This document shows, piece by piece, positions 1-64,000 of a stretch of 64,000 nt of DNA; the first letter of the stretch is position 1, and the number at the start of each line of letters is the position of its first letter. Source of the DNA: Candidatus Kryptonium thompsonii (GTDB lineage: Bacteria > Bacteroidota > Ignavibacteria > Kryptoniales > Kryptoniaceae); contig LDXX01000004.1 in NCBI GenBank assembly GCA_001442925.1, positions 127,001 to 191,000 of the forward strand, in the 5' to 3' direction. The notes beneath the pieces were generated by a model. It was not told the DNA's origin, did no database searches, and saw only the letters and a list, made by a program, of their open reading frames with translations. The translations under genes and the position numbers were made by a program.

Positions 1-547
1 CCTGCTTTGTCAATTCTCCAAGTGGAAAAATCGTCCTACTCAAACTTTCCTGCGTCAAACCCCACAAGGCGTATGATTGATCTTTTGACGCATCAACACC
101 ACGCATAAGGATATATCTACCGCTCTTTTCATCAAACCTTATTCTCGCATAATGACCCGTTGCAATGTAGTCAGCCCCAAGTGAGAGTGCTTTTCTTATC
201 AAAGCTTCCCACTTTATCTTTCGATTACAAATCACACATGGATTTGGTGTTTTCCCCTCAAGATACTCTTTGATAAAATAATTTATCACCTCACGATAAA
301 ACTCCTTCGTAAAATCGATTACATAATGCGGGAACCCAAGCTTTGCCGCAACAATTCGAGCGTCATTAATTCCCTCAAGCGAGCAACAACTATGTTCATT
401 TTGAACGCCGATATCCTCGTAATTGTATGTCTTTATCGTTATGCCTATTAAATTATAACCCTGCTCCTTTAAAATCCCAGCAGCAACTGATGAATCAACT
501 CCTCCGCTCATCGCTACAACAACTGTTTTCTCCTTTGAATTTCTCAT
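1..547 (-). CDS. mnmA: tRNA-specific 2-thiouridylase MnmA, N-terminal part
   Basis: The enzyme uses ATP to activate U34 of tRNA (Glu, Gln, Lys) and adds sulfur, giving 2-thiouridine at the wobble position in the cytoplasm. The visible 182 residues begin MRNSKEKTVVVAMSGG; the PP-loop ATP motif SGGVDSS follows directly. Further on is NPCVICNRKIKW, which holds the conserved Cys-Asn of the MnmA active site, and later ATGHYARI, typical of the family. The ATG at 547 is the only start that keeps the PP-loop near the N-terminus. The gene runs off the left edge of the window, so roughly half the protein, with the second catalytic Cys and the C-terminal beta-barrel domain, is not seen. It lies 44 bases downstream of the EamA transporter gene on the same strand. 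Confidence 0.93.
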   Translation of the reverse strand, partial: MRNSKEKTVVVAMSGGVDSSVAAGILKEQGYNLIGITIKTYNYEDIGVQNEHSCCSLEGINDARIVAAKLGFPHYVIDFTKEFYREVINYFIKEYLEGKTPNPCVICNRKIKWEALIRKALSLGADYIATGHYARIRFDEKSGRYILMRGVDASKDQSYALWGLTQESLSRTIFPLGELTKQ

Positions 548-591
548 CTATTTTAAAACAAAGTTTGTTTTCTTCTCATATAAAATTAAAC

Positions 592-1512
592 TTATTTTCG
601 CCTTAAAAAATTTCTAAAATCACCTTTAAAAATAACATCCGACAACTCAGAAATTAAAAGACCTGCAAGCATCAGAATAGAACCAAATACAGCAAGAGGT
701 GAAAGTTTTTCACTTAAAAATATCCACGCTATAATCCCAGCAAAAACTGGTTCCATTGTAAAAATGACAGCTGCGCGAGTTGGGGTTGTAAATTTTTGAT
801 ACGCTGTTTGGACATAAGTTGCAAATACAGTGGCGAGCAAAGAAGTATAAATCAAAGCGAAAAACAAACCTGTTGTTAAATTTATCTTCGGTTCTTCAAA
901 AATAAATGCAATCAAAAACGAAGAAACCGAAGTTAAAGCAAGTTGAACCAAAACAAGAATATGGGTTGGATGTTGCCTTGAATATATATCAATATAAACA
1001 ATGTAAAGAGCAAACATCACCGCACAAAGAAGCGTCAGAAAATCTCCAATTGTAAAATTTTTCCCAAGTGAATAAACAAAACTTTCGATCGAATCATCCT
1101 TTGAAGTAAGCAACAAAAGACCTAAGGTAACAAGCGAAATTCCAATTAAGTTTCCCGGCTTCGGTGGCTTGCGTTCAATTATAGACTGAGCTATGGGGGT
1201 AAAAATTACAAGCATACCAGTTATAAAGGCAGACTTTGAAGCTGTCGTGTATTTCAACCCGACGGTTTGAAATGCGAAACCAGCAAATAAAAAGAAAGCA
1301 ACAATTAAAGCATGCTTAAAAGCAAGAGAATTAAAATGCTTAAAAGAATTGTGAAAAAAGAAGATATATAAAACCGCTGAAATCCCAAATCTCACCCCAA
1401 GAAAAATTAAAGGCGAGACATCATCAAGTGCTTTTTTAACTATACTAAATGTCCCACTCCAAATAAATGTGATTAGCAAGAGAAGTAATTCGGCCTTGTA
1501 TTGCTGCTTCAT
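592..1512 (-). CDS. EamA/DMT-family transporter
   Basis: A 306-residue integral membrane protein of the drug/metabolite transporter superfamily. The sequence shows about ten hydrophobic segments in two similar halves, the usual two-EamA-domain layout. The first half carries the typical LLLLITFIWSGTF start and the second half contains TRAAVIFTMEPVFAGIIAW, a hallmark of the second EamA repeat. The substrate cannot be told from sequence; relatives export metabolites, amino acids or sugars. The gene starts with ATG at 1512, 17 bases after the stop of the polysaccharide export gene, so it may be read from the same transcript. Identity as an EamA protein is secure, and any specific substrate would be a guess. 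Confidence 0.88.
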   Translation of the reverse strand: MKQQYKAELLLLLITFIWSGTFSIVKKALDDVSPLIFLGVRFGISAVLYIFFFHNSFKHFNSLAFKHALIVAFFLFAGFAFQTVGLKYTTASKSAFITGMLVIFTPIAQSIIERKPPKPGNLIGISLVTLGLLLLTSKDDSIESFVYSLGKNFTIGDFLTLLCAVMFALYIVYIDIYSRQHPTHILVLVQLALTSVSSFLIAFIFEEPKINLTTGLFFALIYTSLLATVFATYVQTAYQKFTTPTRAAVIFTMEPVFAGIIAWIFLSEKLSPLAVFGSILMLAGLLISELSDVIFKGDFRNFLRRK

Positions 1513-1529
1513 CTATAGATAAAGTAAAA

Positions 1530-3200
1530 TTATTTCTGTTTAATTTGATTGTAAATCAAAATTATTGTCGCGACGGTTGACGCAACCGCACCTACCGTTG
1601 AAATTATATCTTTCGTGAGATTCCAATAATAAATTGATTCTCTTACTATCTTCTTTGGAACAAATATAAAATCACCCGGTTCAATTTCAGTACTTCCCGC
1701 ATCATACCAAAGATACGTCTTTCTCTTTATAACTTTCACATCACCTTTTCTAGCAAGCTGAGAAAACCCCCCAGCCTTCAAAATATAATACTTGTAATTC
1801 TTTCCAGCTTCATAAGGTACAAACCCAGGATTGCTCACTTGACCGAAAACATAAACCATCGATGGTTGCTTCCGAGGCACAAATATAAAATCACCATCCT
1901 GAAGTTCCAAATCCAAATTTTTATTTATCACCTCCTTAATGTTAATCGATACAAATTTTACAGAATCTAAAAGCCCAACCTCCTGAGCAAAATTTATAGA
2001 ATCCTCTTTTGAAAGCGAGAAGTTCTTAAGAAGAAAATAGCTGAAAATGAACTCTCGCTGTGGATCAAATTGTACTCCACCCCTTATTATATAAGCATTA
2101 TCTAAATCGGAAGAAACAGATAAACCAGCCTTGCTAATTACCTCGCTTAACATTGTTCCATTTCTTGAAATCGGGTATGTTCCAGGGTATTTAACTTCAC
2201 CTGCGATCGTAACGGTATAATTCTGTTTCAATGTTCTCTTTTCGGGGATGAAAATTCTATCGTTGTTTTCAAGTGTTAAATCACTTGTCTCACCGTTCAA
2301 AATTTTTCTCAAATTTATATTTAACTTTTCCTTTAGTTTCCCCTCTTCATCAAGCCGTATAATTTCAACGTTTTCAAGGTCGGCACTCTCAATTGTCCCC
2401 CCAGCTATTTCAACGATGTCAGTAAGCTTGTCACCTTGGACAAATTCATAAGCCCCTGGCTTATTCACAGCGCCGTATATTGCAACAAATGAGGACAAAT
2501 CGCGACGCTGTACAACAATCCAATCACCCTCAAGAAGATATGGGTTATATTTATCATCTCCAGTTGCAAAGTATTTCCGCAAATCAACATTTATTACTTT
2601 CCCGTTCCTTTTTAATAAAATTTTTCTAAAGTTAACGCTATCAATCATTGTTGCTTTCCTCATCAATTGAAATGAATCTATCGGCAAAAAAGCAAGCCCA
2701 AGCACCGTCGAAACTCTATCAACAGATCGAACTTTGTATTTACCTTCATTTAAAACATATCCGGTTACAGTGACATTAAACGAGCGAGGGACTATAAGGG
2801 TTGCTGTAATTTCACTGGCTATATACTTTGATTTTATCTTCTGAATTATATTCCTTTTTGCCTCGGAAAGCGTAAGACCAGAAACTTTTACCTCGCCAAC
2901 AGTTGGAATTATTGCTGTACCCTCAGTGGTTATCTGAACGGTAAAATTCAACGGGGGTGCGCTCCATATATTGACACTTAAGATATCGCCTGGTCCAACA
3001 ATGTAAGTTTCAGGGTCGATTGGCTTTTCAAGTGCAAGAAGGGATGGGTCCAACACTGGATACTGAAAAGTTTGAGCTTGTTTAAGCAAATCGTCAAACT
3101 TTATCCCAAGTTCCTTCGTTGGAGCTTCAGATTTTATCTCCGGAATTTGCGAAAAGAGGTTAACATAGAAGACAAAGATTAGAATAAAAAACTTTTTCAT
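1530..3200 (-). CDS. SLBB-domain polysaccharide export protein (Wza-like)
   Basis: Predicted periplasmic/outer-membrane component for capsule or exopolysaccharide export. The protein starts with a signal peptide (MKKFFILIFVFYVNLFSQ), then a Poly_export (PF02563-like) domain around residues 60-150 containing YIVGPGDILSVNIW, then several SLBB-type repeats (for example VTIAGEVKYPGTYPI and VYVFGQVSNPGFVPY). A hydrophobic C-terminal helix (TVGAVASTVATIILIY) may form the membrane-crossing part, as the C-terminal helix does in Wza. Unlike E. coli Wza there is no lipobox Cys after the signal peptide. The ATG at 3200 is preferred over an in-frame TTG at 3212 because it gives the clean signal peptide. 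It sits 8 bases after the nucleotide-sugar dehydrogenase gene, which fits a polysaccharide operon. Confidence 0.87.
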   Translation of the reverse strand: MKKFFILIFVFYVNLFSQIPEIKSEAPTKELGIKFDDLLKQAQTFQYPVLDPSLLALEKPIDPETYIVGPGDILSVNIWSAPPLNFTVQITTEGTAIIPTVGEVKVSGLTLSEAKRNIIQKIKSKYIASEITATLIVPRSFNVTVTGYVLNEGKYKVRSVDRVSTVLGLAFLPIDSFQLMRKATMIDSVNFRKILLKRNGKVINVDLRKYFATGDDKYNPYLLEGDWIVVQRRDLSSFVAIYGAVNKPGAYEFVQGDKLTDIVEIAGGTIESADLENVEIIRLDEEGKLKEKLNINLRKILNGETSDLTLENNDRIFIPEKRTLKQNYTVTIAGEVKYPGTYPISRNGTMLSEVISKAGLSVSSDLDNAYIIRGGVQFDPQREFIFSYFLLKNFSLSKEDSINFAQEVGLLDSVKFVSINIKEVINKNLDLELQDGDFIFVPRKQPSMVYVFGQVSNPGFVPYEAGKNYKYYILKAGGFSQLARKGDVKVIKRKTYLWYDAGSTEIEPGDFIFVPKKIVRESIYYWNLTKDIISTVGAVASTVATIILIYNQIKQK

Positions 3201-3208
3201 AATAAAAG

Positions 3209-4549
3209 TCAATTTTTGTTTTCATTGCGGTTCATCCCAGCACCGAGCCTGACTATCTTTGCCGTGCTGTTTTCAATACCTTTTGTAGCATTTCTTGTGT
3301 CAATTATAACCTTTGAATTTCTAACTATAAACTCAAAATCGTAAATGCTGTGATCGGTCGTGATCACAACTATATCAAACTTTTGTAATTTCCTTTCATT
3401 CAGCTCAATTGATTCAAATTTTTTTGAGTTTACCCAAATCTCGGGAACATAAGGATCGTTGTAAAATATATTTATCGCACCTTCCCTCATAAGAAGTTCC
3501 ATGATTTTAATAGCAGGGGAAAGTCGCGTATCATTGACATTTCTTTTGAAAGCAACCCCAAGAAAAAGTATGTTTGCATCTTTCAGTGTTTTTGGCAAAT
3601 AACTTAACTCTCTCAAAATTAAATTTACGATATAAAATGGCATCGACTCGTTTGTTTCAGCTGCAAGTTCAATAAAATTAGTGTGGAAGTCATACGCTTT
3701 TGCAAACCACGAAAGATAATATGGATCAACCAAAATGCAATGTCCACCAATCCCTGGACCTGGATAAAAAGGCATGAAACCAAAAGGCTTCGTCGACGCT
3801 GCTTCGATAACCTCCCAAATATCAATATTACCTATCCTATCGCACAGCTGAGCTAGCTCATTGACAAGAGCTATGTTAACACTTCTAAATATATTTTCAA
3901 GAAGTTTAGCCATTTCCGCAACACGTGGCGATGAAACCAGATGCACATTCTTTGAGATTTGCTTTATAACTATCTCAGCCATACGGGCACATTCAGGCGT
4001 AACGCCACCAACGATCACAGGAGTATTTGAAAGATTCCATTCTTTGTTTCCGGGGTCAATTCTCTCGGGTGAAAAGGCAAGAAAAAAATCCTTCCCAACC
4101 CTTAAGCCAGTTTTTTCAAGAATGGGAAGGACATAATTTTCAGTTGTCGTTGGAAAGGTCGTACTCTTCAAAATTATAAGCTGCCCATGTCTTAACTTTT
4201 TGGCAATGTTTTCAACCGCATCCAGGATATGTGAAATGTTAGGTTCTTTATTTTCGTTGAAAGGTGTTGGAACACAGATGAAAATAACATCAAGTATATC
4301 AACAGCGGAATAATCGCTTACAGCCGAAAGTCTACCTGACTTAACAAGTTTTTTCACCTTCTCCGAATCAACATCAAGAATGTAATTTTCCCCTCTGTTC
4401 AACTTCTCAACTTTACTTTTATCAATATCAATGCCAATCGTTGTGAAACCCTTTGAAGCATATTCAACTGCAAGCGGAAGTCCCACATACCCAAGCCCAA
4501 CGACGCCAATTTTTGCCTTTTTCTTGATTATCTTTTCCTCTAATTGCAT
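3209..4549 (-). CDS. UDP-N-acetylglucosamine 6-dehydrogenase-like nucleotide sugar dehydrogenase
   Basis: NAD-dependent enzyme that oxidises C6 of a UDP-sugar to a uronic acid for cell-surface polysaccharide. The N-terminal Rossmann motif is IGVVGLGYVGLPLA. The catalytic Cys (about residue 271) sits in GIGGHCILVDPYYLSW, a form close to WbpA/WbpO-type enzymes, which act on UDP-GlcNAc or UDP-GalNAc and not on UDP-glucose. Length (446 residues) is normal. The C-terminal UDP-binding domain with FLGVAFKRNVNDTR is complete. The ATG at 4549 is preferred to the TTG one codon earlier. No clear ribosome-binding site is seen; the gene starts 18 bases after the rfbB-like gene and is probably co-transcribed with it. 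Substrate preference is inferred from the Cys motif only. Confidence 0.88.
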   Translation of the reverse strand: MQLEEKIIKKKAKIGVVGLGYVGLPLAVEYASKGFTTIGIDIDKSKVEKLNRGENYILDVDSEKVKKLVKSGRLSAVSDYSAVDILDVIFICVPTPFNENKEPNISHILDAVENIAKKLRHGQLIILKSTTFPTTTENYVLPILEKTGLRVGKDFFLAFSPERIDPGNKEWNLSNTPVIVGGVTPECARMAEIVIKQISKNVHLVSSPRVAEMAKLLENIFRSVNIALVNELAQLCDRIGNIDIWEVIEAASTKPFGFMPFYPGPGIGGHCILVDPYYLSWFAKAYDFHTNFIELAAETNESMPFYIVNLILRELSYLPKTLKDANILFLGVAFKRNVNDTRLSPAIKIMELLMREGAINIFYNDPYVPEIWVNSKKFESIELNERKLQKFDIVVITTDHSIYDFEFIVRNSKVIIDTRNATKGIENSTAKIVRLGAGMNRNENKN

Positions 4550-4567
4550 CAAACGGTTAATTCAAAA

Positions 4568-5590
4568 TTAATTTTTCAACCTTTCTTCATACCAAACCTG
4601 ATAATACTTTTGATACTCACCCGAAATTATCCTCCGCCACCAGTTTTCATTTTGAATATACCAGTTTATAGTTTCTGTGATGGCTTCCTCAAAAGTGTAA
4701 ACTGGTTCCCAACCAAGTTCATTTTTAATCTTCGTCCAATCCATCGCATATCTTCTATCGTGTCCAGGTCTATCTTTTACAAATTTTATCAACGATTCCG
4801 GCTTTCCAAGTTTTTTCAAAATTAATTTTACAATATCAATGTTCTGCCATTCATTGCTTGCACCGATGTTGTAAATCTCCCCAGGCTTACCTTTCTGAAT
4901 CACAAAATCAATCGCACGACAATGATCAAGAACATAAATCCAATCCCGAACATTTTTTCCATCCCCATAAACGGGCAATGGCTTGTCGTTCAAGGCATTT
5001 ATTATCATCAAAGGTATGAGTTTCTCTGGAAATTGATATGGTCCAAAATTATTTGAACATCTCGTTATGATAACAGGGACATCAAATGTTTTAAAGTAAG
5101 CTCTACACAAAAGGTCAGCGCTTGCTTTGCTTGCTGCATAAGGCGAGTTCGGCAAAAGTGGCATATCCTCAGTAAATTTTCCAACCGAGCCAAGCGAACC
5201 ATATACTTCATCTGTTGAGATTTGTATAAACTTTTCAATCCCAAATTTCTTCGTCACCTCAAGCAAAACTTGAGTCCCAAGAACATTTGTCCTTATAAAA
5301 ATTTCCGGACCAAGTATGCTTCTATCAACATGTGATTCAGCGGCGAAATTCACGATTACATCAATATCAAACTCTTGAACCACATATTCAACAAGTTCTT
5401 GATTGCAGATATCACCCCTTACAAAATGATAATTCGGATTATTTTCTACATCCTTCAAATTTTCAAGGTTACCCGCATAGGTGAGCTTGTCGAAATTTAT
5501 AACTTTAACCCCCGGATAATTCTGAAGCATGTACCTGACAAAATTACTTCCAATAAACCCAGCGCCTCCCGTCACCAAAATACTTTGCAT
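4568..5590 (-). CDS. rfbB: dTDP-glucose 4,6-dehydratase
   Basis: Short-chain dehydrogenase that converts dTDP-glucose to dTDP-4-keto-6-deoxyglucose, the second step towards dTDP-rhamnose and other deoxysugars. The sequence has the NAD motif GGAGFIGSNF (residues 8-17), the catalytic triad region STDEVYG (Thr126-Asp127-Glu128) and YAASK (Tyr151, Lys155). Family landmarks NFAAESHVDRS and RCSNNFGPYQFPEKLIP are intact, and length (340) is standard. It is the first gene of the minus-strand polysaccharide run. The usual partners rfbA, rfbC and rfbD are absent here, so the sugar may be built from genes elsewhere. The start ATG at 5590 leads straight into the Rossmann fold. Confidence 0.95.
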   Translation of the reverse strand: MQSILVTGGAGFIGSNFVRYMLQNYPGVKVINFDKLTYAGNLENLKDVENNPNYHFVRGDICNQELVEYVVQEFDIDVIVNFAAESHVDRSILGPEIFIRTNVLGTQVLLEVTKKFGIEKFIQISTDEVYGSLGSVGKFTEDMPLLPNSPYAASKASADLLCRAYFKTFDVPVIITRCSNNFGPYQFPEKLIPLMIINALNDKPLPVYGDGKNVRDWIYVLDHCRAIDFVIQKGKPGEIYNIGASNEWQNIDIVKLILKKLGKPESLIKFVKDRPGHDRRYAMDWTKIKNELGWEPVYTFEEAITETINWYIQNENWWRRIISGEYQKYYQVWYEERLKN

Positions 5591-5771
5591 TTAAAAAACT
5601 CCCTTTTTAATTTGAATTTGACTCTACTTAACCCCCACCTAATGAAAATGGTGGAGGTGAAAATGCCAGAAATAAATCTATGAAAATGCGCTTAAAAAAT
5701 CAATTGAACAACCTGTAAGCATTAAAACAAGCCCAGCACAGACAAAGGTATATAACAACTTTTCATAAGCT

Positions 5772-8700
5772 ATGCGCTTTGCAATTTATGCCTTATTACT
5801 ATTTGCAGGATTATGTTTTGCACAAATTCAAAGTGTTGAATTTGAAATTTCAAAAGGCGATTCAATAGTTAACCTTCCGCACCGTTTTATTATTCCACAA
5901 AGCGAAATTTTAAAAATCGACACGCTTGTTCTTCTTCCGGGAATCCATTATCAAATCAATTATAATCTTGGGAAAGTTTATCTCCATAACTCAGTCATCT
6001 CAAAAATTGACTCATCGAGATTTAAATTCAAAGCAGTTTACAGAACCCTGCCAATTGATACGATATTCTTTAAATATAGAAGAAGCGAACTCACAGAAAT
6101 TGACAAACCAATAGAAAAAATTCTAAAAGTTGAAAAAAACATTGAAGAACACAGTTCATTTGCTGGAAATATACAAAAAAACGGAAGCATTGTTCGTGGT
6201 TTTACGCTTGGGAGCAATCGAGACCCCACGCTTCAATCTGGCTTTAATCTCCAGCTATCAGGAAACTTGACAAGAGATATAGAAATCACGGCTTCATTGA
6301 CGGATGAAAATATACCAATTCAACCTGAAGGAAACACACAAACACTTCAAGAAATTGATAAAATTTTCATCAGAGTAAAGTCAAAAAACTTATTTGCGAC
6401 TTTTGGGGACTATGACATTGGCTATCAACTTAGTGATGAACAAAATCTATATTTTTCAGAAACCCCCGAATTTGCTAACATAAGAAGAAGGCTGCAAGGT
6501 GGAAAGTTTCAAGCAAATTATGAAACTGATTTTGCAAAAACTAAAAATACAATTGCCATTGCTTCATCTCGTGGCAAGTTTGCAACAAATTATTTTAACG
6601 GAATTGATGGCGTTCAAGGTCCCTATAGATTGACTGGGCAAAATGGTGAAAGAGATATAATTGTAATTGCAGGAACCGAAAAGGTTTACATCGATGGTGA
6701 GTTAATGACGCGGGGTGAAAGCAATGATTATGTAATTGATTATTCAACCGCTGAAATAACATTTACTTCAAATCGTTTGATAACATCCGCGTCAAGAATA
6801 ACAGTTGACTTTCAATATACTGACAGAAAATATGCAAGAAACTTTTTTGGTTTTGTCTCGGATAATTTTCTTTTCAATGACAGGTTAAATTTGTCTTTTT
6901 CGTACTTCTATGATTCAGACAATAAAAACGCTCCAATTGATTTCGTCCTCGCACAATCGGATATTGAAATTTTAAAAAACAGTGGTGATAATTCATTAAA
7001 GGCGGTTAAAAGTGGGATAATTTATGTTGGATTTGATTCAATCAAAGGAATTGGGAAGGGACAGTACGTTAAGAAAGATACAATGATCGATTCAGAAAGA
7101 TACGAAATCTTTGTATATGCCCCGGGGGATAAAAATGCTCTTTACTCTGTGAGTTTTTCTTATGTCGGCGTTGGAAAGGGAGACTATGCGCGCCGTGGAA
7201 TCGGAAAATATGAATTTATTGGAAAAGGCAAGGGTGAGTACCTTCCTGTGATCTTTTTACCAATGCCACAATCGTCGCAAATTTTTGACATCAGGGCAAA
7301 GTATAAAACAGAAAACTTCAATTTCTTCGTCGAATCAGGCTTTAGCAATTTTGATAAAAATCAGTTTTCTTCAATAGATAATGAAGATAACAAAGGTTTT
7401 GCTTTAAAATATGGGTTCAACTATTCAAGTGGAAAAATTTTTGAGAAAGGTTTAAGAAAAATTGACTTCAACATTTATCAAAGACATAGAAATAAAAACT
7501 TCACCAGCCTTGATCGATTTAATGTGATCGAATTCAATAGAAAATGGAACCTCGGTCCCGAAACCTCACAATTTGATGAAATCATCCTTGAGTCTTCTTT
7601 GCAAGCCGAACTTTTTGAAAAAAGTTTTGTGAATTTCGGTTATGGATCTTTAAAAAATGAAAACATATTTAGAACGAACAGAGGTGTGGTTAGCCTGACG
7701 ATCAATGAGGTAAACTTTCCTGAAATTAACAACACATTTGAAATTTTATTATCAAAATCAGACACGTTCAAATCAAAATGGATAAGAAATAAAGGCTCGG
7801 GTAAATATAAAATTGGACCCTTTCTACCATTTATAAACTATGAAATGGAGTCCAAGGAAAATTTAGAAGGTGACTCCATAAGCTTGGGAAGCTTTAGATT
7901 TTTAAGGTTAATCCCGGGGATTGAACTTGGGGTAGGAAAGTTCAAAACCGCGTTTTCTTATGAGTTAAGATTTGATGATGTTGTAAAAAATGGAAGCTAT
8001 GCTCGATTAAGCGTAATGCGAAACCAAAATTATAAAATAAATTTCGTCGATAAAAGATTTGAATTTAACGGCGATTTAACTTTAAACAAAAAAACTTTTC
8101 TTTTGGATTCGGTAAAGACCATCAACAATATCTTGATAAGATCACAGGGTAAAATGGAAGCTTTTAAAAGATCTTTAAGGGTAAATTTGATCTATCGAGC
8201 GATGACGAGAATGGTCTCGAGGCTTGAACCTGTTTTCATAAAGGTTCAAAGGGGCACAGGGAATTACAGATATCTTGGGGATTTAAATGGCAACGGAATC
8301 CAAGATGCAAATGAATTTGAACGAACGAAGTTCGATGGAGATTATATTATGCTCACATTGCCCGGGGATCAGCTCATTCCAACGGCAAATGTTGAGGCAA
8401 GCTTCAATCTACGCTTTTATCCAGAAAGATTACTTAAGCTTTTATCCCCATTTTCAAGTGATACATACTTCCAGGTTTCGGAAAGTAGTCTTGAATCGCA
8501 AGAGAAAATTTACCTGCTGAAGTTAAAATATTTCCAACGCGAGGATAAAACCATAAACGGAATGATCACATTTAGACAAGATATTTACATGTTTGAAAAC
8601 AGCAGAAAGTTTTCTTTAAGATACAGATTTTTAAAAACTGGTTCAATGTTCAGCTACAACATTGCGACGAGAAAAACATTCGGCATCGAAAACTCAATGC

Positions 8701-9197
8701 GAATAAGATGGTATCCGGAGCTTGACCTTGGATTTCAAGTAGAGGGAACAATAAAAAATAAAACATCTGTCGGCGGATTCAAAGAAAACGATGTTTTTGA
8801 CATAAAGGGGCAAAGTTTAAATTTTGAAATTTTTTACAAACCATCTAACAATGTTGAATTGAGCCTAAAAACTGGCGTTGGTCGCAATAAAGATTTTGCT
8901 GGTGCGGTTAAAAGCGCGGATTTAAATCGTGAAAGCATTAAGATAAGTTGGCTTCTGATGGGCAAGGGAAGAGCTGAGTTTGAGATTGAAAGAAATGAGG
9001 TGCTAGTGAAGGGCACTTCGGGAATCGCAAGTTATGAACTTATGGAGGGAAATTATCCGGGTAGAAGTATATTCTTGCGATTGAATTTTTACTATAGCAT
9101 TGGCGATTATATTCAGATTAGCGGGAACTACAACGGTCGCTTTCTTTCAACCGGGGTAATTCACATCGCGCAAGCAGAGGTGAGGGTATACTTTTAA
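5772..9197 (+). CDS. Very large outer-membrane beta-barrel-like protein, function unknown
   Basis: A 1141-residue secreted protein that I cannot assign to a characterised family. It starts with a signal peptide (MRFAIYALLLFAGLCFA). An N-terminal region of about 100 residues with beta-strands is followed, from about residue 135, by a conserved-looking block with NGSIVRGFTLGSNRD and LTDENIPIQPEGNTQ. From there on the protein alternates aromatic and polar residues as in long beta-barrels and ends in Tyr-Phe, a common C-terminus of outer-membrane barrels. Three similar G-x-G-K-G/Y motifs occur near residues 425-490. A calcium-loop-like DLNGNGIQDANEFE sits near residue 836. Similar long proteins exist in FCB genomes as unnamed families (from memory). 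It is divergent from the polysaccharide genes, so a surface role is plausible but unproven. Confidence 0.7.
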   Translation: MRFAIYALLLFAGLCFAQIQSVEFEISKGDSIVNLPHRFIIPQSEILKIDTLVLLPGIHYQINYNLGKVYLHNSVISKIDSSRFKFKAVYRTLPIDTIFFKYRRSELTEIDKPIEKILKVEKNIEEHSSFAGNIQKNGSIVRGFTLGSNRDPTLQSGFNLQLSGNLTRDIEITASLTDENIPIQPEGNTQTLQEIDKIFIRVKSKNLFATFGDYDIGYQLSDEQNLYFSETPEFANIRRRLQGGKFQANYETDFAKTKNTIAIASSRGKFATNYFNGIDGVQGPYRLTGQNGERDIIVIAGTEKVYIDGELMTRGESNDYVIDYSTAEITFTSNRLITSASRITVDFQYTDRKYARNFFGFVSDNFLFNDRLNLSFSYFYDSDNKNAPIDFVLAQSDIEILKNSGDNSLKAVKSGIIYVGFDSIKGIGKGQYVKKDTMIDSERYEIFVYAPGDKNALYSVSFSYVGVGKGDYARRGIGKYEFIGKGKGEYLPVIFLPMPQSSQIFDIRAKYKTENFNFFVESGFSNFDKNQFSSIDNEDNKGFALKYGFNYSSGKIFEKGLRKIDFNIYQRHRNKNFTSLDRFNVIEFNRKWNLGPETSQFDEIILESSLQAELFEKSFVNFGYGSLKNENIFRTNRGVVSLTINEVNFPEINNTFEILLSKSDTFKSKWIRNKGSGKYKIGPFLPFINYEMESKENLEGDSISLGSFRFLRLIPGIELGVGKFKTAFSYELRFDDVVKNGSYARLSVMRNQNYKINFVDKRFEFNGDLTLNKKTFLLDSVKTINNILIRSQGKMEAFKRSLRVNLIYRAMTRMVSRLEPVFIKVQRGTGNYRYLGDLNGNGIQDANEFERTKFDGDYIMLTLPGDQLIPTANVEASFNLRFYPERLLKLLSPFSSDTYFQVSESSLESQEKIYLLKLKYFQREDKTINGMITFRQDIYMFENSRKFSLRYRFLKTGSMFSYNIATRKTFGIENSMRIRWYPELDLGFQVEGTIKNKTSVGGFKENDVFDIKGQSLNFEIFYKPSNNVELSLKTGVGRNKDFAGAVKSADLNRESIKISWLLMGKGRAEFEIERNEVLVKGTSGIASYELMEGNYPGRSIFLRLNFYYSIGDYIQISGNYNGRFLSTGVIHIAQAEVRVYF

Positions 9198-9202
9198 TGA
9201 AG

Positions 9203-9276
9203 TCGGGGCGCCCGGACTCGAACCGGGGACCTCTTGGTCCCGAACCAAGCGCGCTAACCATCTGCGCTACGCCCCG
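9203..9276 (-). tRNA. tRNA-Pro (anticodon CGG)
   Basis: A 74-base cloverleaf can be folded by eye on the minus strand. The acceptor stem CGGGGCG pairs with CGCCCCG, followed by discriminator A. The D stem is GCGC/GCGC, the anticodon stem CTTGG/CCAAG with loop TTCGGGA, giving anticodon CGG (codon CCG). The T stem is CCCGG/CCGGG with loop TTCGAGT. All stems are fully paired. The CCA end is not encoded, since the bases after the discriminator are CT. A Bacteroidota-like promoter lies just upstream (9288-9319). Confidence 0.96.
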
Positions 9277-9287
9277 TTCTTCAAATT

Positions 9288-9319
9288 AAAAAATAAAGAA
9301 ACTCTCATAAACTTACAAA
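9288..9319 (-). promoter_or_regulatory. Candidate FCB-type promoter of tRNA-Pro
   Basis: On the minus strand TTTG is followed by 20 bases and TATTTTTT, which matches the Bacteroidota housekeeping promoter (TTTG, N19-21, TAnnTTTG) except for the last G. The expected start of transcription falls a few bases before the first base of the tRNA, which is the right place for a tRNA promoter. Confidence 0.5.
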
Positions 9320-9323
9320 TTTA

Positions 9324-9353
9324 AAGCCCTTCCCCAAATTTGGGGAAGGGCTT
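9324..9353 (-). terminator. Perfect hairpin downstream of the PfpI gene
   Basis: A perfect 30-base palindrome with two 15-base arms (AAGCCCTTCCCCAAA and its complement) lies 8 bases after the stop of the DJ-1/PfpI gene and before the tRNA promoter. On the minus strand it is followed by TTTAAATTTG, a weak T-rich tail. On the plus strand there is no T tail, so termination of the minus-strand gene is the better reading. Confidence 0.7.
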
Positions 9354-9360
9354 GAACTTC

Positions 9361-9960
9361 TCACACAGCCACCTTTTCCTCATGAATTATCTTCGTCCCA
9401 AGAAGTTCCAAAAACTTTGCAAGCCATTCAGGATGAGCTGGCCATGCTGGAGCAGTTACAATATTCCCATCAACGATTGCTTTATCCCACGGCAATTCAA
9501 CATATTCACCGCCGGCAACTTTAACCTCTGGACCAACCGCGGGATACGCATTTATCTTTTTCCCTTTGACAACACCAGCGGCTGTTAAGACTTGCGCACC
9601 ATGGCAAACAGCAGCAATCGGCTTATTATTCTCAGCGAAATGACGCACAATCTCGAGAACTTTCTCATTCATTCTGATATATTCAGGCGCTCTTCCACCC
9701 GGAATCACAAGCGCATCATATTCCTCGGGCTTGATATTATCAAATGTCGCATTAAGTGTGAAGTTGTGCCCTGGTTTTTCACTGTAAGTTTGATCTCCTT
9801 CAAAATCGTGAACCGCTGTTCTCACTTTTTCCCCTGCCTTCTTCCCAGGGCAAACTGCATGAACAGTATGTCCAACCATTTGAAGCGCCTGAAACGGCAC
9901 CATAACTTCATAATCCTCCACGAAATCTCCAACTAGCATCAAAATTTTCTTCCCCGGCAT
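9361..9960 (-). CDS. DJ-1/PfpI family protein
   Basis: A 199-residue single-domain member of the DJ-1/PfpI group of the class I glutamine amidotransferase fold. The nucleophile elbow is AAVCHGAQ with Cys119 and His120, and an acidic residue near position 15-18 (GDFVEDYE) matches the conserved Glu of the family. Members act as proteases, glyoxalase/deglycase-like enzymes or chaperones; the exact activity is not visible. Length is slightly above the 166 residues of PfpI itself because of an insert around residues 45-75. A strong Shine-Dalgarno (GGAGG) lies 6 bases before the ATG at 9960. The gene appears to be single, with its own promoter and a hairpin terminator. Confidence 0.9.
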
Positions 9961-9996
9961 AGCAAACCTCCATTTTTGTTTAACTTGTTTACGGAG

Positions 9997-10027
9997 ATAA
10001 TTTAAAAAGTTTAAACAACAATGTCAA
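9997..10027 (-). promoter_or_regulatory. Candidate promoter of the PfpI gene
   Basis: The minus strand reads TTGACA, 17 bases, TAAATT, a good sigma-70 fit. It also reads TTG, 20 bases, TAAATTAT, which fits the FCB pattern. It lies 37 bases upstream of the ATG at 9960 and stands back-to-back with the promoter proposed for the divergent nucleotidase gene. Confidence 0.45.
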
Positions 10028-10039
10028 GGGGGTCTCCCG

Positions 10040-10071
10040 TTTGATTGAAAAATTCTAATTTTATATATTAA
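10040..10071 (+). promoter_or_regulatory. Candidate FCB-type promoter of the 5'-nucleotidase-like gene
   Basis: TTTG, 20 bases, TATATTAA. The start would lie about 20 bases before the GTG at 10096. The -7 box matches 6 of 8 positions of TAnnTTTG, so this is a moderate match supported by position. Confidence 0.35.
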
Positions 10072-10095
10072 CAAAAACAAAACTCGCAGATTAAA

Positions 10096-11634
10096 GTGAA
10101 GTTCAAACAAGTATATCGCCTACTGTTAACTTTTCTTGTTTTTGTTTTAAGTCAAATTTTACTATCTCAAAATCTTGAAAAAATTTTAATTCTCCATTGG
10201 AATGATTTTCACTCGCAAAATGTCCCGATGCGTTCAATCTGTAGTGACACGCCATGCTATGTCGGCGGAACTGCGAATTTGCTCGGATTAATAAATAAAT
10301 TTAGAACTGAAGAAAAAAATGTGCTTGTTTTGAACGCTGGGGATGATTTTCAAGGAACGCCAATTTCTTCACTTACAAAAGGACGATCGCAAATTGAACT
10401 TATGAATTTGATAAATCCAGATGCGATGACGCTCGGAAACCATGAATTTGATTACGGGAGAGATGCACTTGAAGAGAATTTAAAGCTTGCAAAATTTAAG
10501 GTCATCTGTGCCAACCTTTGGGATAAAAGAAAAGGTAATCTTTTCACCAAACCATACACTGTGAAAAATCTCGGTAAAGCAAAAGTTGGCGTAATAGGTC
10601 TTACAACACCAGAGCTTTTCAAACTTTCACTCAGAGAAAATCTTAAAGACCTTGAACTCCTTGACATCGAAAAAGTCACAAGACAGTATATAAATGAGCT
10701 AAAAACTAAAGAAAAGGTTGATCTAATAATTGCACTTACACACCTTGGAGTACAAGCTGATTCACTGCTTGCCGTTAAATTTCCAGAGATAAAAATTATA
10801 ATTGGGGGACATAGCCATACCGTTTTGAAGGAGCCAAAAATTGTAAATGGTGTGATCATTTGTCAAGCAGGCTCAAGGGGAGAATATCTTGGATATCTTG
10901 AAGCTATGATTGATGTCGACGGTGATTCGGTTTACTCTTACAAAGGTAAATTAATTCGAGTAGTTGAGGGGACTGTTAAACCAGATGAAGTCGCTTTGAA
11001 AAAGGTTGAAGAACTCGAAAAAATGGTTGATAAAGAATTTGGACAAGTTATCGGGAAACTTGAAGTTGATTGGAAAAGAAACTTTTATGGTGAAAGCAAT
11101 CTCGGAAATTGGGAAGCCGATGTGATGAGAGAGTTTGCAAAAACTGATATAGCATTTCAAAACTCGGGTGGCTTAAGAAAAGATTTACCAAAGGGAGATA
11201 TAAAGGTTCGAGATATATGGGAGATAAATCCATTTGGAAACACATTTGTCGTGTTTGAAGTCGATGGGAAAACATTAAGAAAAATGATGGAGTGGCAAGC
11301 GTCAGGTAAAGCCGAACTTATGCAGGTTTCGGGGATAAAAGTTGTGTTTGATTCAAGAAAAAAGATTGGCGAGAGAATTATCTCAATTGAAGTTGGTGGA
11401 AAACCGCTCGACGAAAACAGAATATATTCAATAGTTACAAATAATTGGGTTGCTGACCATCTCTATGATTTATTTGGAATCCCGCAAAATAGCGTTAAAA
11501 TAAAAAATCTCGGCGTGGTTGATAGAGATATTTTCATCGAAGCCGTGAAAAAACAAAAAGTGATAAAATCCGAAGTTGAAGGGAGAATAATAGATCTCGC
11601 CAAACAAAAGGAGGAAATAAAAAATGAATATTGA
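10096..11634 (+). CDS. Secreted 5'-nucleotidase / UshA-like metallophosphatase
   Basis: A periplasmic or surface enzyme expected to hydrolyse nucleotides or related phosphoesters. After a signal peptide (MKFKQVYRLLLTFLVFVLSQ) comes the calcineurin-like metallophosphatase domain with its metal motifs in order: HWNDFHS, NAGDDFQGTP, LGNHEFDYG, ALTHLG and GGHSH. The C-terminal 5_nucleotid_C domain follows from about residue 325, with NSGGLRKDLPKG and the substrate-binding stretch NPFGNTFVVFEVDG. Total length (512) fits the UshA/5'-nucleotidase family. It uses a GTG start with no obvious Shine-Dalgarno. Its end overlaps the start of the DUF4013 gene by 11 bases, so the two are probably co-translated. 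Natural substrate is not known. Confidence 0.92.
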   Translation: MKFKQVYRLLLTFLVFVLSQILLSQNLEKILILHWNDFHSQNVPMRSICSDTPCYVGGTANLLGLINKFRTEEKNVLVLNAGDDFQGTPISSLTKGRSQIELMNLINPDAMTLGNHEFDYGRDALEENLKLAKFKVICANLWDKRKGNLFTKPYTVKNLGKAKVGVIGLTTPELFKLSLRENLKDLELLDIEKVTRQYINELKTKEKVDLIIALTHLGVQADSLLAVKFPEIKIIIGGHSHTVLKEPKIVNGVIICQAGSRGEYLGYLEAMIDVDGDSVYSYKGKLIRVVEGTVKPDEVALKKVEELEKMVDKEFGQVIGKLEVDWKRNFYGESNLGNWEADVMREFAKTDIAFQNSGGLRKDLPKGDIKVRDIWEINPFGNTFVVFEVDGKTLRKMMEWQASGKAELMQVSGIKVVFDSRKKIGERIISIEVGGKPLDENRIYSIVTNNWVADHLYDLFGIPQNSVKIKNLGVVDRDIFIEAVKKQKVIKSEVEGRIIDLAKQKEEIKNEY

Positions 11635-12340
11635 AAGAGGTTTTAAATTTGTCTTTCAAGAAAAAAACTGGTTCGGTAAAGTTGTTGTCGGCGGTTTGAT
11701 GCTGTTATTTTCTTTTCTGATTGTTCCCCTTTTGATTTATTACGGCTATCTCGTTGATGTTACAAGACGAACGATAAAAGAAGAACCACAACTTCTTCCC
11801 GATTGGGATGACATAGGGCAAAAAATTGCCAATGGTTTTAAACTTTTAGTGATCATTATAGTTTACCTTATCCCTTTCCTTGTTTTGCTCGTAATTTCAC
11901 TCCCATTTGCTGAGATAGAATTTGAAAATTTTAAAAGCAGAGAGATAACTGCATTTATCATGCTGTTTCTATCAAACTTATTTTTCAAATCAGAGTTGAC
12001 AGGTATTTCAATTTTATTCGCTATTTCATCTTTAGTTTACATTCTTTTCTTTGTTTTAATCTTGCCGTTCGTCGTTGGAAAATTTGCTGAAAGTGAATCA
12101 ATAAGTGATGCATTTGCAATATCAGACATATTTTCAATGCTCAGAGATAATATCGGTGAGGCGATCATAGTTTTTCTTTTGACGATTTTCCTTCAACTTC
12201 TCGCTTCGCTTGGGCTTGCGCTTTGTTTTATAGGAATATTTTTAACTGGATTTTGGGCAAGTGTCGTTCAATATTATCTTTATGGTGAACTTTACAAAAA
12301 AGCAACCCAAACTAGAACAAGATCAATTTTGACAACTTAA
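11624..12340 (+). CDS. DUF4013-type membrane protein
   Basis: A 238-residue polytopic membrane protein. The N-terminus (FVFQEKNWFGKVVVGGLMLLFS, read in two parts) followed by a loop with PDWDDIG matches the DUF4013 family as I know it. Four to five hydrophobic segments are visible (about residues 20-42, 75-95, 105-150, 175-215). DUF4013 has no established function. The start has a very good ribosome-binding site (AAAGGAGG, 7 bases before ATG) inside the end of the nucleotidase gene, and the two genes overlap by 11 bases. This suggests joint expression but does not reveal a role. Confidence 0.75.
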   Translation: MNIERGFKFVFQEKNWFGKVVVGGLMLLFSFLIVPLLIYYGYLVDVTRRTIKEEPQLLPDWDDIGQKIANGFKLLVIIIVYLIPFLVLLVISLPFAEIEFENFKSREITAFIMLFLSNLFFKSELTGISILFAISSLVYILFFVLILPFVVGKFAESESISDAFAISDIFSMLRDNIGEAIIVFLLTIFLQLLASLGLALCFIGIFLTGFWASVVQYYLYGELYKKATQTRTRSILTT

Positions 12341-12360
12341 AATTAAAACAAGGAGGTAAA

Positions 12361-12618
12361 ATGGATAAAGTCGTAAAGAAAAAATTCGGCTTCATTGAAC
12401 TTCGTACTCAAAAGTTAAATGAACAATTCACACGAATTGAGATAGATTTCAAAGGTCGCTATATCTGGACCACATGTAAAAATGGCGAGGAAAAGGAGGC
12501 AATACTTGAACTTCTAAAAGAATTGTTTGAAGATGAAATTGACTCACTTCAAAAGATTTGCACCGAGTTAAAAATAGATATCAAAAAAGTTTTTAACATC
12601 GAGAAAGCTAAAACTTGA
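12361..12618 (+). CDS. Small hypothetical protein (85 residues)
   Basis: Not recognised. The protein is charged and soluble, with no signal peptide or membrane segment. Predicted strands in the first half (FGFIELRTQKLN, TRIEIDFKGRYIWTTCKNG) and an acidic helix in the second (EEKEAILELLKELFEDEID) suggest a compact alpha/beta domain. It has an excellent ribosome-binding site (AAGGAGGTAAA before ATG) 20 bases after the DUF4013 gene, which supports it as real. The spacing places it at the end of the nucleotidase/DUF4013 transcript, with the LolA-like gene 67 bases further on. Confidence 0.7.
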   Translation: MDKVVKKKFGFIELRTQKLNEQFTRIEIDFKGRYIWTTCKNGEEKEAILELLKELFEDEIDSLQKICTELKIDIKKVFNIEKAKT

Positions 12619-12685
12619 AACAAGTAGATAGTTTAAACCGTCAAATTTACGGTTTTGGAAAATAAAAAATCTCTTGGTTTCAAAA

Positions 12686-13435
12686 ATGCGCACCCTTTTG
12701 TCGTCTTTACTTTTTCTATCCCTCCTTGTCTCTCTTGGCTTTCCGCAAACCCCGCAGGAAATTATTAAAAAATCTGAAAACCAAATTAAGGGGCGAACAT
12801 CGTACGGCATCGTTGAGATGAACATCATTACACCTGATTTTAAAAGAACTTTGAAAATGGAAGGATGGTGGGTAGGGAATGAAAAGGCTTTAATTGAAAT
12901 AAAATATCCAAAAAAGGAAGAAGGAAATAAAACCCTCAAAATCGGAAACGAACTCTGGCTTTACCTGCGAAATACAGAAAGTTTGACAAAAATACCCCCA
13001 TCAATGATGCTCCAGTCATGGAACGGCTCTGATTTCACTTACGATGATCTCGTTCGGGAGTCAAACCTTGAAAGAGATTATGATATGAGAATTATCTCTT
13101 CTGATGAAACTATAAACTCAGAGCTATGCTGGAAAATAGAACTTGTCCCCAAGCCACAAGCTCCAGTTGTTTGGGGCAAAATTTTTTATTGGGTTAGAAA
13201 GTCCGATTATCTTCCAGCGAAGATTGAATACTACGATGAGAAAGGAAAGCTCATAAGATATATGGAATTTTATAATGTAAAGGAAATCCGAGGTAGAAAG
13301 CTTCCCACAAGATGGGTTATGTATAACAATATTGAAAAAGGGAGAAGAACGGAGTTCACTTTGATAGATATCGTTTTTGACATAAAAATAGATGAAAAAA
13401 TTTTCTCATTCAGAGAACTTGAAAAAAGAAGATGA
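12686..13435 (+). CDS. LolA-like outer membrane lipoprotein-sorting protein
   Basis: A periplasmic carrier-like protein of the LolA_like (PF17131/COG2834) type. A signal peptide (MRTLLSSLLFLSLLVSLGFP) is followed by a single domain with the family hallmark PPSMMLQSWNGSDFTYDD (near residue 110) and DLVRESNLERDYDMRI (two segments). The fold is an open beta-barrel that holds lipid or lipid anchors. It is followed 4 bases later by a pair of FtsX-type permeases and a LolD-type ATPase, so it probably collects a hydrophobic cargo released by that ABC machine. The ATG at 12686 is preferred to an upstream TTG because it gives a clean signal peptide. The cargo is unknown; this is not classical LolA. 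Confidence 0.85.
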   Translation: MRTLLSSLLFLSLLVSLGFPQTPQEIIKKSENQIKGRTSYGIVEMNIITPDFKRTLKMEGWWVGNEKALIEIKYPKKEEGNKTLKIGNELWLYLRNTESLTKIPPSMMLQSWNGSDFTYDDLVRESNLERDYDMRIISSDETINSELCWKIELVPKPQAPVVWGKIFYWVRKSDYLPAKIEYYDEKGKLIRYMEFYNVKEIRGRKLPTRWVMYNNIEKGRRTEFTLIDIVFDIKIDEKIFSFRELEKRR

Positions 13436-13439
13436 AATT

Positions 13440-14666
13440 ATGTTTTTCTTAAAATTTGCATGGAGAAACATTTGGAGAAATAAGCGAAGAACAATCATCA
13501 CCATTACCGCTATTACTTTTGCTACCATGATAACAATTATAATGAGGGGAATCCAACTTGGAAGTTATGAGTATTTCATACGAACAATAGCAGGTGATTA
13601 CTCTGGTTATATTCAAATCCAACGGGAAGGTTACAAAGATGATCCTTCGCTTCGCAAAACATTCATATATTCTGACGAAATAAAGAAGACAATTGAATCA
13701 ATCTCGGATATCATAGCTTATGCCCCAAGGTTGTATGCTGATGTAATGATAAGCTCAGGTGAAAATTCTTATGGCGGAATAATTTACGGAATTGATCCAG
13801 AAATTGAATTAAACTTTTCAAATTTTCACAAGAAGGTAAAACAGGGTAGGTTTTTAAATAAAGATTCTTCATACGAAGTTATCCTCGGATATAAACTATT
13901 TGAAAATTTAAAAATTAAACTTGGGGATGAGATTGTTATACTTGCCCAAGGTTTTGACGGAGCACTATGGGATATGAAGTTCAAAGTCGTTGGGGTTGTA
14001 AAACTTGGATACACAGAGCTCGATAACTCAGTTATCTTTATGAATTTGAAAGATGCTCAGGAGCTTCTGTCGGCAGAAAATAGAGTTAGCGTCATAGCAA
14101 TTTTATTACCAGAACTTGGAAAGATAGAAAAAGTTAGGCAAAAGCTTTTAAGCGAGCTTACTCAAAAAGAATTGGTCGCCTTATCTTGGGAAGATGTAAT
14201 GGTTGAATTGAAACAATCAATCGATCTTGACAATGCAAGCGGAGTTTTGTTTTTGGCATTTTTAATTATAATAGTTGCTTTTGGAATTCTTAATACAATA
14301 TCAATGTCCGTTGTTGAAAGATTTAATGAATTCGGTATATCTCTTGCGATAGGTTTTAAAAATCAAAAGTTGGTTTTGATCGTTTTTCTTGAAATAATTT
14401 TTATTGCCCTTATAGGCATATTGCTTGGATGTTTACTTGGAGGAATTTTCAATTACTATCTTATAAAAAATCCCATCGTTCTCACGGGTGAATTTGCCTC
14501 AGCTTACGAAGAATTTGGATTTGAACCAAAGTTTATTTCCTCTTTGCAACCGAGGATTTTTATAAACACAGGATTATCCATTTTGATCGTATCAATCATT
14601 TCAAGTATAATTCCACTTTATAGGGTTTATAAACTTGAGCCACTAAAGGGGATAAGATTCATATGA
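13440..14666 (+). CDS. ABC transporter permease (FtsX/LolC-like), first copy
   Basis: Inner-membrane permease of a LolCDE/MacB-type exporter. It starts FLKFAWRNIWRNKRRT, with one N-terminal transmembrane helix, a long periplasmic MacB_PCD-like domain (about residues 40-270), then three C-terminal helices of the FtsX core around residues 275-405. The motif SVVERFNEFGISLAIGFKN sits in the FtsX coupling region. The ATG at 13440 follows the LolA-like stop by 4 bases and has a purine-rich site before it; an upstream in-frame ATG at 13392 lies inside the preceding gene and is less likely. The stop overlaps the next permease start (ATGA). Confidence 0.9.
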   Translation: MFFLKFAWRNIWRNKRRTIITITAITFATMITIIMRGIQLGSYEYFIRTIAGDYSGYIQIQREGYKDDPSLRKTFIYSDEIKKTIESISDIIAYAPRLYADVMISSGENSYGGIIYGIDPEIELNFSNFHKKVKQGRFLNKDSSYEVILGYKLFENLKIKLGDEIVILAQGFDGALWDMKFKVVGVVKLGYTELDNSVIFMNLKDAQELLSAENRVSVIAILLPELGKIEKVRQKLLSELTQKELVALSWEDVMVELKQSIDLDNASGVLFLAFLIIIVAFGILNTISMSVVERFNEFGISLAIGFKNQKLVLIVFLEIIFIALIGILLGCLLGGIFNYYLIKNPIVLTGEFASAYEEFGFEPKFISSLQPRIFINTGLSILIVSIISSIIPLYRVYKLEPLKGIRFI

Positions 14667-15874
14667 TTTTCAAGCTCGCATGGCGAAACATATGGAGAAA
14701 TAAGCGAAGAACTATCGTTGTGATGCTTTCAATTATCGTGAGCGTCGCGGTCCTTTTACTTGTGGATACATTGTCAGTTGGTATGATGAAGCAAATGCTT
14801 GATAACCAGATAAACATTCACATTTCACATATACAAATTCATAAAAAGGGATTCAAAGACGATAAAACAGTAAAAAATTATATCCCGGATGATCTAAAGG
14901 TCGAAAAAGCAATAATGGAAATAGAAGAGATAAAATTTTACAGCAAGCGTGTAATAACTTATGGAATGATAAATAGCGCATACAACTCTTCAGCGGTGAT
15001 CATAGTTGGGATCCAACCCGATAAAGAAAAGTTCATAACGATAATATCAAATTCAATATCACGGGGGAAATACCTCGAAAACAAAGGAGAAATTCTGCTA
15101 AGTGAGAAACTTGCTCAAAAATTAAATGTTGAAGTTGGAGATAAAGTTGTTCTTATGGTTTCAGATGTTGATGGGAACATTTCTACAGAACTTTTCAGAG
15201 TTGTTGGACTTTACGAATCCCCACATTCAGAATTTGACAAAATCAATGCGTACATCACAATTGAAGACGCGCAGAAGATTTTAAAGCTTGACGGTAAGGT
15301 CATCGAGTTTGCTTTAATAGTTAAAGATCAAAAATATGTAAATCACATTAAGGAAAAACTTGAACAAAAGCTTGGGGATTTGTATGAAGTTTTAACCTAT
15401 GCTGATGTTGCTCCATTTATAAGAATTATGCTGGATATGTATTATCAAATGATATGGATCTACTATTTTATTTTCGGGGTCGCAGTTTGTTTTGGAATAG
15501 TAAATATAATGCTTATGTCCGTTTTTGAAAGGGTTAGAGAATTTGGTGTTCTTAAAGCAATAGGAATGAAAAATAAAAACATTTTTCTGCTAATAATGAC
15601 TGAATCGTTTATTATCGGTGTTCTTGGAACCATCATCGGGCTTGCGCTTGGATTTGCATTCTATATACCACTTTCAAAATCAGGGGTTGATCTTGGCTTT
15701 TTTGCCAAAAGCTTAGCGTGGTTTGGAACAGGGAGGATCATATATCCGGTTTTAACCAATTTCACACTTGCTCTCGTATCACTTACAATGCCTTTTATGT
15801 CCTTAATTGGGGCGATCTATCCAGCGGTTAAATCAATCAAGCTTGAACCGGTTGAAGCTATAAAACACATATGA
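14663..15874 (+). CDS. ABC transporter permease (FtsX/LolE-like), second copy
   Basis: Second permease of the pair, clearly a paralogue of the first: both begin with WRNIWRNKRRT and share the layout of one N-terminal helix, a periplasmic domain and three C-terminal helices. The coupling motif here is SVFERVREFGVLKAIGMKN. Two different permeases next to one ATPase point to a heterodimeric complex like LolCE-D, not a MacB homodimer. The ATG shares bases with the stop of the first permease. Sequence identity between the two is visible mainly in the N-terminal 20 residues and in the coupling region. Confidence 0.9.
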   Translation: MIFKLAWRNIWRNKRRTIVVMLSIIVSVAVLLLVDTLSVGMMKQMLDNQINIHISHIQIHKKGFKDDKTVKNYIPDDLKVEKAIMEIEEIKFYSKRVITYGMINSAYNSSAVIIVGIQPDKEKFITIISNSISRGKYLENKGEILLSEKLAQKLNVEVGDKVVLMVSDVDGNISTELFRVVGLYESPHSEFDKINAYITIEDAQKILKLDGKVIEFALIVKDQKYVNHIKEKLEQKLGDLYEVLTYADVAPFIRIMLDMYYQMIWIYYFIFGVAVCFGIVNIMLMSVFERVREFGVLKAIGMKNKNIFLLIMTESFIIGVLGTIIGLALGFAFYIPLSKSGVDLGFFAKSLAWFGTGRIIYPVLTNFTLALVSLTMPFMSLIGAIYPAVKSIKLEPVEAIKHI

Positions 15875-15881
15875 AAAACCT

Positions 15882-16568
15882 ATGACAATAATAAAAACAG
15901 AAAACTTAACAAAAATTTATTCCGATGGAAAAGTTGAGGTTGTAGCTTTAAGGGATGTCAACCTTGAAATTATGCAGGGCGAATTTGTCGTTGTAGCTGG
16001 ACCATCTGGTTCTGGAAAGACAACACTTCTAAATCAAATTGGTGGACTTGATAAACCCACAGAAGGAAGGGTCTATCTTGAAGGGAAGGATATAACACAG
16101 ATGAAAAAAGATGAGCTTGCAGAGCTAAGACTCAGAAAGATCGGTTTTATATTTCAGACATATAATCTAATTCCAGTTTTAACTGTTTCTGAGAATGTTG
16201 AACTTCCACTCGTTTTGCTTGGAATCCCTGAAAGGCAAAGAAAAGAACAGGTTATGGAAGTTTTAAACCTCCTTGATATAAGTGAGTTAGCGAATAAGAA
16301 ACCAAACGAAATTAGCGGTGGACAGCAACAAAGAGTTGCAATTGCGAGGGCGATCATCACAAGACCTTCAATAATTCTTGCGGATGAGCCAACGGCGCAT
16401 CTTGACTCAAAAACAGGAGGAATGTTAATCGATGTCATGATAAAAATGAACCGTGAAAAGGGAATAACCTTTATAATTTGCTCACATGATCCACAAGTGA
16501 TCCAAAAGGCTGGACGATTGATAAGATTAAGAGATGGAATGATAGAGGATGATAAAAAAATTTGGTAA
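15882..16568 (+). CDS. ABC transporter ATP-binding protein (LolD/MacB-type)
   Basis: Cytoplasmic ATPase that powers the permease pair. Walker A is GPSGSGKTT (residues 40-48), the Q-loop is near FQTYNLIP, the signature is SGGQQQR (from residue 145), Walker B is IILADEP with Glu169, and the H-loop is CSHDP. The signature and spacing are those of the LolD/MacB/FtsE branch. One small oddity is TAHLDS where most relatives have TANLDS. Length (228) is standard. It starts 7 bases after the second permease and overlaps the beta-barrel gene by 20 bases, so the five genes from 12686 to 17700 look like one operon. Confidence 0.94.
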   Translation: MTIIKTENLTKIYSDGKVEVVALRDVNLEIMQGEFVVVAGPSGSGKTTLLNQIGGLDKPTEGRVYLEGKDITQMKKDELAELRLRKIGFIFQTYNLIPVLTVSENVELPLVLLGIPERQRKEQVMEVLNLLDISELANKKPNEISGGQQQRVAIARAIITRPSIILADEPTAHLDSKTGGMLIDVMIKMNREKGITFIICSHDPQVIQKAGRLIRLRDGMIEDDKKIW

Positions 16569-17700
16569 AACTTTCTTAATCCTACTTTTTCTTAATGAAC
16601 TTTCCCCTTCACAAGCTTTTAAACTTTCTGGTTATCTTTCTGAATTTGCAATTTATCAAAATGTCAAAGAAGAGTTCGCTCAAACTTTTGGAATTGGCAA
16701 AAACCTATTGGTAAATATCAGCCGTTTACGACTTCGTCCAGAATTTGACCTTGCAAAAATTGGTAAAATTTATATAGAATATGAGGTGAATGGCTTTTAT
16801 CATTCTTCAGAGTTATTTTTTAACCCAGTGGAACTTACTTCAAGAAGGCAGTTTTACAAAATGAGATGGGCTTTGCACGATGGGAAAAAACTTGAGATTT
16901 ATCATTTCATTGACAGATTCTACATTAGAAAAGACTTTAACTTTGGAAATTTGATAATCGGAAGGCAAAGGATTTCTTGGGGAACTGGAAGAGTGTGGAA
17001 TCCAACAGACCTTTTTAATCCGATAAATCCAGCAGATTTCAGCAAGATAGAAAAAGATGGCGCGGATGCTGTCACATGGAAAATTTACTTGGGAAGTTTT
17101 ACAGACTTGCACGTCGTGTATAATCCGGTGAACCGTTTTAAAAGTAATAATTTTGGATTTCGTTTCAGATCAAATGCAAAAGGTTTTGATTTTTCCTTTA
17201 TGTCGGGATATTTTGATAAGCGTGGCATTGTGGGATTTGATTTCGCGGGAAATTTTCTCAATGCTGGAATAAGAGGCGAGGGAATTATTTCAGCGGATGT
17301 TAAAAATCTGCGTTCAAATTTCTTAAAATTTATTCTTGGGTTTGACAACCAATTCACCAAAAATTTCTATGCCTTATTTGAATATCAGTTCAATGGCGAA
17401 GGAAAAACCAAAAAAGAGGAATATGAAATTGAAAGGTTGACAAGGGGCGAGATTTTGAACCTGAGCAAAAGCTATGCGTTTATCTCAGCAGTTTACACAA
17501 TTAATCCAATTTTATCTTTAACATTTTCTTTGAATCAAAATTTAAACGATTGGAGTGGATTTGTAAATGCTTTACTTTCTTACTCCCCAACAGAAAATTC
17601 GGAAGTTGGATTTGGAATAATAATGTTTTTTGGTGACAAGCTGGATGAATACTGGTACTATTCAACATCCGCTTTTTTAAAATTTCAATTTTTCTTTTGA
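16549..17700 (+). CDS. Outer-membrane beta-barrel protein of the LolA/ABC operon
   Basis: A 383-residue protein with a short signal peptide (ending near NELSPSQA) and amphipathic strands throughout, ending FLKFQFFF, which suits an outer-membrane barrel C-terminus. A conserved-looking block around residues 130-175 reads IGRQRISWGTGRVWNPTDLF, as in alginate-export/DUF1302-like porins that have a conserved W-G-x-G-R-x-W stretch (comparison from memory). It overlaps the ATPase gene by 20 bases. Together with the LolA-like carrier and the ABC complex it would complete a route from inner to outer membrane. Transport function is inferred from context only. Confidence 0.75.
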   Translation: MIKKFGKTFLILLFLNELSPSQAFKLSGYLSEFAIYQNVKEEFAQTFGIGKNLLVNISRLRLRPEFDLAKIGKIYIEYEVNGFYHSSELFFNPVELTSRRQFYKMRWALHDGKKLEIYHFIDRFYIRKDFNFGNLIIGRQRISWGTGRVWNPTDLFNPINPADFSKIEKDGADAVTWKIYLGSFTDLHVVYNPVNRFKSNNFGFRFRSNAKGFDFSFMSGYFDKRGIVGFDFAGNFLNAGIRGEGIISADVKNLRSNFLKFILGFDNQFTKNFYALFEYQFNGEGKTKKEEYEIERLTRGEILNLSKSYAFISAVYTINPILSLTFSLNQNLNDWSGFVNALLSYSPTENSEVGFGIIMFFGDKLDEYWYYSTSAFLKFQFFF

Positions 17701-17738
17701 TGAAGTTTCAAGAAGGGTGAATCTTTTTGCATCAATAA

Positions 17739-17768
17739 TTGACCTTTCTTCGATTTTTATTAGATTTT
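17739..17768 (+). promoter_or_regulatory. Candidate FCB-type promoter of the trehalose gene
   Basis: TTG, 19 bases, TAGATTTT. The -7 box matches 7 of 8 positions of TAnnTTTG. The start would leave an untranslated leader of roughly 105 bases before the trehalose synthase/phosphatase gene; no clear hairpin is visible in that leader. Confidence 0.4.
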
Positions 17769-17883
17769 AATTAGACACACAAACCTTGGGTTATTGAAAA
17801 ATACTCGAGGGCATCTTAAAAAGCTCATCTGCTCCTGTACGATAACTTCATTACAAATAAAAAATTAACGGGGTAGAGTGAAT

Positions 17884-20091
17884 ATGAGATTACTAATAGT
17901 ATCAAATAGATTGCCCATAACGATAGAGGAACAAGAAAGTGGTGAATTGTTAATTAAACAAAGTGTTGGTGGTCTTGTTTCGGGAATAAGTGATTATTTA
18001 AGTAGGCTCAAATTTTCTGAATTTTTGAAACCTGATTATGTATGGATTGGTTTCTCCGGCATAGATGTCGACAGTAAACAAAAGGAAAAATTATCCAAAA
18101 AACTTTTTCAACATTATAACGCTTGGCCTGTTTTTTTGTCCAAAAGGGTTGTGGATAAATTTTATCATGGTTTTTGTAATAAAATTCTGTGGCCACTTTT
18201 TCACTCATTTCCAAGCTATGTTGAATGGAACGATGAATACTGGCAAACTTATATAGATGTTAATAAAATTTTCGCACAGGAAATTTTGAAAATTGCCAAA
18301 GAAGATGATATTATATGGATTCACGATTATCATCTGATGCTCTTGCCTTCAATGTTAAGAAAAGAAATCGACAATGCCAAAATAATTTTTTCCCTTCATA
18401 TTCCATTCCCACATTTTGAGATATTCCAGCTTCTGCCCAAGGCTTGGCGCACTGGACTGCTTAAAGGACTTCTTGGAGCGGATATAGTAGGTTTCCATAC
18501 TTACGAGTATTCACAAAATTTCTTGCAATCTGTTTTGCGATTTTTGGGATATCAAAACGAAATGGGCAAAATCCTAACTGATGAGGGATTGGTAAAGGTA
18601 GGGACATTCCCAATGGGAATAAATTTTCAAAAATTTCATTTTGCTTTGGAAGATCAAGAGATCCTTAGCAAGGTTGAAACTTTAAAAGAAAAATTTAAAA
18701 ATTACAAGGTGATACTTTCCATAGATAGACTTGATTACACGAAAGGTATATTAAACAGATTGAAAGCATATGAGCAATTTTTGAAGGATAATCCTCAGTA
18801 CTTTGATAAAGTTGTTTTAATTATTGTAGTTGTTCCAGGGCGTGTTGGGGTTGAGCGATATCAAAAGACAAAAAACGAGATAGACGAATACGTCGGCAAA
18901 ATAAATGGTGAATTTGGAAATATAGAGTGGACGCCAGTTATATATCAAACAAAATTTTTACCCTTTGAAGACTTAGCGGTTTTTTATAATATTGCGGATG
19001 TAATGCTTGTTACCCCTTTACGTGATGGGATGAACTTAATTGCAAAGGAATATGTTGCGTCTAAAAAAGATGCAAAAGGTGTTTTGATTTTAAGCGAAAT
19101 GGCAGGAGCTGCAAAGGAACTTACCGAAGCAATTTTGGTAAACCCCTATGATATTTCTGAAATTGCCTCCGCTATAAAAGAGGCTCTTGAAATGCCAGTC
19201 GAGGAGCAAACAAGACGGAATAAAATAATGCAAAACAGACTTAGAAAATATGATATAGCTAGGTGGGGTGATGAATTAATAAAAGAGCTACTTTCCATCA
19301 AAGATGAACAAAATAAATTCTCCACCAAGTTACTGGTACCTCGATTACAGGAAAAACTATATAGTGAGTATAAAAAAGCTGAAAGAAGACTTATATTGCT
19401 GGATTACGATGGTACACTTGTCCCATTCGTGGCTTCCCCACCCAAAGCCCAACCTGATGAAGAACTATTAAACTTGCTTATGAAATTAACTGATGACGCA
19501 AAAAATGAGGTAGTCTTACTAAGTGGAAGAGATAAAGAAACTCTTGAAAAATGGTTTTCAACAATTGGGATAAATTTGGTAGCAGAACATGGGGTTTGGA
19601 TCAAGGAGAAACATGAAAAAGACTGGAAAATAGTGATGCCCTTGAGGAGCGATTGGAAAGGGCAAATTTTACCAATAATTTCCACTTATGTAGATCGCCT
19701 TCCCGGTAGTTTTATAGAGGAGAAAGAATTTTCAGTAGCATGGCACTACCGCAAATCTGACCCAGAACAATCATCTCTCGTAGTGAAAGATGCTATTGAA
19801 TATCTTATAAGCTTTACTGCAAATCTTGACATACAAATATTACAAGGAGAAAAAATCGTTGAAATAAGATGCGGTGGAGTAAATAAAGGTTCAGCGGCTC
19901 TGTATTGGCTATCTAAAAACAACTTTGATTTTATATTAGGCATTGGGGATGACCTTACTGATGAAGATTTATTTAAAGCTCTGCCAGAAGAAGCTTACAC
20001 TATCAAAGTTAGAATAGGTCCATCTAACGCAAAATTTAATCTATATGACTACTCAGAAGTGAGGAAACTGCTTTGGAAATTAGGTGGGTAA
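17884..20091 (+). CDS. Bifunctional trehalose-6-phosphate synthase / trehalose-phosphatase
   Basis: One protein of 735 residues carries both steps of trehalose synthesis from UDP-glucose and glucose-6-phosphate. Residues 1 to about 470 form the GT20 synthase: IVSNRLP, SVGGLVSGI, WIHDYHLMLLP, RLDYTKGI and TPLRDGMNLIAKEY are all present. Residues about 485-735 form the HAD-type phosphatase: LLDYDGTLVPF (nucleophile Asp), LSGRDKETL, AEHGVW and GIGDDLTDED. This fused order is known from several bacteria and eukaryotes. The ATG at 17884 is preferred over a GTG two codons earlier because it gives the usual MRLLIVSNRLP start. Trehalose would act as a stress protectant. Gaps around this gene are longer than elsewhere in the window. 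Confidence 0.96.
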   Translation: MRLLIVSNRLPITIEEQESGELLIKQSVGGLVSGISDYLSRLKFSEFLKPDYVWIGFSGIDVDSKQKEKLSKKLFQHYNAWPVFLSKRVVDKFYHGFCNKILWPLFHSFPSYVEWNDEYWQTYIDVNKIFAQEILKIAKEDDIIWIHDYHLMLLPSMLRKEIDNAKIIFSLHIPFPHFEIFQLLPKAWRTGLLKGLLGADIVGFHTYEYSQNFLQSVLRFLGYQNEMGKILTDEGLVKVGTFPMGINFQKFHFALEDQEILSKVETLKEKFKNYKVILSIDRLDYTKGILNRLKAYEQFLKDNPQYFDKVVLIIVVVPGRVGVERYQKTKNEIDEYVGKINGEFGNIEWTPVIYQTKFLPFEDLAVFYNIADVMLVTPLRDGMNLIAKEYVASKKDAKGVLILSEMAGAAKELTEAILVNPYDISEIASAIKEALEMPVEEQTRRNKIMQNRLRKYDIARWGDELIKELLSIKDEQNKFSTKLLVPRLQEKLYSEYKKAERRLILLDYDGTLVPFVASPPKAQPDEELLNLLMKLTDDAKNEVVLLSGRDKETLEKWFSTIGINLVAEHGVWIKEKHEKDWKIVMPLRSDWKGQILPIISTYVDRLPGSFIEEKEFSVAWHYRKSDPEQSSLVVKDAIEYLISFTANLDIQILQGEKIVEIRCGGVNKGSAALYWLSKNNFDFILGIGDDLTDEDLFKALPEEAYTIKVRIGPSNAKFNLYDYSEVRKLLWKLGG

Positions 20092-20115
20092 TTGAAATAA
20101 AAACTAATATAGAGT

Positions 20116-20499
20116 ATGAACGAGATCAAATTTGCTACTGCGATCAACTGCATTGATGGAAGGGTTCAAATTCCAGTAATTGAATGGTTGAAAAAAGAAT
20201 ATGGAGTAAATTATGTGGATATGATTACAGAACCAGGCCCGGATAAAGTATTATCGGAAAACAAAAGTGACTTCACACTCCAAGAAATAAAAAGAAAAGT
20301 TGAAATCTCAATTAGTAAGCATGCTTCAAAGCTTGTCGCAATTGTTGGGCATCATAATTGTGCGGGTAATCCAGTAGAAAAAGAAACACACTTGAAACAA
20401 ATTTCATCCGCTATTGAGACAATTAAAATGTGGAATCTTGATGTCGATATAATAGGGCTGTGGGTTGATGAAAATTGGAAAGTTCATAAAGTTGAGTGA
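20116..20499 (+). CDS. Small carbonic-anhydrase-like protein (Pro_CA_2 type)
   Basis: A 127-residue cytoplasmic protein with the zinc motifs of beta-carbonic anhydrases: NCIDGR (Cys12, Asp14, Arg16) and GHHNC (His79, Cys82). It is much shorter than standard beta-carbonic anhydrases (about 200 residues) and lacks their N-terminal arm, as in the family called Pro_CA_2 (putative carbonic anhydrase). The core three zinc ligands and the Asp-Arg dyad are retained, so zinc binding is likely. Catalysis of CO2 hydration is not certain. It lies 24 bases after the trehalose gene on the same strand. Confidence 0.75.
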   Translation: MNEIKFATAINCIDGRVQIPVIEWLKKEYGVNYVDMITEPGPDKVLSENKSDFTLQEIKRKVEISISKHASKLVAIVGHHNCAGNPVEKETHLKQISSAIETIKMWNLDVDIIGLWVDENWKVHKVE

Positions 20500-20589
20500 A
20501 TTTATAGTAGTTAGGGAAACGATCAAACTAATCCAGCCATTAAAACATCAATAATATCATGCAAGGGCAAGGTTGATACTTTTTCAAAA

Positions 20590-20620
20590 TTTGATTTTTT
20601 ACCTTGTCTTGATAAATTAA
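20590..20620 (+). promoter_or_regulatory. Candidate FCB-type promoter of the ThyX-like gene
   Basis: TTTG, 19 bases, TAAATTAA, about 28 bases before the ATG at 20649. The -7 box matches 6 of 8 positions. The rest of the 149-base gap before it shows no gene or convincing hairpin. Confidence 0.35.
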
Positions 20621-20648
20621 TTCAAAGTTTTCAAAACGAATTTCAAAA

Positions 20649-22199
20649 ATGATGATAGATAAACCACTTTCACCAGAGCCAGTTGTAAAAGTTGTAAAGT
20701 ATTTCCCTGAGCCCTTTAAAAATGTGATAGCAACGGCAAGAACTTGTTATTCTTCAAAGGGTATTATAAAAGATGAAGAAATTGACATAAACAAATACAT
20801 TGATTTAGCCAAAAGCATCTACGAAGCCGGGCATCACACGACTTTTCAACATGCATATTTTCAATTTGCTATTGAAAATGTTTCAAGGTACTTCATTTGG
20901 TCATTTCTTCACAGTCACCCCTTCTACAATTCAGAGCAAGTCTCACAAAGATATGTAGAGGTTAAACCGGGTAATTATTTTATACCACCGCTTGAAGGAA
21001 AAGCGCTTGAAATCTATATATCAACCATTGAATTCCAAAATGAATCATATAAAAAACTAACAGAACTGCTTCTACCAGTTGTAGAGAACGAATATTATCT
21101 AAGGTTTCCAGCACGAAGATTTAATTCAGAAAAATACAAAAAGGATATAAAACGAAAAGCTCAAGAGATCGCACGATATGTTCTTCCAATTGCAACATTT
21201 GCCTATCTTTATCACACGGTCAGCGCAATCACAATTTTAAGATATTATAAACTGTGTAATCAATTTGACATCCCCCTTGAACAAAGAATAGTTGCCAACA
21301 AGTTAATTGATGAAATTTTAAGGGTTGATCCAAATTATAAAATTGTTCTTGAAAAACCGATCGATGAGCATGAACTTGTCGAATTTAACTTTGTTCAAAA
21401 TTTAAACGATGATAATTTATCAAAAGAATTCGCTGATGAATTTGATAAGTCACTGAATGGAAAGATATCACTTTTGGTTGACTACAAACCAAATGCGGAA
21501 AAAATTCTCGCCGACTCCGTCAGGGAAATATTCGGCTTGCCATCCACCGCCTTAAGCGATGATGAAGCAATAAATCTCGTGTTGAATCCCGCTATAAACA
21601 AAATCCTCGCCGAATCACTTGTCCTAACAACGCACAGCAAAATATCAAGGGCGATGTTCCACGTCTCGTATACCTTTAAAAAGAAATTAAGTCACACAGC
21701 TGATTCGCAAGATCAAAGACATCGAATGACCCCAGGGTCAAGACCTATTTTAATGCGCCAAATTTCCGATGAACCGGATTTTATAACCCCAAGTTTAATT
21801 TTGCAAAGTGATTCAGCGCTTAAACTTTACACTGAAACCATGGAAAGAATTTGGGAAAGCATTGGGAAGTTGAAAAAGTTGGGCGTTCCATCTGAATTTG
21901 CGCTTTATCTCTTGCCAAATGCCGTCAGCATAAGATTTACTGAATCGGGCGATCTTCTAAACCTTCACCATAAATATGCGATGCGACTTTGCTTTAATGC
22001 GCAAGAGGAAATATGGCGGGCTTCATTTGAAGAAGTCCAACAAATTTCAGAAGTCCATCCGAAAATTGGAAATTTCCTTCTGCCCCCATGCTCAATTAGA
22101 AATCTTGCAAATATAAAACCAATCTGTCCCGAAGGACCAAGATTTTGCGGCGTGAAGGTTTGGAGATTAAAATTAAACGAATATTCAAGGCTGATATGA
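20649..22199 (+). CDS. Tandem ThyX-like (flavin-dependent thymidylate synthase family) protein
   Basis: A 516-residue protein made of two ThyX-like halves. The first half (about 10-225) has HTTFQHAYFQFAIENVSRYF followed by SEQVSQRYVE, the ThyX core, but the usual RHR of the signature is replaced by HSH (residues 88-90). The second half (about 275-510) has SRAMFHVSYTFKKKLSHTAD followed by SQDQRHRMTPGSRP and later NLHHKYAMRLCFNAQEEIW. Here an RHR occurs (357-359) but without the usual S-x-R motif at normal spacing. Normal ThyX is 210-260 residues and a homotetramer. Long forms are known in databases as FAD-dependent thymidylate synthase (from memory), but activity for this one is unproven. The stop overlaps the next gene. 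Confidence 0.8.
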   Translation: MMIDKPLSPEPVVKVVKYFPEPFKNVIATARTCYSSKGIIKDEEIDINKYIDLAKSIYEAGHHTTFQHAYFQFAIENVSRYFIWSFLHSHPFYNSEQVSQRYVEVKPGNYFIPPLEGKALEIYISTIEFQNESYKKLTELLLPVVENEYYLRFPARRFNSEKYKKDIKRKAQEIARYVLPIATFAYLYHTVSAITILRYYKLCNQFDIPLEQRIVANKLIDEILRVDPNYKIVLEKPIDEHELVEFNFVQNLNDDNLSKEFADEFDKSLNGKISLLVDYKPNAEKILADSVREIFGLPSTALSDDEAINLVLNPAINKILAESLVLTTHSKISRAMFHVSYTFKKKLSHTADSQDQRHRMTPGSRPILMRQISDEPDFITPSLILQSDSALKLYTETMERIWESIGKLKKLGVPSEFALYLLPNAVSIRFTESGDLLNLHHKYAMRLCFNAQEEIWRASFEEVQQISEVHPKIGNFLLPPCSIRNLANIKPICPEGPRFCGVKVWRLKLNEYSRLI

Positions 22200-23017
22200 G
22201 CATAAAAATCCCGGATGAGTTCCCAACCCTTAAGGATTACCTTGATTGGCTTTTCAAAAAATATAACACTCCCGAATTCATAAATTCCGATCCGGTAAAG
22301 TTCGTGCATCGTTTTTCAAATCCAAAAGATATGGAAATAGCTGGATTTATTGCGTCTCTTCTCGCCATGGGGAACAGAAAGATAATATTGCTAAGTAGTG
22401 AACGACTTTTCAATATTATGGAGGATAAACCTTATGAGTTTGTTTTAAATTTTGATCCGTTCTGGTATGAAAAAATTTTAAACAATTTCGTTCACTTCGC
22501 ATACAGAAACATTGAAGGAAAGGACTTGCTCGTGGTTTTTTACCTTTTGAAACAAGCCCTTGAAAAATATGGTACTTTAAAAAACCTCTTTTTAAAGCAT
22601 TACGATGAAAAACATCCAACAATAAAGCAGGCACTGTCAGGATTTGTTAAAGAACTTTTGTCTTTTGATCCCCCGCCCAAATTTAATGGCATTCCTGAAA
22701 GCGTTGGCGGTCTTATACCAGATCCAGAGAAAAATAGCCCCTGCAAACGACTTAACATGTTTTTGAGATGGATGGTAAGGAAAGACAATGTCGATGTGGG
22801 ACTATGGAGTGAAGTTGATAAATCAAAGTTGATAATACCACTTGATACGCATGTTTCGAAAATTTCACGGGGTCTTGGGCTTACTCAAAGGAAAACAGAT
22901 ACATGGAAAACAGCGGAGGAAATTACAAACAACTTGAAAAAATTTGATCCCGAAGACCCCGTGAAATATGATTTTGCTATATTTGGGCTTGGGATAGAAC
23001 TAAAACATGGATACTAA
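22196..23017 (+). CDS. TIGR02757 family protein (DUF2400)
   Basis: A 273-residue protein matching the TIGR02757 family, which has no experimentally proven function. Typical family segments are the N-terminal DPVKFVHRFSNPKDMEIAGF (residues about 31-50), the middle SPCKRLNMFLRWMVRKD and LDTHVSKISRGLGL. The last two resemble the helix-hairpin-helix region of DNA glycosylases, and a link to DNA repair has been suggested on that basis; this is inference. The ATG at 22196 overlaps the ThyX-like stop (ATGA), which decides the start over an earlier in-frame codon inside that gene. The end overlaps the convergent Spy-like gene by 4 bases. Confidence 0.85.
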   Translation: MSIKIPDEFPTLKDYLDWLFKKYNTPEFINSDPVKFVHRFSNPKDMEIAGFIASLLAMGNRKIILLSSERLFNIMEDKPYEFVLNFDPFWYEKILNNFVHFAYRNIEGKDLLVVFYLLKQALEKYGTLKNLFLKHYDEKHPTIKQALSGFVKELLSFDPPPKFNGIPESVGGLIPDPEKNSPCKRLNMFLRWMVRKDNVDVGLWSEVDKSKLIIPLDTHVSKISRGLGLTQRKTDTWKTAEEITNNLKKFDPEDPVKYDFAIFGLGIELKHGY

Positions 23018-23385
23018 CTTGGTCTTCCGCGCCATTCGCGCATCCTTTCCTGTCGTTCCTTTTTTATCGCTTCATATTTTTTCTTCTGTTCTTTCGTTAA
23101 AACAGCTTCAATTTCCTTATCGATCTTTTCCCACCTTTCACGCATTGCTTTCATCATCGCTTCCCTGTTGCCCTGATATTTTTCTCTGTCGATCTCGGCT
23201 TGTTTTTGAGCTGAATCAAGAATTTTTTGAATCTTTGTAACTTGTTCAGGCGTCAAATTGAGTTCCTGTTTCAACCTCTCAAGGAATCCACCATAACCTC
23301 TACCTCTGTCTTGAGAAAGCGCAAAACCAATAAAAATAAACGAAAATAAAATCGGCAAAGCAAGTATGAATACTTTTCTAGACAT
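23014..23385 (-). CDS. Spy/CpxP-like periplasmic protein
   Basis: A 123-residue exported helical protein. The signal peptide ends near GFALSQ, and the mature part is long charged helices with LNLTPEQVTKIQKI near residue 42 and VLTKEQKKKYEAIKKE near residue 95. This pair of LTxEQ repeats is the signature of the Spy/CpxP/zinc-resistance-associated fold, small periplasmic chaperones or stress sensors. The C-terminus is Arg-rich (REWRGRPS). It is the last gene of a minus-strand group and ends head-on with the TIGR02757 gene. No partner two-component system is seen nearby. Confidence 0.8.
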   Translation of the reverse strand: MSRKVFILALPILFSFIFIGFALSQDRGRGYGGFLERLKQELNLTPEQVTKIQKILDSAQKQAEIDREKYQGNREAMMKAMRERWEKIDKEIEAVLTKEQKKKYEAIKKERQERMREWRGRPS

Positions 23386-23438
23386 GATAAAATATCTTTT
23401 TTCTTTTTTGACGCACTAAGGTAAACTATGGTTGCATC

Positions 23439-24155
23439 TTATTTTATCTTAATTGAAAAGCCTACTGAAGTAGCGCGAAGCTCATCTCCCTCTTCTTCCT
23501 TTTTTGTAGATGACCATCCTATCCAGAATCCCCCGTAATTTATGTTATAATAACCAATATTCACGAAAACAAACCCAGGCAAACCCATGCCAACTTTAAA
23601 TGAAAGTTTATCACTCTTTGAAAAATTGAACTGTAAAAATGTATATCCAGAAAAAAAAGGAACAATTTCATCATAAATTGGTGAAATTTCACTTTTCCCC
23701 TTGCTCTTTCTGAAAGAAGTATAGTTTCCAAATTCACCAGCTACCCCATCATATGTTCCAATTCCAACATTAAAGAAATAAAGAGGGATAAATATATTCA
23801 CATCAATATCAGCGCCAATACCAAAATATGATTTTTCTCCCCTATTTGTCTCTATCTCTTGCTTATTTTGCACATTATAACTACCAAAATATGCAAAACC
23901 ACCACCTGAAAGTCTATACCAACTTCCACCAGTTGTCCTCACTAAATTTGTTCTGAAAAAATTGTTTTCATCCCCTCCATTAAATCCACCAGCATTATTG
24001 TAATATGCACTTAAAAATGTAGATTCTTTTTTAACTTCAGTCGGAGCTAACATCGGTGGTGAAGAATCCCAAATAGCAGGCAGATAAGTCGGACCACAAC
24101 CTACCATAAAGATAAATAAAAACAAAACTACGATTTTTAAAATTTTGCCAGCCAT
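23439..24155 (-). CDS. Putative outer-membrane lipoprotein, beta-rich
   Basis: A 238-residue protein not recognised as a named family. It has a lipoprotein signal peptide with a lipobox ending at Cys20 (FIFMVGC), so it is probably lipid-anchored. The mature part is rich in Gly, Tyr and Phe with alternating strands (for example YFGIGADIDVNIFIPLYFFN, 20 residues near 110) and ends GFSIKIK, which suggests a small barrel or beta-sandwich. A strong Shine-Dalgarno (CGGAGG) lies 7 bases before the ATG. It lies 30 bases after mtaB on the same strand. Confidence 0.72.
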   Translation of the reverse strand: MAGKILKIVVLFLFIFMVGCGPTYLPAIWDSSPPMLAPTEVKKESTFLSAYYNNAGGFNGGDENNFFRTNLVRTTGGSWYRLSGGGFAYFGSYNVQNKQEIETNRGEKSYFGIGADIDVNIFIPLYFFNVGIGTYDGVAGEFGNYTSFRKSKGKSEISPIYDEIVPFFSGYTFLQFNFSKSDKLSFKVGMGLPGFVFVNIGYYNINYGGFWIGWSSTKKEEEGDELRATSVGFSIKIK

Positions 24156-24185
24156 AGCACACCTCCGTTTTTGATTTTAAAAAAT

Positions 24186-25484
24186 TTAATCTTTTACAAT
24201 TTCCCCGACTGCAACCAAATCTTCAACATCAACAATTTTTACTGGTGTGATTTTATTAACAAGCGAAGGTTCATATTTTATCTTAACCTTGACATAGTTT
24301 TTCGTAAAACCAAACATCATCCCATCCTTAACCTCACTCTCCCATAAAACATCAAAGACCTTTCCAATCATCTGCCTGTAGAAAGAGTTTTTCTTTTTCA
24401 AACTAAGGTTTCTTAACATTTCGCTTCTCCTGTGCCTCTCATCCATAGAAACTTTATCAGGTAGGTTTACCGCATCGGTATTTGGTCTCTCTGAATATGT
24501 AAACACATGAAGGTATGAAATTGGCAGGTCATTTATAAAATTGTAAGTCGTTTCAAAATGTTCTCTTGTTTCTCCTGGGAACCCCACGATCACATCAGCT
24601 CCAATACACGCCTCCGGGTCCTTTTCTTTTATATACTCAATCCTTTTTCTGTAAAGCGTCGTATTATATCTTCTTCTCATCTTGCGCAAAATTTCATCGC
24701 TACCGCTTTGCAAAGGGATGTGAAAATGGTTGCAAATTTTTTCGGAATTTACGAAGTAATCAATCATTTCTTCGCTTAAAAGGTTTGGCTCAATTGAACT
24801 AATCCTTATTCTTTCTATGCCATCAATCTTTTCAAGTTCCTTAACAAGTTCAAAAAGATTTGTCCCAATCTTTCTACCGTAATCCCCAACATTTACCCCA
24901 CTTAAAACTATTTCTTTATAACCAAGTTGTGCGAGCGTCTTCGCTCTTTCAACTACAACAGCAATTTCAGGGCTTCTGCTCCCACCACGGGCAAGTGGAA
25001 TTGTGCAATATGAACAATTATAATCACACCCGTCTTGAACCTTCAAAAATGCTCTTGTCCTGTCAGATGCAGGGGTTGAACTTGCGATGTAAAACTCATT
25101 TGTTTCAGTTACAGGTGAGATAAAAATCTGGGTGTGATAATTTTTCTGGAAATCCCCAACATAATCAAAAATTTTAAATTTCTCATTTGAACCAAGGATC
25201 AAATCAACCCCTTCAATCTGGGCTATTTCGTCAGGACGAAGCTGAGCGTAGCAACCCGTGACAATTATAAAAGCATTGGGTGATACTTTTAAGGCTTTCC
25301 TCACAGCACGACGGCAATCCCTATCTGCATACTCAGTAACGGAGCATGTATTTATAACGCAAACATCTGAAGGCTCACCGAATTCGACTATTTCAAAACC
25401 ACGCTTTTTAAACTCCTCACCTATCGTCGATGTCTCTGCAAAATTTAATTTACATCCAACCGTGTAAAATGAGACCTTCTTCAT
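24186..25484 (-). CDS. mtaB: tRNA t6A37 methylthiotransferase MtaB
   Basis: Radical-SAM enzyme that converts t6A37 of tRNAs reading ANN codons to ms2t6A37. The N-terminal UPF0004 domain has the three cluster ligands Cys11, Cys47 and Cys78 (TVGCKLN, NTCSVT, TGCYAQ). The radical-SAM cluster is CDYNCSYC with Cys153, Cys157 and Cys160. A TRAM-like C-terminal domain follows. The motif GCKLNFAE near the start and length 432 fit MtaB and not MiaB or RimO. The start at 25484 leads directly into the fold. It heads a minus-strand group with the lipoprotein and Spy-like genes. Confidence 0.94.
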   Translation of the reverse strand: MKKVSFYTVGCKLNFAETSTIGEEFKKRGFEIVEFGEPSDVCVINTCSVTEYADRDCRRAVRKALKVSPNAFIIVTGCYAQLRPDEIAQIEGVDLILGSNEKFKIFDYVGDFQKNYHTQIFISPVTETNEFYIASSTPASDRTRAFLKVQDGCDYNCSYCTIPLARGGSRSPEIAVVVERAKTLAQLGYKEIVLSGVNVGDYGRKIGTNLFELVKELEKIDGIERIRISSIEPNLLSEEMIDYFVNSEKICNHFHIPLQSGSDEILRKMRRRYNTTLYRKRIEYIKEKDPEACIGADVIVGFPGETREHFETTYNFINDLPISYLHVFTYSERPNTDAVNLPDKVSMDERHRRSEMLRNLSLKKKNSFYRQMIGKVFDVLWESEVKDGMMFGFTKNYVKVKIKYEPSLVNKITPVKIVDVEDLVAVGEIVKD

Positions 25485-25575
25485 CTATCGAGAAAATAAT
25501 TAATTTTCAATTTTACCTTTCACCTTTTGCAGTAAAAATTGCAAAATTAAAATCAAAAACGCAAACATAAGCTAA

Positions 25576-25606
25576 TTTGAAATTTTAAATGCCTTTTTTA
25601 TCTTTA
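25576..25606 (+). promoter_or_regulatory. FCB-type promoter with almost no leader
   Basis: TTTG, 19 bases, TATCTTTA: 7 of 8 positions of the TAnnTTTG box and the exact spacing. The box ends 10 bases before the ATG at 25617, so the transcript should have a leader of only about 5 bases. Consistent with this, no Shine-Dalgarno sequence is seen before that gene. Confidence 0.5.
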
Positions 25607-25616
25607 CAATATCAAA

Positions 25617-26339
25617 ATGAAAACGATGCATCAAGTGAAATTAAAACTGTGGCTTGTTATAACAATTCTATCGCTGATATTAACTCATACCTTAACTACG
25701 CAAAATTTAAATCTGAAAAATAGAAACTATGTATGTCTATCCGCTGGATTGGGTGCTAACTATATTAACTTCCCTGATGTCTCTGATTATATAACATCAA
25801 TTACTGGAAAAAGAACAAAAGAATTTGACGGCGCCCCAGAATTTTGGGCATCAACTGAATTTAAAATCGGCAGAGATATAGCGATAAAAATTGACTATTC
25901 TTATATCTCAAAGCAATACAATATTGAAGAAACATCGACTGGTGTTTCGTTGAATTATATATTTACATACAAAGTTCATAACCCAGTTTTAACTTTAAAC
26001 TATCTGCTTTTTCAGGAGCAAGAAATTTACATCGTCAAATTCGGAGCTGGGCTTGGCTTTACCAAGGGATATTTTTCACAATTTTTACCACTTTCAGGGA
26101 AAGAGGTAACTTACGGGACAAACGGAGGAATTTTAAAACTTGAAGCAATATTTTCATCTCGACTTGGCGAAAAGGTATATGTCCACCTTTCAACTGATGT
26201 TAAAATTGGTCTAACTGATGAAGCAAGAGATGCAAATGGAAACAAATTGATAATCCGCAAACCATTTGAAGAAGATAGAAATTTAAGATTAAATTTTACG
26301 GGTGTTGCAATTCGCTTTGGATTTAGTTATTATTTTTAA
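25617..26339 (+). CDS. Putative outer-membrane beta-barrel protein
   Basis: A 240-residue exported protein, not a recognised family. The N-terminus has a signal peptide (KLKLWLVITILSLILTHTL) and the mature part has 8-10 amphipathic strands with many aromatic residues (IKIDYSYISKQYNI, PVLTLNYLLFQEQEIYIVKF), ending FRF-like: AIRFGFSYYF. This is the pattern of small OmpA/OmpW-type barrels. Its likely promoter sits almost on the start codon. The next gene, uppP, follows 17 bases later, so the two may share a transcript. Confidence 0.7.
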   Translation: MKTMHQVKLKLWLVITILSLILTHTLTTQNLNLKNRNYVCLSAGLGANYINFPDVSDYITSITGKRTKEFDGAPEFWASTEFKIGRDIAIKIDYSYISKQYNIEETSTGVSLNYIFTYKVHNPVLTLNYLLFQEQEIYIVKFGAGLGFTKGYFSQFLPLSGKEVTYGTNGGILKLEAIFSSRLGEKVYVHLSTDVKIGLTDEARDANGNKLIIRKPFEEDRNLRLNFTGVAIRFGFSYYF

Positions 26340-26356
26340 AAAATTCGCAAACGCCG

Positions 26357-27169
26357 ATGAACTATCTTGAAAGTTTGATTTTATCAATTTTGCAAGGACT
26401 AACGGAATTTCTCCCGATAAGTAGTTCAGGACATCTTGTGCTTGCTCAACATCTGCTGGGAGTGAAAAAAAGTGGAATTGAATTTGAGGTTTTCGTCCAC
26501 TTTGGAACGATGTTAAGTGTTTTGGCTATCTTCTGGAAAGATATAAGTGCAATTTTAAAATCGTTCTTCACAAAAATTTTTAAGGTGAGCGAATTAGGAA
26601 CAAATTTAAAAGCAGATGAAAACTTTAAGCTTGCCGTTTTAATCATTTGGGCATCGATACCAGCTGGTGTGATTGGAATTTTATTTGAAGATAAAATTGA
26701 AACCGTTTTTCAAAGTCCGAAATTGACATCGATATTTCTGATGGTGACAGGATTAATTTTAATTTCGACACGCTTTGCTAAGAACAATCCTGAAAAAGAT
26801 TTTAATTTCGTTTCATCTTTTCTTGTTGGAGTTGCACAAGCATTTGCAATTCTTCCAGGGATATCAAGGTCTGGATCAACCATAAGTGCGGGGATGCTTG
26901 CTGGGATAAATGGTGTTAAAAGTGCAAGATTTTCATTCCTGCTCTCGCTTCCAGCAATTCTTGGGGCTACAATTCTAAAAACGAAAGAGATTTTTGAATT
27001 TTCACTGTTTGACAAAGTTCCATTGCTTTTGTTTTCAGCGTTAATTTCATTTATCACGGGATACATAGCAATAAAATTTTTGCTCAAAGTGATCTCCCGT
27101 GGCAACTTTAGTTTATTCGCATACTATTGCTTAACCATTGGCTTAATTGGACTAATCTTTCTAAAATAA
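26357..27169 (+). CDS. uppP: Undecaprenyl-diphosphatase
   Basis: Integral membrane phosphatase (BacA type) that recycles undecaprenyl pyrophosphate to the monophosphate carrier used for peptidoglycan and surface polysaccharide. Both catalytic motifs are intact: GLTEFLPISSSGHL (Glu17, His26) and LPGISRSGSTIS with the catalytic Arg near residue 174. About eight transmembrane segments and a length of 270 residues fit the family. Gene product supports the polysaccharide genes at the left of the window in function, though not in position. Confidence 0.96.
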   Translation: MNYLESLILSILQGLTEFLPISSSGHLVLAQHLLGVKKSGIEFEVFVHFGTMLSVLAIFWKDISAILKSFFTKIFKVSELGTNLKADENFKLAVLIIWASIPAGVIGILFEDKIETVFQSPKLTSIFLMVTGLILISTRFAKNNPEKDFNFVSSFLVGVAQAFAILPGISRSGSTISAGMLAGINGVKSARFSFLLSLPAILGATILKTKEIFEFSLFDKVPLLLFSALISFITGYIAIKFLLKVISRGNFSLFAYYCLTIGLIGLIFLK

Positions 27170-27184
27170 AATTGCCCTGAAAAA

Positions 27185-27757
27185 ATGAAAACCATAACAA
27201 TTATCTTATCACTACTTTTTTTAATCCCAAATCCACAGGAAAAAACAAAAGAAAAAGAAGTGGTTGTAATTGAAACAAAATTTGGGAACATAGTTATCGA
27301 ACTTTTTGATGATGTTGCACCGAAACATGCGGAAAATTTCAAAAAGTTAGCGCGTGAAGGTTTTTATAATGGTACAACCTTTCATAGAGTGATACCCGAC
27401 TTTGTCATTCAAGGCGGTGATCCCCTTTCAAAGGATAAAGACAGAAATAACGATGGTCGAGGAGGTCCAGGATATACACTTCCAGCAGAGATAAAGATGC
27501 CACACAAAAGAGGATTCGTAGGAGCAGCAAGACAGCCAGATAATGTAAACCCAGAAAAGAGGTCAAATGGAAGTCAATTTTATATTTGTTTAAAAGATTT
27601 GCCACATCTTGATGGAAACTACACAGTTTTTGGAAGAGTAATTGAGGGAATGGATGTGGTCGATAAAATAGCCCAAGTCCCAAGAGATAAAAGAGATAAC
27701 CCAATTGAAAAAGTAGAAATGAAAAAAGTTTATCTTAAGAAGCTCCAAGTGAAATAA
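27185..27757 (+). CDS. Exported cyclophilin-type peptidyl-prolyl isomerase
   Basis: Catalyses cis-trans isomerisation of proline peptide bonds, helping protein folding. The cyclophilin core starts near residue 26 (VVVIETKFGNIVIELF) and has FHRVIPDFVIQGGDP with the catalytic Arg68, Phe73 and Gln76, plus GSQFYICL. The N-terminal 16 residues (MKTITIILSLLFLIPN) look like a signal peptide, and the mature start is Lys/Glu-rich, so periplasmic location is likely. An insert SKDKDRNNDGRGGPGY after GGDP is common in bacterial PpiA/PpiB relatives. It follows uppP by 15 bases. Confidence 0.92.
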   Translation: MKTITIILSLLFLIPNPQEKTKEKEVVVIETKFGNIVIELFDDVAPKHAENFKKLAREGFYNGTTFHRVIPDFVIQGGDPLSKDKDRNNDGRGGPGYTLPAEIKMPHKRGFVGAARQPDNVNPEKRSNGSQFYICLKDLPHLDGNYTVFGRVIEGMDVVDKIAQVPRDKRDNPIEKVEMKKVYLKKLQVK

Positions 27758-27778
27758 TAAAACAAAAACGGAGGATTT

Positions 27779-29212
27779 ATGGCTCAAGCGGTCGAAGCTC
27801 AAAAAGAGGTAAAATTTGAAGCAAAGCTTGGGCTTTTTGATGCAACGATGATAGTAATGGGCTCAATGATCGGCTCAGGAATTTTCATAGCCCCATCAAT
27901 AATGGCTGGGTATATGCCCATTCCGTTGTTTCTGATTTTGTTGTGGGTTTTGGGAGGAATTCTAACAGCATTCGGAGCTATCGCGTATGGTGAACTTGCT
28001 GGGATGATGCCAAAAGCTGGAGGACAATATGTTTTCTTACGCGAAGCGTATAACCCACTGCTTGGATTTCTCTATGGATGGACGCTTTTCTTTGTAATTC
28101 AAAGCGGATTTATAGCGGCTGTTGCGATTGCATTTGCAAAATATCTTGGAGTTTTTATCCCTGCTCTTTCGGAAAATAATGTGATTTTAACTCTAAATAT
28201 ATTCGGCTGGAATTTTACTCTTAACAGCGCTCAACTTGTGGGGGTTGCTGTGATTGCCTTTTTGACCTGTATAAATTGTTTTGGAGTTGTTTTCGGAGCA
28301 TTAGTTCAAAATTTATTCACCGTCTCCAAAATAGCAGCTATAGCTTTGCTTGTATTTATCGCATTTACAATTGGGAACGGGGATTGGTCGAACTTTTCCT
28401 CAAGTTTTTCACTTAAAGATTTCAAACCAATCGCTCCACCAGAAGCTTTATCAATGGGATTTTTAGCTGCGCTTGCTGTCGCGATGTCAAAAGCTTTATT
28501 TGCTTACGATGCTTGGAATTCCGTCACATTTGCTGCAGAAGAAGTTAAAAACCCGCATAAAACTGTGCCTCGTTCGCTCGTCCTTGGAACGATCGGTGTT
28601 ATGCTTGTTTATGTTCTTGCAAATATGGCTTACCTTTACATCTTGCCAATAAAAGAAATGGCGCTTGTTCCAGATAACAGGGTTGCTGCAGCTGTAGCTG
28701 AAAAAATTTTCGGTACAATTGGAGCACAATTGATCGCAATAGCGATAATGATTTCAACATTCGGCTGTGACAATGGAATGATCCTTGCAGCACCAAGGGT
28801 ATATTACGCAATGGCAAAAGATGGGTTATTTTTCAAGGGTGCAGGAAAACTTCATCCAAAATATAAAACCCCAGTAAACTCGCTTATACTTCAAGGAATA
28901 TGGTCAAGTGTGTTAACTCTAAGTGGAACATACTCTGCGCTTCTAACTTATACCGCCTTTACATCCCTTCTTTTTAATGTGTTAACAGTTATTGGCTTAT
29001 TCATCTTACGGAAAAAATATCCTGATCGTGAAAGACCATATAAAGCATGGGGCTATCCCATAATTCCAATTTTCTATATACTTGTCGCTGTCTTTTTTAT
29101 CGTTTACATTATAATTGGCGATCCGAAAAGTTCAGGGCTTGGGTTATTGCTTGTATTGATTGGAGTTCCCGCTTATGTTTATTGGTCGAAAACAAAAAAT
29201 AATGCGTCGTAA
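27779..29212 (+). CDS. APC-family amino acid permease
   Basis: A 477-residue transporter with about 12 membrane helices. The first helix carries GSMIGSGIFIAPS, the substrate- and sodium-site motif of the amino acid-polyamine-organocation (APC) superfamily, and helix 6 carries AMSKALFAYDAWN. The N-terminal segment MAQAVEAQKEVKFEAKLGLFD matches L-type exchanger/permease relatives. Substrate is not determinable, though neutral amino acids are common for this branch. A strong ribosome-binding site (CGGAGG, 7 bases before ATG) is present. holA begins on the very next base after the stop. Confidence 0.92.
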   Translation: MAQAVEAQKEVKFEAKLGLFDATMIVMGSMIGSGIFIAPSIMAGYMPIPLFLILLWVLGGILTAFGAIAYGELAGMMPKAGGQYVFLREAYNPLLGFLYGWTLFFVIQSGFIAAVAIAFAKYLGVFIPALSENNVILTLNIFGWNFTLNSAQLVGVAVIAFLTCINCFGVVFGALVQNLFTVSKIAAIALLVFIAFTIGNGDWSNFSSSFSLKDFKPIAPPEALSMGFLAALAVAMSKALFAYDAWNSVTFAAEEVKNPHKTVPRSLVLGTIGVMLVYVLANMAYLYILPIKEMALVPDNRVAAAVAEKIFGTIGAQLIAIAIMISTFGCDNGMILAAPRVYYAMAKDGLFFKGAGKLHPKYKTPVNSLILQGIWSSVLTLSGTYSALLTYTAFTSLLFNVLTVIGLFILRKKYPDRERPYKAWGYPIIPIFYILVAVFFIVYIIIGDPKSSGLGLLLVLIGVPAYVYWSKTKNNAS

Positions 29213-30274
29213 ATGGGAAAGGAAAATCTTGACTTTGATGCTTTACATCTTGCGGTTAAGCATAAAAAGTTTGCCCCAGTATATGTCTTTTATGGCAATG
29301 AGGAATTTTTAATTGAGGAATCGATTAAAACAGTTGTTGAAAATGCCATCGACGATGGCTTGCGCGAATTTAACTTTGATACCGTCTATGGAAATGAAAT
29401 TGATATACAAGGTTTGCTCTCGCTTTTACTTTTGCTTCCAGTGATGAGTCAAAAGCGAGTTGTTGTAATGAGAAATTCAGAGAAGTTTTTAAATAAACTA
29501 TCGAGATCTAAAAAAGAAAAAGATGCGACGCTATTTATCAACTATTTAAAAAAGCCAAACCCTGACACAATTTTAATAATTGTTTTAAACGAGGTGGATT
29601 CTGAGAAGGAAATTTATAAAAAACTTTTTGAACTTGCTGAGGTAGTCGAGCTTAAAGCACCTTACGATTGGCAGATTCCGAGCTGGATTGCCAGGAGAGT
29701 TAAAGAACGAGGGATGCTCCCGCCGTGGAAAGGGAAAGAGATAACAAATGAAGCGTGTAAACTTCTTCAAGCCTATGTAGGTAATTCCCTTCGTGAAATT
29801 GACAATGAGATAACCAAACTTTTCATTTTCACGGGCGAGAAAAAAATTATTGATGTTGAAGATATAAAACAAGCCGTTGGAATGTCAAGAAATTTCACGG
29901 TGTTTGACCTTCAAAGATCAATTGGGGAAAGAAATTTACAACTTTCAATTACTATAGTTGAAAAAATGCTTCAAGCGGGTGAATTCCCACCAGTTATATT
30001 GACAATGCTCACAAGATATTTTTCGACCCTTTGGAAACTTTATGAGCTTAGGAAAACCGAAAAAGATCCTAAAAAACTTGCAAATTCACTCCAACTTAGC
30101 CCCTATCACATTCGGGAGTATTTGAATCAATTAGACAAGTTTAAAGAAAGCGAAATAAAAAATGCTTTCAAGTATCTAATTGAAGCTGATGAATTGATTA
30201 AAACAAGCCCAATTGACAGTAGAATTGTCCTAACTCAGATGGTTTACAAAATTGTAGCACAAAATCAAAATTAA
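29213..30274 (+). CDS. holA: DNA polymerase III subunit delta
   Basis: Clamp-loader subunit that opens the beta sliding clamp at the replication fork. The 353-residue sequence has the HolA landmarks: PVYVFYGNEEFLIEESI near residue 22, FNFDTVYG, SQKRVVVMRN, then IPSWIARRVKERG and NSLREIDNEITKLF. It lacks a functional Walker A, as expected for delta. Start and stop positions give the usual length. It is directly joined to the permease gene (no gap), so its translation may depend on reinitiation. Confidence 0.92.
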   Translation: MGKENLDFDALHLAVKHKKFAPVYVFYGNEEFLIEESIKTVVENAIDDGLREFNFDTVYGNEIDIQGLLSLLLLLPVMSQKRVVVMRNSEKFLNKLSRSKKEKDATLFINYLKKPNPDTILIIVLNEVDSEKEIYKKLFELAEVVELKAPYDWQIPSWIARRVKERGMLPPWKGKEITNEACKLLQAYVGNSLREIDNEITKLFIFTGEKKIIDVEDIKQAVGMSRNFTVFDLQRSIGERNLQLSITIVEKMLQAGEFPPVILTMLTRYFSTLWKLYELRKTEKDPKKLANSLQLSPYHIREYLNQLDKFKESEIKNAFKYLIEADELIKTSPIDSRIVLTQMVYKIVAQNQN

Positions 30275-30285
30275 AAATCTGATTC

Positions 30286-31239
30286 TCAATATCCAGCCAA
30301 CTTATCGACAACATTGATAAGTTCTTTGCCATTAATATATCGTTTAAAATTTTCAATGAAAAGATTTGTCGGCTCTTCCCAGTAATTTGGGAAAAGACCA
30401 GCGATGTGTGGGGTTACAAGGACATTCTCCATCTCCCACAATGGCGAATCAGAAGGCAACGGTTCATCTTCGAAGACATCAATTCCAGCACCACGAATTT
30501 TTCCCTCTTTCAAGGCATTTATTAATGCTTTTTCATCAACAACAGCTCCACGACCAATGTTGAAAAAATATGGTTTTTTCTTCATCATATTAAATTCCTT
30601 CTCCCCTATCAAATGATGTGTTTCATCAGTCAACGGTAAAACTACAACTATAAAATCAGAATTTTCAAGAAGATGTTGCATCTCCGCCCTTGTCACCACT
30701 TCATCAACATATTCAACTTTTGTCTTTGTTCTCTTCATACCAATCACATACATCCCGAATGCCTTAGCAACTTTTGCAACTTGCCTTCCAATATTGCCAA
30801 GCCCAAGAATTCCCATGGTTTTTCCATAAAGAGATTCAAATTCCTTCGCCACTTGTTTATCCCACACCTTCAACCTTTGGTTGGCGTAAATTTTTTTAAA
30901 CCCTCTCGTCAAAGTCAAGATCATTCCAAACAAGAACTCGGTCATATGATATTGGTGAATTCCTTTTGAGCAGGTGACAATAACATCCGAGTTTACAATT
31001 TCGGGATACAAGATCATATCAACACCAGCATATCCAAGATGAACCCAACGCAAATTTTTCGCCTTTTGAACATGCTCTCTCTCAAAATCCCCAAAAATTA
31101 TCTCAACATCTTTAATAAATTCATCAACTTTGCTTTTGTCAGGCTCAAAAATTATTTCAGCTTCGCTTCCAATTTCTTTGATAATTTTATCAAGATGTGA
31201 ACTTCGGATTCGGTGGGTTATAAGGACTTTTCTCTTCAT
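30286..31239 (-). CDS. D-2-hydroxyacid dehydrogenase family protein
   Basis: NAD(P)-dependent oxidoreductase of the D-isomer-specific 2-hydroxyacid family. The nucleotide-binding motif is GILGLGNIGRQVAK (from residue 143). The catalytic residues are Arg230 (NIGRGAVVDE), Glu259 (DVFEDEP) and His278 (TPHIAG), all present. Length (317) is typical. The NADP(H) or NAD(H) preference and substrate (glyoxylate, hydroxypyruvate, lactate) cannot be decided. It is the last gene of the folE operon; its start overlaps the reductase stop (ATGA). Confidence 0.92.
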   Translation of the reverse strand: MKRKVLITHRIRSSHLDKIIKEIGSEAEIIFEPDKSKVDEFIKDVEIIFGDFEREHVQKAKNLRWVHLGYAGVDMILYPEIVNSDVIVTCSKGIHQYHMTEFLFGMILTLTRGFKKIYANQRLKVWDKQVAKEFESLYGKTMGILGLGNIGRQVAKVAKAFGMYVIGMKRTKTKVEYVDEVVTRAEMQHLLENSDFIVVVLPLTDETHHLIGEKEFNMMKKKPYFFNIGRGAVVDEKALINALKEGKIRGAGIDVFEDEPLPSDSPLWEMENVLVTPHIAGLFPNYWEEPTNLFIENFKRYINGKELINVVDKLAGY

Positions 31240-32246
31240 CCAGGCTTAATCTTTTTTGGAACGAAATCGCTGCTATGACCAGGGAAGAATTTTGAAGATG
31301 GATCAATATAATTTTTTGCGCTGTTTACCGCAATAGCTGCTTCACCAAAGCCGGTTGAAATTAATTTTAATTTACCAAAATAGCCTGCTATATCTCCAGC
31401 CGCATAAATGCCGGGGATATTTGTTTCCATTTTTGAGTTTACCTTTATCGCGTTTTTATCAATTTCAAGTCCCCAGCCCTGGATAAATTCAAGATTTGCG
31501 AGAAAACCGAGAGATAAAATTATATGCTCAACCTCAAGATAAGTTTCTTCACCATTTCGATTATCAAAAATTGTAGCACCTTCAACATGTTCATCCCCAT
31601 GGACACGTTTTAGTTCATAAAATGTTTTCACATGAACAGTTGAATTTAAAAGTTTTTTCAAGCTATCTTCATGAGCTTTAAAAACATCACGCCTATGGAT
31701 CAAGGTTATATTTTTTGCTATGCCCTCAAGATTTAAAGCCCAATCAACCGCGGAATCCCCACCTCCAACGATGAGAATATTTTTACCCTTGAAGATTGAT
31801 TTATCTTTAATGATGTAATGAATTCCGCGACCTTCAAGCCTTTGCACATCGGGTATATCAAGCTTTCTTGGGACGAAAGCTCCTATTCCAAGTGTTAAAA
31901 CCACACTTTTCGAGAGGTGAACACTTCCACTTTCAGATGTGAGTTTAAGAATGTTCCCCCCTTCAATTTTCTCAAGATTGACAATTTTCTCGCTTAGACA
32001 AACTGTGGGTTCATATTGCATTGCTTGGCTTATTAGGTTCTCTGCCAAATCTTTAGCTAAAATTTTAGGAAAGCCTGCCACATCATAAATAAATTTCTCC
32101 GGATAAAGCGCTGTAAGTTGTCCCCCAAGTTGAGGGAGGGCATCAATTAACTTTGCCTTCATATCCCTCAGACCAGCATAATAAGTTGCATAAAGTCCAA
32201 CGGGTCCAGCGCCAACAATCGTTATGTCGAAAATTTCATCTTTCAT
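31236..32246 (-). CDS. Thioredoxin reductase-like ferredoxin-NADP(+) reductase
   Basis: FAD-dependent enzyme transferring electrons between ferredoxin (or flavodoxin) and NADP. It has FAD and NAD(P) Rossmann motifs (VGAGPVGLYATYYAG near residue 11 and VGGGDSAVDWALNLEG near residue 160) and the C-terminal TNIPGIYAAGDIAGY. The redox CxxC of thioredoxin reductases is absent, and the N-terminal LPQLGGQLTALYPEK is the signature of the Chlorobium/Bacillus type FNR. Function in the electron supply for biosynthesis is inferred. Length (336) is standard. Start codon overlaps the SDR stop (ATGA). Confidence 0.92.
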   Translation of the reverse strand: MKDEIFDITIVGAGPVGLYATYYAGLRDMKAKLIDALPQLGGQLTALYPEKFIYDVAGFPKILAKDLAENLISQAMQYEPTVCLSEKIVNLEKIEGGNILKLTSESGSVHLSKSVVLTLGIGAFVPRKLDIPDVQRLEGRGIHYIIKDKSIFKGKNILIVGGGDSAVDWALNLEGIAKNITLIHRRDVFKAHEDSLKKLLNSTVHVKTFYELKRVHGDEHVEGATIFDNRNGEETYLEVEHIILSLGFLANLEFIQGWGLEIDKNAIKVNSKMETNIPGIYAAGDIAGYFGKLKLISTGFGEAAIAVNSAKNYIDPSSKFFPGHSSDFVPKKIKPG

Positions 32247-32959
32247 TTTGGGTTCGTTGGTCTTAAAATTAAATGGCTTAACATCGCTCTTTCTGGCAAA
32301 GTTGCGATAAGAAGAGCCGTTTGCGCTACATCTTCCGGTTTTAAAACTTTATTCCTGGCGGGTGGATTTGAGCCCGCAACATTTGAAAAGTTCGTATCAA
32401 CCGAACCCGGGCACAAAGAAGCAACTCTAATGTTATATTCTCTAACCTCATGCATTATTGATTCAGTAAATCCATTCACAGCCCACTTGGTCGCTGCATA
32501 AACAGCCATATTTTTAACCCCAAGTGTTCCAGCAATTGATGAGATATTTATAATGACCCCGGAATTTTGTTTCATCATATAAGGCAAAACATATTTAGTA
32601 AAGAGAAAGACACCGCGAAAATTCACACCAACCATGCTGTCAAACTCATCCACAGTAAGCTCAACAACTGGCTTGTAAATTCCAAATCCTGCATTATTGA
32701 TGAGTATATCGATTTTACCGAATTGCTCAATGGTTTTCTCAACCGCGTTTTTCACATCTTTTTCATTTGAAACATCCCCTTTAAAAATCAAACATGTTCC
32801 GTTATTAGATTCAATTTCTGACTTTAATTTTTTTAAATCCTCTTCTGTTCTTGCAATTGCTGAAATTTTCGCTCCTTCCTTTGCAAACAAAAGAGCAATT
32901 GCTTTTCCAATCCCCCTACTTGCTCCAGTTACAATTGTAACTTTATTATCAAGCAGCAT
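32243..32959 (-). CDS. Short-chain dehydrogenase/reductase
   Basis: A 238-residue classical SDR. NAD(P) motif TGASRGIG (11-18), NNAG (88-91), catalytic Ser140/141 (NISSIAG) and Tyr154/Lys158 (YAATK) are all present. The Arg in TGASRGIG and Arg37 suggest NADPH. Annotation often says 3-ketoacyl-ACP reductase or sepiapterin-like for such proteins; substrate is not determinable. The position directly after folE makes a role in pteridine reduction conceivable but unproven. Confidence 0.9.
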   Translation of the reverse strand: MLLDNKVTIVTGASRGIGKAIALLFAKEGAKISAIARTEEDLKKLKSEIESNNGTCLIFKGDVSNEKDVKNAVEKTIEQFGKIDILINNAGFGIYKPVVELTVDEFDSMVGVNFRGVFLFTKYVLPYMMKQNSGVIINISSIAGTLGVKNMAVYAATKWAVNGFTESIMHEVREYNIRVASLCPGSVDTNFSNVAGSNPPARNKVLKPEDVAQTALLIATLPERAMLSHLILRPTNPK

Positions 32960-32978
32960 TTTTACCCCATATTTATTT

Positions 32979-33584
32979 TTATGTTAAATCCTGGCTTATC
33001 AAATGCATGAATTCATCTCTCGTCTTAGCATCTTCTACAAAAACGCCATGCATTGCGCTTGTCGTCGCAACTGAATTTTGTTTTTCAACCCCTCGCATTA
33101 TCATGCAAAGATGTCTCGCCTCGATTACAACTGCGACACCCTTGGGATTCAAATACTCATTCAATGTATCTGCAATTTGCTGTGTCAACCTTTCTTGAAC
33201 TTGAAGGCGACGGCTGAATACTTCAACAATTCTCGGAATTTTGCTCAAACCAACTATTTTTCCATTCGGAATGTAGGCAATATGGACCTTTCCATAGAAA
33301 GGAAGGAGATGATGTTCGCACAAGCTAAAAAAGTCGATATTTTTAACTACAACCATTTCGTTATATTTTTCATTGAAAATCGCGCCGTTTAAAACCTTTT
33401 CTATCTCTTCACGATAGCCTTTTGTAAAATATTCAAATGCTTCGGCAACGCGTATTGGTGTTCTCTTTAAACCTTCTCTCTCCGGGTCTTCACCGATCTC
33501 AATGAGAAGTTCCCTTATTAAATCAGCGATTTTTTCAATGTCAAGTCTATTTTGAACAATTTGTTCCTTTCTATTTTCGCCCAT
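32979..33584 (-). CDS. folE: GTP cyclohydrolase I
   Basis: First enzyme of tetrahydrofolate synthesis: GTP to 7,8-dihydroneopterin triphosphate. Zinc ligands Cys89, His92 ([10 protein letters not shown]) and Cys160 (RHLCMIMRG) are present, as is the GTP site with [10 protein letters not shown] and [12 protein letters not shown]. Length (201) and the basic core match FolE type IA. The ATG at 33584 has an AAAGG site 8 bases before it. It leads an operon with SDR, ferredoxin-NADP reductase and hydroxyacid dehydrogenase. No other folate gene is seen here. Confidence 0.96.
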
Positions 33585-33725
33585 ACTTCAAACCTTTATT
33601 TTGTTTTTCTATTAAAAACAATTGAGAACCTCTTTATGTTTCAAGAGCCAAAAAGTTTTTTATCAGGTTTAAAATTTATAAATTCTTTAGGTAAGTTAAA
33701 AATAAAAACTAAGGGGTGACTTAAG

Positions 33726-34577
33726 ATGACGCCGATAATCATCGCTCTTATAGTTGCAGCAGGAATCTCAATCTATGGATCAATTACTGGTAGAACAAAA
33801 CAAACCATCCCAATTTCAATTGCTGTTTTGATAATTGGGTTGCTTTTCGCTTCTGTTGTAACTATCCCAGCTGGGCATGTTGGGGTGTTAACTTTGTTTG
33901 GAAAAGTTGACCCAGAAGAACTACCAGAAGGTTTACACCTGATAAATCCTTTAAAATCCCTCCACACAATGTCGATAAGAACACAAGAAATTTTTGAGCA
34001 CGCAGAAGTTCCAAGCAAAGAAGGGTTAAGCGTCGGACTTGAAGTTTCGCTCTTATATCACATTGAACCAACGATGGCAAGCGATATCTATAGAACACTT
34101 GGCGAAAACTACGATGCTGTGTTAATAGTCCCGATGCTTAGAGCAGCGATAAGAAATGTAACTGTATATCATGAAGCCAAAGAACTTTACACATCTGGGC
34201 GCGAGGTAATAGCAGGGCAAATTTTCGCTGAGCTTGACAAAGCGTTAAGAGCAAGAGGGATAATTGTTGAAGCAGTCCTTTTAAGAAAAATCGTCCTCCC
34301 AGAACAAGTTCAACAAGCGATAAACAATAAACTTGCCGCAGAACAAGAAGCCGAAAGAATGAAATTTGTCATCCTCAGAGAAGAACAGGAAGCAAAACGC
34401 AAAAGAATAGAAGCTCAAGGAATTGCGGACTTCCAAAATATAGTTCGCCAAGGAATTGATGAAAGATTGTTGAAATGGAAAGCGCTTGAAACTGTAAATG
34501 AACTTGCTAAATCACCAAACACAAAATTTATAATTCTCGGGGATAAATCAGGGCTCCCGATCATAGTTCAACCATAA
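33726..34577 (+). CDS. SPFH/prohibitin-family membrane protein
   Basis: A 283-residue protein with N-terminal hydrophobic segments (residues about 3-16 and 30-46) and a band-7/prohibitin domain (about 45-215): IPAGHVGVLTLFGKV, then PEGLHLINPLKS. A charged helix-rich tail (EQEAERMKFVILREEQEAKR) follows as in prohibitins. These proteins form large ring-like membrane assemblies that organise proteases and lipids. AGGGG-type site before the ATG. It sits 17 bases before rmuC on the same strand. Specific bacterial function is not known. Confidence 0.88.
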   Translation: MTPIIIALIVAAGISIYGSITGRTKQTIPISIAVLIIGLLFASVVTIPAGHVGVLTLFGKVDPEELPEGLHLINPLKSLHTMSIRTQEIFEHAEVPSKEGLSVGLEVSLLYHIEPTMASDIYRTLGENYDAVLIVPMLRAAIRNVTVYHEAKELYTSGREVIAGQIFAELDKALRARGIIVEAVLLRKIVLPEQVQQAINNKLAAEQEAERMKFVILREEQEAKRKRIEAQGIADFQNIVRQGIDERLLKWKALETVNELAKSPNTKFIILGDKSGLPIIVQP

Positions 34578-34594
34578 AATGACGGAGGCAAAAG

Positions 34595-35728
34595 ATGCTT
34601 GAGGTGATCCTCATCATTGGAATTACAATAATTCTCATTGTTTTGATTTTCTTATTTCGTCAGAGCCAAAAATCATCAGATTTGTGGAAACAAGAAGTTT
34701 CAAATCTCCGACTTGAATTCATTCAGCAACTACAGGGAGTAGTTCAAAATGTGAACTCCCAAATACAAAATATGAGCAATCATGTTAACGCTGTTACATT
34801 CCAACTGAATCAGAAGCTTGACAACAGTATTTCTTACCTATCAACCCATATGAATCAAGCAATTGCGCAGATGGTTGGAACCGTTACAAGCAATCTTCAA
34901 ACCATAACTGAGTCGACGGGACAAATGAATCAACGCCTTGACAATGCGTCAAAAATTATATCTGAGCTTATGAAACAAGTTGGCGAGATGAAAGAGGGAG
35001 CAAATCAAATCAAAAACATTGGTCAAAGCATAGCAAAACTTGAGGACCTCTTTAGCGTCCAACAATTTAGGGGAAGGTTTGGGGAGATAATGCTCGAAAA
35101 TATGATCAAAGATATACTGCCCAAAGAATACTACGAATTTCAATTTGAATTCAAAAACAGGAAGAAGGTTGACGCGATAATAAAAATTAACGATAGACTG
35201 CTTTCAATCGATTCGAAGTTCCCCCTTGATAATTATCGGAAAATGCTCGACTCCAAAGATGAAGCCGAGAAAAAGAAATTAAAAGCCGAATTCATAAAAG
35301 ATGTCAAGAAAAGGGTTGAGGAAATTGCCCAAAATTATATCCAGCCGACGGAAAACACATTCGATTTTGCGATGATGTATATCCCATCTGAAAGTGTATA
35401 TTACGAACTCATCACAGATGAAGAAAGTGGGATTTTAAACTATATGCTTGAAAGAAAGGTCATACCCGTATCCCCAAGCGTTTTATATGCGCAGTTGGAG
35501 GTTTTCAACACAGGTTTTAAGGCAATTCAATTTGAAAGAAATGTTCACCAGATCATTGATTCACTGTCAAAACTTCTCTCAGAATTCGATGGGATAATGC
35601 GTGAATTTGACACGCTTGGAAAGCATATAAATAACGCTCAGTCAAAATATCTTGAAGTCGATAAAAAATTGGCACAGTTTAACAGTTACTTCAGACAAAT
35701 AGCTGGCCATGGCACAGTCCCAGATTAA
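34595..35728 (+). CDS. rmuC: RmuC family DNA recombination protein
   Basis: A 377-residue protein with an N-terminal membrane anchor (about residues 3-21), a coiled coil (about 25-155) and a C-terminal RmuC nuclease-like domain: GRFGEIMLENMIKDILP, VDAIIKINDRLLSIDSKFPLD. The core residues (E..ID.K.P) fit a PD-(D/E)xK-like fold. RmuC limits recombination at inverted repeats in E. coli. CGGAGG-type site 7 bases before the ATG. The stop is followed after 82 bases by pgsA. Confidence 0.92.
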   Translation: MLEVILIIGITIILIVLIFLFRQSQKSSDLWKQEVSNLRLEFIQQLQGVVQNVNSQIQNMSNHVNAVTFQLNQKLDNSISYLSTHMNQAIAQMVGTVTSNLQTITESTGQMNQRLDNASKIISELMKQVGEMKEGANQIKNIGQSIAKLEDLFSVQQFRGRFGEIMLENMIKDILPKEYYEFQFEFKNRKKVDAIIKINDRLLSIDSKFPLDNYRKMLDSKDEAEKKKLKAEFIKDVKKRVEEIAQNYIQPTENTFDFAMMYIPSESVYYELITDEESGILNYMLERKVIPVSPSVLYAQLEVFNTGFKAIQFERNVHQIIDSLSKLLSEFDGIMREFDTLGKHINNAQSKYLEVDKKLAQFNSYFRQIAGHGTVPD

Positions 35729-35810
35729 ATTATGTCCCTTAAACCTTTTCTTGAATTTAAACAAATTAGTTATTAACTTAATTCAGGTCGCGAATAAAAC
35801 TCATCGTCAA

Positions 35811-36416
35811 ATGGCTTTGCCGAATCATCTAACAGTTCTGCGGATCATTCTTTCTCCAATTTTTGTTGTCCTGTTTCTCTCTGAAAATGTTTTCTTTAAA
35901 CAATTATCTTTACTTGTTTATGTTATAGCTGCGTTGACTGATTGGTATGATGGCTGGATTGCAAGAAAATTTGGACGTGTGACACCTTGGGGGAGATTTA
36001 TGGATCCGCTTGCGGATAAGATTCTAACATCATCTGCATTTATCTCCTTTGCATCTCTTGGTTTGGTTGAAACGTGGATGGTCGTCACAATAGTGATTCG
36101 TGATATATTAATAACTCTCCTTAGGTCTTATGCTGAATTAAAAAATAAGCCAGTCATAACAACAAAGGGAGCAAAGGCTAAAACATTTATTCAGATGAGT
36201 TTTATTTACTATCTTCTCTTCGCTTATGTCACTGATTTAAGTTTTAAAGGTGTAAACTTTAAGCTTTCTCTCTTGAATCCGACTTTGATATATTGGGTTA
36301 TGCTTTTCGTAACTCTGATAACCTTATGGACCGGGGTAGCTTACCTTTACGACAACTGGAAGATAATCAAAACTTTTTATGTCGCAGCAGGCAAAAGAGC
36401 TTCGGAATCAGCATAA
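35811..36416 (+). CDS. pgsA: CDP-diacylglycerol-glycerol-3-phosphate 3-phosphatidyltransferase
   Basis: Membrane enzyme that makes phosphatidylglycerol phosphate. The CDP-alcohol phosphatidyltransferase motif (DG-x2-AR-x8-G-x3-D-x3-D) is exactly present: DGWIARK... G... DPLADK. The sequence MALPNHLTVLRIILSP is the normal PgsA start, so the ATG at 35811 is chosen over an in-frame ATG at 35709 that lies inside rmuC. Several membrane segments. Its 3' end overlaps pgpA by 38 bases, and the two encode successive steps of phosphatidylglycerol synthesis. Confidence 0.94.
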   Translation: MALPNHLTVLRIILSPIFVVLFLSENVFFKQLSLLVYVIAALTDWYDGWIARKFGRVTPWGRFMDPLADKILTSSAFISFASLGLVETWMVVTIVIRDILITLLRSYAELKNKPVITTKGAKAKTFIQMSFIYYLLFAYVTDLSFKGVNFKLSLLNPTLIYWVMLFVTLITLWTGVAYLYDNWKIIKTFYVAAGKRASESA

Positions 36417-36864
36417 AATTTCGCTTTTTTCAAAGCTTATCGCTACGGGTTTTTTCTTCGGCTATTCACCAATTGCACCGGGGACAGCCGGAAGTGTGGT
36501 TGCAGTTTTGATTTATTGGTTTTTTTTAAGTTCAAACCTCCAACTTTTGATAATTTCAATTCTCTTTTTTATCCTTGGGGTCTTCACATCTACTAAATTT
36601 GAGCAAAGAGATGGGCATGATCCTTCAATTGTCGTAGTTGATGAGATCGTTGGAATGTGGGTCTCACTTTTGTTTATTGAGAAAAAAATTGGGACTATTT
36701 TAACGGCGTTTTTAATTTTTAGATTAATGGATATAATTAAACCACCACCTGCAAGAAAATTTGATCGGTCGGAAGGTGGCTTTGGAATTATGATGGATGA
36801 TGTCATCGCTGGGATTTATGCAAATGTTTTGACACAAATTATCTGGCGTATATTCCTTAAATAA
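36379..36864 (+). CDS. pgpA: Phosphatidylglycerophosphatase A
   Basis: Converts phosphatidylglycerol phosphate to phosphatidylglycerol. The 161-residue protein has the PgpA hallmarks YSPIAPGTAGSVVA near residue 30, HDPSIVVVDEIVGMW in the middle, and KPPPARKFDRSEGGFGIMMD near residue 115, with four hydrophobic segments. Translation starts inside pgsA (38-base overlap), so the two products of this two-step pathway are tightly linked. Confidence 0.94.
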   Translation: MSQQAKELRNQHKISLFSKLIATGFFFGYSPIAPGTAGSVVAVLIYWFFLSSNLQLLIISILFFILGVFTSTKFEQRDGHDPSIVVVDEIVGMWVSLLFIEKKIGTILTAFLIFRLMDIIKPPPARKFDRSEGGFGIMMDDVIAGIYANVLTQIIWRIFLK

Positions 36865-36879
36865 AAAATTAAACTAAAA

Positions 36880-38130
36880 ATGCGGGCTGAAATAATAACC
36901 ATCGGTGATGAACTTCTTATAGGTCAGGTCGTAAACACAAATGCAAGTTATATCGGCATGAAACTTTCTGAAATTGGAGTAAAAGTTGAACGCATTGTCT
37001 CAGTTGGAGATGTTGAGAAAGAGATAATCGAAGAGCTTAGGTATGCCTTTAATAATTTTGATGTTGTGATATTAACAGGTGGGCTCGGTCCAACACATGA
37101 TGATGTGACAAAAAATGCTCTTTGTAAATTTTTCAATACTGATCTCGTTTTTAATGAGGATGTTTTAAACCAAGTTAAAGAATTCCTTGCAAAGCGAGGG
37201 CGAACCGAAATAAACGAAGCAAACAAATCACAAGCACTTGTTCCAAGAAAAGCAAAGATAATAACGAATTACTGGGGAACTGCTCCCGGATTTCTATTCG
37301 AAGAGCAGGGAAAGACCGTAATTGTGATGCCCGGCGTTCCAAAAGAGATGATGGGGATGATGGAAAACTTTGTGATAAACTACCTTTCTCAAAAAGCAAA
37401 AGGGCTTGTGATAAAACAAAGAGTTTTGAAAACAACGGGGATCCCCGAGGCTTACCTTTACGAAAAGTTGAAAGATACCGTTGAAGAAATTGAAAAATTT
37501 TGTAAAATTGCCTTTTTACCATCAGCTCTTGGGGTTAAAATTAGAATAACAGTTGAAGCAAAAAACCAAATCGAGGCGGATAATTTAATAAATGAAGCGG
37601 AGAAGAAAATCAGAGAAAAAGTTAACAAGTACATTTACGGAATTGATGATGAAGAGCTTGAGGAAGTGGTTGGAAAATTACTAACCGAAAGAGGTCTCAA
37701 ACTTGCAATCGCTGAATCATGCACAGGTGGATTGATCGCAGATAGAATCACAAATGTTCCCGGAAGTTCAAAATATTTTGAGCGAGGGATCGTCGCATAT
37801 AGCAACGAAGCAAAAATTCAAATACTTGGTGTTCCGGAGGAGCTTATAAAAAACCATGGCGCAGTAAGTCGTGAGGTTGCTGAAGCGATGGCTAAAGGTG
37901 TAAGAGAAATCTCTGGAGCAGACATCGGGATATCAACAACTGGAATAGCAGGTCCAACAGGGGCAACACCAACGAAACCCATTGGACTTATATGGATAGG
38001 ATATTCAGATAAAAATGAAACCTTTGCAAAAGAATTCAGATTTGGTGATGACAGGCTCGAAAATAAACAAAGAGCAGCACAAATGGCTCTTGAGATTTTA
38101 AGAAGAAAACTACTTGGGATTGAAATATGA
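36880..38130 (+). CDS. cinA: CinA family protein (nicotinamide mononucleotide deamidase-related)
   Basis: A 416-residue two-domain protein. Residues 1-170: MoCF-like domain (ITIGDELLIGQVVNTNASYIG in two pieces, TGGLGPTHDDVT). Residues about 255-416: PncC-like amidohydrolase with AESCTGGLIADRITNVPGSS, GIAGPTG. The C-terminal domain deamidates NMN and the N-terminal domain hydrolyses ADP-ribose in characterised relatives. Length fits CinA. The stop overlaps thpR (ATGA). Gene order cinA, thpR, recA resembles the cinA-recA arrangement seen in many bacteria. Confidence 0.93.
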   Translation: MRAEIITIGDELLIGQVVNTNASYIGMKLSEIGVKVERIVSVGDVEKEIIEELRYAFNNFDVVILTGGLGPTHDDVTKNALCKFFNTDLVFNEDVLNQVKEFLAKRGRTEINEANKSQALVPRKAKIITNYWGTAPGFLFEEQGKTVIVMPGVPKEMMGMMENFVINYLSQKAKGLVIKQRVLKTTGIPEAYLYEKLKDTVEEIEKFCKIAFLPSALGVKIRITVEAKNQIEADNLINEAEKKIREKVNKYIYGIDDEELEEVVGKLLTERGLKLAIAESCTGGLIADRITNVPGSSKYFERGIVAYSNEAKIQILGVPEELIKNHGAVSREVAEAMAKGVREISGADIGISTTGIAGPTGATPTKPIGLIWIGYSDKNETFAKEFRFGDDRLENKQRAAQMALEILRRKLLGIEI

Positions 38131-38687
38131 AAATAAGAACATTTATTGCAATTGATATACCTGAGAAAATCAAAGATGAAATTTTTGAAATTGAAAAAGA
38201 ACTGAGCAAAGCAGCGGGTGAGGGCATCAAATGGGAAGAAAAGGAAAAATTTCACATAACTTTAAAATTTCTTGGTGATGTAAATGAAGAGGCGATTAAT
38301 TCAATTTATCAGACTTTAAATGAAAGCTTAAGCGGGTTCGGGAAATTTTCTGTCATTTATAAAGGAATTGGCGCTTTCCCCGATTTTAAAAATCCGCGGG
38401 TTATATGGATTGGCTGTGAAGATCCAACTGGAAAACTTTTTGAACTTCAAAAGATAGTTGAAGAAAAAATGAGTGAACTTGGTTTTGAAAAAGAAGACAA
38501 AGAATATCACCCACATATAACCCTTGGCAGAGTTAAAAAAGCTAAAAATATTTCAAGCTTGATTAAGAAAATGGAAAATATTAATTTTGAAGCAAAGACA
38601 GGTGAGGTTGCAGAAGTTCTGATAATGAAAAGTGACCTTAAGCCAAGTGGTTCGGTTTACTCGGTTTTAAGAAAAATTAAATTATAA
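38127..38687 (+). CDS. thpR: RNA 2',3'-cyclic phosphodiesterase
   Basis: A 186-residue protein of the 2H phosphoesterase family. The two H-x-T/S-x motifs are HITLKFLG (near residue 44) and HITLGRVKKAK (near residue 130), forming the catalytic pair. The start RTFIAIDIPEKIKDEI is typical of ThpR (LigT). It opens 2',3'-cyclic phosphates on RNA. It lies between cinA (4-base overlap) and recA (17-base gap), and the recA ribosome-binding site AAAGGAG lies in that gap. Confidence 0.93.
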   Translation: MKIRTFIAIDIPEKIKDEIFEIEKELSKAAGEGIKWEEKEKFHITLKFLGDVNEEAINSIYQTLNESLSGFGKFSVIYKGIGAFPDFKNPRVIWIGCEDPTGKLFELQKIVEEKMSELGFEKEDKEYHPHITLGRVKKAKNISSLIKKMENINFEAKTGEVAEVLIMKSDLKPSGSVYSVLRKIKL

Positions 38688-38704
38688 TAAAGGAGTGATT
38701 TGAA

Positions 38705-39787
38705 ATGGCGGTTGACAAGAGCGAGAAATTAAAAATACTTCAAACGACAATTCAGCAGATTGAGAAAGAATATGGCAAAGGTGCGATAATGCGCCTGGGC
38801 GAAGGTCCAATTGCAAAAGTTGAAGCAATACCAACTGGCTCGATCTCTCTTGATGCTGCGATTGGAATTGGTGGAGTTCCAAGAGGAAGAATAACAGAAA
38901 TTTTTGGACCTGAATCATCAGGTAAGACAACGCTTTGTCTTCACATAATAGCAGAGGCGCAAAAAAGAGGTGGACTTGCTGCGTTCATTGACGCAGAACA
39001 TGCCCTTGATTTAAACTATGCTAAACGCCTTGGGGTTGATGTGAGTAATTTGCTTTTATCACAGCCTGAATTCGGAGAACAAGCGCTTGAAATAGTTGAA
39101 GCACTTGTAAGAAGTGGGGCGATTGATGTTGTAGTAATTGACTCAGTCGCTGCTCTTGTCCCAAGAGCTGAAGTTGAAGGAGAAATGGGGGATGCAACAA
39201 TGGGCGCACAAGCACGACTTATGTCACAAGCCCTAAGAAAACTCGCGGCGGCAATTAGCAAGTCAAATACAAGTGTTATCTTCACAAACCAGCTAAGAAG
39301 CAAAATCGGGGTCATGTTTGGCAATCCAGAGACAACGACTGGCGGATATGCTTTGAAATTCTACGCTGCGGTTCGACTCGACATAAGAAAAGTTGATGTG
39401 ATAAAAGAAGGTCAAGAGATAATTGGAAACAGAGTTAGGGTTAGGGTTGTAAAAAACAAGGTTGCACCACCATTTAAGGAAGCTGAATTTGACATACTTT
39501 ACAACGAGGGAATTTCTAAGGTAAATGACCTTCTCGACACCGCTGTCAACCTTGGAATAATTCAAAAAAGTGGCTCATGGTATTCATACAAGGATGAAAG
39601 AATCGGACAAGGAAGGGATGCTGTTAAAAAATTCTTCACTGAAAACGAGAATATCTTAAAAGAAGTTGAATATCTTGTGCGTGAGAAACTTGGACTTTTG
39701 CCTGAGGTGCCAGAGCAAAAAGTAAGTGAAGCAGAAGAAACCGCTGAAGAAGTGCAAGCTGAGACGAAACCAGTCAGAAAGAGATAA
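38705..39787 (+). CDS. recA: Recombinase RecA
   Basis: ATP-dependent strand-exchange protein for homologous recombination and SOS induction. Walker A is GPESSGKTT (68-76), Walker B contains [10 protein letters not shown], and the signature [14 protein letters not shown] (residues about 177-190) is intact. L2 region and C-terminal domain complete. Length 360 with an acidic, low-complexity tail ([15 protein letters not shown]) typical of RecA. No LexA box was recognised upstream. recX follows 21 bases later. Confidence 0.98.
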
Positions 39788-39808
39788 AGGTAAAAATTTA
39801 TCCAGCAG

Positions 39809-40468
39809 ATGCCCCTTGTTATAAATCTAAAACGGAAAAAAAGAACGAAGGAATGGTATCTCATTTATCTCGATGATGGGCACGAAATTTTATCCTATAT
39901 CGATTTCATCATCAAATTCAAAATTAAAACTGGAAAGCAACTAACACAAGAACAAATTGATGAAATCAAATCATCATCTGAATTAATTTTCGCCAAAGAA
40001 ATTGCGTATAAATTCCTAAGCTCCAAACCAAGAACACAAAAAGAGGTTGAAGAACGGCTTAGGCAAAAGGGAGTTAATGAAAATATAATTTCAAGAGTTG
40101 TCGAGGAAATAAAAAATTATGGTTTCATTAACGATCTTGAATACGCCAGGAGTTTTGTATTTGATAGGGCTCGATCGAAGACAGTTGGCAAATTTGCATT
40201 AAAACAAGCCCTGCTTGCGAAAGGAATTTCAAATGAAATAATTGACCAAGTTCTGTCAGAAAGAGAAAATGTTGTTGATGAGTTTGAAATAGCGCTTGCT
40301 CTTGCCAACCGAAAGCTAAAACAAATAAAATCATCAAAGAAGAAAAAGAGAGATAAAAACGAACAAAAAAGAAAAATCTATGAATTCTTAGCAAGACGTG
40401 GCTTTGATTGGGATGTGATAAATTCGGTCATCAGGAGAATTTTTAACGATTTCAAGTTTGAAAATTAA
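39809..40468 (+). CDS. recX: Regulatory protein RecX
   Basis: A 219-residue helical protein that modulates RecA filaments. RecX repeats are seen as FLSSKPRTQKEVEERLRQKG (residues about 71-90), NYGFINDLEYARSFVFDR (about 110-127) and KFALKQALLAKGISNEIID (about 134-152). It has an N-terminal strand-rich extension of about 65 residues, as in many RecX proteins. Position directly after recA is the commonest arrangement. Start ATG at 39809. Confidence 0.92.
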   Translation: MPLVINLKRKKRTKEWYLIYLDDGHEILSYIDFIIKFKIKTGKQLTQEQIDEIKSSSELIFAKEIAYKFLSSKPRTQKEVEERLRQKGVNENIISRVVEEIKNYGFINDLEYARSFVFDRARSKTVGKFALKQALLAKGISNEIIDQVLSERENVVDEFEIALALANRKLKQIKSSKKKKRDKNEQKRKIYEFLARRGFDWDVINSVIRRIFNDFKFEN

Positions 40469-40480
40469 TATTTGGGAAAA

Positions 40481-41539
40481 ATGTCATTTAGCCAAAAAGC
40501 TTTTGTTTTCATCGGCATACCAGTAGCTATGCTTCTTATGGTTTGGATAGCTTCCCTTGCTATTCATATATCGTTAATACTGATCCTTTCAATTTTTCTA
40601 TCTGTTGCTCTAAATCCCCTTGTGACATATTTTGAGAGTTTGGGGTTTAAAAGAATTATCTCTATAGCGATTGTCTTTGCAAGCTTATTACTTTTGCTTG
40701 TCTTTTTATCTATTTTCATAATCCCTGCATTTACACATCAATTTAAAACGCTTGCCGAGCAGCTTCAAAAAGTTCCCCTAGATGTTATAATCGTTTCAAC
40801 AATCCAAAGCTTGAAAGAGAAATTCCCGCTCTTAAAAGGACTTGACCTTGAGCATAAAGCCCAAGCCCTTGTCGCAGAATACTCAATTAAAGCTGCATCT
40901 GCACTGACATCAGCTATACCCATGATTTTTGAACTCTTTCTTGCTCCGTTCGTTGCATTTTTCATCTTAAAAGATGGAGAAAGATTCAAGAAAAATCTCA
41001 TAAGGGCGATACCGAACAAATACTTTGAAATGGGTTTAAATGTTCTCGATAAAATTGAAGCACAAATAACGGGTTATATTCGGGGACTTGTTTTAGAAGC
41101 AACAGCCCTTGGAATTATGTCTGCTATTGGCTCGGCAATTTTGGGGATTAACTTCGCATTTGTGATTGGCTTAATCGCAGGGCTTGCAAGCTTTGTTCCA
41201 TACCTTGGTGCTTTCGTTGGGGCTATACCAGCCTTGTTGATCTCGGTTGTTCAATTTGGAGATGGACGGATGATCCTTCCATTGATAATAATGTTCGTCA
41301 TAGTTCATCTAATTGATGATCTTGTGGTTCAACCTCTTGTTTACTCACACTCAGTTGGGATGCATCCAGTTGAAGTTGTTTTCGTGCTTTTAATTTTCGG
41401 TGAGCTGTTTGGATTGTTTGGGATGCTTATTGCAATCCCTGTTGAGGCAATCATAAAAGTTTCAATAAGAGAAATATATTGGGGTTTAACACATTATAAA
41501 ATCATAATGACGAAACATGAAAGTCTTAAATCAACCTGA
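40481..41539 (+). CDS. AI-2E family transporter
   Basis: A 352-residue membrane protein with seven to eight hydrophobic segments and the AI-2E (PF01594) motif ATALGIMSAIGSAILGINFA followed by GLIAGLASFVPYLGAFVGAIPA (in two parts) and HLIDDLVVQPLVYSHSVGMHP. Relatives export autoinducer-2, sodium/protons or small molecules, so the family name does not fix the cargo. The ATG at 40481 is preferred over the TTG at 40472. The 3' end overlaps the XRE regulator by 23 bases. Confidence 0.9.
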   Translation: MSFSQKAFVFIGIPVAMLLMVWIASLAIHISLILILSIFLSVALNPLVTYFESLGFKRIISIAIVFASLLLLLVFLSIFIIPAFTHQFKTLAEQLQKVPLDVIIVSTIQSLKEKFPLLKGLDLEHKAQALVAEYSIKAASALTSAIPMIFELFLAPFVAFFILKDGERFKKNLIRAIPNKYFEMGLNVLDKIEAQITGYIRGLVLEATALGIMSAIGSAILGINFAFVIGLIAGLASFVPYLGAFVGAIPALLISVVQFGDGRMILPLIIMFVIVHLIDDLVVQPLVYSHSVGMHPVEVVFVLLIFGELFGLFGMLIAIPVEAIIKVSIREIYWGLTHYKIIMTKHESLKST

Positions 41540-42131
41540 ACTTAACGGCCAATTTATTGCCCAGCAGTTAAAAACCTTGAGATTGTCAATGGATAAAAAG
41601 ATCACGGAAATAGCCGAAGCAACTGGATACGCACCATCTTACATTTCCCTGATCGAAAATGGGAAAAGGAGTTTGAACTATAGGATCTTGCGCCGAATTT
41701 TACTTTACGGATTCGGCGAAACATTGTCGAGTTTTCTTGCAAAGGTTCTGAATGATGACACAACTTCACACGACACACAAGTTTATAAAACCCCATTCAA
41801 ACTCTATAACGAAGATAAAACGGTATCAGCTCAAATTTTGATACCAATGGATATTTCAAGGGGAATCGAACTTGTTAAATTAACGCTTTTACCCGGTTCA
41901 TCATTCGAGGAGGAGTTTAAAGTTGATTTTAAAGTTCACGGCGCTGTTTTAAATGGAACCGTAGAAATTTACTATCCCGATCAAAAGATCGAAGTTTCTC
42001 AAAACGAAAGTTTTACACTTTCCATAAGGGCTGATTTAAATTATAGCTCGATTCGCTCAAATTTCAGAATCTCAAATTTATCTAAAAGCGTAGCGGATAT
42101 CATTGTAGTTTTCACACCGCCGGTATTTTAA
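41517..42131 (+). CDS. XRE-family regulator with cupin-like C-terminal domain
   Basis: A 204-residue DNA-binding protein. The helix-turn-helix lies at about residues 20-70 (ITEIAEATGYAPSYISLIEN). The C-terminal 120 residues form a cupin-type beta-barrel with LPGSSFEEEF and VHGAVLNGTVEIYYPD. Such regulators sense small ligands or metals through the cupin, but metal-binding His residues are few here. It overlaps the AI-2E transporter end and ends 1 base before the convergent M28 peptidase stop. Target genes unknown. Confidence 0.85.
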   Translation: MKVLNQPELNGQFIAQQLKTLRLSMDKKITEIAEATGYAPSYISLIENGKRSLNYRILRRILLYGFGETLSSFLAKVLNDDTTSHDTQVYKTPFKLYNEDKTVSAQILIPMDISRGIELVKLTLLPGSSFEEEFKVDFKVHGAVLNGTVEIYYPDQKIEVSQNESFTLSIRADLNYSSIRSNFRISNLSKSVADIIVVFTPPVF

Positions 42132-42132
42132 C

Positions 42133-43476
42133 TCATCTCCCCGGCAAAGGTATAACAATTAAACTTTCATTACCATCAAGATCAACCGCCTGAATTCCAA
42201 ATATGAAATTATCCTTAGATACATTTTTCAATGTGAACTCATTAACCTTCCCAACAAATATTTTCTTTTCCCACAGCGGAGATGTTGTTCCCCTGATACA
42301 GATATTATAACCCATAAGGTCTCCCTCAGTATTTAAATCCCATTTCAAAGTCGTGTCATACTCAAGTTCAGATATCTTTATCACTGGATTCTGCGGAGGA
42401 TGAGGAGCATTTGCAAGATGATAAAGCACACTTGCGTTAGCTCTTGTGATGTTAGCACAATATTCATAATCGACAAACTCAGGAAGGTCACCGTATTTTA
42501 CGCCTTTTTCAGTTCTAACATTTTGATGTTGCCTTGCGTAATTTTCGTTCATTTCACTTATTCTAACAGCTGGAAAACCTTGTTCATTGAACGGAGTATG
42601 ATCTCCACCGCGCAGGAATCTATCTCGCCTGAAAATTAATTCAATCTGAAAATTATCAAGATACCTTTCCGCAACCTCCTTGAAATACCTTGCAAGTTGT
42701 CTTGAAGGTGAATCATTTTCAAGTCCCACTTGTGTAATCAACCGCAACATATTTTCATCTCTTGAAATCGGTAAACCCTCCGAAAAAACCCTAACTCGCG
42801 TATTATCCACAATTCCATTTCCACCTTCCGTGTTTCCAATTATATCATTGTTTAAAACACCTAGAACTACAATTCCAGAATCTTTAAGTTTTTTCGCAAG
42901 ATGTCTGCTTCCGAGCAAACCCTGTTCCTCGCCAGCAAACAAAACAAACATTATCGTAAAATCAAACTCGTATTTACTCAAAACCCGAGCAAGTTCAAGA
43001 ACAGCTGCTGTTCCACTTCCATCGTCATTTGCACCCGGAGCAAAGCCAGTTGAATCAAGTGCATCTCCAGCCCTTGAATCATAATGAGCGCTTACGATGT
43101 AAACCTTATCTTTGTAGATTTTTCCTGGAAGCGTTGCAATAACATTTGCCATCTTAGTTGGCTTTGGAACCCTCGGACCAGCCGGAGCTATAAACTCATC
43201 AAATTCAACTTTCAACCTTCCACCGCTTTCCCTGCTGTATCTTTCAAGTTCTGATTTAATCCATCTCCGAGCCGCACCAATACCACGATTTTGACTGATT
43301 GTATCAGAAAGGGAATGACGAGTGTAAAAACTTACAAGCTTTTCAATGTTTCTTTTAATGCTATCAGCTGAGATCTTCTGAATTATTTCAACAACGGTGG
43401 AATTCCGTTTTACAAGTTGCTGTGAGAAAAGTGTGGACGAAAAAAGCAAAAGGATCAAAAAATTCCTTAACCTCAT
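42133..43476 (-). CDS. Secreted M28-family zinc aminopeptidase
   Basis: A 447-residue exported peptidase. Signal peptide MRLRNFLILLLFSSTLFS. Zinc ligands of the M28 domain are His131 (VSAHYDSR), Asp151 (GANDDGSG), Glu183/184 (AGEEQGLLGS, general base and ligand), Asp211 (NNDIIGN) and the later His in GGDHTPFNEQG. A C-terminal fibronectin type III-like segment (about 360-447: YDTTLKWDLNTEGDLMGYNI) follows. No T9SS tail is evident. It probably trims peptides in the periplasm or outside. Convergent with the XRE gene. Confidence 0.92.
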   Translation of the reverse strand: MRLRNFLILLLFSSTLFSQQLVKRNSTVVEIIQKISADSIKRNIEKLVSFYTRHSLSDTISQNRGIGAARRWIKSELERYSRESGGRLKVEFDEFIAPAGPRVPKPTKMANVIATLPGKIYKDKVYIVSAHYDSRAGDALDSTGFAPGANDDGSGTAAVLELARVLSKYEFDFTIMFVLFAGEEQGLLGSRHLAKKLKDSGIVVLGVLNNDIIGNTEGGNGIVDNTRVRVFSEGLPISRDENMLRLITQVGLENDSPSRQLARYFKEVAERYLDNFQIELIFRRDRFLRGGDHTPFNEQGFPAVRISEMNENYARQHQNVRTEKGVKYGDLPEFVDYEYCANITRANASVLYHLANAPHPPQNPVIKISELEYDTTLKWDLNTEGDLMGYNICIRGTTSPLWEKKIFVGKVNEFTLKNVSKDNFIFGIQAVDLDGNESLIVIPLPGR

Positions 43477-43616
43477 CTTAAAACCAAGTTTTTTAACTTA
43501 TTTACAAATTTTCAGACAAAAATCAAAAAATTTAGACAAACCCTTTTTAAAAAATCATCCCCCTAAAAACATGGTTGAAAAGTTGTAGTGTAAGGATCAC
43601 CAAGAATGTGAAAGAT

Positions 43617-44084
43617 TTACTTCACGCCCAATTTTTCACGGATCAGTCTAACTTCTTGGCTTGCCTTCTTTAATTCATTGTAAATCGCAACTGAAAAATT
43701 TTTAACTCTGTCGGGCTTTGGATTTGACTTGTTAAGCTCATCAATTAGATTTTTGTAGTGTAACTCAGCCTTTTTACAGTATTCATCAAGATAGGCAATA
43801 TTCCCTCTCACAAGTTCAAGCTGTTTTTCGGTAAGTGCCTTTTTAATTCCAGCGTAAGATTGCTTCACGTCGCTTAAACATTCCCCAATTTTTTCACCAT
43901 ATTTTTTAGCAACCTCTGGAATAACAGTATTTTCCCTTTCAACTTCAGCCTTTAAAGCCCCAGCATATCCTCGTACATTACGACAACACTTATCAAACTC
44001 ATCTAAATAATTCTTCAAGGATTGCCCTAAAAGAATAGCGGGAAGGATGATAAGTATAATTATGTGCGTTTTTAGGTGCTTCAT
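43617..44084 (-). CDS. Small secreted helical protein, unknown
   Basis: A 155-residue protein not recognised. A signal peptide (KTHIIILIILPAILLGQS) precedes an all-helical, charged, mature part with heptad-like stretches (AALKAEVE, ELVRGNIAYLDEYCKKAELH) and five Cys in the mature part. A strong Shine-Dalgarno (GGAGG) lies before the ATG at 44084. It sits in a run of minus-strand secreted proteins, but nothing links it to one of them. Possible role as a periplasmic adaptor or stress protein is only a guess. Confidence 0.7.
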   Translation of the reverse strand: MKHLKTHIIILIILPAILLGQSLKNYLDEFDKCCRNVRGYAGALKAEVERENTVIPEVAKKYGEKIGECLSDVKQSYAGIKKALTEKQLELVRGNIAYLDEYCKKAELHYKNLIDELNKSNPKPDRVKNFSVAIYNELKKASQEVRLIREKLGVK

Positions 44085-44164
44085 ACTTCGTCACCTCCAT
44101 AGATTTTATGTTTAAGCGAACTTGTTTAATCTCCTAAAGCTTCAAGCCTACCCTTCTCAGATCA

Positions 44165-47100
44165 TCAATAATCCGGACCAAAGGAGAAGTAGTAAACAGG
44201 TTTTGAAAATGAACCCCAATTAAACCGCCATGCAATGTCAATGCGCAAAAGCAATCCAAACAGATAAATCCTAAAACCATACCCTGTTCCAATTAACAGG
44301 TCTTTCGTCACTGTACCTGTAAATGGATCTGGCTCATAAAAAGCACGCCACGATCTCCATGAATCCCAAGCAGAGCCCGCATCAAGGAAAATAACTCCCA
44401 TTATGTTTCTAAATGCAAGTGGCAAAGCACCTCCAATGAAATATCTTATTAACGGAAATCTGAACTCAAGATTCATAAGTGCAAACTTAGAACCGTTTTG
44501 TTCATTGTAAACATAACCGCGAAGCGGAACAATTGGACCACTTATGGCCTCAAAGAAAAAGAAGTCAGCAGTACTTTCGATCGGAATATAATCATTCTTA
44601 ATAGCCCAGTTTATCCAAGCATCAACCCCACCGAGCATAAATCGTTGTCTGTTTTGCCCAGTGCTTCCTCCAGCCGTAAGCCTAAAAGCAAAGCTGTAAT
44701 CATTCCACAATTTAAAATATTTTCTATAATCAAAAATTCCAGTTAAAAATTGAATCCCATTTGATCCAAGCTTCGGACTTGCGTAGAAAGAAAGATAATA
44801 TCTTTCACCATTCGATGGGAAAATATAACGCCACAAGGAATTATCATGAACATAAGTTAGCGATGGCATCAAAATGGTTGAACGTTCCCCTATCTCTGGA
44901 AAATCAATATATTCACCAACTACATTGTAGTAACCAAGCCCAAAATCAATCCTTCTAAATTTATCAATCGGATAAGAGCCCATCAATGTCCCACCATATA
45001 ATCTATATCTGTAATAAAGCGGATAATATTGATCTCCCACACCGAAAAATCTTGCTATATGAAAAGCCTCAATCCCCCAGTTAATTCTTTTCGGAAGGTA
45101 AAAGTAAGCAAAGGCGTAATCGCTATTTTTGAGATCAAACACAAGGCTTGTTATTAAATAAATTTGATGATTCCCAAGCATATCGCTAAACATCATAAAC
45201 GCCTCACCCAAAACACCATAAAAAGTGCTATAACTGGCATTTGTATAAATTAAATCCGGTGTAAAATTAACTTTGTATCTGTAAACTTTATAACGACCTG
45301 ATTCATCAAGGTTATCAGGTGGTCTCAAGGAATCAATCCGTGATTTAATTGACATTGCCAAGCTATCCTGCCTAAATACATCAGCAAAAATATAGCTTCG
45401 GAGATTAATTTTTATATCACTCCCATAAGGTTGAACCAAAGATGTATCAGTTTTGCTAGAAGATTCACCTAAGAGATTTTCTCCTTTAGCTTTTGCAAGC
45501 TCCCTTTCCTTCTCCTTCAAAAATTCCGTAACGAAAATTGTCGGCTCAAGCTCCTGAATCTTCAAATCCCTCTCAAACGGCTGACGCAAAAGGAAAATAT
45601 CAAAACCACCATTATAAAAAGATGCAAACGCAAGTTTTGAACCATCATATGTGATCGATAATTGATAAATACCACTCAAAGAATTCGTCAATGGTCTTTC
45701 AAGCCCCGTTTCAAGATCTTTCTCATATATATTGTTAATTCCATTTCTATCGGAGATAAACAAAATTTTCTTGCCGTCAGGAGAAACCACAGGTGATGTT
45801 TCATCCCAATAGTCAGTATGTGTAATCCGCTTAATTTCGCGAGTTTCAAGGTCAACTGAGTAAATGTCATACTGATTAGGATCAAAGTTATACATTTTGA
45901 AATCCTGCGGTATCACATCTCTCGAAACGAAATCTTTTCTATCGGATGAGAAATAAATTAGCTTTCCATCAGGAGACCAAGTTGGATCAGCATCGCTGAA
46001 AATATCGTCAGTCAGATTAACAAGTGTTTTATTTGAAAGGTCGTAAACATAGATATCCGATTGCCCATGTTTCAAACCTACAAAGGCAAGCTTCGTTCCA
46101 TCCCTTGACCAGTCAACTGAGAAAATACCTTCAAGGTCAAATGTTATCTTTTGCTGCTTTTCCGTTTTAACATCAATTATAAAAATCGCATCGCGATCGC
46201 CACTTTTAACGGCAAGGGCTATTTTATTACCATCGGGAGACCATGTCAGACCTGGTGTTAATAGATGGAGCTCTTCAAAATTTTTAGTTCTGTTCCCTTT
46301 CACAATCTTTTTTATTATCTTCCCATCAATTGCTGACATTATGAAAACATCGAAATAATCATCTCTATCGGAAATGAAGGCAATCCTATCACCAGTAGGT
46401 GAAATCGTAGGGCTTGTGTTATAAAAGTTACCTTTTTTCGCGTGGTCTGTCAATCGTTTAGCAAACTCGTCAGGGGCTTCTCGTTTTGAAAAATCAGCCC
46501 AATACAATTTTTTCTGCTCCTTTACCCATCTATCCGAAAGTTCCTTCAAAGATATACCAAGTGAACTTTTTATACCAGCTTCAACACTTCTTAAACCCCT
46601 GATCCTATTTATAATCTCACCAATTTTCTCATCTCCATACTTTCTCGAAATATACCAAAAAACAGATTGCCCCCCTCTATAAGCAAAATAGCCATCAAGA
46701 TACTCTATCGGTGGAAGATAATCACTCACAGTTGCATCGCGCATAAACATATCAGAATTGACATCCCACCTTAACGCAGAAAACTCTGGTAAACCTTCAA
46801 CTATCCACATCGGCAATTGAAGTTGAATATTATTTATCAAAGCAGATTGCAAGGAACCACCATAAAACATATCATTCATCACAGCATGGACAAGCTCATG
46901 ATGTATCACATGGCGAAATTGTCTATATGAACCTTCAAATGGAACAACAACCCTGTTTTTGAATAGCTCCGTCACCCCACCGATTCCTTCCTCAAGATAT
47001 TCAGCCACTACATTTGTCTGCTGAAAGTCATTGTGAGAATTATAAACAACTATCGGAATACGATTTATGATTTCGTATCTAAGCAACTTACTTATTTTAA

Positions 47101-47305
47101 CATAAGCATCCTCCGCTACTTTTGCAGTGTACTCAGCAAGCTCATATCCGCCATCGGTAAAATAGATATCAAAATGGTCGGTTCGGATGAAATACCATGC
47201 GAAATCTTTATACTGAACTTTATTTTTCCCAAACGGGCCCTGCTGAGCAAATCCCACTGAAATTAAAGCGAAAATTAAAACAAGATATACGAAGAAACGC
47301 TTCAT
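44165..47305 (-). CDS. HExxH peptidase domain, TolB-like propeller and outer-membrane barrel in one protein
   Basis: A 1046-residue exported protein with three parts. After a signal peptide, residues about 35-280 form a gluzincin-like (peptidase MA) domain: HHELVHAVMND with His136, Glu137 and His140, and WIVEGLPEF with Glu170, 30 residues later, as the third zinc ligand. Residues about 290-610 contain six WD40/TolB-like repeats (ISPTGDRIAFISDRD, TWSPDGNKIALAV, DWSRDGTKLAFVG, TWSPDGKLIYFSSDR, VSPDGKKILFISDRN). From about 700 to the end, the barrel-like region ends FDIAW... YFSFGPDY and resembles bacterial surface antigen (Omp85-like) C-termini. A CGGAGG site precedes the ATG. Function unknown; a cell-surface protease is plausible. 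Confidence 0.85.
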   Translation of the reverse strand: MKRFFVYLVLIFALISVGFAQQGPFGKNKVQYKDFAWYFIRTDHFDIYFTDGGYELAEYTAKVAEDAYVKISKLLRYEIINRIPIVVYNSHNDFQQTNVVAEYLEEGIGGVTELFKNRVVVPFEGSYRQFRHVIHHELVHAVMNDMFYGGSLQSALINNIQLQLPMWIVEGLPEFSALRWDVNSDMFMRDATVSDYLPPIEYLDGYFAYRGGQSVFWYISRKYGDEKIGEIINRIRGLRSVEAGIKSSLGISLKELSDRWVKEQKKLYWADFSKREAPDEFAKRLTDHAKKGNFYNTSPTISPTGDRIAFISDRDDYFDVFIMSAIDGKIIKKIVKGNRTKNFEELHLLTPGLTWSPDGNKIALAVKSGDRDAIFIIDVKTEKQQKITFDLEGIFSVDWSRDGTKLAFVGLKHGQSDIYVYDLSNKTLVNLTDDIFSDADPTWSPDGKLIYFSSDRKDFVSRDVIPQDFKMYNFDPNQYDIYSVDLETREIKRITHTDYWDETSPVVSPDGKKILFISDRNGINNIYEKDLETGLERPLTNSLSGIYQLSITYDGSKLAFASFYNGGFDIFLLRQPFERDLKIQELEPTIFVTEFLKEKERELAKAKGENLLGESSSKTDTSLVQPYGSDIKINLRSYIFADVFRQDSLAMSIKSRIDSLRPPDNLDESGRYKVYRYKVNFTPDLIYTNASYSTFYGVLGEAFMMFSDMLGNHQIYLITSLVFDLKNSDYAFAYFYLPKRINWGIEAFHIARFFGVGDQYYPLYYRYRLYGGTLMGSYPIDKFRRIDFGLGYYNVVGEYIDFPEIGERSTILMPSLTYVHDNSLWRYIFPSNGERYYLSFYASPKLGSNGIQFLTGIFDYRKYFKLWNDYSFAFRLTAGGSTGQNRQRFMLGGVDAWINWAIKNDYIPIESTADFFFFEAISGPIVPLRGYVYNEQNGSKFALMNLEFRFPLIRYFIGGALPLAFRNIMGVIFLDAGSAWDSWRSWRAFYEPDPFTGTVTKDLLIGTGYGFRIYLFGLLLRIDIAWRFNWGSFSKPVYYFSFGPDY

Positions 47306-47430
47306 TTTAAAACGCCTCCGAGATTTTTTATTGGCTCTAAAAAAAATTAAATCATTTTTCGATATTTTTTGTTCCTAACCCAATTTGCGCCAAATTTAAT
47401 TAAAATTCAAGTTAAAATTTTCTAAACCTT

Positions 47431-50145
47431 TCACTTTAAAACTATCATTTTTCTTGTTTCAAAGAATTTCTCAGCTTGAAGCGTGTAAAGATATACCCCC
47501 GATGGCATCTCACAAGAATAAAATTTTATTTTATGTCTCCCAGCTGGCATCTCGCCGAAATCAAAATTTCGAATAGTGCGACCAAGTAAATCATGAACCA
47601 AAAGTTTAACCTTCGCACTATACGGGATCTCAAACTCTATAATCGTCTCGGGATTAAAGGGATTTGGATAGTTCTGATAAAGTTCAAATCCGAATTTCCC
47701 ACCTTTAAAGTTTTCCGCACCCACGACAACTTCAACACCGTATATATCAACTTCAACCCATGCAGAAACATTTGAACATAGCTTCACATAAACTATCTTT
47801 CTATTTGAGTCGAACCATGCTGAGATTGAGTCGCTTAAAAATTTTAAAGAATCATCAACGACTTTAACTTTGATTCCATTTACTTTAACCGAATCGAAAA
47901 CCTCAATAAGATTAAACTTTAAAATCCAACATCTTTTATCAATCTGACCAACGAAACTTCCATTTGCTTCACTTATGTAAAGCTTAATCTCACTCCCATA
48001 TTTTCTGCACTTGATTTGAGTTGTTGAAAACTCCCCTTTTTCATATCCAAGCGTTTTCCCATCGTCTTCATAAAGTTCAAAATCAACATCCCCAGGATAA
48101 ATCTCAACCCAAAGCGTATCATCTGGAGACTCATCGACATATTTTTTAAGCTTAGCCATTGGAATTATTGATGGGATTCTAATAAACAAAGGAATTTGTT
48201 CAAGTGGAGCATCGACTTGAACTGTTTTACCACCAGTGTAAACTTCACCCGTCCAAAAATTAACCCACGAGCACCCCGATGGTAAATAAACATCTTTGAT
48301 CCTTTGCCCAGAAGTGAACACAGGCGAAACAAGGATGAAATCGCCGAAAAGATATTCATAGCTTAAATTGTAAACATTTTTGTCATTTGGGAACTCATAT
48401 AAAACAGGTTTTATTAGCGTTTCTCCATATTTCCATGTCTTGTAAGCGTATGTATAAATATACGGGATCAATCGATATCTAAGTTCAATATATTTTCTGA
48501 CTATTTTTTCAACCTCTTCACCAAAAGCCCACGGTTCAAGGGGTTGCTCGTGCCCATGGGGGCGCATAACGGGACAAAAAGTCCCAAATTGAATCCATCT
48601 GATATACAACTCCGATGTCGTCGTTCCACCCGTAAATCCACCAATATCCGAATTATGATAAGGTATGCCTGACATCACCATCCCAATTAGCATCGGTATC
48701 TGAACTTTAAGTCCATTAAAACTTTTTTTCACATCCCCAGACCATGTGATGACACCAAAGCGCTGGATCCCTGCAAACCCAGATCTTGTCAAGTTGAAAA
48801 TCCTTTTTTCGGGAAAATCATTTTTATAACCATCATATAAAGTTTTCGCCCAAAGAAAGTTGTAAATGTTATGAACTTTCCTTGCGCTTCCAAGGTGATG
48901 TTTTAAGAAGTCTGGATGATTTTCTGGCTCCCCCAGGTCAGTCCAAAATCCATCGACACCTTCATTTAAAAGATTTTTATATTTCTCCCACCACCATGAC
49001 TGTGCAGATGGATTGGTCAAGTCAAGCAAAGATGAAGGCGTCGCCCAAAAATTTTGAAAAACATAAGTTTTTCCAGTTGAATCGAAAACAAAAAATTTAT
49101 TTTGATCCGCAAATGAATAATTAATTGAAGAAAGATTTATATACGGTTCGGATATTAAAATTGTCTTAACCCCTAACTTTTTAAAATCTGACATCATCTT
49201 AACTGGGTCTTGCCAGTTATTTCTATCCCATGTCATATTCCCCATCTTACCCCAGCCAAACCAATAGAGATCGAGAATCAATCCATCAAGCGGAATATTT
49301 TTCTCTAAAAATGTATTGACAACCCCTTCAGCTTCCGTTTGATTTCTGTATCCGAACTTGCTTTGCAGAAAACCAAAAGCCCATTTCGGGGGAATAGGTG
49401 GAAATCCAGTAAGCCAAAAATATTTTTTCAATATCTCCTTCATTGAAGATGCGTAAATAAAGTAATAATTCATCTGCCCATCCTCAACTTTGTAATACCA
49501 GACCGATTGAGCAGAAACTCCGAAATCAAAATAACCAGAAAATGTAATATCGAAATATAAACCGTAATTGTAATTTGATTGAACGAACGGAACATTTACT
49601 TGCATAGTTTTTAATGGTGCTTCATAACCGACAATATGTTGATTATATGTGCTGAACGCATACCCTCTTCTGTCAATATCAATACCCTTTTGACCAAGCC
49701 CGTAAAAATGTTCATCAGGTTGAATTTCAAAAAAGACATATTTCTCCCTACCGCTGTAACCAAACCCGCCCGAATTCCTCTCCTTTAGCAAAAGCTTCCC
49801 AGCTTTGTCGTAATAATAAATTCTCAAAGGGAATTTATCAACTCGAATTAAAATTGAATCCGTTTCAATTAAAAACTTGTCATTAGCATCACTTAAACTC
49901 CACCTCACATTATCACAATTCTGAATTACGACAAGGCTTGCGTCTTCGACCGTGTTGTTTGAATCTTCAAAAAAGGTGACTTTCACAATATCAGATCGAA
50001 CAAACTTAAATTCAACTGCACATGTTCCCGCATAAAATCTGACAGTGCTATCTGTCGTAATATGTCTTGTGTAATTTTCGACGAAATTTATCTGGGCAAG
50101 AGCAAGCGTTGATAAGAGTAAGGTTGAAAGAAATTTTTTAAGCAT
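47431..50145 (-). CDS. Secreted GH31 alpha-glucosidase with T9SS sorting domain
   Basis: A 904-residue glycoside hydrolase family 31 enzyme expected to cleave alpha-glucosidic (or related alpha-xylosidic) bonds. Signal peptide MLKKFLSTLLLSTLA. The N-terminal galactose-mutarotase-like domain is followed by the catalytic barrel: nucleophile Asp403 in FWTDLGEP and acid/base Asp500 in NSDIGGF. Residues about 820-904 are a type IX secretion sorting domain (YQNYPNPFNP, then MPSGVYLYTLQAEK to the end), so the protein should be exported to the cell surface by the T9SS. Such tails are FCB-specific. No start-site ambiguity. Confidence 0.93.
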   Translation of the reverse strand: MLKKFLSTLLLSTLALAQINFVENYTRHITTDSTVRFYAGTCAVEFKFVRSDIVKVTFFEDSNNTVEDASLVVIQNCDNVRWSLSDANDKFLIETDSILIRVDKFPLRIYYYDKAGKLLLKERNSGGFGYSGREKYVFFEIQPDEHFYGLGQKGIDIDRRGYAFSTYNQHIVGYEAPLKTMQVNVPFVQSNYNYGLYFDITFSGYFDFGVSAQSVWYYKVEDGQMNYYFIYASSMKEILKKYFWLTGFPPIPPKWAFGFLQSKFGYRNQTEAEGVVNTFLEKNIPLDGLILDLYWFGWGKMGNMTWDRNNWQDPVKMMSDFKKLGVKTILISEPYINLSSINYSFADQNKFFVFDSTGKTYVFQNFWATPSSLLDLTNPSAQSWWWEKYKNLLNEGVDGFWTDLGEPENHPDFLKHHLGSARKVHNIYNFLWAKTLYDGYKNDFPEKRIFNLTRSGFAGIQRFGVITWSGDVKKSFNGLKVQIPMLIGMVMSGIPYHNSDIGGFTGGTTTSELYIRWIQFGTFCPVMRPHGHEQPLEPWAFGEEVEKIVRKYIELRYRLIPYIYTYAYKTWKYGETLIKPVLYEFPNDKNVYNLSYEYLFGDFILVSPVFTSGQRIKDVYLPSGCSWVNFWTGEVYTGGKTVQVDAPLEQIPLFIRIPSIIPMAKLKKYVDESPDDTLWVEIYPGDVDFELYEDDGKTLGYEKGEFSTTQIKCRKYGSEIKLYISEANGSFVGQIDKRCWILKFNLIEVFDSVKVNGIKVKVVDDSLKFLSDSISAWFDSNRKIVYVKLCSNVSAWVEVDIYGVEVVVGAENFKGGKFGFELYQNYPNPFNPETIIEFEIPYSAKVKLLVHDLLGRTIRNFDFGEMPAGRHKIKFYSCEMPSGVYLYTLQAEKFFETRKMIVLK

Positions 50146-50413
50146 TTTTTGCTCTGTGTTTTAGTTTATCGTGCACTTTTAAAGTTTTGTTTGCTTTAAT
50201 TTAATTTAGCCTAAAGGTGAAAAACAAGGATGCCCTTCGATGAAAAAGTTAAAAATGGAAATTAAAGAATTGGAAAATTGAAACTTTAGATTGAGTGTTT
50301 TTTCCGAAGAAACTTTGAAAGCCTTTTCAACTATAATTCCCCACCCCCATTTCTTGAACCCGTTGCGGTTTCGGAAAATCCACCAGCGGTTCTTTACAAA
50401 GTAAAAAAATAAC
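50146..50413. other. 268-base gap without a convincing gene
   Basis: Lies between the GH31 start and the flbD stop. The minus strand has a 72-codon open frame from an ATG at 50424 rich in Trp, Phe and Lys, and the plus strand has an open 40-codon stretch (50290-50412) without a start. Neither resembles a known protein and both have odd composition. The GH31 promoter must lie here, but no clear TTTG/TAnnTTT pair was found. No hairpin stands out. Confidence 0.5.
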
Positions 50414-50638
50414 TTAAGTTTCATCCTCAGACTTATGAACTGGTGGAAGCGACGAGCCCCCTAAACATCTTTTGCGATACTCAATTATCCGCTCAACAAC
50501 TTCATCGACACTTTCCTTAACCATAATTTTTTTCCCCGTCGTTAAAGCTATGATTGTATCAGGCGAAGCTTCAAGATATTCGATCAATTCAGCGTTTATA
50601 ACAATTTCCTGGCCATTTAATCTTGTTACCTTGATCAC
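50414..50638 (-). CDS. flbD: FlbD-family flagellar protein
   Basis: A 74-residue protein found at the end of flagellar operons in Firmicutes and others. The sequence MIKVTRLNGQEIVINAELIE followed by YLEASPDTIIALTTGKKIMV matches the family closely, then KESVDEVVERIIEYRK. The GTG at 50638 is chosen as start because it gives exactly the usual MIKVTRLNG N-terminus and has AAGG 7 bases before it; an upstream TTG exists but adds an unusual extension. The exact function is not known. It follows flgE by 63 bases, with a hairpin in the gap. Confidence 0.88.
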   Translation of the reverse strand: MIKVTRLNGQEIVINAELIEYLEASPDTIIALTTGKKIMVKESVDEVVERIIEYRKRCLGGSSLPPVHKSEDET

Positions 50639-50670
50639 TTTGCGCACCTTATTTAATTTCAAAATTTATC

Positions 50671-50693
50671 ATCCCCGCCACAGGAGCGGGGAT
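50671..50693 (-). other. Hairpin between flgE and flbD
   Basis: A perfect 8-base stem ATCCCCGC/GCGGGGAT with a 7-base loop lies 9 bases after the flgE stop. On the transcribed (minus) strand it is followed by GATAAATTTTG, so the T-run is weak. It may be a partial terminator, mRNA stabiliser or processing site within the operon. GC-rich hairpins stand out in this AT-rich window. Confidence 0.5.
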
Positions 50694-50701
50694 TTAATAA
50701 A

Positions 50702-52753
50702 TTAACGCTTTAAATTAGTAATCTCTTGTAAAAATTCATCGCTTGCTGTTATCACTCGCGCATTCGCCTGGAAACCACGCTGTGCAATTATCATACGCGT
50801 AAATTCCTCCGCAAGATCAACATTCGATTGTTCAAGAACCCCAGACATTATTTTAGACTGAATCGCTGAACCAGGTTCATCAATTATCGGGGCACCAGAA
50901 TTTGCGGAGATATCAAACATGTTATCACCAACCCTCAACAATCCAGTTGGATTATTAAATGTTGCCACGAGAATTTGAGCGAGAACACGGACAGTCCCAT
51001 TTGAAAATACACCAAGGATTTTACCATCTTCATTTACGGAAATTGTATTCAAAAATCCAAGCCCATATCCATCTTGGTCCGCAATCAAACTTGATGTTCC
51101 CTCCATTTGAGTTATCCCAGCGAACTCCCCAATCTTTCCAGGATCAATCACTATATCAAGGATATTGGCGGAGTTATCACCTGGATCAATTCTCAAGGTT
51201 GAACTCCCGTCATCAAAAAAGAAACTTCTTATCGAGCCATCGGAATTAAACACAATTTTCCCACTTCCACCTGCAACTATAACCTCATTCCCACCAACCT
51301 GCGCTGTCCATATCCATTGATTTGGTGTGGTCGCATCCTTTACAAATTTCAAGGTTATATTATGTCTGTTTCCAAGCGAATCATAAACAGTCACAGTAGT
51401 GGATGCTTCAACATCTTCGGCTTTCTGAACTTCAAGCCAGTTTCCAGGTTTGTTTTCAAAAATTGAGTTAAAATTATCTCTTCCTGTTGCGGAGATGTTA
51501 AGGTCAGTGATTTCATTGGCTTTGCCACCATCCGCATTAACAACAAGTGCTCCAGTGTTCTTGTCAATTTCAACTCCCTTTAGATTATTTATCCTAAATG
51601 CATTTTTAACAGCATCGGCAAAATCCTTATAAGTTGATGTAGAGCTCACAGTAAAATTAACAGTTGATATCGCTTTACCTCCAACCTTTCCATCAATTGT
51701 TATCACATCTCCAGCCACAAGCCCAAGATCATTCCCTTGTGCATCTCTTAAATTGATCAAAAGGTCATCAGCTCGTGCAACGCGGGAAAATTTATCGGAA
51801 CCTTTGCTTGAGTTTGCTGTATAATTTCCATTCAATCCAGAAAGAGCGGTTTCAAAATTACGATTATTGCTTGATATCGAAACATTTTGATTAACGATTG
51901 AAGTCAAAACAATTCTACCTTGCGAATCAATTGAAGCCGTCAACGAGCCTGCGAAATCATTGTTGATCTCATCAACCAAATCTTTCAAGGTGCGGAAATT
52001 GCCATCCCCAACTCCACCATCCTTGCTCACATAAGTGTAGGTTTTAACTTTAGTTCCATCTTGAATTGTCACAGTTGTCGAACCCGAGATCATACCAGTT
52101 ATAATTGTATTTGCTGTTCCAGTAGCGAGAAGATCATTTATATCAGAGTTACCATCCTCAACTGCATAGACTCGTGAGCTTTGAAGTATATTCCCTTTTG
52201 GAACGCCACCAGCGTTAAGATTACCTGTGAGCTTTATGAGTGATGTTGCTTTTGCTGGTGATTTTTGACCAAAGGGAATTTTTATATCTTCAAGCTTTGC
52301 CCCCGGAGGAACAACACCAGAAGAATCAGCCATCTTCCCTTGAACAATAGCGCCCGTTGCTGAGTCAACAAGGTAACCGTTTGCATCAAATCTAAATGCC
52401 CCGGCTCTTGTGAAATAATTCCTTCCTCCCTTTTTCACGATGAAAAATCCATTACCTTGAATCGCGAGATCTGTTACCTGACCTGTGGTTTCAAGGTTTC
52501 CTTGTGTAAAGATCGTGTCAATTGAACTTACATTCATCCCAAGTCCAACCTGAAGTGGATTGGTTCCACCAGATTCCGCTGAAGGTTGAGTAGCCCCGCG
52601 AAGCATCTGTGCAAATGCCTCACTGAAAGAAACACGAGCCGCTTTAAATCCGATGGTGTTGATGTTCGAGATGTTATTTCCGATTACATCCATCATAATC
52701 TGATGATTTCTCAAACCAGAGACGCCAGAGAATAACGACCTAAGAAATGACAT
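50702..52753 (-). CDS. flgE: Flagellar hook protein FlgE
   Basis: Forms the hook joining basal body and filament. The N-terminal rod-like part begins MSFLRSLFSGVSGLRNHQIM followed by MDVIGNNISNINTIGFKA, the flagellar basal-body rod signature. The C-terminus QSNVDLAEEFTRMIIAQRGF closes with the other half of the D0/D1 region. At 683 residues it is longer than E. coli FlgE (402), with a large inserted middle (about 150-560) of beta-rich domains, as in many FCB and epsilon-proteobacterial hooks. RBS AGGAGG 8 bases before ATG. Its 96-base leader carries two hairpins. Confidence 0.95.
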   Translation of the reverse strand: MSFLRSLFSGVSGLRNHQIMMDVIGNNISNINTIGFKAARVSFSEAFAQMLRGATQPSAESGGTNPLQVGLGMNVSSIDTIFTQGNLETTGQVTDLAIQGNGFFIVKKGGRNYFTRAGAFRFDANGYLVDSATGAIVQGKMADSSGVVPPGAKLEDIKIPFGQKSPAKATSLIKLTGNLNAGGVPKGNILQSSRVYAVEDGNSDINDLLATGTANTIITGMISGSTTVTIQDGTKVKTYTYVSKDGGVGDGNFRTLKDLVDEINNDFAGSLTASIDSQGRIVLTSIVNQNVSISSNNRNFETALSGLNGNYTANSSKGSDKFSRVARADDLLINLRDAQGNDLGLVAGDVITIDGKVGGKAISTVNFTVSSTSTYKDFADAVKNAFRINNLKGVEIDKNTGALVVNADGGKANEITDLNISATGRDNFNSIFENKPGNWLEVQKAEDVEASTTVTVYDSLGNRHNITLKFVKDATTPNQWIWTAQVGGNEVIVAGGSGKIVFNSDGSIRSFFFDDGSSTLRIDPGDNSANILDIVIDPGKIGEFAGITQMEGTSSLIADQDGYGLGFLNTISVNEDGKILGVFSNGTVRVLAQILVATFNNPTGLLRVGDNMFDISANSGAPIIDEPGSAIQSKIMSGVLEQSNVDLAEEFTRMIIAQRGFQANARVITASDEFLQEITNLKR

Positions 52754-52791
52754 TTTAACTACCTCCTTTTTAATTTTTGTTTTAAATTTTG

Positions 52792-52848
52792 ATCTCGCCT
52801 CGGTCAGTCAGCGAGATTGCGGGGCCCCCTCAAACGAGGTCCAGCCCC
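52792..52848 (-). promoter_or_regulatory. Structured leader upstream of flgE
   Basis: Two GC-rich hairpins stand side by side in the 96-base gap between the TIGR02530 gene and flgE. The first (transcribed order) is at 52821-52848: stem GGGGC/GCCCC, inner stem CCTC/GAGG with a GTTT loop. The second is at 52792-52817: stem ATCTCGC/GCGAGAT with a 12-base loop. No T-run follows, so simple termination is unlikely. An alternative pairing CTCG/CGAG within the second exists. No known riboswitch was recognised. Confidence 0.5.
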
Positions 52849-52849
52849 T

Positions 52850-53239
52850 TTAAATTATCACAGCTCCATCAATATTTGTAAAGACATGCTCTTTAAGGCT
52901 ATCACTATCAACCACAGTTATAACAGTTCTGTTCTTTACATTCACGATAAATGCGATATCCCTTAACAAAATTAGAACATCCCTTGTATTTTTTTGCTCC
53001 GCACGAAACAAGGCATCGTTCAAAAGTTTAACATCCTCTTCGTTTAATTTCACCTCCCTTTCCTCCATACGCTTTAAAGCATGATTTGAAAACTTTAATT
53101 TCTCGATCTCACTCTTAAAAATATCCTCAAACCTTGTCCCAAACTCTGGGACCTTTACACCCGTGCCTTCCTTCCTTAAAGTCTCAACTCCACCAGCTGG
53201 GATAAATGGAACCTTCACGCCATTTACTTCAATCGCCAT
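52850..53239 (-). CDS. TIGR02530-family flagellar operon protein
   Basis: A 129-residue protein matching the 'flagellar operon protein' family TIGR02530, found between flgD and flgE in Clostridia and other groups. The core is FSNHALKRMEEREVKLNEED (near residue 55-74), then a strand-rich part ending VVDSDSLKEHVFTNIDGAVII (in two parts). Function not established. The ATG at 53239 has GAGGGT 6 bases before it and lies 11 bases inside the flgD end; the further in-frame ATG-like start at 53251 gives no better site. Confidence 0.85.
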   Translation of the reverse strand: MAIEVNGVKVPFIPAGGVETLRKEGTGVKVPEFGTRFEDIFKSEIEKLKFSNHALKRMEEREVKLNEEDVKLLNDALFRAEQKNTRDVLILLRDIAFIVNVKNRTVITVVDSDSLKEHVFTNIDGAVII

Positions 53240-53930
53240 TTTTACCCTCATACTTTATTTCAACTATATCAGCGATGTTGAATTCAACTCCATCAATCAA
53301 TATCACTGCACCATCTGCTTTATATCTCACACCTTCAACAATCCCGCTGATGTAAGTATTCACAACCACTGGTTTCCCGTCTCCATCAACCGCCTCAATG
53401 CTAACTCTGTAATTTCCAGCTGGCAGATAATTACCAAGTTCATCTTTCCCATCCCATTTGAAGTCATACCTACCGCTTTTTCTCTCGCCAAGCTTAAAAG
53501 TCCTCACTACATTTCCAGAGGAATCAAGAATTTTAATTTCAATTGATTTAACATCGCCCTTCAATTCATATCCAAATTCCACACCTTTCTCAGACTCAAG
53601 TCTCAACGAATCCCCATAAACAGTGACCCTCTTTCCGATCAAATTAGCAACCAAAGCATTTGTGATCGAGCGATTTGTCGCATAACTTGCGTCGATGCTT
53701 TTCAAAAGATTTGAATTGATGTTGTAAAGTTGCTCCACCGAGCTAAACTGGGCAAGCTGGCTTGCAAATTCTGTGCTTTGAATTGGATTCATCGGATCTT
53801 GATAATTAAGTTGCGTTATCAAGAGCTTCAAAAAATCATCCTTTCCAAGAATCGCCTTATCAGAGCTTTGAACACTGCTTCCTGTTGAAGGAATGCCTCT
53901 AAAATTTTGAATTGAATTAATGTTCTCCAC
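53229..53930 (-). CDS. flgD: Flagellar hook-capping protein FlgD
   Basis: Scaffold for FlgE assembly at the growing hook. Typical N-terminal motif FLKLLITQLNYQDPMNPIQS (residues about 33-52) and LAQFSSVEQLYNIN. The C-terminal half is the FlgD Ig-like/Tudor domain (GRKSGRYDFKWDGKDELGNY, near residue 150-170). The GTG at 53930 is chosen because AGGAGG lies 8 bases before it; the in-frame GTG at 53939 overlaps the Shine-Dalgarno itself. Length 233 is normal. It follows fliK after 14 bases and overlaps the next gene. Confidence 0.93.
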   Translation of the reverse strand: MENINSIQNFRGIPSTGSSVQSSDKAILGKDDFLKLLITQLNYQDPMNPIQSTEFASQLAQFSSVEQLYNINSNLLKSIDASYATNRSITNALVANLIGKRVTVYGDSLRLESEKGVEFGYELKGDVKSIEIKILDSSGNVVRTFKLGERKSGRYDFKWDGKDELGNYLPAGNYRVSIEAVDGDGKPVVVNTYISGIVEGVRYKADGAVILIDGVEFNIADIVEIKYEGKNGD

Positions 53931-53944
53931 GATTCTCACCTCCT

Positions 53945-55405
53945 TTAAATTATTGCCTCTATTAAACTGCCACCGTAAAACTTAACAGCATCAAAAGAGT
54001 CAAAAATTTTCCTTTTGCTTGTTTTCTTCAAAAACTGCCCTCGATCTGAGTTTGAAGAATCAAAATAATTATTGTTAAGATTTTCACCCACAAGCAACAC
54101 CCCAAGCTTTTCTGGATTTACATTGCTTGACTCAAGAGCTGTTCTTAAATTATTAAACCCCGACTCAATTAGTTGCTTTGCCTCAAGATTTTTAACCTCA
54201 AACAAAATCTTTACCCCATTTTCGCCTTGTGAAATTTTGACAACAACTTTACCAATCTCCTCTGGCTCAACCCTCAAAACAACTTCACCGTGCGCTAAAT
54301 CACCATTCTTAGAAACCAAAGCCCTCACCACATCAGGAATTTCTTGGGCTTTCACAGATATCATAAAATCTCTAACATTGACTTTATCGCCAGCATCCAC
54401 GGCATCAATAAAACTTAAATTCCAATTGCCAACTTTTTCATAAACCTTTTCAAATTTAATGCTACCAAGCTCAAACTTCTTAAATTCATGCTGTAAATCA
54501 AATTCATTTCTGGCTTGATTATGCTCAAAACTTACCGAAGCAACATCTTCCCTCACAGTTTTAACATCTGTATTATGCTCTTGATTTTTAAATTGAGATT
54601 GGGATTTTTTTGAACTAAAAACAGGTTCTTCAACATTGACTTTATTATTCTCTTTTAAAATTTCCCCAACCCCAGCCTTATAGATTTTAACATCGTTCTC
54701 AAGTGCAAGCTCCCTTAAATACGGCTCAAATTTTAAATTTAAATTCTCAACACTTTCATCCTTTCTTGAAACCAATTTAGATTTTAAATTAACCTCACTT
54801 TGCAAATTTTCTGGAGCAGTAATTTCAACTTTGCCATCCTTTACATCCCCATATTTAACTCTATTTGCAACGACAAATTCACGAATTGCTTCATTTAAGT
54901 CAACTCCTTCACTCTCTCCTTTAACAATAAGCTTGCGAATTTCCTGCTTCGGATTAATTTTATCTTTCGAATTTAAATTTTGAAGCGATTTTAAAGCTTC
55001 CCCTTCCTTCGCCAAAAAGAATGGCTCAATAGCAGAATTTGGACTTGCTTTAACTTCCCTCGATTCTTGATTAGGCATAAAAGCATTAAGTTGCTCTGCT
55101 ATCTGGGAATTAGGATTTAGCTTAAATAAAATCAGCGCCTGTGATTCCGAAGTTTCTTTCTCATCTACACTTTGATAACCCTTTAGCTCTGAAATGGGAT
55201 TGAAATAGAATTGTTCTAAAGATTCCTCAGTCTGTGGAAGGTAAATTGATTCAAAATTTTCCGTTTTAACATTTGAGAGAAATTGAGCCAAGAAAAGTCC
55301 AAGGATATCACCAAAATTTGTCGTTGCTTTTTTATAAAAAATTCCATTTTGCTCAGTTTGATTTAAACCTAAATTATTTAGTATGTCGATTAAATTTAAT
55401 TTCAT
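53945..55405 (-). CDS. fliK: Flagellar hook-length control protein FliK
   Basis: Secreted molecular ruler that sets hook length. The C-terminal FliK domain (about residues 365-450) includes LRVEPEEIGKVVVKISQGEN and FNNLRTALESSNVNPEKLGV, as in Flg_hook family members. The first 360 residues are low-complexity, Asn/Glu/Lys-rich and poorly conserved, as usual for FliK. Length 486. Start ATG at 55405 overlaps the stop of the MotE-like gene (ATGA). The position before flgD fits the Firmicutes order. Confidence 0.88.
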   Translation of the reverse strand: MKLNLIDILNNLGLNQTEQNGIFYKKATTNFGDILGLFLAQFLSNVKTENFESIYLPQTEESLEQFYFNPISELKGYQSVDEKETSESQALILFKLNPNSQIAEQLNAFMPNQESREVKASPNSAIEPFFLAKEGEALKSLQNLNSKDKINPKQEIRKLIVKGESEGVDLNEAIREFVVANRVKYGDVKDGKVEITAPENLQSEVNLKSKLVSRKDESVENLNLKFEPYLRELALENDVKIYKAGVGEILKENNKVNVEEPVFSSKKSQSQFKNQEHNTDVKTVREDVASVSFEHNQARNEFDLQHEFKKFELGSIKFEKVYEKVGNWNLSFIDAVDAGDKVNVRDFMISVKAQEIPDVVRALVSKNGDLAHGEVVLRVEPEEIGKVVVKISQGENGVKILFEVKNLEAKQLIESGFNNLRTALESSNVNPEKLGVLLVGENLNNNYFDSSNSDRGQFLKKTSKRKIFDSFDAVKFYGGSLIEAII

Positions 55406-55980
55406 TTCAACTTTGAAAGTTTACTGGCTTTTGCGGTGTTAATTTCAGAGAGTATCTTTGCAGCTTGACGCCTCTGCATATTTAAAATAATTTGAAGTGC
55501 TTCATTTTCAGGCATGCTCTCAAGAATTCTTGCAGCTGCTTCTGGCTCCATCGACTCGTAAATTTTCGCCATAGCCTTGATTTTCTCATCTTGTTGATTT
55601 AAAACTTGGCGTTGCAGTCTTTCAACAATCAAATTCTTTTCCCTTATTTCAGCCTTAAGCTCATTAATTATCTTGTTAAGAACAAGGACGCTGTCTTTAT
55701 ACCTTTTTAATTCCGCAACTGCTTCGTTATATAAACTTTTCAAACTATCAAGCTTATACGCTTCAACATATTCAAGTCCAATTGAACTTGTGTCCTCCCA
55801 TATGACACCAAGCGAATCATTTTTAAGTTTAAGCGAATCAACCATCGCTAAAACAGGGGTTGATTTTGGAATTGGTCTGAAAAGTTCAGGATAAAGCTTT
55901 GAAAGAACATACATACCCTCAAAAATCGTCACAAAAGAGAAAACAAAACCAAGTATATAGCCAAAGATCGGTTTTTCCAT
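55402..55980 (-). CDS. MotE/YlxF-like flagellar protein
   Basis: A 192-residue protein with one N-terminal membrane helix (about 7-26), a coiled coil (about 75-130) and a C-terminal MgtE-N-like domain (MAKIYESMEPEAAARILESM followed by PENEALQIILNMQRRQAAKI). This layout is that of MotE (a chaperone of the stator protein MotC in rhizobia) and B. subtilis YlxF. It lies between fliJ and fliK as YlxF does. The gene follows fliJ by 2 bases and overlaps fliK by 4. Role in flagellar stator assembly is inferred from family and position. Confidence 0.83.
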   Translation of the reverse strand: MEKPIFGYILGFVFSFVTIFEGMYVLSKLYPELFRPIPKSTPVLAMVDSLKLKNDSLGVIWEDTSSIGLEYVEAYKLDSLKSLYNEAVAELKRYKDSVLVLNKIINELKAEIREKNLIVERLQRQVLNQQDEKIKAMAKIYESMEPEAAARILESMPENEALQIILNMQRRQAAKILSEINTAKASKLSKLK

Positions 55981-55982
55981 TT

Positions 55983-56411
55983 TTATCTGTTAGATATTGT
56001 TCTATATGCAATGGAATCCAAAAGTGTTTGCTCTTTCTTTTGGAAATCCTTCAAAATCTGCTCGTTAAATTTTTGCTTCAATTTTTCAATCATACGCTTA
56101 TTTTGATTCGTCTTTATCAAAATATCACGCCTTTTCTCTTCTTCCTTTAAAACCCTCTCAAGCGCATTTTTCTGCTTTTCAACCTGTTCAGCAACTGCGT
56201 TTAAATAAGCATATTGAATTTGTAAATCAATCACCTTAACCTTTTCCTCAGCCTCTATATTCTCCATCTGTTGCATCTTTTCAGCTTCAAGGTCTTCTAA
56301 CAATTTTTCGGCTTTTTCACGAATTACTTTAATTTCCGAAAGATCCCTTTTATATTTTTTTTCTTGGACTTGACGAACCTTAAGAACTGGATCAAGTTTG
56401 AAACGAGCCAT
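55983..56411 (-). CDS. fliJ: Flagellar export protein FliJ
   Basis: A 142-residue coiled-coil protein that links the ATPase FliI ring to the export gate. FKLDPVLKVRQVQEKKYKRD at the start is the typical FliJ N-terminus, and nearly all of the chain is a two-helix coiled coil with high Lys/Glu/Gln content. Ribosome-binding site AAGGTAAAGAG before ATG. It follows fliI by 9 bases. Assignment rests on length, helical character and its place in the operon. Confidence 0.86.
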   Translation of the reverse strand: MARFKLDPVLKVRQVQEKKYKRDLSEIKVIREKAEKLLEDLEAEKMQQMENIEAEEKVKVIDLQIQYAYLNAVAEQVEKQKNALERVLKEEEKRRDILIKTNQNKRMIEKLKQKFNEQILKDFQKKEQTLLDSIAYRTISNR

Positions 56412-56420
56412 CTCTTTACC

Positions 56421-57746
56421 TTAAATTAATTTTGCAAGTTCAATTAAACGATTAACCGAATCTTCAAACTCCGCTTTCTCTTTCATATCCTGTCTTAAAA
56501 ACTCTCGTATTTTTTCAATCATCTGCAACGCCTTGTCAATTTTCGGATTACTACCTCGAACATAAGCCCCGATGTTTATCAAATCCTCCGCTTCCCTGTA
56601 TGTTGCAAGTATGTCTATTATTTTTTCAGCTGACTTTTTATGCTCAGAGCTAACTATATCTGGCATAAGCCTACTTATGCTCTCAAGTGGCTCAATGGCT
56701 GGATAATGGCCCATATTTGCAAGTTTTCGTGAGAGAACAATGTGACCATCAAGTATCGACCTTGAAAAATCAGCAATAGGCTCATTGAAATCATCACCTT
56801 CAACGAGAACTGTGTAAAGCGCCGTGATACTTCCCTTTGAAGAAGTTCCAGCACGCTCAACAAGTTTCGGAAGCAACGCAAAAACCGAAGGGGTATAACC
56901 TTTCGTTGTTGGTGGCTCACCTATCGCAAGCCCAACTTCACGCTGAGCCATTGCAACACGAGTAAGCGAGTCCATCATAAACATTACATCAAACCCTTGA
57001 TCTCTAAAATATTCTGCGATAGCGGTTGCAACAAGTGCGGATTTAACTCTTATAAGCGGGGGCTTATCACTTGTTGCAACTACGACAACGCTTTTCGAAA
57101 GCCCTGAATCGCCAAGTTCCTTCTCAATGAAATCTCTAACTTCCCTACCTCGTTCACCAATTAAAGCGATTACATTCACATCTGCGTTCGAATGCCTTGC
57201 GATCATTCCCATAAGTGTGCTTTTGCCAACCCCGCTTCCTGCAAAAATTCCAATTCTTTGCCCTTTTCCGCACGTAAGAAGCGAATCTATAGCCCTTATG
57301 CCTGTAGCTATCGGTTGAGTTATCCTGCTTCTTTCAAGTGGCGCCGGTGGTTGATTATAAATTGATCTCATTTCATCAGCTTCAATCCATCCTTTCCCAT
57401 CAATTGGATGACCAAGCCCATCTATAACTCTACCAAGAAGTTTCCGTCCAACTGGAATTGAGAAAGTTTTCCCCATCGCAACTATTTCGCTCCCCGGGCT
57501 TATCCTATTTATATCTCCAAGTGCCATTGAAAGAACACGATTATTTTTAAATCCGACCACCTCCGCAAGGCAAATCACTTCATCATTCCTTGACTTAATA
57601 GCGCACACCTCACCAAGCGAAGCCGACGGACCAATTGATTCAATAACAAGACCAATAACTTGCGTTACCCTTCCGTTAACCTTGACTAAATCAAGATGCT
57701 CGATCTTATCAAGATATTTTTTCATCCTTGCATCAAGATTTAACAT
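56421..57746 (-). CDS. fliI: Flagellum-specific ATP synthase FliI
   Basis: Hexameric ATPase that helps export flagellar proteins. Walker A is GSGVGKST (about residues 170-177), Walker B includes VMFMMDSLTRVAMAQRE (near residue 255), and the ATPase signature PSVFALLPKLVERAG is present. The C-terminal regions up to LAKLI are complete; length 441 is standard. Closest to F1-beta/FliI family, not to Rho. Gene sits between fliH (12-base gap) and fliJ. Confidence 0.95.
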   Translation of the reverse strand: MLNLDARMKKYLDKIEHLDLVKVNGRVTQVIGLVIESIGPSASLGEVCAIKSRNDEVICLAEVVGFKNNRVLSMALGDINRISPGSEIVAMGKTFSIPVGRKLLGRVIDGLGHPIDGKGWIEADEMRSIYNQPPAPLERSRITQPIATGIRAIDSLLTCGKGQRIGIFAGSGVGKSTLMGMIARHSNADVNVIALIGERGREVRDFIEKELGDSGLSKSVVVVATSDKPPLIRVKSALVATAIAEYFRDQGFDVMFMMDSLTRVAMAQREVGLAIGEPPTTKGYTPSVFALLPKLVERAGTSSKGSITALYTVLVEGDDFNEPIADFSRSILDGHIVLSRKLANMGHYPAIEPLESISRLMPDIVSSEHKKSAEKIIDILATYREAEDLINIGAYVRGSNPKIDKALQMIEKIREFLRQDMKEKAEFEDSVNRLIELAKLI

Positions 57747-57758
57747 CTTCTCACAGCC

Positions 57759-58481
57759 TCAACCAAGTAAGTTTTCAATTAACGAAAATTGCGTTGATAT
57801 TCTCGAATCAACATTTCCAAGCTCACTTTCAACCACACATCCACCTCTTTCAATCGCTGGGTCTGCTTCAACGATAACCTCGCTTGTTGAGTCAAGCATT
57901 TGCAAAAGCTCTGGTTTCAATTCTTTTATAAGTTTCTCGTCCTCAGGGTTGACCCTTAACTTTATCTTTTCAACGCCAACAACTCTTTTCACCGCCTCCT
58001 TCACCTGATTCAAGATGAAATCATTATCTTTTTCAATTTCCCTTTTGACAATTTTCTCAGCAATTTTAATGGCAAGTGAAAGAACGAAATTCTCAATTTT
58101 CGTCCCGAACGATTCAACTTCATTACAAAAATTTTTTAAAACCTGCTCCAAAATGGCGATACGCTCCTTCAATTCATCGTTTACTTTTTCCCTCAAAATC
58201 TTCTCCGCATCTTTAAATCCCCTTTGATATGCCTCCGCAATTTTCATCTCGTATTCATTTCTGATCTGTGCTATTATTGCGTCAATATTAACTCCCTCTT
58301 CATTTTTTCTTTCATCCTGCACGAAATCAATTTCATCGCTTGACCCCACTTCAATTTCGCTTTTAACACCCTCATCAGATAATTTCAAAATATCAAATTC
58401 AACAGGTTCTTCAATTTTTAATTCCTCAAACAAAAACTTCTCCTCTGGCAACCGATTTTTTATGACTTTCCTAGTAAACAA
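57759..58481 (-). CDS. fliH: Flagellar assembly protein FliH
   Basis: Regulator of FliI at the export gate. The middle carries a helical stretch with YEMKIAEAYQRGFKDAEKI, followed by the C-terminal FliH/V-ATPase E-type domain (VLSLAIKIAEKIVKREIEKD, then EVIVEADPAIERGGCVVES). The start is not fixed: no ATG exists near the N-terminus. The TTG at 58481 is chosen because two AGGAGG-like sites lie just before it; TTG at 58508 is an alternative giving nine more residues. It overlaps the fliG end by 11 bases. Confidence 0.85.
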   Translation of the reverse strand: MFTRKVIKNRLPEEKFLFEELKIEEPVEFDILKLSDEGVKSEIEVGSSDEIDFVQDERKNEEGVNIDAIIAQIRNEYEMKIAEAYQRGFKDAEKILREKVNDELKERIAILEQVLKNFCNEVESFGTKIENFVLSLAIKIAEKIVKREIEKDNDFILNQVKEAVKRVVGVEKIKLRVNPEDEKLIKELKPELLQMLDSTSEVIVEADPAIERGGCVVESELGNVDSRISTQFSLIENLLG

Positions 58482-59499
58482 TGTCCTCCTCACCTCCTCT
58501 TCCCGCAATTATAATTTCCTGATTCTCCTCAAGCCGTTTTATAACCTCAACAATTCTCATTTGAGCAGCTTCAACCTCACGCAATCTCACAGGACCCATA
58601 TATTGAATCTCTTCTTGCAACATAGCAGCAGCTCTTTCCGACATATTCTTGAAAATTTTCTCTTTTATCTTTTGATCCGCTCCTTTCAAAGCAAGTGCAA
58701 GATCCTTCTTATCAACTTCACGCAAAATTCTTTGTATGCTTCTATCATCAATGTAAATGATGTCCTCAAACAAGAACATCAATCTCTTTATCTCATTTGC
58801 AAGATCTGGATCTTGTTCCTCTATCCTTTGCAAAAGTTCTCTTGCTTCCTGCGAGCCAACCTTGTTAAGAATTGCAGCCACGGTCCTTGATCCACCAGTT
58901 GCGCTAACCTCCTGACTTAAAGATGTTTCAGCCATAACATCAATCACACTCTCAAGCTCGGTTAAAATCGTTGGAGAAATCTTCCCGAGTTTCGCAATTC
59001 TATATACAACTTCAACCCTCAAATCTTCGGGAAATTGACTTATAACCTTTGCAGTTTGCTCAAGCGGTAAATGAGAAAGAACTAAAGCTATCGTCTGTGG
59101 ATGTTCCTTTTGGAGAAAATTCGCAAGCTGCGTCGCATCTGCTTTCTTCAGCGCCGAAAATCCTTTTATCTGAGTCATACTATGAACCTTTTCAACTATC
59201 TCCGATGCTTTTTGTGAACCAAGCGATTTCTCAAGCAACGTTTTCGCATATTCAAATCCTCCAACGATAATATATTCCTGCGCCTTCATCATCTGGAAAA
59301 ATTCTTCAATAACAGCCTGAACAACAGACGCTGGAATCCCCTCCAACGAAGAAATTTCTATCGCAAGCTGTTCCATTTCTTGTGGCTCAAGATAGCGAAA
59401 AACTTTTGAGGCCGTTTCAACATCAAGCGCAAGCAGTAAAATTGCTGCTTTCTGCTTACCTGTTAAATTTTCATATTTTAAATTCAACGCTTTTGCCAT
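58471..59499 (-). CDS. fliG: Flagellar motor switch protein FliG
   Basis: Rotor protein that transmits torque and sets rotation direction. Start KALNLKYENLTGKQKAAILL, the middle EHPQTIALVLSHL motif (near residue 130) and the C-terminal torque helix region (ALKGADQKIKEKIFKNMSER, about 285-304) are all typical. Conserved charged torque residues appear in QKIKEKIFKNM and DLALALKG. Length 342 normal. It overlaps the fliF end by 16 bases, giving a tight fliF-fliG coupling as in other flagellar operons. Confidence 0.95.
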   Translation of the reverse strand: MAKALNLKYENLTGKQKAAILLLALDVETASKVFRYLEPQEMEQLAIEISSLEGIPASVVQAVIEEFFQMMKAQEYIIVGGFEYAKTLLEKSLGSQKASEIVEKVHSMTQIKGFSALKKADATQLANFLQKEHPQTIALVLSHLPLEQTAKVISQFPEDLRVEVVYRIAKLGKISPTILTELESVIDVMAETSLSQEVSATGGSRTVAAILNKVGSQEARELLQRIEEQDPDLANEIKRLMFLFEDIIYIDDRSIQRILREVDKKDLALALKGADQKIKEKIFKNMSERAAAMLQEEIQYMGPVRLREVEAAQMRIVEVIKRLEENQEIIIAGRGGEEDIVY

Positions 59500-61064
59500 T
59501 TCTGTCTCTCCTCCTCAAGTAGCCAAACTTTAATTAACCTCGCTGCTTGTTCAGAATCTTCACGAATATATTCCCTCACCTTTTCTTTAATTTGCTCCTT
59601 TTTCACTCTTTCAGATTCAAGCTCTTCTTCGTCAACTTGTTGAATTGCCTCAACTGCAACTTGCTCCGGTCCCTTAAGTGGTGCTTGGGGTTGAATGGTT
59701 GGAAATTCTCTAATTTCAACAGTTGGAATTTCCTTCCTCGTCTTCAACTTCCCAAGAAGTGAAAACACAAGTATGATTGACCCAACTATTGCAAGCCCAA
59801 TTACAATTTTTTCAATAAGCTCACGCCAACTCTCTTTTTTGTCCTCCCGTTGCACAAACCCAAGCTCTTCGCTCGCTGGCTCAAACGCCGTGCTGATAAC
59901 AGAAACTTGATCATTCCTATCTGGATTAAAACCAACTGCATTTTTAACTATTTCAGTTAACTTTTGAATTTGCTCCTCATCCCGGGGAATGTATTCAACC
60001 TTTCTAACCCCGCCTACTTCATTTACCTTGTAAGTTCCATTTACAAGGACAGCAACTGAAAGGCGTTTTATATTCCCGACACCTTCAACTATCCTCTGAA
60101 GCGTCCTATTAACTTCATAGTTTGTTATCGTATTCGTTCTCTGTGAGCTTGTGCTTGCAAATGTTGAATCAACTGAACTACTTCTCTCCTGCGTCGTTTG
60201 TTCGCTTCTTATAACAGTTTTATCTGGATCATACTCCTCTATAGTCTTTTCAACTTGAGTGAAATTAAGTTCTACATCAACTCTAACTATTGAATTCCCC
60301 GGACCAACAACGGCGTCGAGTAAGCTTTGAACTTTATCAGTTAGATATTGCTCAACACTTCTTTTTAGCTCATACTGCTTACTGCTTATCTTGGCAAGTG
60401 GATCTGAATCGGAATTATCAGATAAAAGCCGCCCTCTTGAATCAAGTATCGTAACATTTTGGGGTTCAAGCCCCTCAACGCTACTTGCAACAAGGTAAGC
60501 GATGCTTTGAACATTGTCCCGACTCAACTTCGCTCCCTGCTTTAATCTGAGTATGACAGATGCTGTCGGTTCTTTTTGATCTTCTTTAAAAAGAGTCTTT
60601 TCAGGGATAACGATATGAACCCTTACTGCTTCAATCCCGTCGATTTGCAAAATTGTCCTCGCAAGCTCTCCTTCAAGTGCGCGTTTGTAATTTATCTTTT
60701 GAACAAAATCTGAAACCCCAATATTACTTTTATCAAAAATTTCATACCCAACAATACTTGAATTTGGCAAACCCTCGCCCGCAAACTGAAGCCTTAACTC
60801 ATAAATATTTTGCTTTGGAACAAGTATAGTTCGACCACCATTTTCTAATCTATAACTGATTTTCCTCTCCTTCAATTTCTCAACTATCTTGCTCGCATCC
60901 TGTGGCTCCAAATTAGAAAACAAAATACCATATTCAGGCTCACGAACCCACGAGATCAAAAATGCAAAACCAACAATTGAAGCAACTGCGACTCCGATAA
61001 GCAAAACTTTCCGAGCAGTCGATAACCTCCCCCAAAACTCTTTTATCTGAGCAAATGAACTCAT
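59484..61064 (-). CDS. fliF: Flagellar MS-ring protein FliF
   Basis: Builds the MS ring in the inner membrane. Two transmembrane helices: residues about 18-40 (VLLIGVAVASIVGFAFLI) and about 438-456 (IVIGLAIVGSIILVFSLL). Between them is the periplasmic part with the YscJ/FliF motif ILQIDGIEAVRVHIVIPEKT (about 143-162). The C-terminal end (EEELESERVKKEQIKEK to RQKWQKR) binds FliG. Length 526 fits. The start MSSFAQIKEFWGRLS is standard. Confidence 0.94.
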   Translation of the reverse strand: MSSFAQIKEFWGRLSTARKVLLIGVAVASIVGFAFLISWVREPEYGILFSNLEPQDASKIVEKLKERKISYRLENGGRTILVPKQNIYELRLQFAGEGLPNSSIVGYEIFDKSNIGVSDFVQKINYKRALEGELARTILQIDGIEAVRVHIVIPEKTLFKEDQKEPTASVILRLKQGAKLSRDNVQSIAYLVASSVEGLEPQNVTILDSRGRLLSDNSDSDPLAKISSKQYELKRSVEQYLTDKVQSLLDAVVGPGNSIVRVDVELNFTQVEKTIEEYDPDKTVIRSEQTTQERSSSVDSTFASTSSQRTNTITNYEVNRTLQRIVEGVGNIKRLSVAVLVNGTYKVNEVGGVRKVEYIPRDEEQIQKLTEIVKNAVGFNPDRNDQVSVISTAFEPASEELGFVQREDKKESWRELIEKIVIGLAIVGSIILVFSLLGKLKTRKEIPTVEIREFPTIQPQAPLKGPEQVAVEAIQQVDEEELESERVKKEQIKEKVREYIREDSEQAARLIKVWLLEEERQKWQKR

Positions 61065-61083
61065 CAGAAATTAAATTTTTTGT

Positions 61084-61380
61084 TTAAACCTGCAAACGCA
61101 TCAACTCCTTATACGCTTCAAGCATTTTATTTCTCACCTCCATCAAAAGCTCAAAACTTGTTTTCGCCTTCTCAACTGCAATCATAACATCATGAATGTC
61201 GCTTATTTCACCAGTTATCGCTTTTTCAATCGCCTCGCCCGCTTCGTTCTGAAGCTGATTCACATCTTTGATGAACTCCTTCAAAACGCTTTCAAAATTT
61301 TCAACACTTTCCTTCGCTCTCTCCCTTACCTCAGTTTTATAAAATTCGCCAGAAGCTATTAAACCAACTTGTTTAAGCAT
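61084..61380 (-). CDS. fliE: Flagellar hook-basal body complex protein FliE
   Basis: A 98-residue rod/MS-ring junction protein. The C-terminal part (TGEISDIHDVMIAVEKAKTS then FELLMEVRNKMLEAYKELMR) is the conserved FliE helix, and the rest is helical. Length fits. Starts 3 bases after the unknown small gene and ends 19 bases before fliF. The order flgB-flgC-fliE is conserved in many bacteria, here with one extra gene between flgC and fliE. Confidence 0.94.
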   Translation of the reverse strand: MLKQVGLIASGEFYKTEVRERAKESVENFESVLKEFIKDVNQLQNEAGEAIEKAITGEISDIHDVMIAVEKAKTSFELLMEVRNKMLEAYKELMRLQV

Positions 61381-61383
61381 AAC

Positions 61384-61596
61384 TCAAACCCTTTTGTTAA
61401 TTATTTGATGATCAACCTCAATAACCAACCTACCTCGAGAATCATACTGATAATACTTTTTTATCTCTTCAACGCTTTCAGGAAAAAGTTCCTCAAAGAA
61501 TTTAACCTCTTCCCTACTTAAAACTTCAGCAGGGCGTGAAATTTCCTTAACCTGAAAATTCAAACTGTAAAAATTGTTTACTCCTTCAACTTTCAT
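61384..61596 (-). CDS. Small unknown protein between flgC and fliE
   Basis: A 70-residue soluble protein, not recognised. It begins MKVEGVNNFYSLNFQVKEI, and the rest is acidic and ends EVDHQIINKRV. No membrane segment. The ATG at 61596 is decided by GGAG 7 bases before it; an upstream in-frame ATG lies inside flgC. Its start is 1 base after the flgC stop and it ends 3 bases before fliE, so it is clearly part of the flagellar operon. Standard flagellar operons have no gene at this place. It may be a rod-assembly accessory specific to this lineage. Confidence 0.75.
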   Translation of the reverse strand: MKVEGVNNFYSLNFQVKEISRPAEVLSREEVKFFEELFPESVEEIKKYYQYDSRGRLVIEVDHQIINKRV

Positions 61597-61597
61597 A

Positions 61598-62095
61598 TCA
61601 GATCTCCAATGCATCTTTTGCCATGTTTTTTGAAGCGTTAAAAGCAGTTACATTTGCCTCATACGAACGAGTCGCCGAAATCATATCAACCATCTCAACA
61701 ACTATGTTGACATTTGGCATATGCACATAACCATTCTCGTCCGCATCAGGATGCTCTGGATTATAAACAAGCCGTTCAGGGGAATTATCTTCAACAACTT
61801 CAGTTCGCACTCCTCTCACCGCATCTCTGCCATCTTCGAATTCAACAAAATTAGAAGAGATGTGTTTCTCGTTCGTTACCTCAAGCCCCATAGTTTCCTT
61901 TTTCAAAACATTTGCAAAGTTCCCCTCAACCGAAGCCCTCATCACCACAACCTTTCTTTTGTAAGGAGTTCCCTTCTCCGTCCTTGTTGTTTCAACATTT
62001 GCGATATTTTCAGCAATTGCTGTCATCCTTTTTCTTTGAGCGCTCAACCCCATAGCACTTATGTTAAATGACGCGAAAAGCCTTTCCAACTTCAT
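61598..62095 (-). CDS. flgC: Flagellar basal-body rod protein FlgC
   Basis: Proximal rod component. The N-terminal rod motif is FNISAMGLSAQRKRMTAIAE followed by NIANVETTRTEKGTPYKRK, and the C-terminal part is NVNIVVEMVDMISATRSYEA followed by NVTAFNASKNMAKDAL. Length 165 is slightly above normal (about 135-150) from an insert around residues 70-110. Start ATG at 62095 overlaps the flgB stop (ATGA). Confidence 0.95.
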   Translation of the reverse strand: MKLERLFASFNISAMGLSAQRKRMTAIAENIANVETTRTEKGTPYKRKVVVMRASVEGNFANVLKKETMGLEVTNEKHISSNFVEFEDGRDAVRGVRTEVVEDNSPERLVYNPEHPDADENGYVHMPNVNIVVEMVDMISATRSYEANVTAFNASKNMAKDALEI

Positions 62096-62523
62096 ACGCC
62101 TCCTCCTTTTATACTTTTTTGAATTCCCCTGAACGACTCCGCTATCAACCTTGACGCAAGTTTATATCTTATTTGATTCTTCGCAAGTTCAGCCATCTCA
62201 TAATCAATATCCACATTATTTACACCACTTGAAAGCGGATCAGGATTATATTCCGATGGTTCCATCACAGTTTCAGGTTGAACCGCATCAAAATCTTTCA
62301 CACCAATTGAGAAATGCTTTTCATGCGTTTTCGCACCTTTTATAAATTCATTCCCCAAACTCTTCCTAAGCTCCTCCTCAAACTTCACATCAACTCGTTT
62401 GTATCCTATAGTTGTTATGTTCGCAATATTAGATGCAATCGCCCTCTGCCTCAAAGAATATGCATCCAATGCTTTTTCAAGAAGCGGTATTTTCGTTCGA
62501 GCGAAAAGAAAAAACTTTAACAT
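62092..62523 (-). CDS. flgB: Flagellar basal-body rod protein FlgB
   Basis: First proximal rod protein, contacting FliE. The rod motif is PLLEKALDAYSLRQRAIASN followed by IANITTIGYKRVDVKFEEEL, and the end is VDIDYEMAELAKNQIRYKLA then SRLIAESF. Length 143. It has an excellent ribosome-binding site, GGGAGG 7 bases before the ATG at 62523, inside the gap after the 45-residue membrane protein. Confidence 0.95.
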   Translation of the reverse strand: MLKFFLFARTKIPLLEKALDAYSLRQRAIASNIANITTIGYKRVDVKFEEELRKSLGNEFIKGAKTHEKHFSIGVKDFDAVQPETVMEPSEYNPDPLSSGVNNVDIDYEMAELAKNQIRYKLASRLIAESFRGIQKSIKGGGV

Positions 62524-62536
62524 TTCTTATCCTCCC

Positions 62537-62674
62537 TTATTGTGCATAAAGTTCAAATTGAATTTCATCCGTTTCCGTTTCAAAACTCTTGACAAACCTT
62601 TTCCTTCTCCGCATAAGAACGAAGATAGAGATCAAAATTCCAACGAATCCGAGCGATAAAATCAACGCTCTCAT
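62537..62674 (-). CDS. 45-residue single-pass membrane protein at the head of the flagellar operon
   Basis: A short open frame between the sigma-54-like promoter and flgB. Read on the minus strand it starts MRALILSLGFVGILISIFVL, a clear membrane helix, followed by the basic stretch MRRRKRFVKSFE and an acidic tail ending ELYAQ. Topology with the basic stretch after the helix suggests the C-terminus in the cytoplasm. AGAAGG lies 7 bases before the ATG, and flgB follows 13 bases after the stop with its own strong site. No family is recognised. Size, codon pattern and site support a real gene. Confidence 0.7.
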   Translation of the reverse strand: MRALILSLGFVGILISIFVLMRRRKRFVKSFETETDEIQFELYAQ

Positions 62675-62721
62675 TTCTTAACCTTCTTTTATTTTGTTCA
62701 AACCTTCTCAAAAGGATTTAA

Positions 62722-62737
62722 TGCAAAATAAATGCCA
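62722..62737 (-). promoter_or_regulatory. Near-consensus sigma-54 promoter of the flagellar operon
   Basis: The minus strand reads TGGCATTTATTTTGCA, against the RpoN consensus TGGCAC-N5-TTGCA/T. Only the last base of the -24 box differs, and the invariant GG and GC pairs have the exact spacing. Transcription would start near 62711, giving a leader of about 37 bases to the 45-residue gene. Sigma-54 control of flagellar operons is common in Proteobacteria. The rpoN gene is not in this window. Confidence 0.65.
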
Positions 62738-62779
62738 CACCCAAAAATTGATTTTTACACTAAATTTAAAGCCACTGCC

Positions 62780-62817
62780 TATCCAACCCATGCAGAATAT
62801 TATACAGATGCTGGATA
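62780..62817. promoter_or_regulatory. Imperfect palindrome upstream of the sigma-54 promoter
   Basis: Arms TATCCA (62780-62785) and TGGATA (62812-62817) with a second inner pair GCA/TGC (62792-62794 and 62809-62811) enclose an AT-rich core with AATATT. It lies about 45-80 bases upstream of the -24 box, the usual distance for a sigma-54 enhancer-binding protein. It also overlaps the region before the rlmN promoter. Its role is inferred from position and symmetry. Confidence 0.4.
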
Positions 62818-62832
62818 ATATTAAGCACGGAT

Positions 62833-62864
62833 TTTGCTAAAAAGAGCCAGAATTAATAAATTTT
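62833..62864 (+). promoter_or_regulatory. Candidate FCB-type promoter of rlmN
   Basis: TTTG, 20 bases, TAAATTTT. The box matches 7 of 8 positions, with the start about 28 bases before the ATG at 62899. It explains the TTGCT-like string nearby that might otherwise be taken for a second sigma-54 site. Confidence 0.45.
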
Positions 62865-62898
62865 TTAAAAAATCACTCAATGTTGAAGCTGACTTACT

Positions 62899-63942
62899 AT
62901 GAAAACAGTTCAGAAAACATCGCTTAAAGGCTTAACCTTGTCTGAACTTGAAAAGTTTGTGCTTGAGCTTGGGTGGGAAAAATTCCGCGCAAAACAAATC
63001 TTTAAATGGCTATACAACAAACAAGTTGATAGCTTCTCTAAAATGAGCGACCTACCAAAGCACTATAGAGATGAACTTCAGGAGATAGCCGAAATAGACG
63101 AATTGAAACTTTTATCATTTGAAAGATCAAACTGCGATGGCACGATAAAGTTTCTATTTGAATTAAAAGACGGAGAAAAAATTGAAAGTGTTTTAATACC
63201 AGACGAATCCCGCCTTACACTTTGCATTTCAACACAAGTTGGATGTCCGATCGATTGTAAATTTTGCGCAACGGGAGCGATGGGATTTAGAAGAAATTTG
63301 ACAGCAGGTGAAATCGTTGACCAGTTAATACAGACACAAAAGCACACCGACAGAAGAATTACCAATATCGTCTTTATGGGAATGGGGGAGCCGCTTCTAA
63401 ACTTAAAAAATCTTCTCAAGGCAATCGATATAATAACAAGTGATGACGGTATAAGAATTGGGGCAAGAAAAATAACTGTCTCAACAGTTGGGATTCCTGA
63501 TAAAATTATAGAACTCGCAAACGCAGGGAAAAAAGTTAAAATTGCGCTCTCACTTCACACACTTGATGAAAACCTTCGCTCAAAACTCATACCAATAGCA
63601 AGTAAATATCCGATTTCATCTCTCATTGACGCACTAAAATACTACTACAACAAAATCGGCTTAAGAGTGACCTATGAATACATCGTTTTCGATGGTTTAA
63701 ACGATAGAGATGAAGATATCGAGAAACTTGTCGAGCTTGCCAAAATTATCCCATGCAAAATAAATCTCTTGAAATTTCACCCGGTTGACTTCATACGAAA
63801 GGAACCATATTTGAAACCTTCCACAAGGCTTGAAGAATTTGCCCAAAAACTTCGCGAACATAATCTTACCGTCTTTGTAAGAAGCAACGCCGGCGAAGAT
63901 ATAAAAGCAGCTTGTGGACAACTTGCAATTTTAAACCAATAA
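62899..63942 (+). CDS. rlmN: 23S rRNA (adenine-2503-C2)-methyltransferase RlmN
   Basis: Radical-SAM enzyme that methylates A2503 of 23S rRNA and A37 of some tRNAs. The cluster motif is CPIDCKFC (Cys116, Cys120, Cys123). The two catalytic Cys are Cys109 (LTLCIST) and Cys339 (AACGQLA). FMGMGEPLLN and SLHTLDENLRSKLIP are intact. The Gln in QIFKWLYNKQ supports RlmN and not Cfr. Length 347. Divergent from the flagellar operon. adk follows 22 bases after the stop. Confidence 0.97.
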   Translation: MKTVQKTSLKGLTLSELEKFVLELGWEKFRAKQIFKWLYNKQVDSFSKMSDLPKHYRDELQEIAEIDELKLLSFERSNCDGTIKFLFELKDGEKIESVLIPDESRLTLCISTQVGCPIDCKFCATGAMGFRRNLTAGEIVDQLIQTQKHTDRRITNIVFMGMGEPLLNLKNLLKAIDIITSDDGIRIGARKITVSTVGIPDKIIELANAGKKVKIALSLHTLDENLRSKLIPIASKYPISSLIDALKYYYNKIGLRVTYEYIVFDGLNDRDEDIEKLVELAKIIPCKINLLKFHPVDFIRKEPYLKPSTRLEEFAQKLREHNLTVFVRSNAGEDIKAACGQLAILNQ

Positions 63943-63964
63943 AAATATAAAAGGAGAACCTCTG

Positions 63965-64000
63965 ATGAGACTGATAATTTTCGGTCCCCCTGGCGTCGGA
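63965..64000 (+). CDS. adk: Adenylate kinase, first 12 codons
   Basis: The last 36 bases read MRLIIFGPPGVG, the start of the P-loop that opens nearly all bacterial adenylate kinases (ATP + AMP to two ADP). The ribosome-binding site AAAGGAG lies 8 bases before the ATG at 63965. The rest of the gene is outside the window, so the assignment rests on this segment only. Confidence 0.75.
   Translation, partial: MRLIIFGPPGVG

Follow-up and report, generated by a model that had tools for sequence, protein, structure and literature searches.

We find it very probable that the 16-gene flagellar operon in the 64,000-nucleotide stretch of DNA analysed here (the window) is transcribed from an RpoN (sigma-54) promoter by means of an activator of the P0002 type acting on an upstream palindrome, as one of four such sigma-54 operons that precede a FliA step for flagellin. 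Control of flagella by sigma-54 and an activator is well known in Proteobacteria; the present host lives in hot springs and belongs to Kryptonia, a phylum that has been little studied. In the mechanism that we propose, a PAS histidine kinase encoded just upstream of P0002 would phosphorylate this NtrC/FlrC-type protein (REC-AAA+-Fis), which would bind the palindrome TGGCnAATATTnGCCA, usually in two copies 20–21 bp apart and 65–90 bp upstream of -24. Bound P0002 would open RNA polymerase–sigma54 at the flgB, fliL-fliMNOPQR-flhBA, flhF-flhG-fliA-flgFG and chemotaxis operons, and FliA from the third of these would drive flagellin from sigma-28 promoters.

The operon runs leftwards on the minus strand, from a 45-aa ORF through flgB, flgC and further genes to flgE and flbD. 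The control elements and genes are as follows:

62812..62827, minus strand: distal putative activator operator (UAS) TGCTTAATATTATCCA, 90 bp upstream of -24 and 21 bp from the proximal one
62791..62806, minus strand: proximal putative activator operator (UAS) TGTATAATATTCTGCA, 69 bp upstream of -24
62722..62737, minus strand: predicted sigma-54 (-24/-12) promoter TGGCATTTATTTTGCA, predicted +1 at 62711
62537..62674, minus strand: 45-aa ORF, first gene, with a hydrophobic segment that looks membrane-like by eye; conserved in the genus, no Pfam match
62092..62523, minus strand: flgB
61598..62095, minus strand: flgC (rod protein family)
61384..61614, minus strand: 76-aa ORF between flgC and fliE, function not assigned, no Pfam match
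61084..61380, minus strand: fliE
59484..61064, minus strand: fliF
58471..59499, minus strand: fliG
57759..58508, minus strand: fliH
56421..57746, minus strand: fliI-type ATPase
55983..56411, minus strand: fliJ
55402..55980, minus strand: MgtE_N-domain protein, which we take to be MotE-like
53945..55405, minus strand: fliK
53229..53939, minus strand: flgD
52850..53251, minus strand: putative flagellar protein (PF12611)
50702..52753, minus strand: flgE
50414..50662, minus strand: FlbD-family protein

By gene content this is a true flagellar operon, as had been read from the window's letters before any search was made, and we infer that the 16 genes are continuous. The closest named relatives of its FlgB are from Candidatus Kryptonia, Chrysopegis and Thermokryptus. 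It is the 45-aa ORF, not flgB, that stands first, with flgB following from 62523. This ORF, which has a hydrophobic N-terminal half and a conserved C-terminus (FELYAQ), heads the operon in 7/7 genus genomes, and similar-sized ORFs ending in LGV head the flgB operon in family f2. The divergent gene at 62899 resembles rlmN by eye.

Reading the minus strand from 62737 to 62722 confirmed the site that had been reported there: TGGCATTTATTTTGCA differs from TGGCAC-N5-TTGCW at a single position (C to T at -21) and has GG at -24 and GC at -12, with the standard spacing of a 10-bp gap. If the A at 62722 is taken as -11, the predicted +1 falls at 62711, and the ATG at 62674 begins 37 nt later, in agreement with the distance of about 37 bases given in the same report. 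A search of the leader for RNA elements in Rfam gave nothing above threshold.

Upstream of the flgB operon stand two palindromes of the pattern TGnnnAATATTnnnCA, at 69 and 90 bp from the -24 element. The genome has 10 copies of the pattern, these two included, and a good sigma-54 site follows 68–90 bp downstream only at the copies of four flagellar and chemotaxis operons:

Operon 1: flgB operon (window, minus strand)
Operon 2: fliL-fliMNOPQR-flhBA (contig C3 of this genome)
Operon 3: flhF-flhG-fliA-...-flgF-flgG (contig C6 of this genome)
Operon 4: chemotaxis operon with CheW and CheR (contig C4 of this genome)

The binomial probability of finding a sigma-54 site at 4/9 operator loci by chance is ∼6e-10 if 20 TGGCAY-N5-TTG per 347 kb on both strands is taken as the background. 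In six sister genomes, we examined 14 further copies that end in AGCCA, and every one of them stands before an ortholog of fliL, flhF or the chemotaxis operon (response regulator); TGGCAY-N5-TTGN lies 66–79 bp further on in 13 of them, and the remaining one matches less well. A looser pattern also picked up six other copies in these genomes, which had no flagellar gene and no good sigma-54 site downstream. The pairing of operator and sigma-54 site also occurs upstream of fliL in families f10 and f17. Thus, enhancer sites upstream of the promoter are present as conserved sequence, and we regard them as putative operators. To our knowledge, there is no published match to this palindrome.

The genome (2.59 Mb, 98.5% complete) contains an rpoN gene, on whose presence the sequence-only reading had depended; its product has all three sigma-54 domains (AID, CBD and DBD) and the RpoN box ARRTVAKYR. 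There are 11 strong sigma-54 activator domains (PF00158) in the genome, and we profiled two of these activators, P0002 and P0003, across genomes. P0002 (contig C6, 130052-131455) consists of REC, AAA+ (with GAFTGA and Walker A) and Fis HTH domains, and the gene just upstream encodes P0004, a REC-PAS-histidine kinase. The best solved matches of P0002 are other NtrC-family proteins, with FlrC (AAA+ domain construct) and FleQ scoring lower. Orthologs of P0002, called at E ≤ 1e-145 or as fragments of about 60% identity, are present in 36/37 flgB-positive genomes of the class against 10/63 flgB-negative ones (Fisher 6e-17). The one flgB-positive genome without an ortholog (G018) is 90% complete, and one of the flgB-negative genomes with an ortholog (G044) also has FliG and is therefore probably flagellated. 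In a tree, the orthologs included group as a single clade (support 100/100), separate from the five other activators of this genome that the tree contains. We consider P0002 a good candidate, and probably the right one, for the activator of the flagellar sigma-54 operons.

The best surviving alternative accepts the promoter and the operator and assigns the flagellar role to another of the 11 activators, either P0003 (contig C3), for example, or one outside the two profiled. P0002 is not beside flagellar genes in its own genome and occurs in a family without flagella, and in family f2 the P0003 ortholog lies a few kb from chemotaxis genes. However, P0002 orthologs sit inside the flagellar/chemotaxis cluster in several families, 8–11 kb from flgB in ten genomes and adjoining chemotaxis genes in three, and the operator is commoner in genomes with P0002 (10/16) than in those without it (2/12; Fisher 0.02). 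P0003 itself was rejected as flagellar regulator on account of too narrow a profile, its clade being found in 17/37 flgB-positive genomes and missing from most flagellated families. We judge this alternative unlikely, and P0002 remains the preferred activator.

Six of the flgB-negative genomes with a P0002 ortholog belong to the family mentioned above (f12) and also lack FliG, which shows that the activator is not strictly flagellar. In 5/6 of these genomes the operator is present: several copies precede small lipoprotein-like genes, and two are near the activator gene. That operator and activator have been kept together where flagella are absent supports their pairing independently of flagella, and it is possible that the regulon has been rewired in this family. 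In f12 the palindrome, sometimes with a sigma-54-like site, was seen upstream of small lipoprotein or secreted-protein genes (L286, L288, L289, L298, L299), and the f12 activators have GAYTGA in place of GAFTGA in the sigma-54 contact loop (L215, L223, L224, L227, L233, L235).

The TGGCATTTATTTTGCA match is not significant by itself, since 2 one-mismatch sigma-54 matches were observed in the window and 1.91 were expected from shuffles. Across the genome, where claims are based on genome searches and targeted stretches, there are 101 one-mismatch sites against 27 for the reversed pattern, a count we do not use as evidence because dinucleotide shuffles of the window predict about as many. The significance of TGGCATTTATTTTGCA comes instead from its conservation in seven same-genus genomes, where no other part of the intergenic region is as well conserved and in whose alignment 13/16 columns of the site are invariant, compared with 19/231 in the remaining gap, which is the flgB intergenic region minus the site and the operator block (Fisher 1e-10). 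The -24/-12 site is kept in 7/7 of these genomes; in the six others, the element upstream of flgB reads TGGCAC or TGGCAT, N5, then TTGCA or TTGCT. Comparison of the same interval in relatives, which had been suggested as a check, shows the conservation to reach beyond the genus. In family f2, which belongs to the same order, the flgB site is mostly TGGCACA-N2-CGTTGA and sometimes CGGCACA. The best sigma-54 score upstream of flgB is 13–15 of 15 in 40/40 FCB loci (Kryptonia, Ignavibacteria, KSB1, Calditrichota, Cloacimonadota, Kapabacteria and unclassified Bacteroidetes MAGs), in a few of which the best site lies more than 300 bp upstream and could serve a different gene, and it is ≤12 of 15 in 16/16 Firmicutes. 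These data support the view that TGGCATTTATTTTGCA is real and serves as an RpoN promoter of the flagellar operon.

If the operon were instead driven mainly by a housekeeping promoter of the sigma-70 or FCB type, the sigma-54 site would be secondary. Promoters of the sigma-70 family are poorly defined in this phylum, which leaves some room for such a promoter, but no match to a sigma-70 consensus was found within 62530-62910, which takes in the intergenic region, and the seven genus genomes share little of the intergenic sequence beyond the operator block and the -24/-12 site. We therefore regard a housekeeping promoter as quite improbable. The TTTG/TAnnTTT promoters that the sequence-only reading had assigned to other genes of the window find weak support: strict TTTG/TAnnTTTG occurs at 1/22 starts and relaxed TTG/TAnnTTT at 7/22, compared with 1.7 in base-shuffled controls. 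A chance -24/-12 match in AT-rich DNA, with which the match count is in accord, has a negligible probability given the cross-genome conservation and the paired operator, and for TGGCATTTATTTTGCA the genus alignment rules it out.

With the sigma-54 promoter preferred, we propose a broader view tentatively, at slightly less than even weight: sigma-54 control of the flgB operon may be ancestral in the sampled flagellated FCB lineages; one activator with its palindrome may, in the Kryptonia/Ignavibacteria class, govern nearly the whole set of flagellar and chemotaxis genes as a single sigma-54 tier; and f12 may have retained both, redirected to surface lipoprotein genes.

A point against the sigma-54 reading is that in three of the four flagellar and chemotaxis promoters of this genome, A or T replaces C at -12. 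The -12 C is likewise replaced, mostly by A, in the flhF (5/5) and chemotaxis promoters of the genus and in the flgB promoters of family f2 (L100:9288-9429, L101:9899-10000, L102:9346-9472; L251-L263; L046-L057); the flgB promoters of Kryptonia, unlike the flhF and chemotaxis promoters, retain TTGC. Possibly, the -12 element is systematically weakened in flagellar promoters.

A fliA-type sigma gene lies within the flhF operon. The consensus for sigma-28 (FliA) is TAAA-N15-GCCGATAA, and upstream of flagellin we recognized by eye ATTAAAGTAA-N13-CCGATAA, which is sigma-28-like and one base longer than the consensus. It is likely that the sigma-54 operons supply FliA and that FliA in turn drives flagellin. 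A second, divergent sigma-28-like promoter, TAAAGCTT-N11-TCCGATAA, also lies upstream of flagellin (L273).

The proposed control is of a known kind, with parts like those of FlrBC, FleSR and FlgSR, found here in a group for which open-access text yielded no description of it. In Vibrio (FlrBC) and Pseudomonas (FleSR), RpoN controls class III flagellar genes (PMC6504787, PMC12607845, PMC7064773). These systems resemble the one proposed for Kryptonium in using RpoN with a soluble PAS histidine kinase and a REC-AAA+-Fis activator, and in having sigma-54 promoters with upstream operators, flhF/flhG and a FliA tier below. They differ in a separate FlrA/FleQ-type tier, none of which was identified in Kryptonium. 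Moreover, in Kryptonium, fliF, fliL-flhA, rod/hook, flhFG-fliA and chemotaxis genes all have the same type of operator and promoter. In Vibrio, by contrast, FlrBC brings in the rod/hook genes after the export apparatus; because one type is common to all, the two-step order of polar flagellates is not visible in Kryptonium DNA. Campylobacter FlgSR, which also works with RpoN, is similar to the proposed system in that one two-component system serves the sigma-54 flagellar genes and FliA the late genes (PMC7064773, PMC11187230). The sigma-54 class of Campylobacter consists of rod/hook genes, whereas the one predicted for Kryptonium also takes in fliF, fliG and export genes, so that an FlgS-type assembly signal would need basal expression in order to act in exactly the Campylobacter sequence of steps.

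According to the accessible parts of the surveys, sigma-54 motility promoters have been described in Proteobacteria, Thermodesulfobacteriota, Planctomycetia, Deferribacteres and Opitutia (PMC12316311, PMC3162934), and those parts of PMC12316311 do not name Kryptonia, Ignavibacteria, KSB1, Calditrichota, Cloacimonadota or Kapabacteria. The description of Kryptonia calls the group motile and does not give its flagellar regulation (PMC4737851), the Caldithrix abyssi genome paper lists flagellar genes and mentions neither sigma nor rpoN, and we found no paper in open-access text that joins Ignavibacter-, rpoN and flagellar genes. The remark in the sequence-only reading that RpoN control of flagella is hardly described in this phylum group thus fits the open-access literature. 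Our results would bring under the sigma-54 flagellar programme several phyla for which we found no account of how flagella are regulated. The operator is defined and a candidate regulator is named, and both can be tested in flagellated relatives that grow in culture. The results also bear on the question of whether the sigma-54 control of flagella in Gram-negative bacteria is an ancestral trait.

Two further activators came to attention. In one, a sigma-54 activator domain is fused to a membrane protein that looks CHASE2-like by eye, and a consensus sigma-54 site directly precedes the next gene (L088:7066-9714, L007). The other is a receiver-less activator of 308 aa; the adjacent operon, which by eye resembles carbon monoxide dehydrogenase genes, is preceded by a perfect sigma-54 site (L094:6943-10535, L003).
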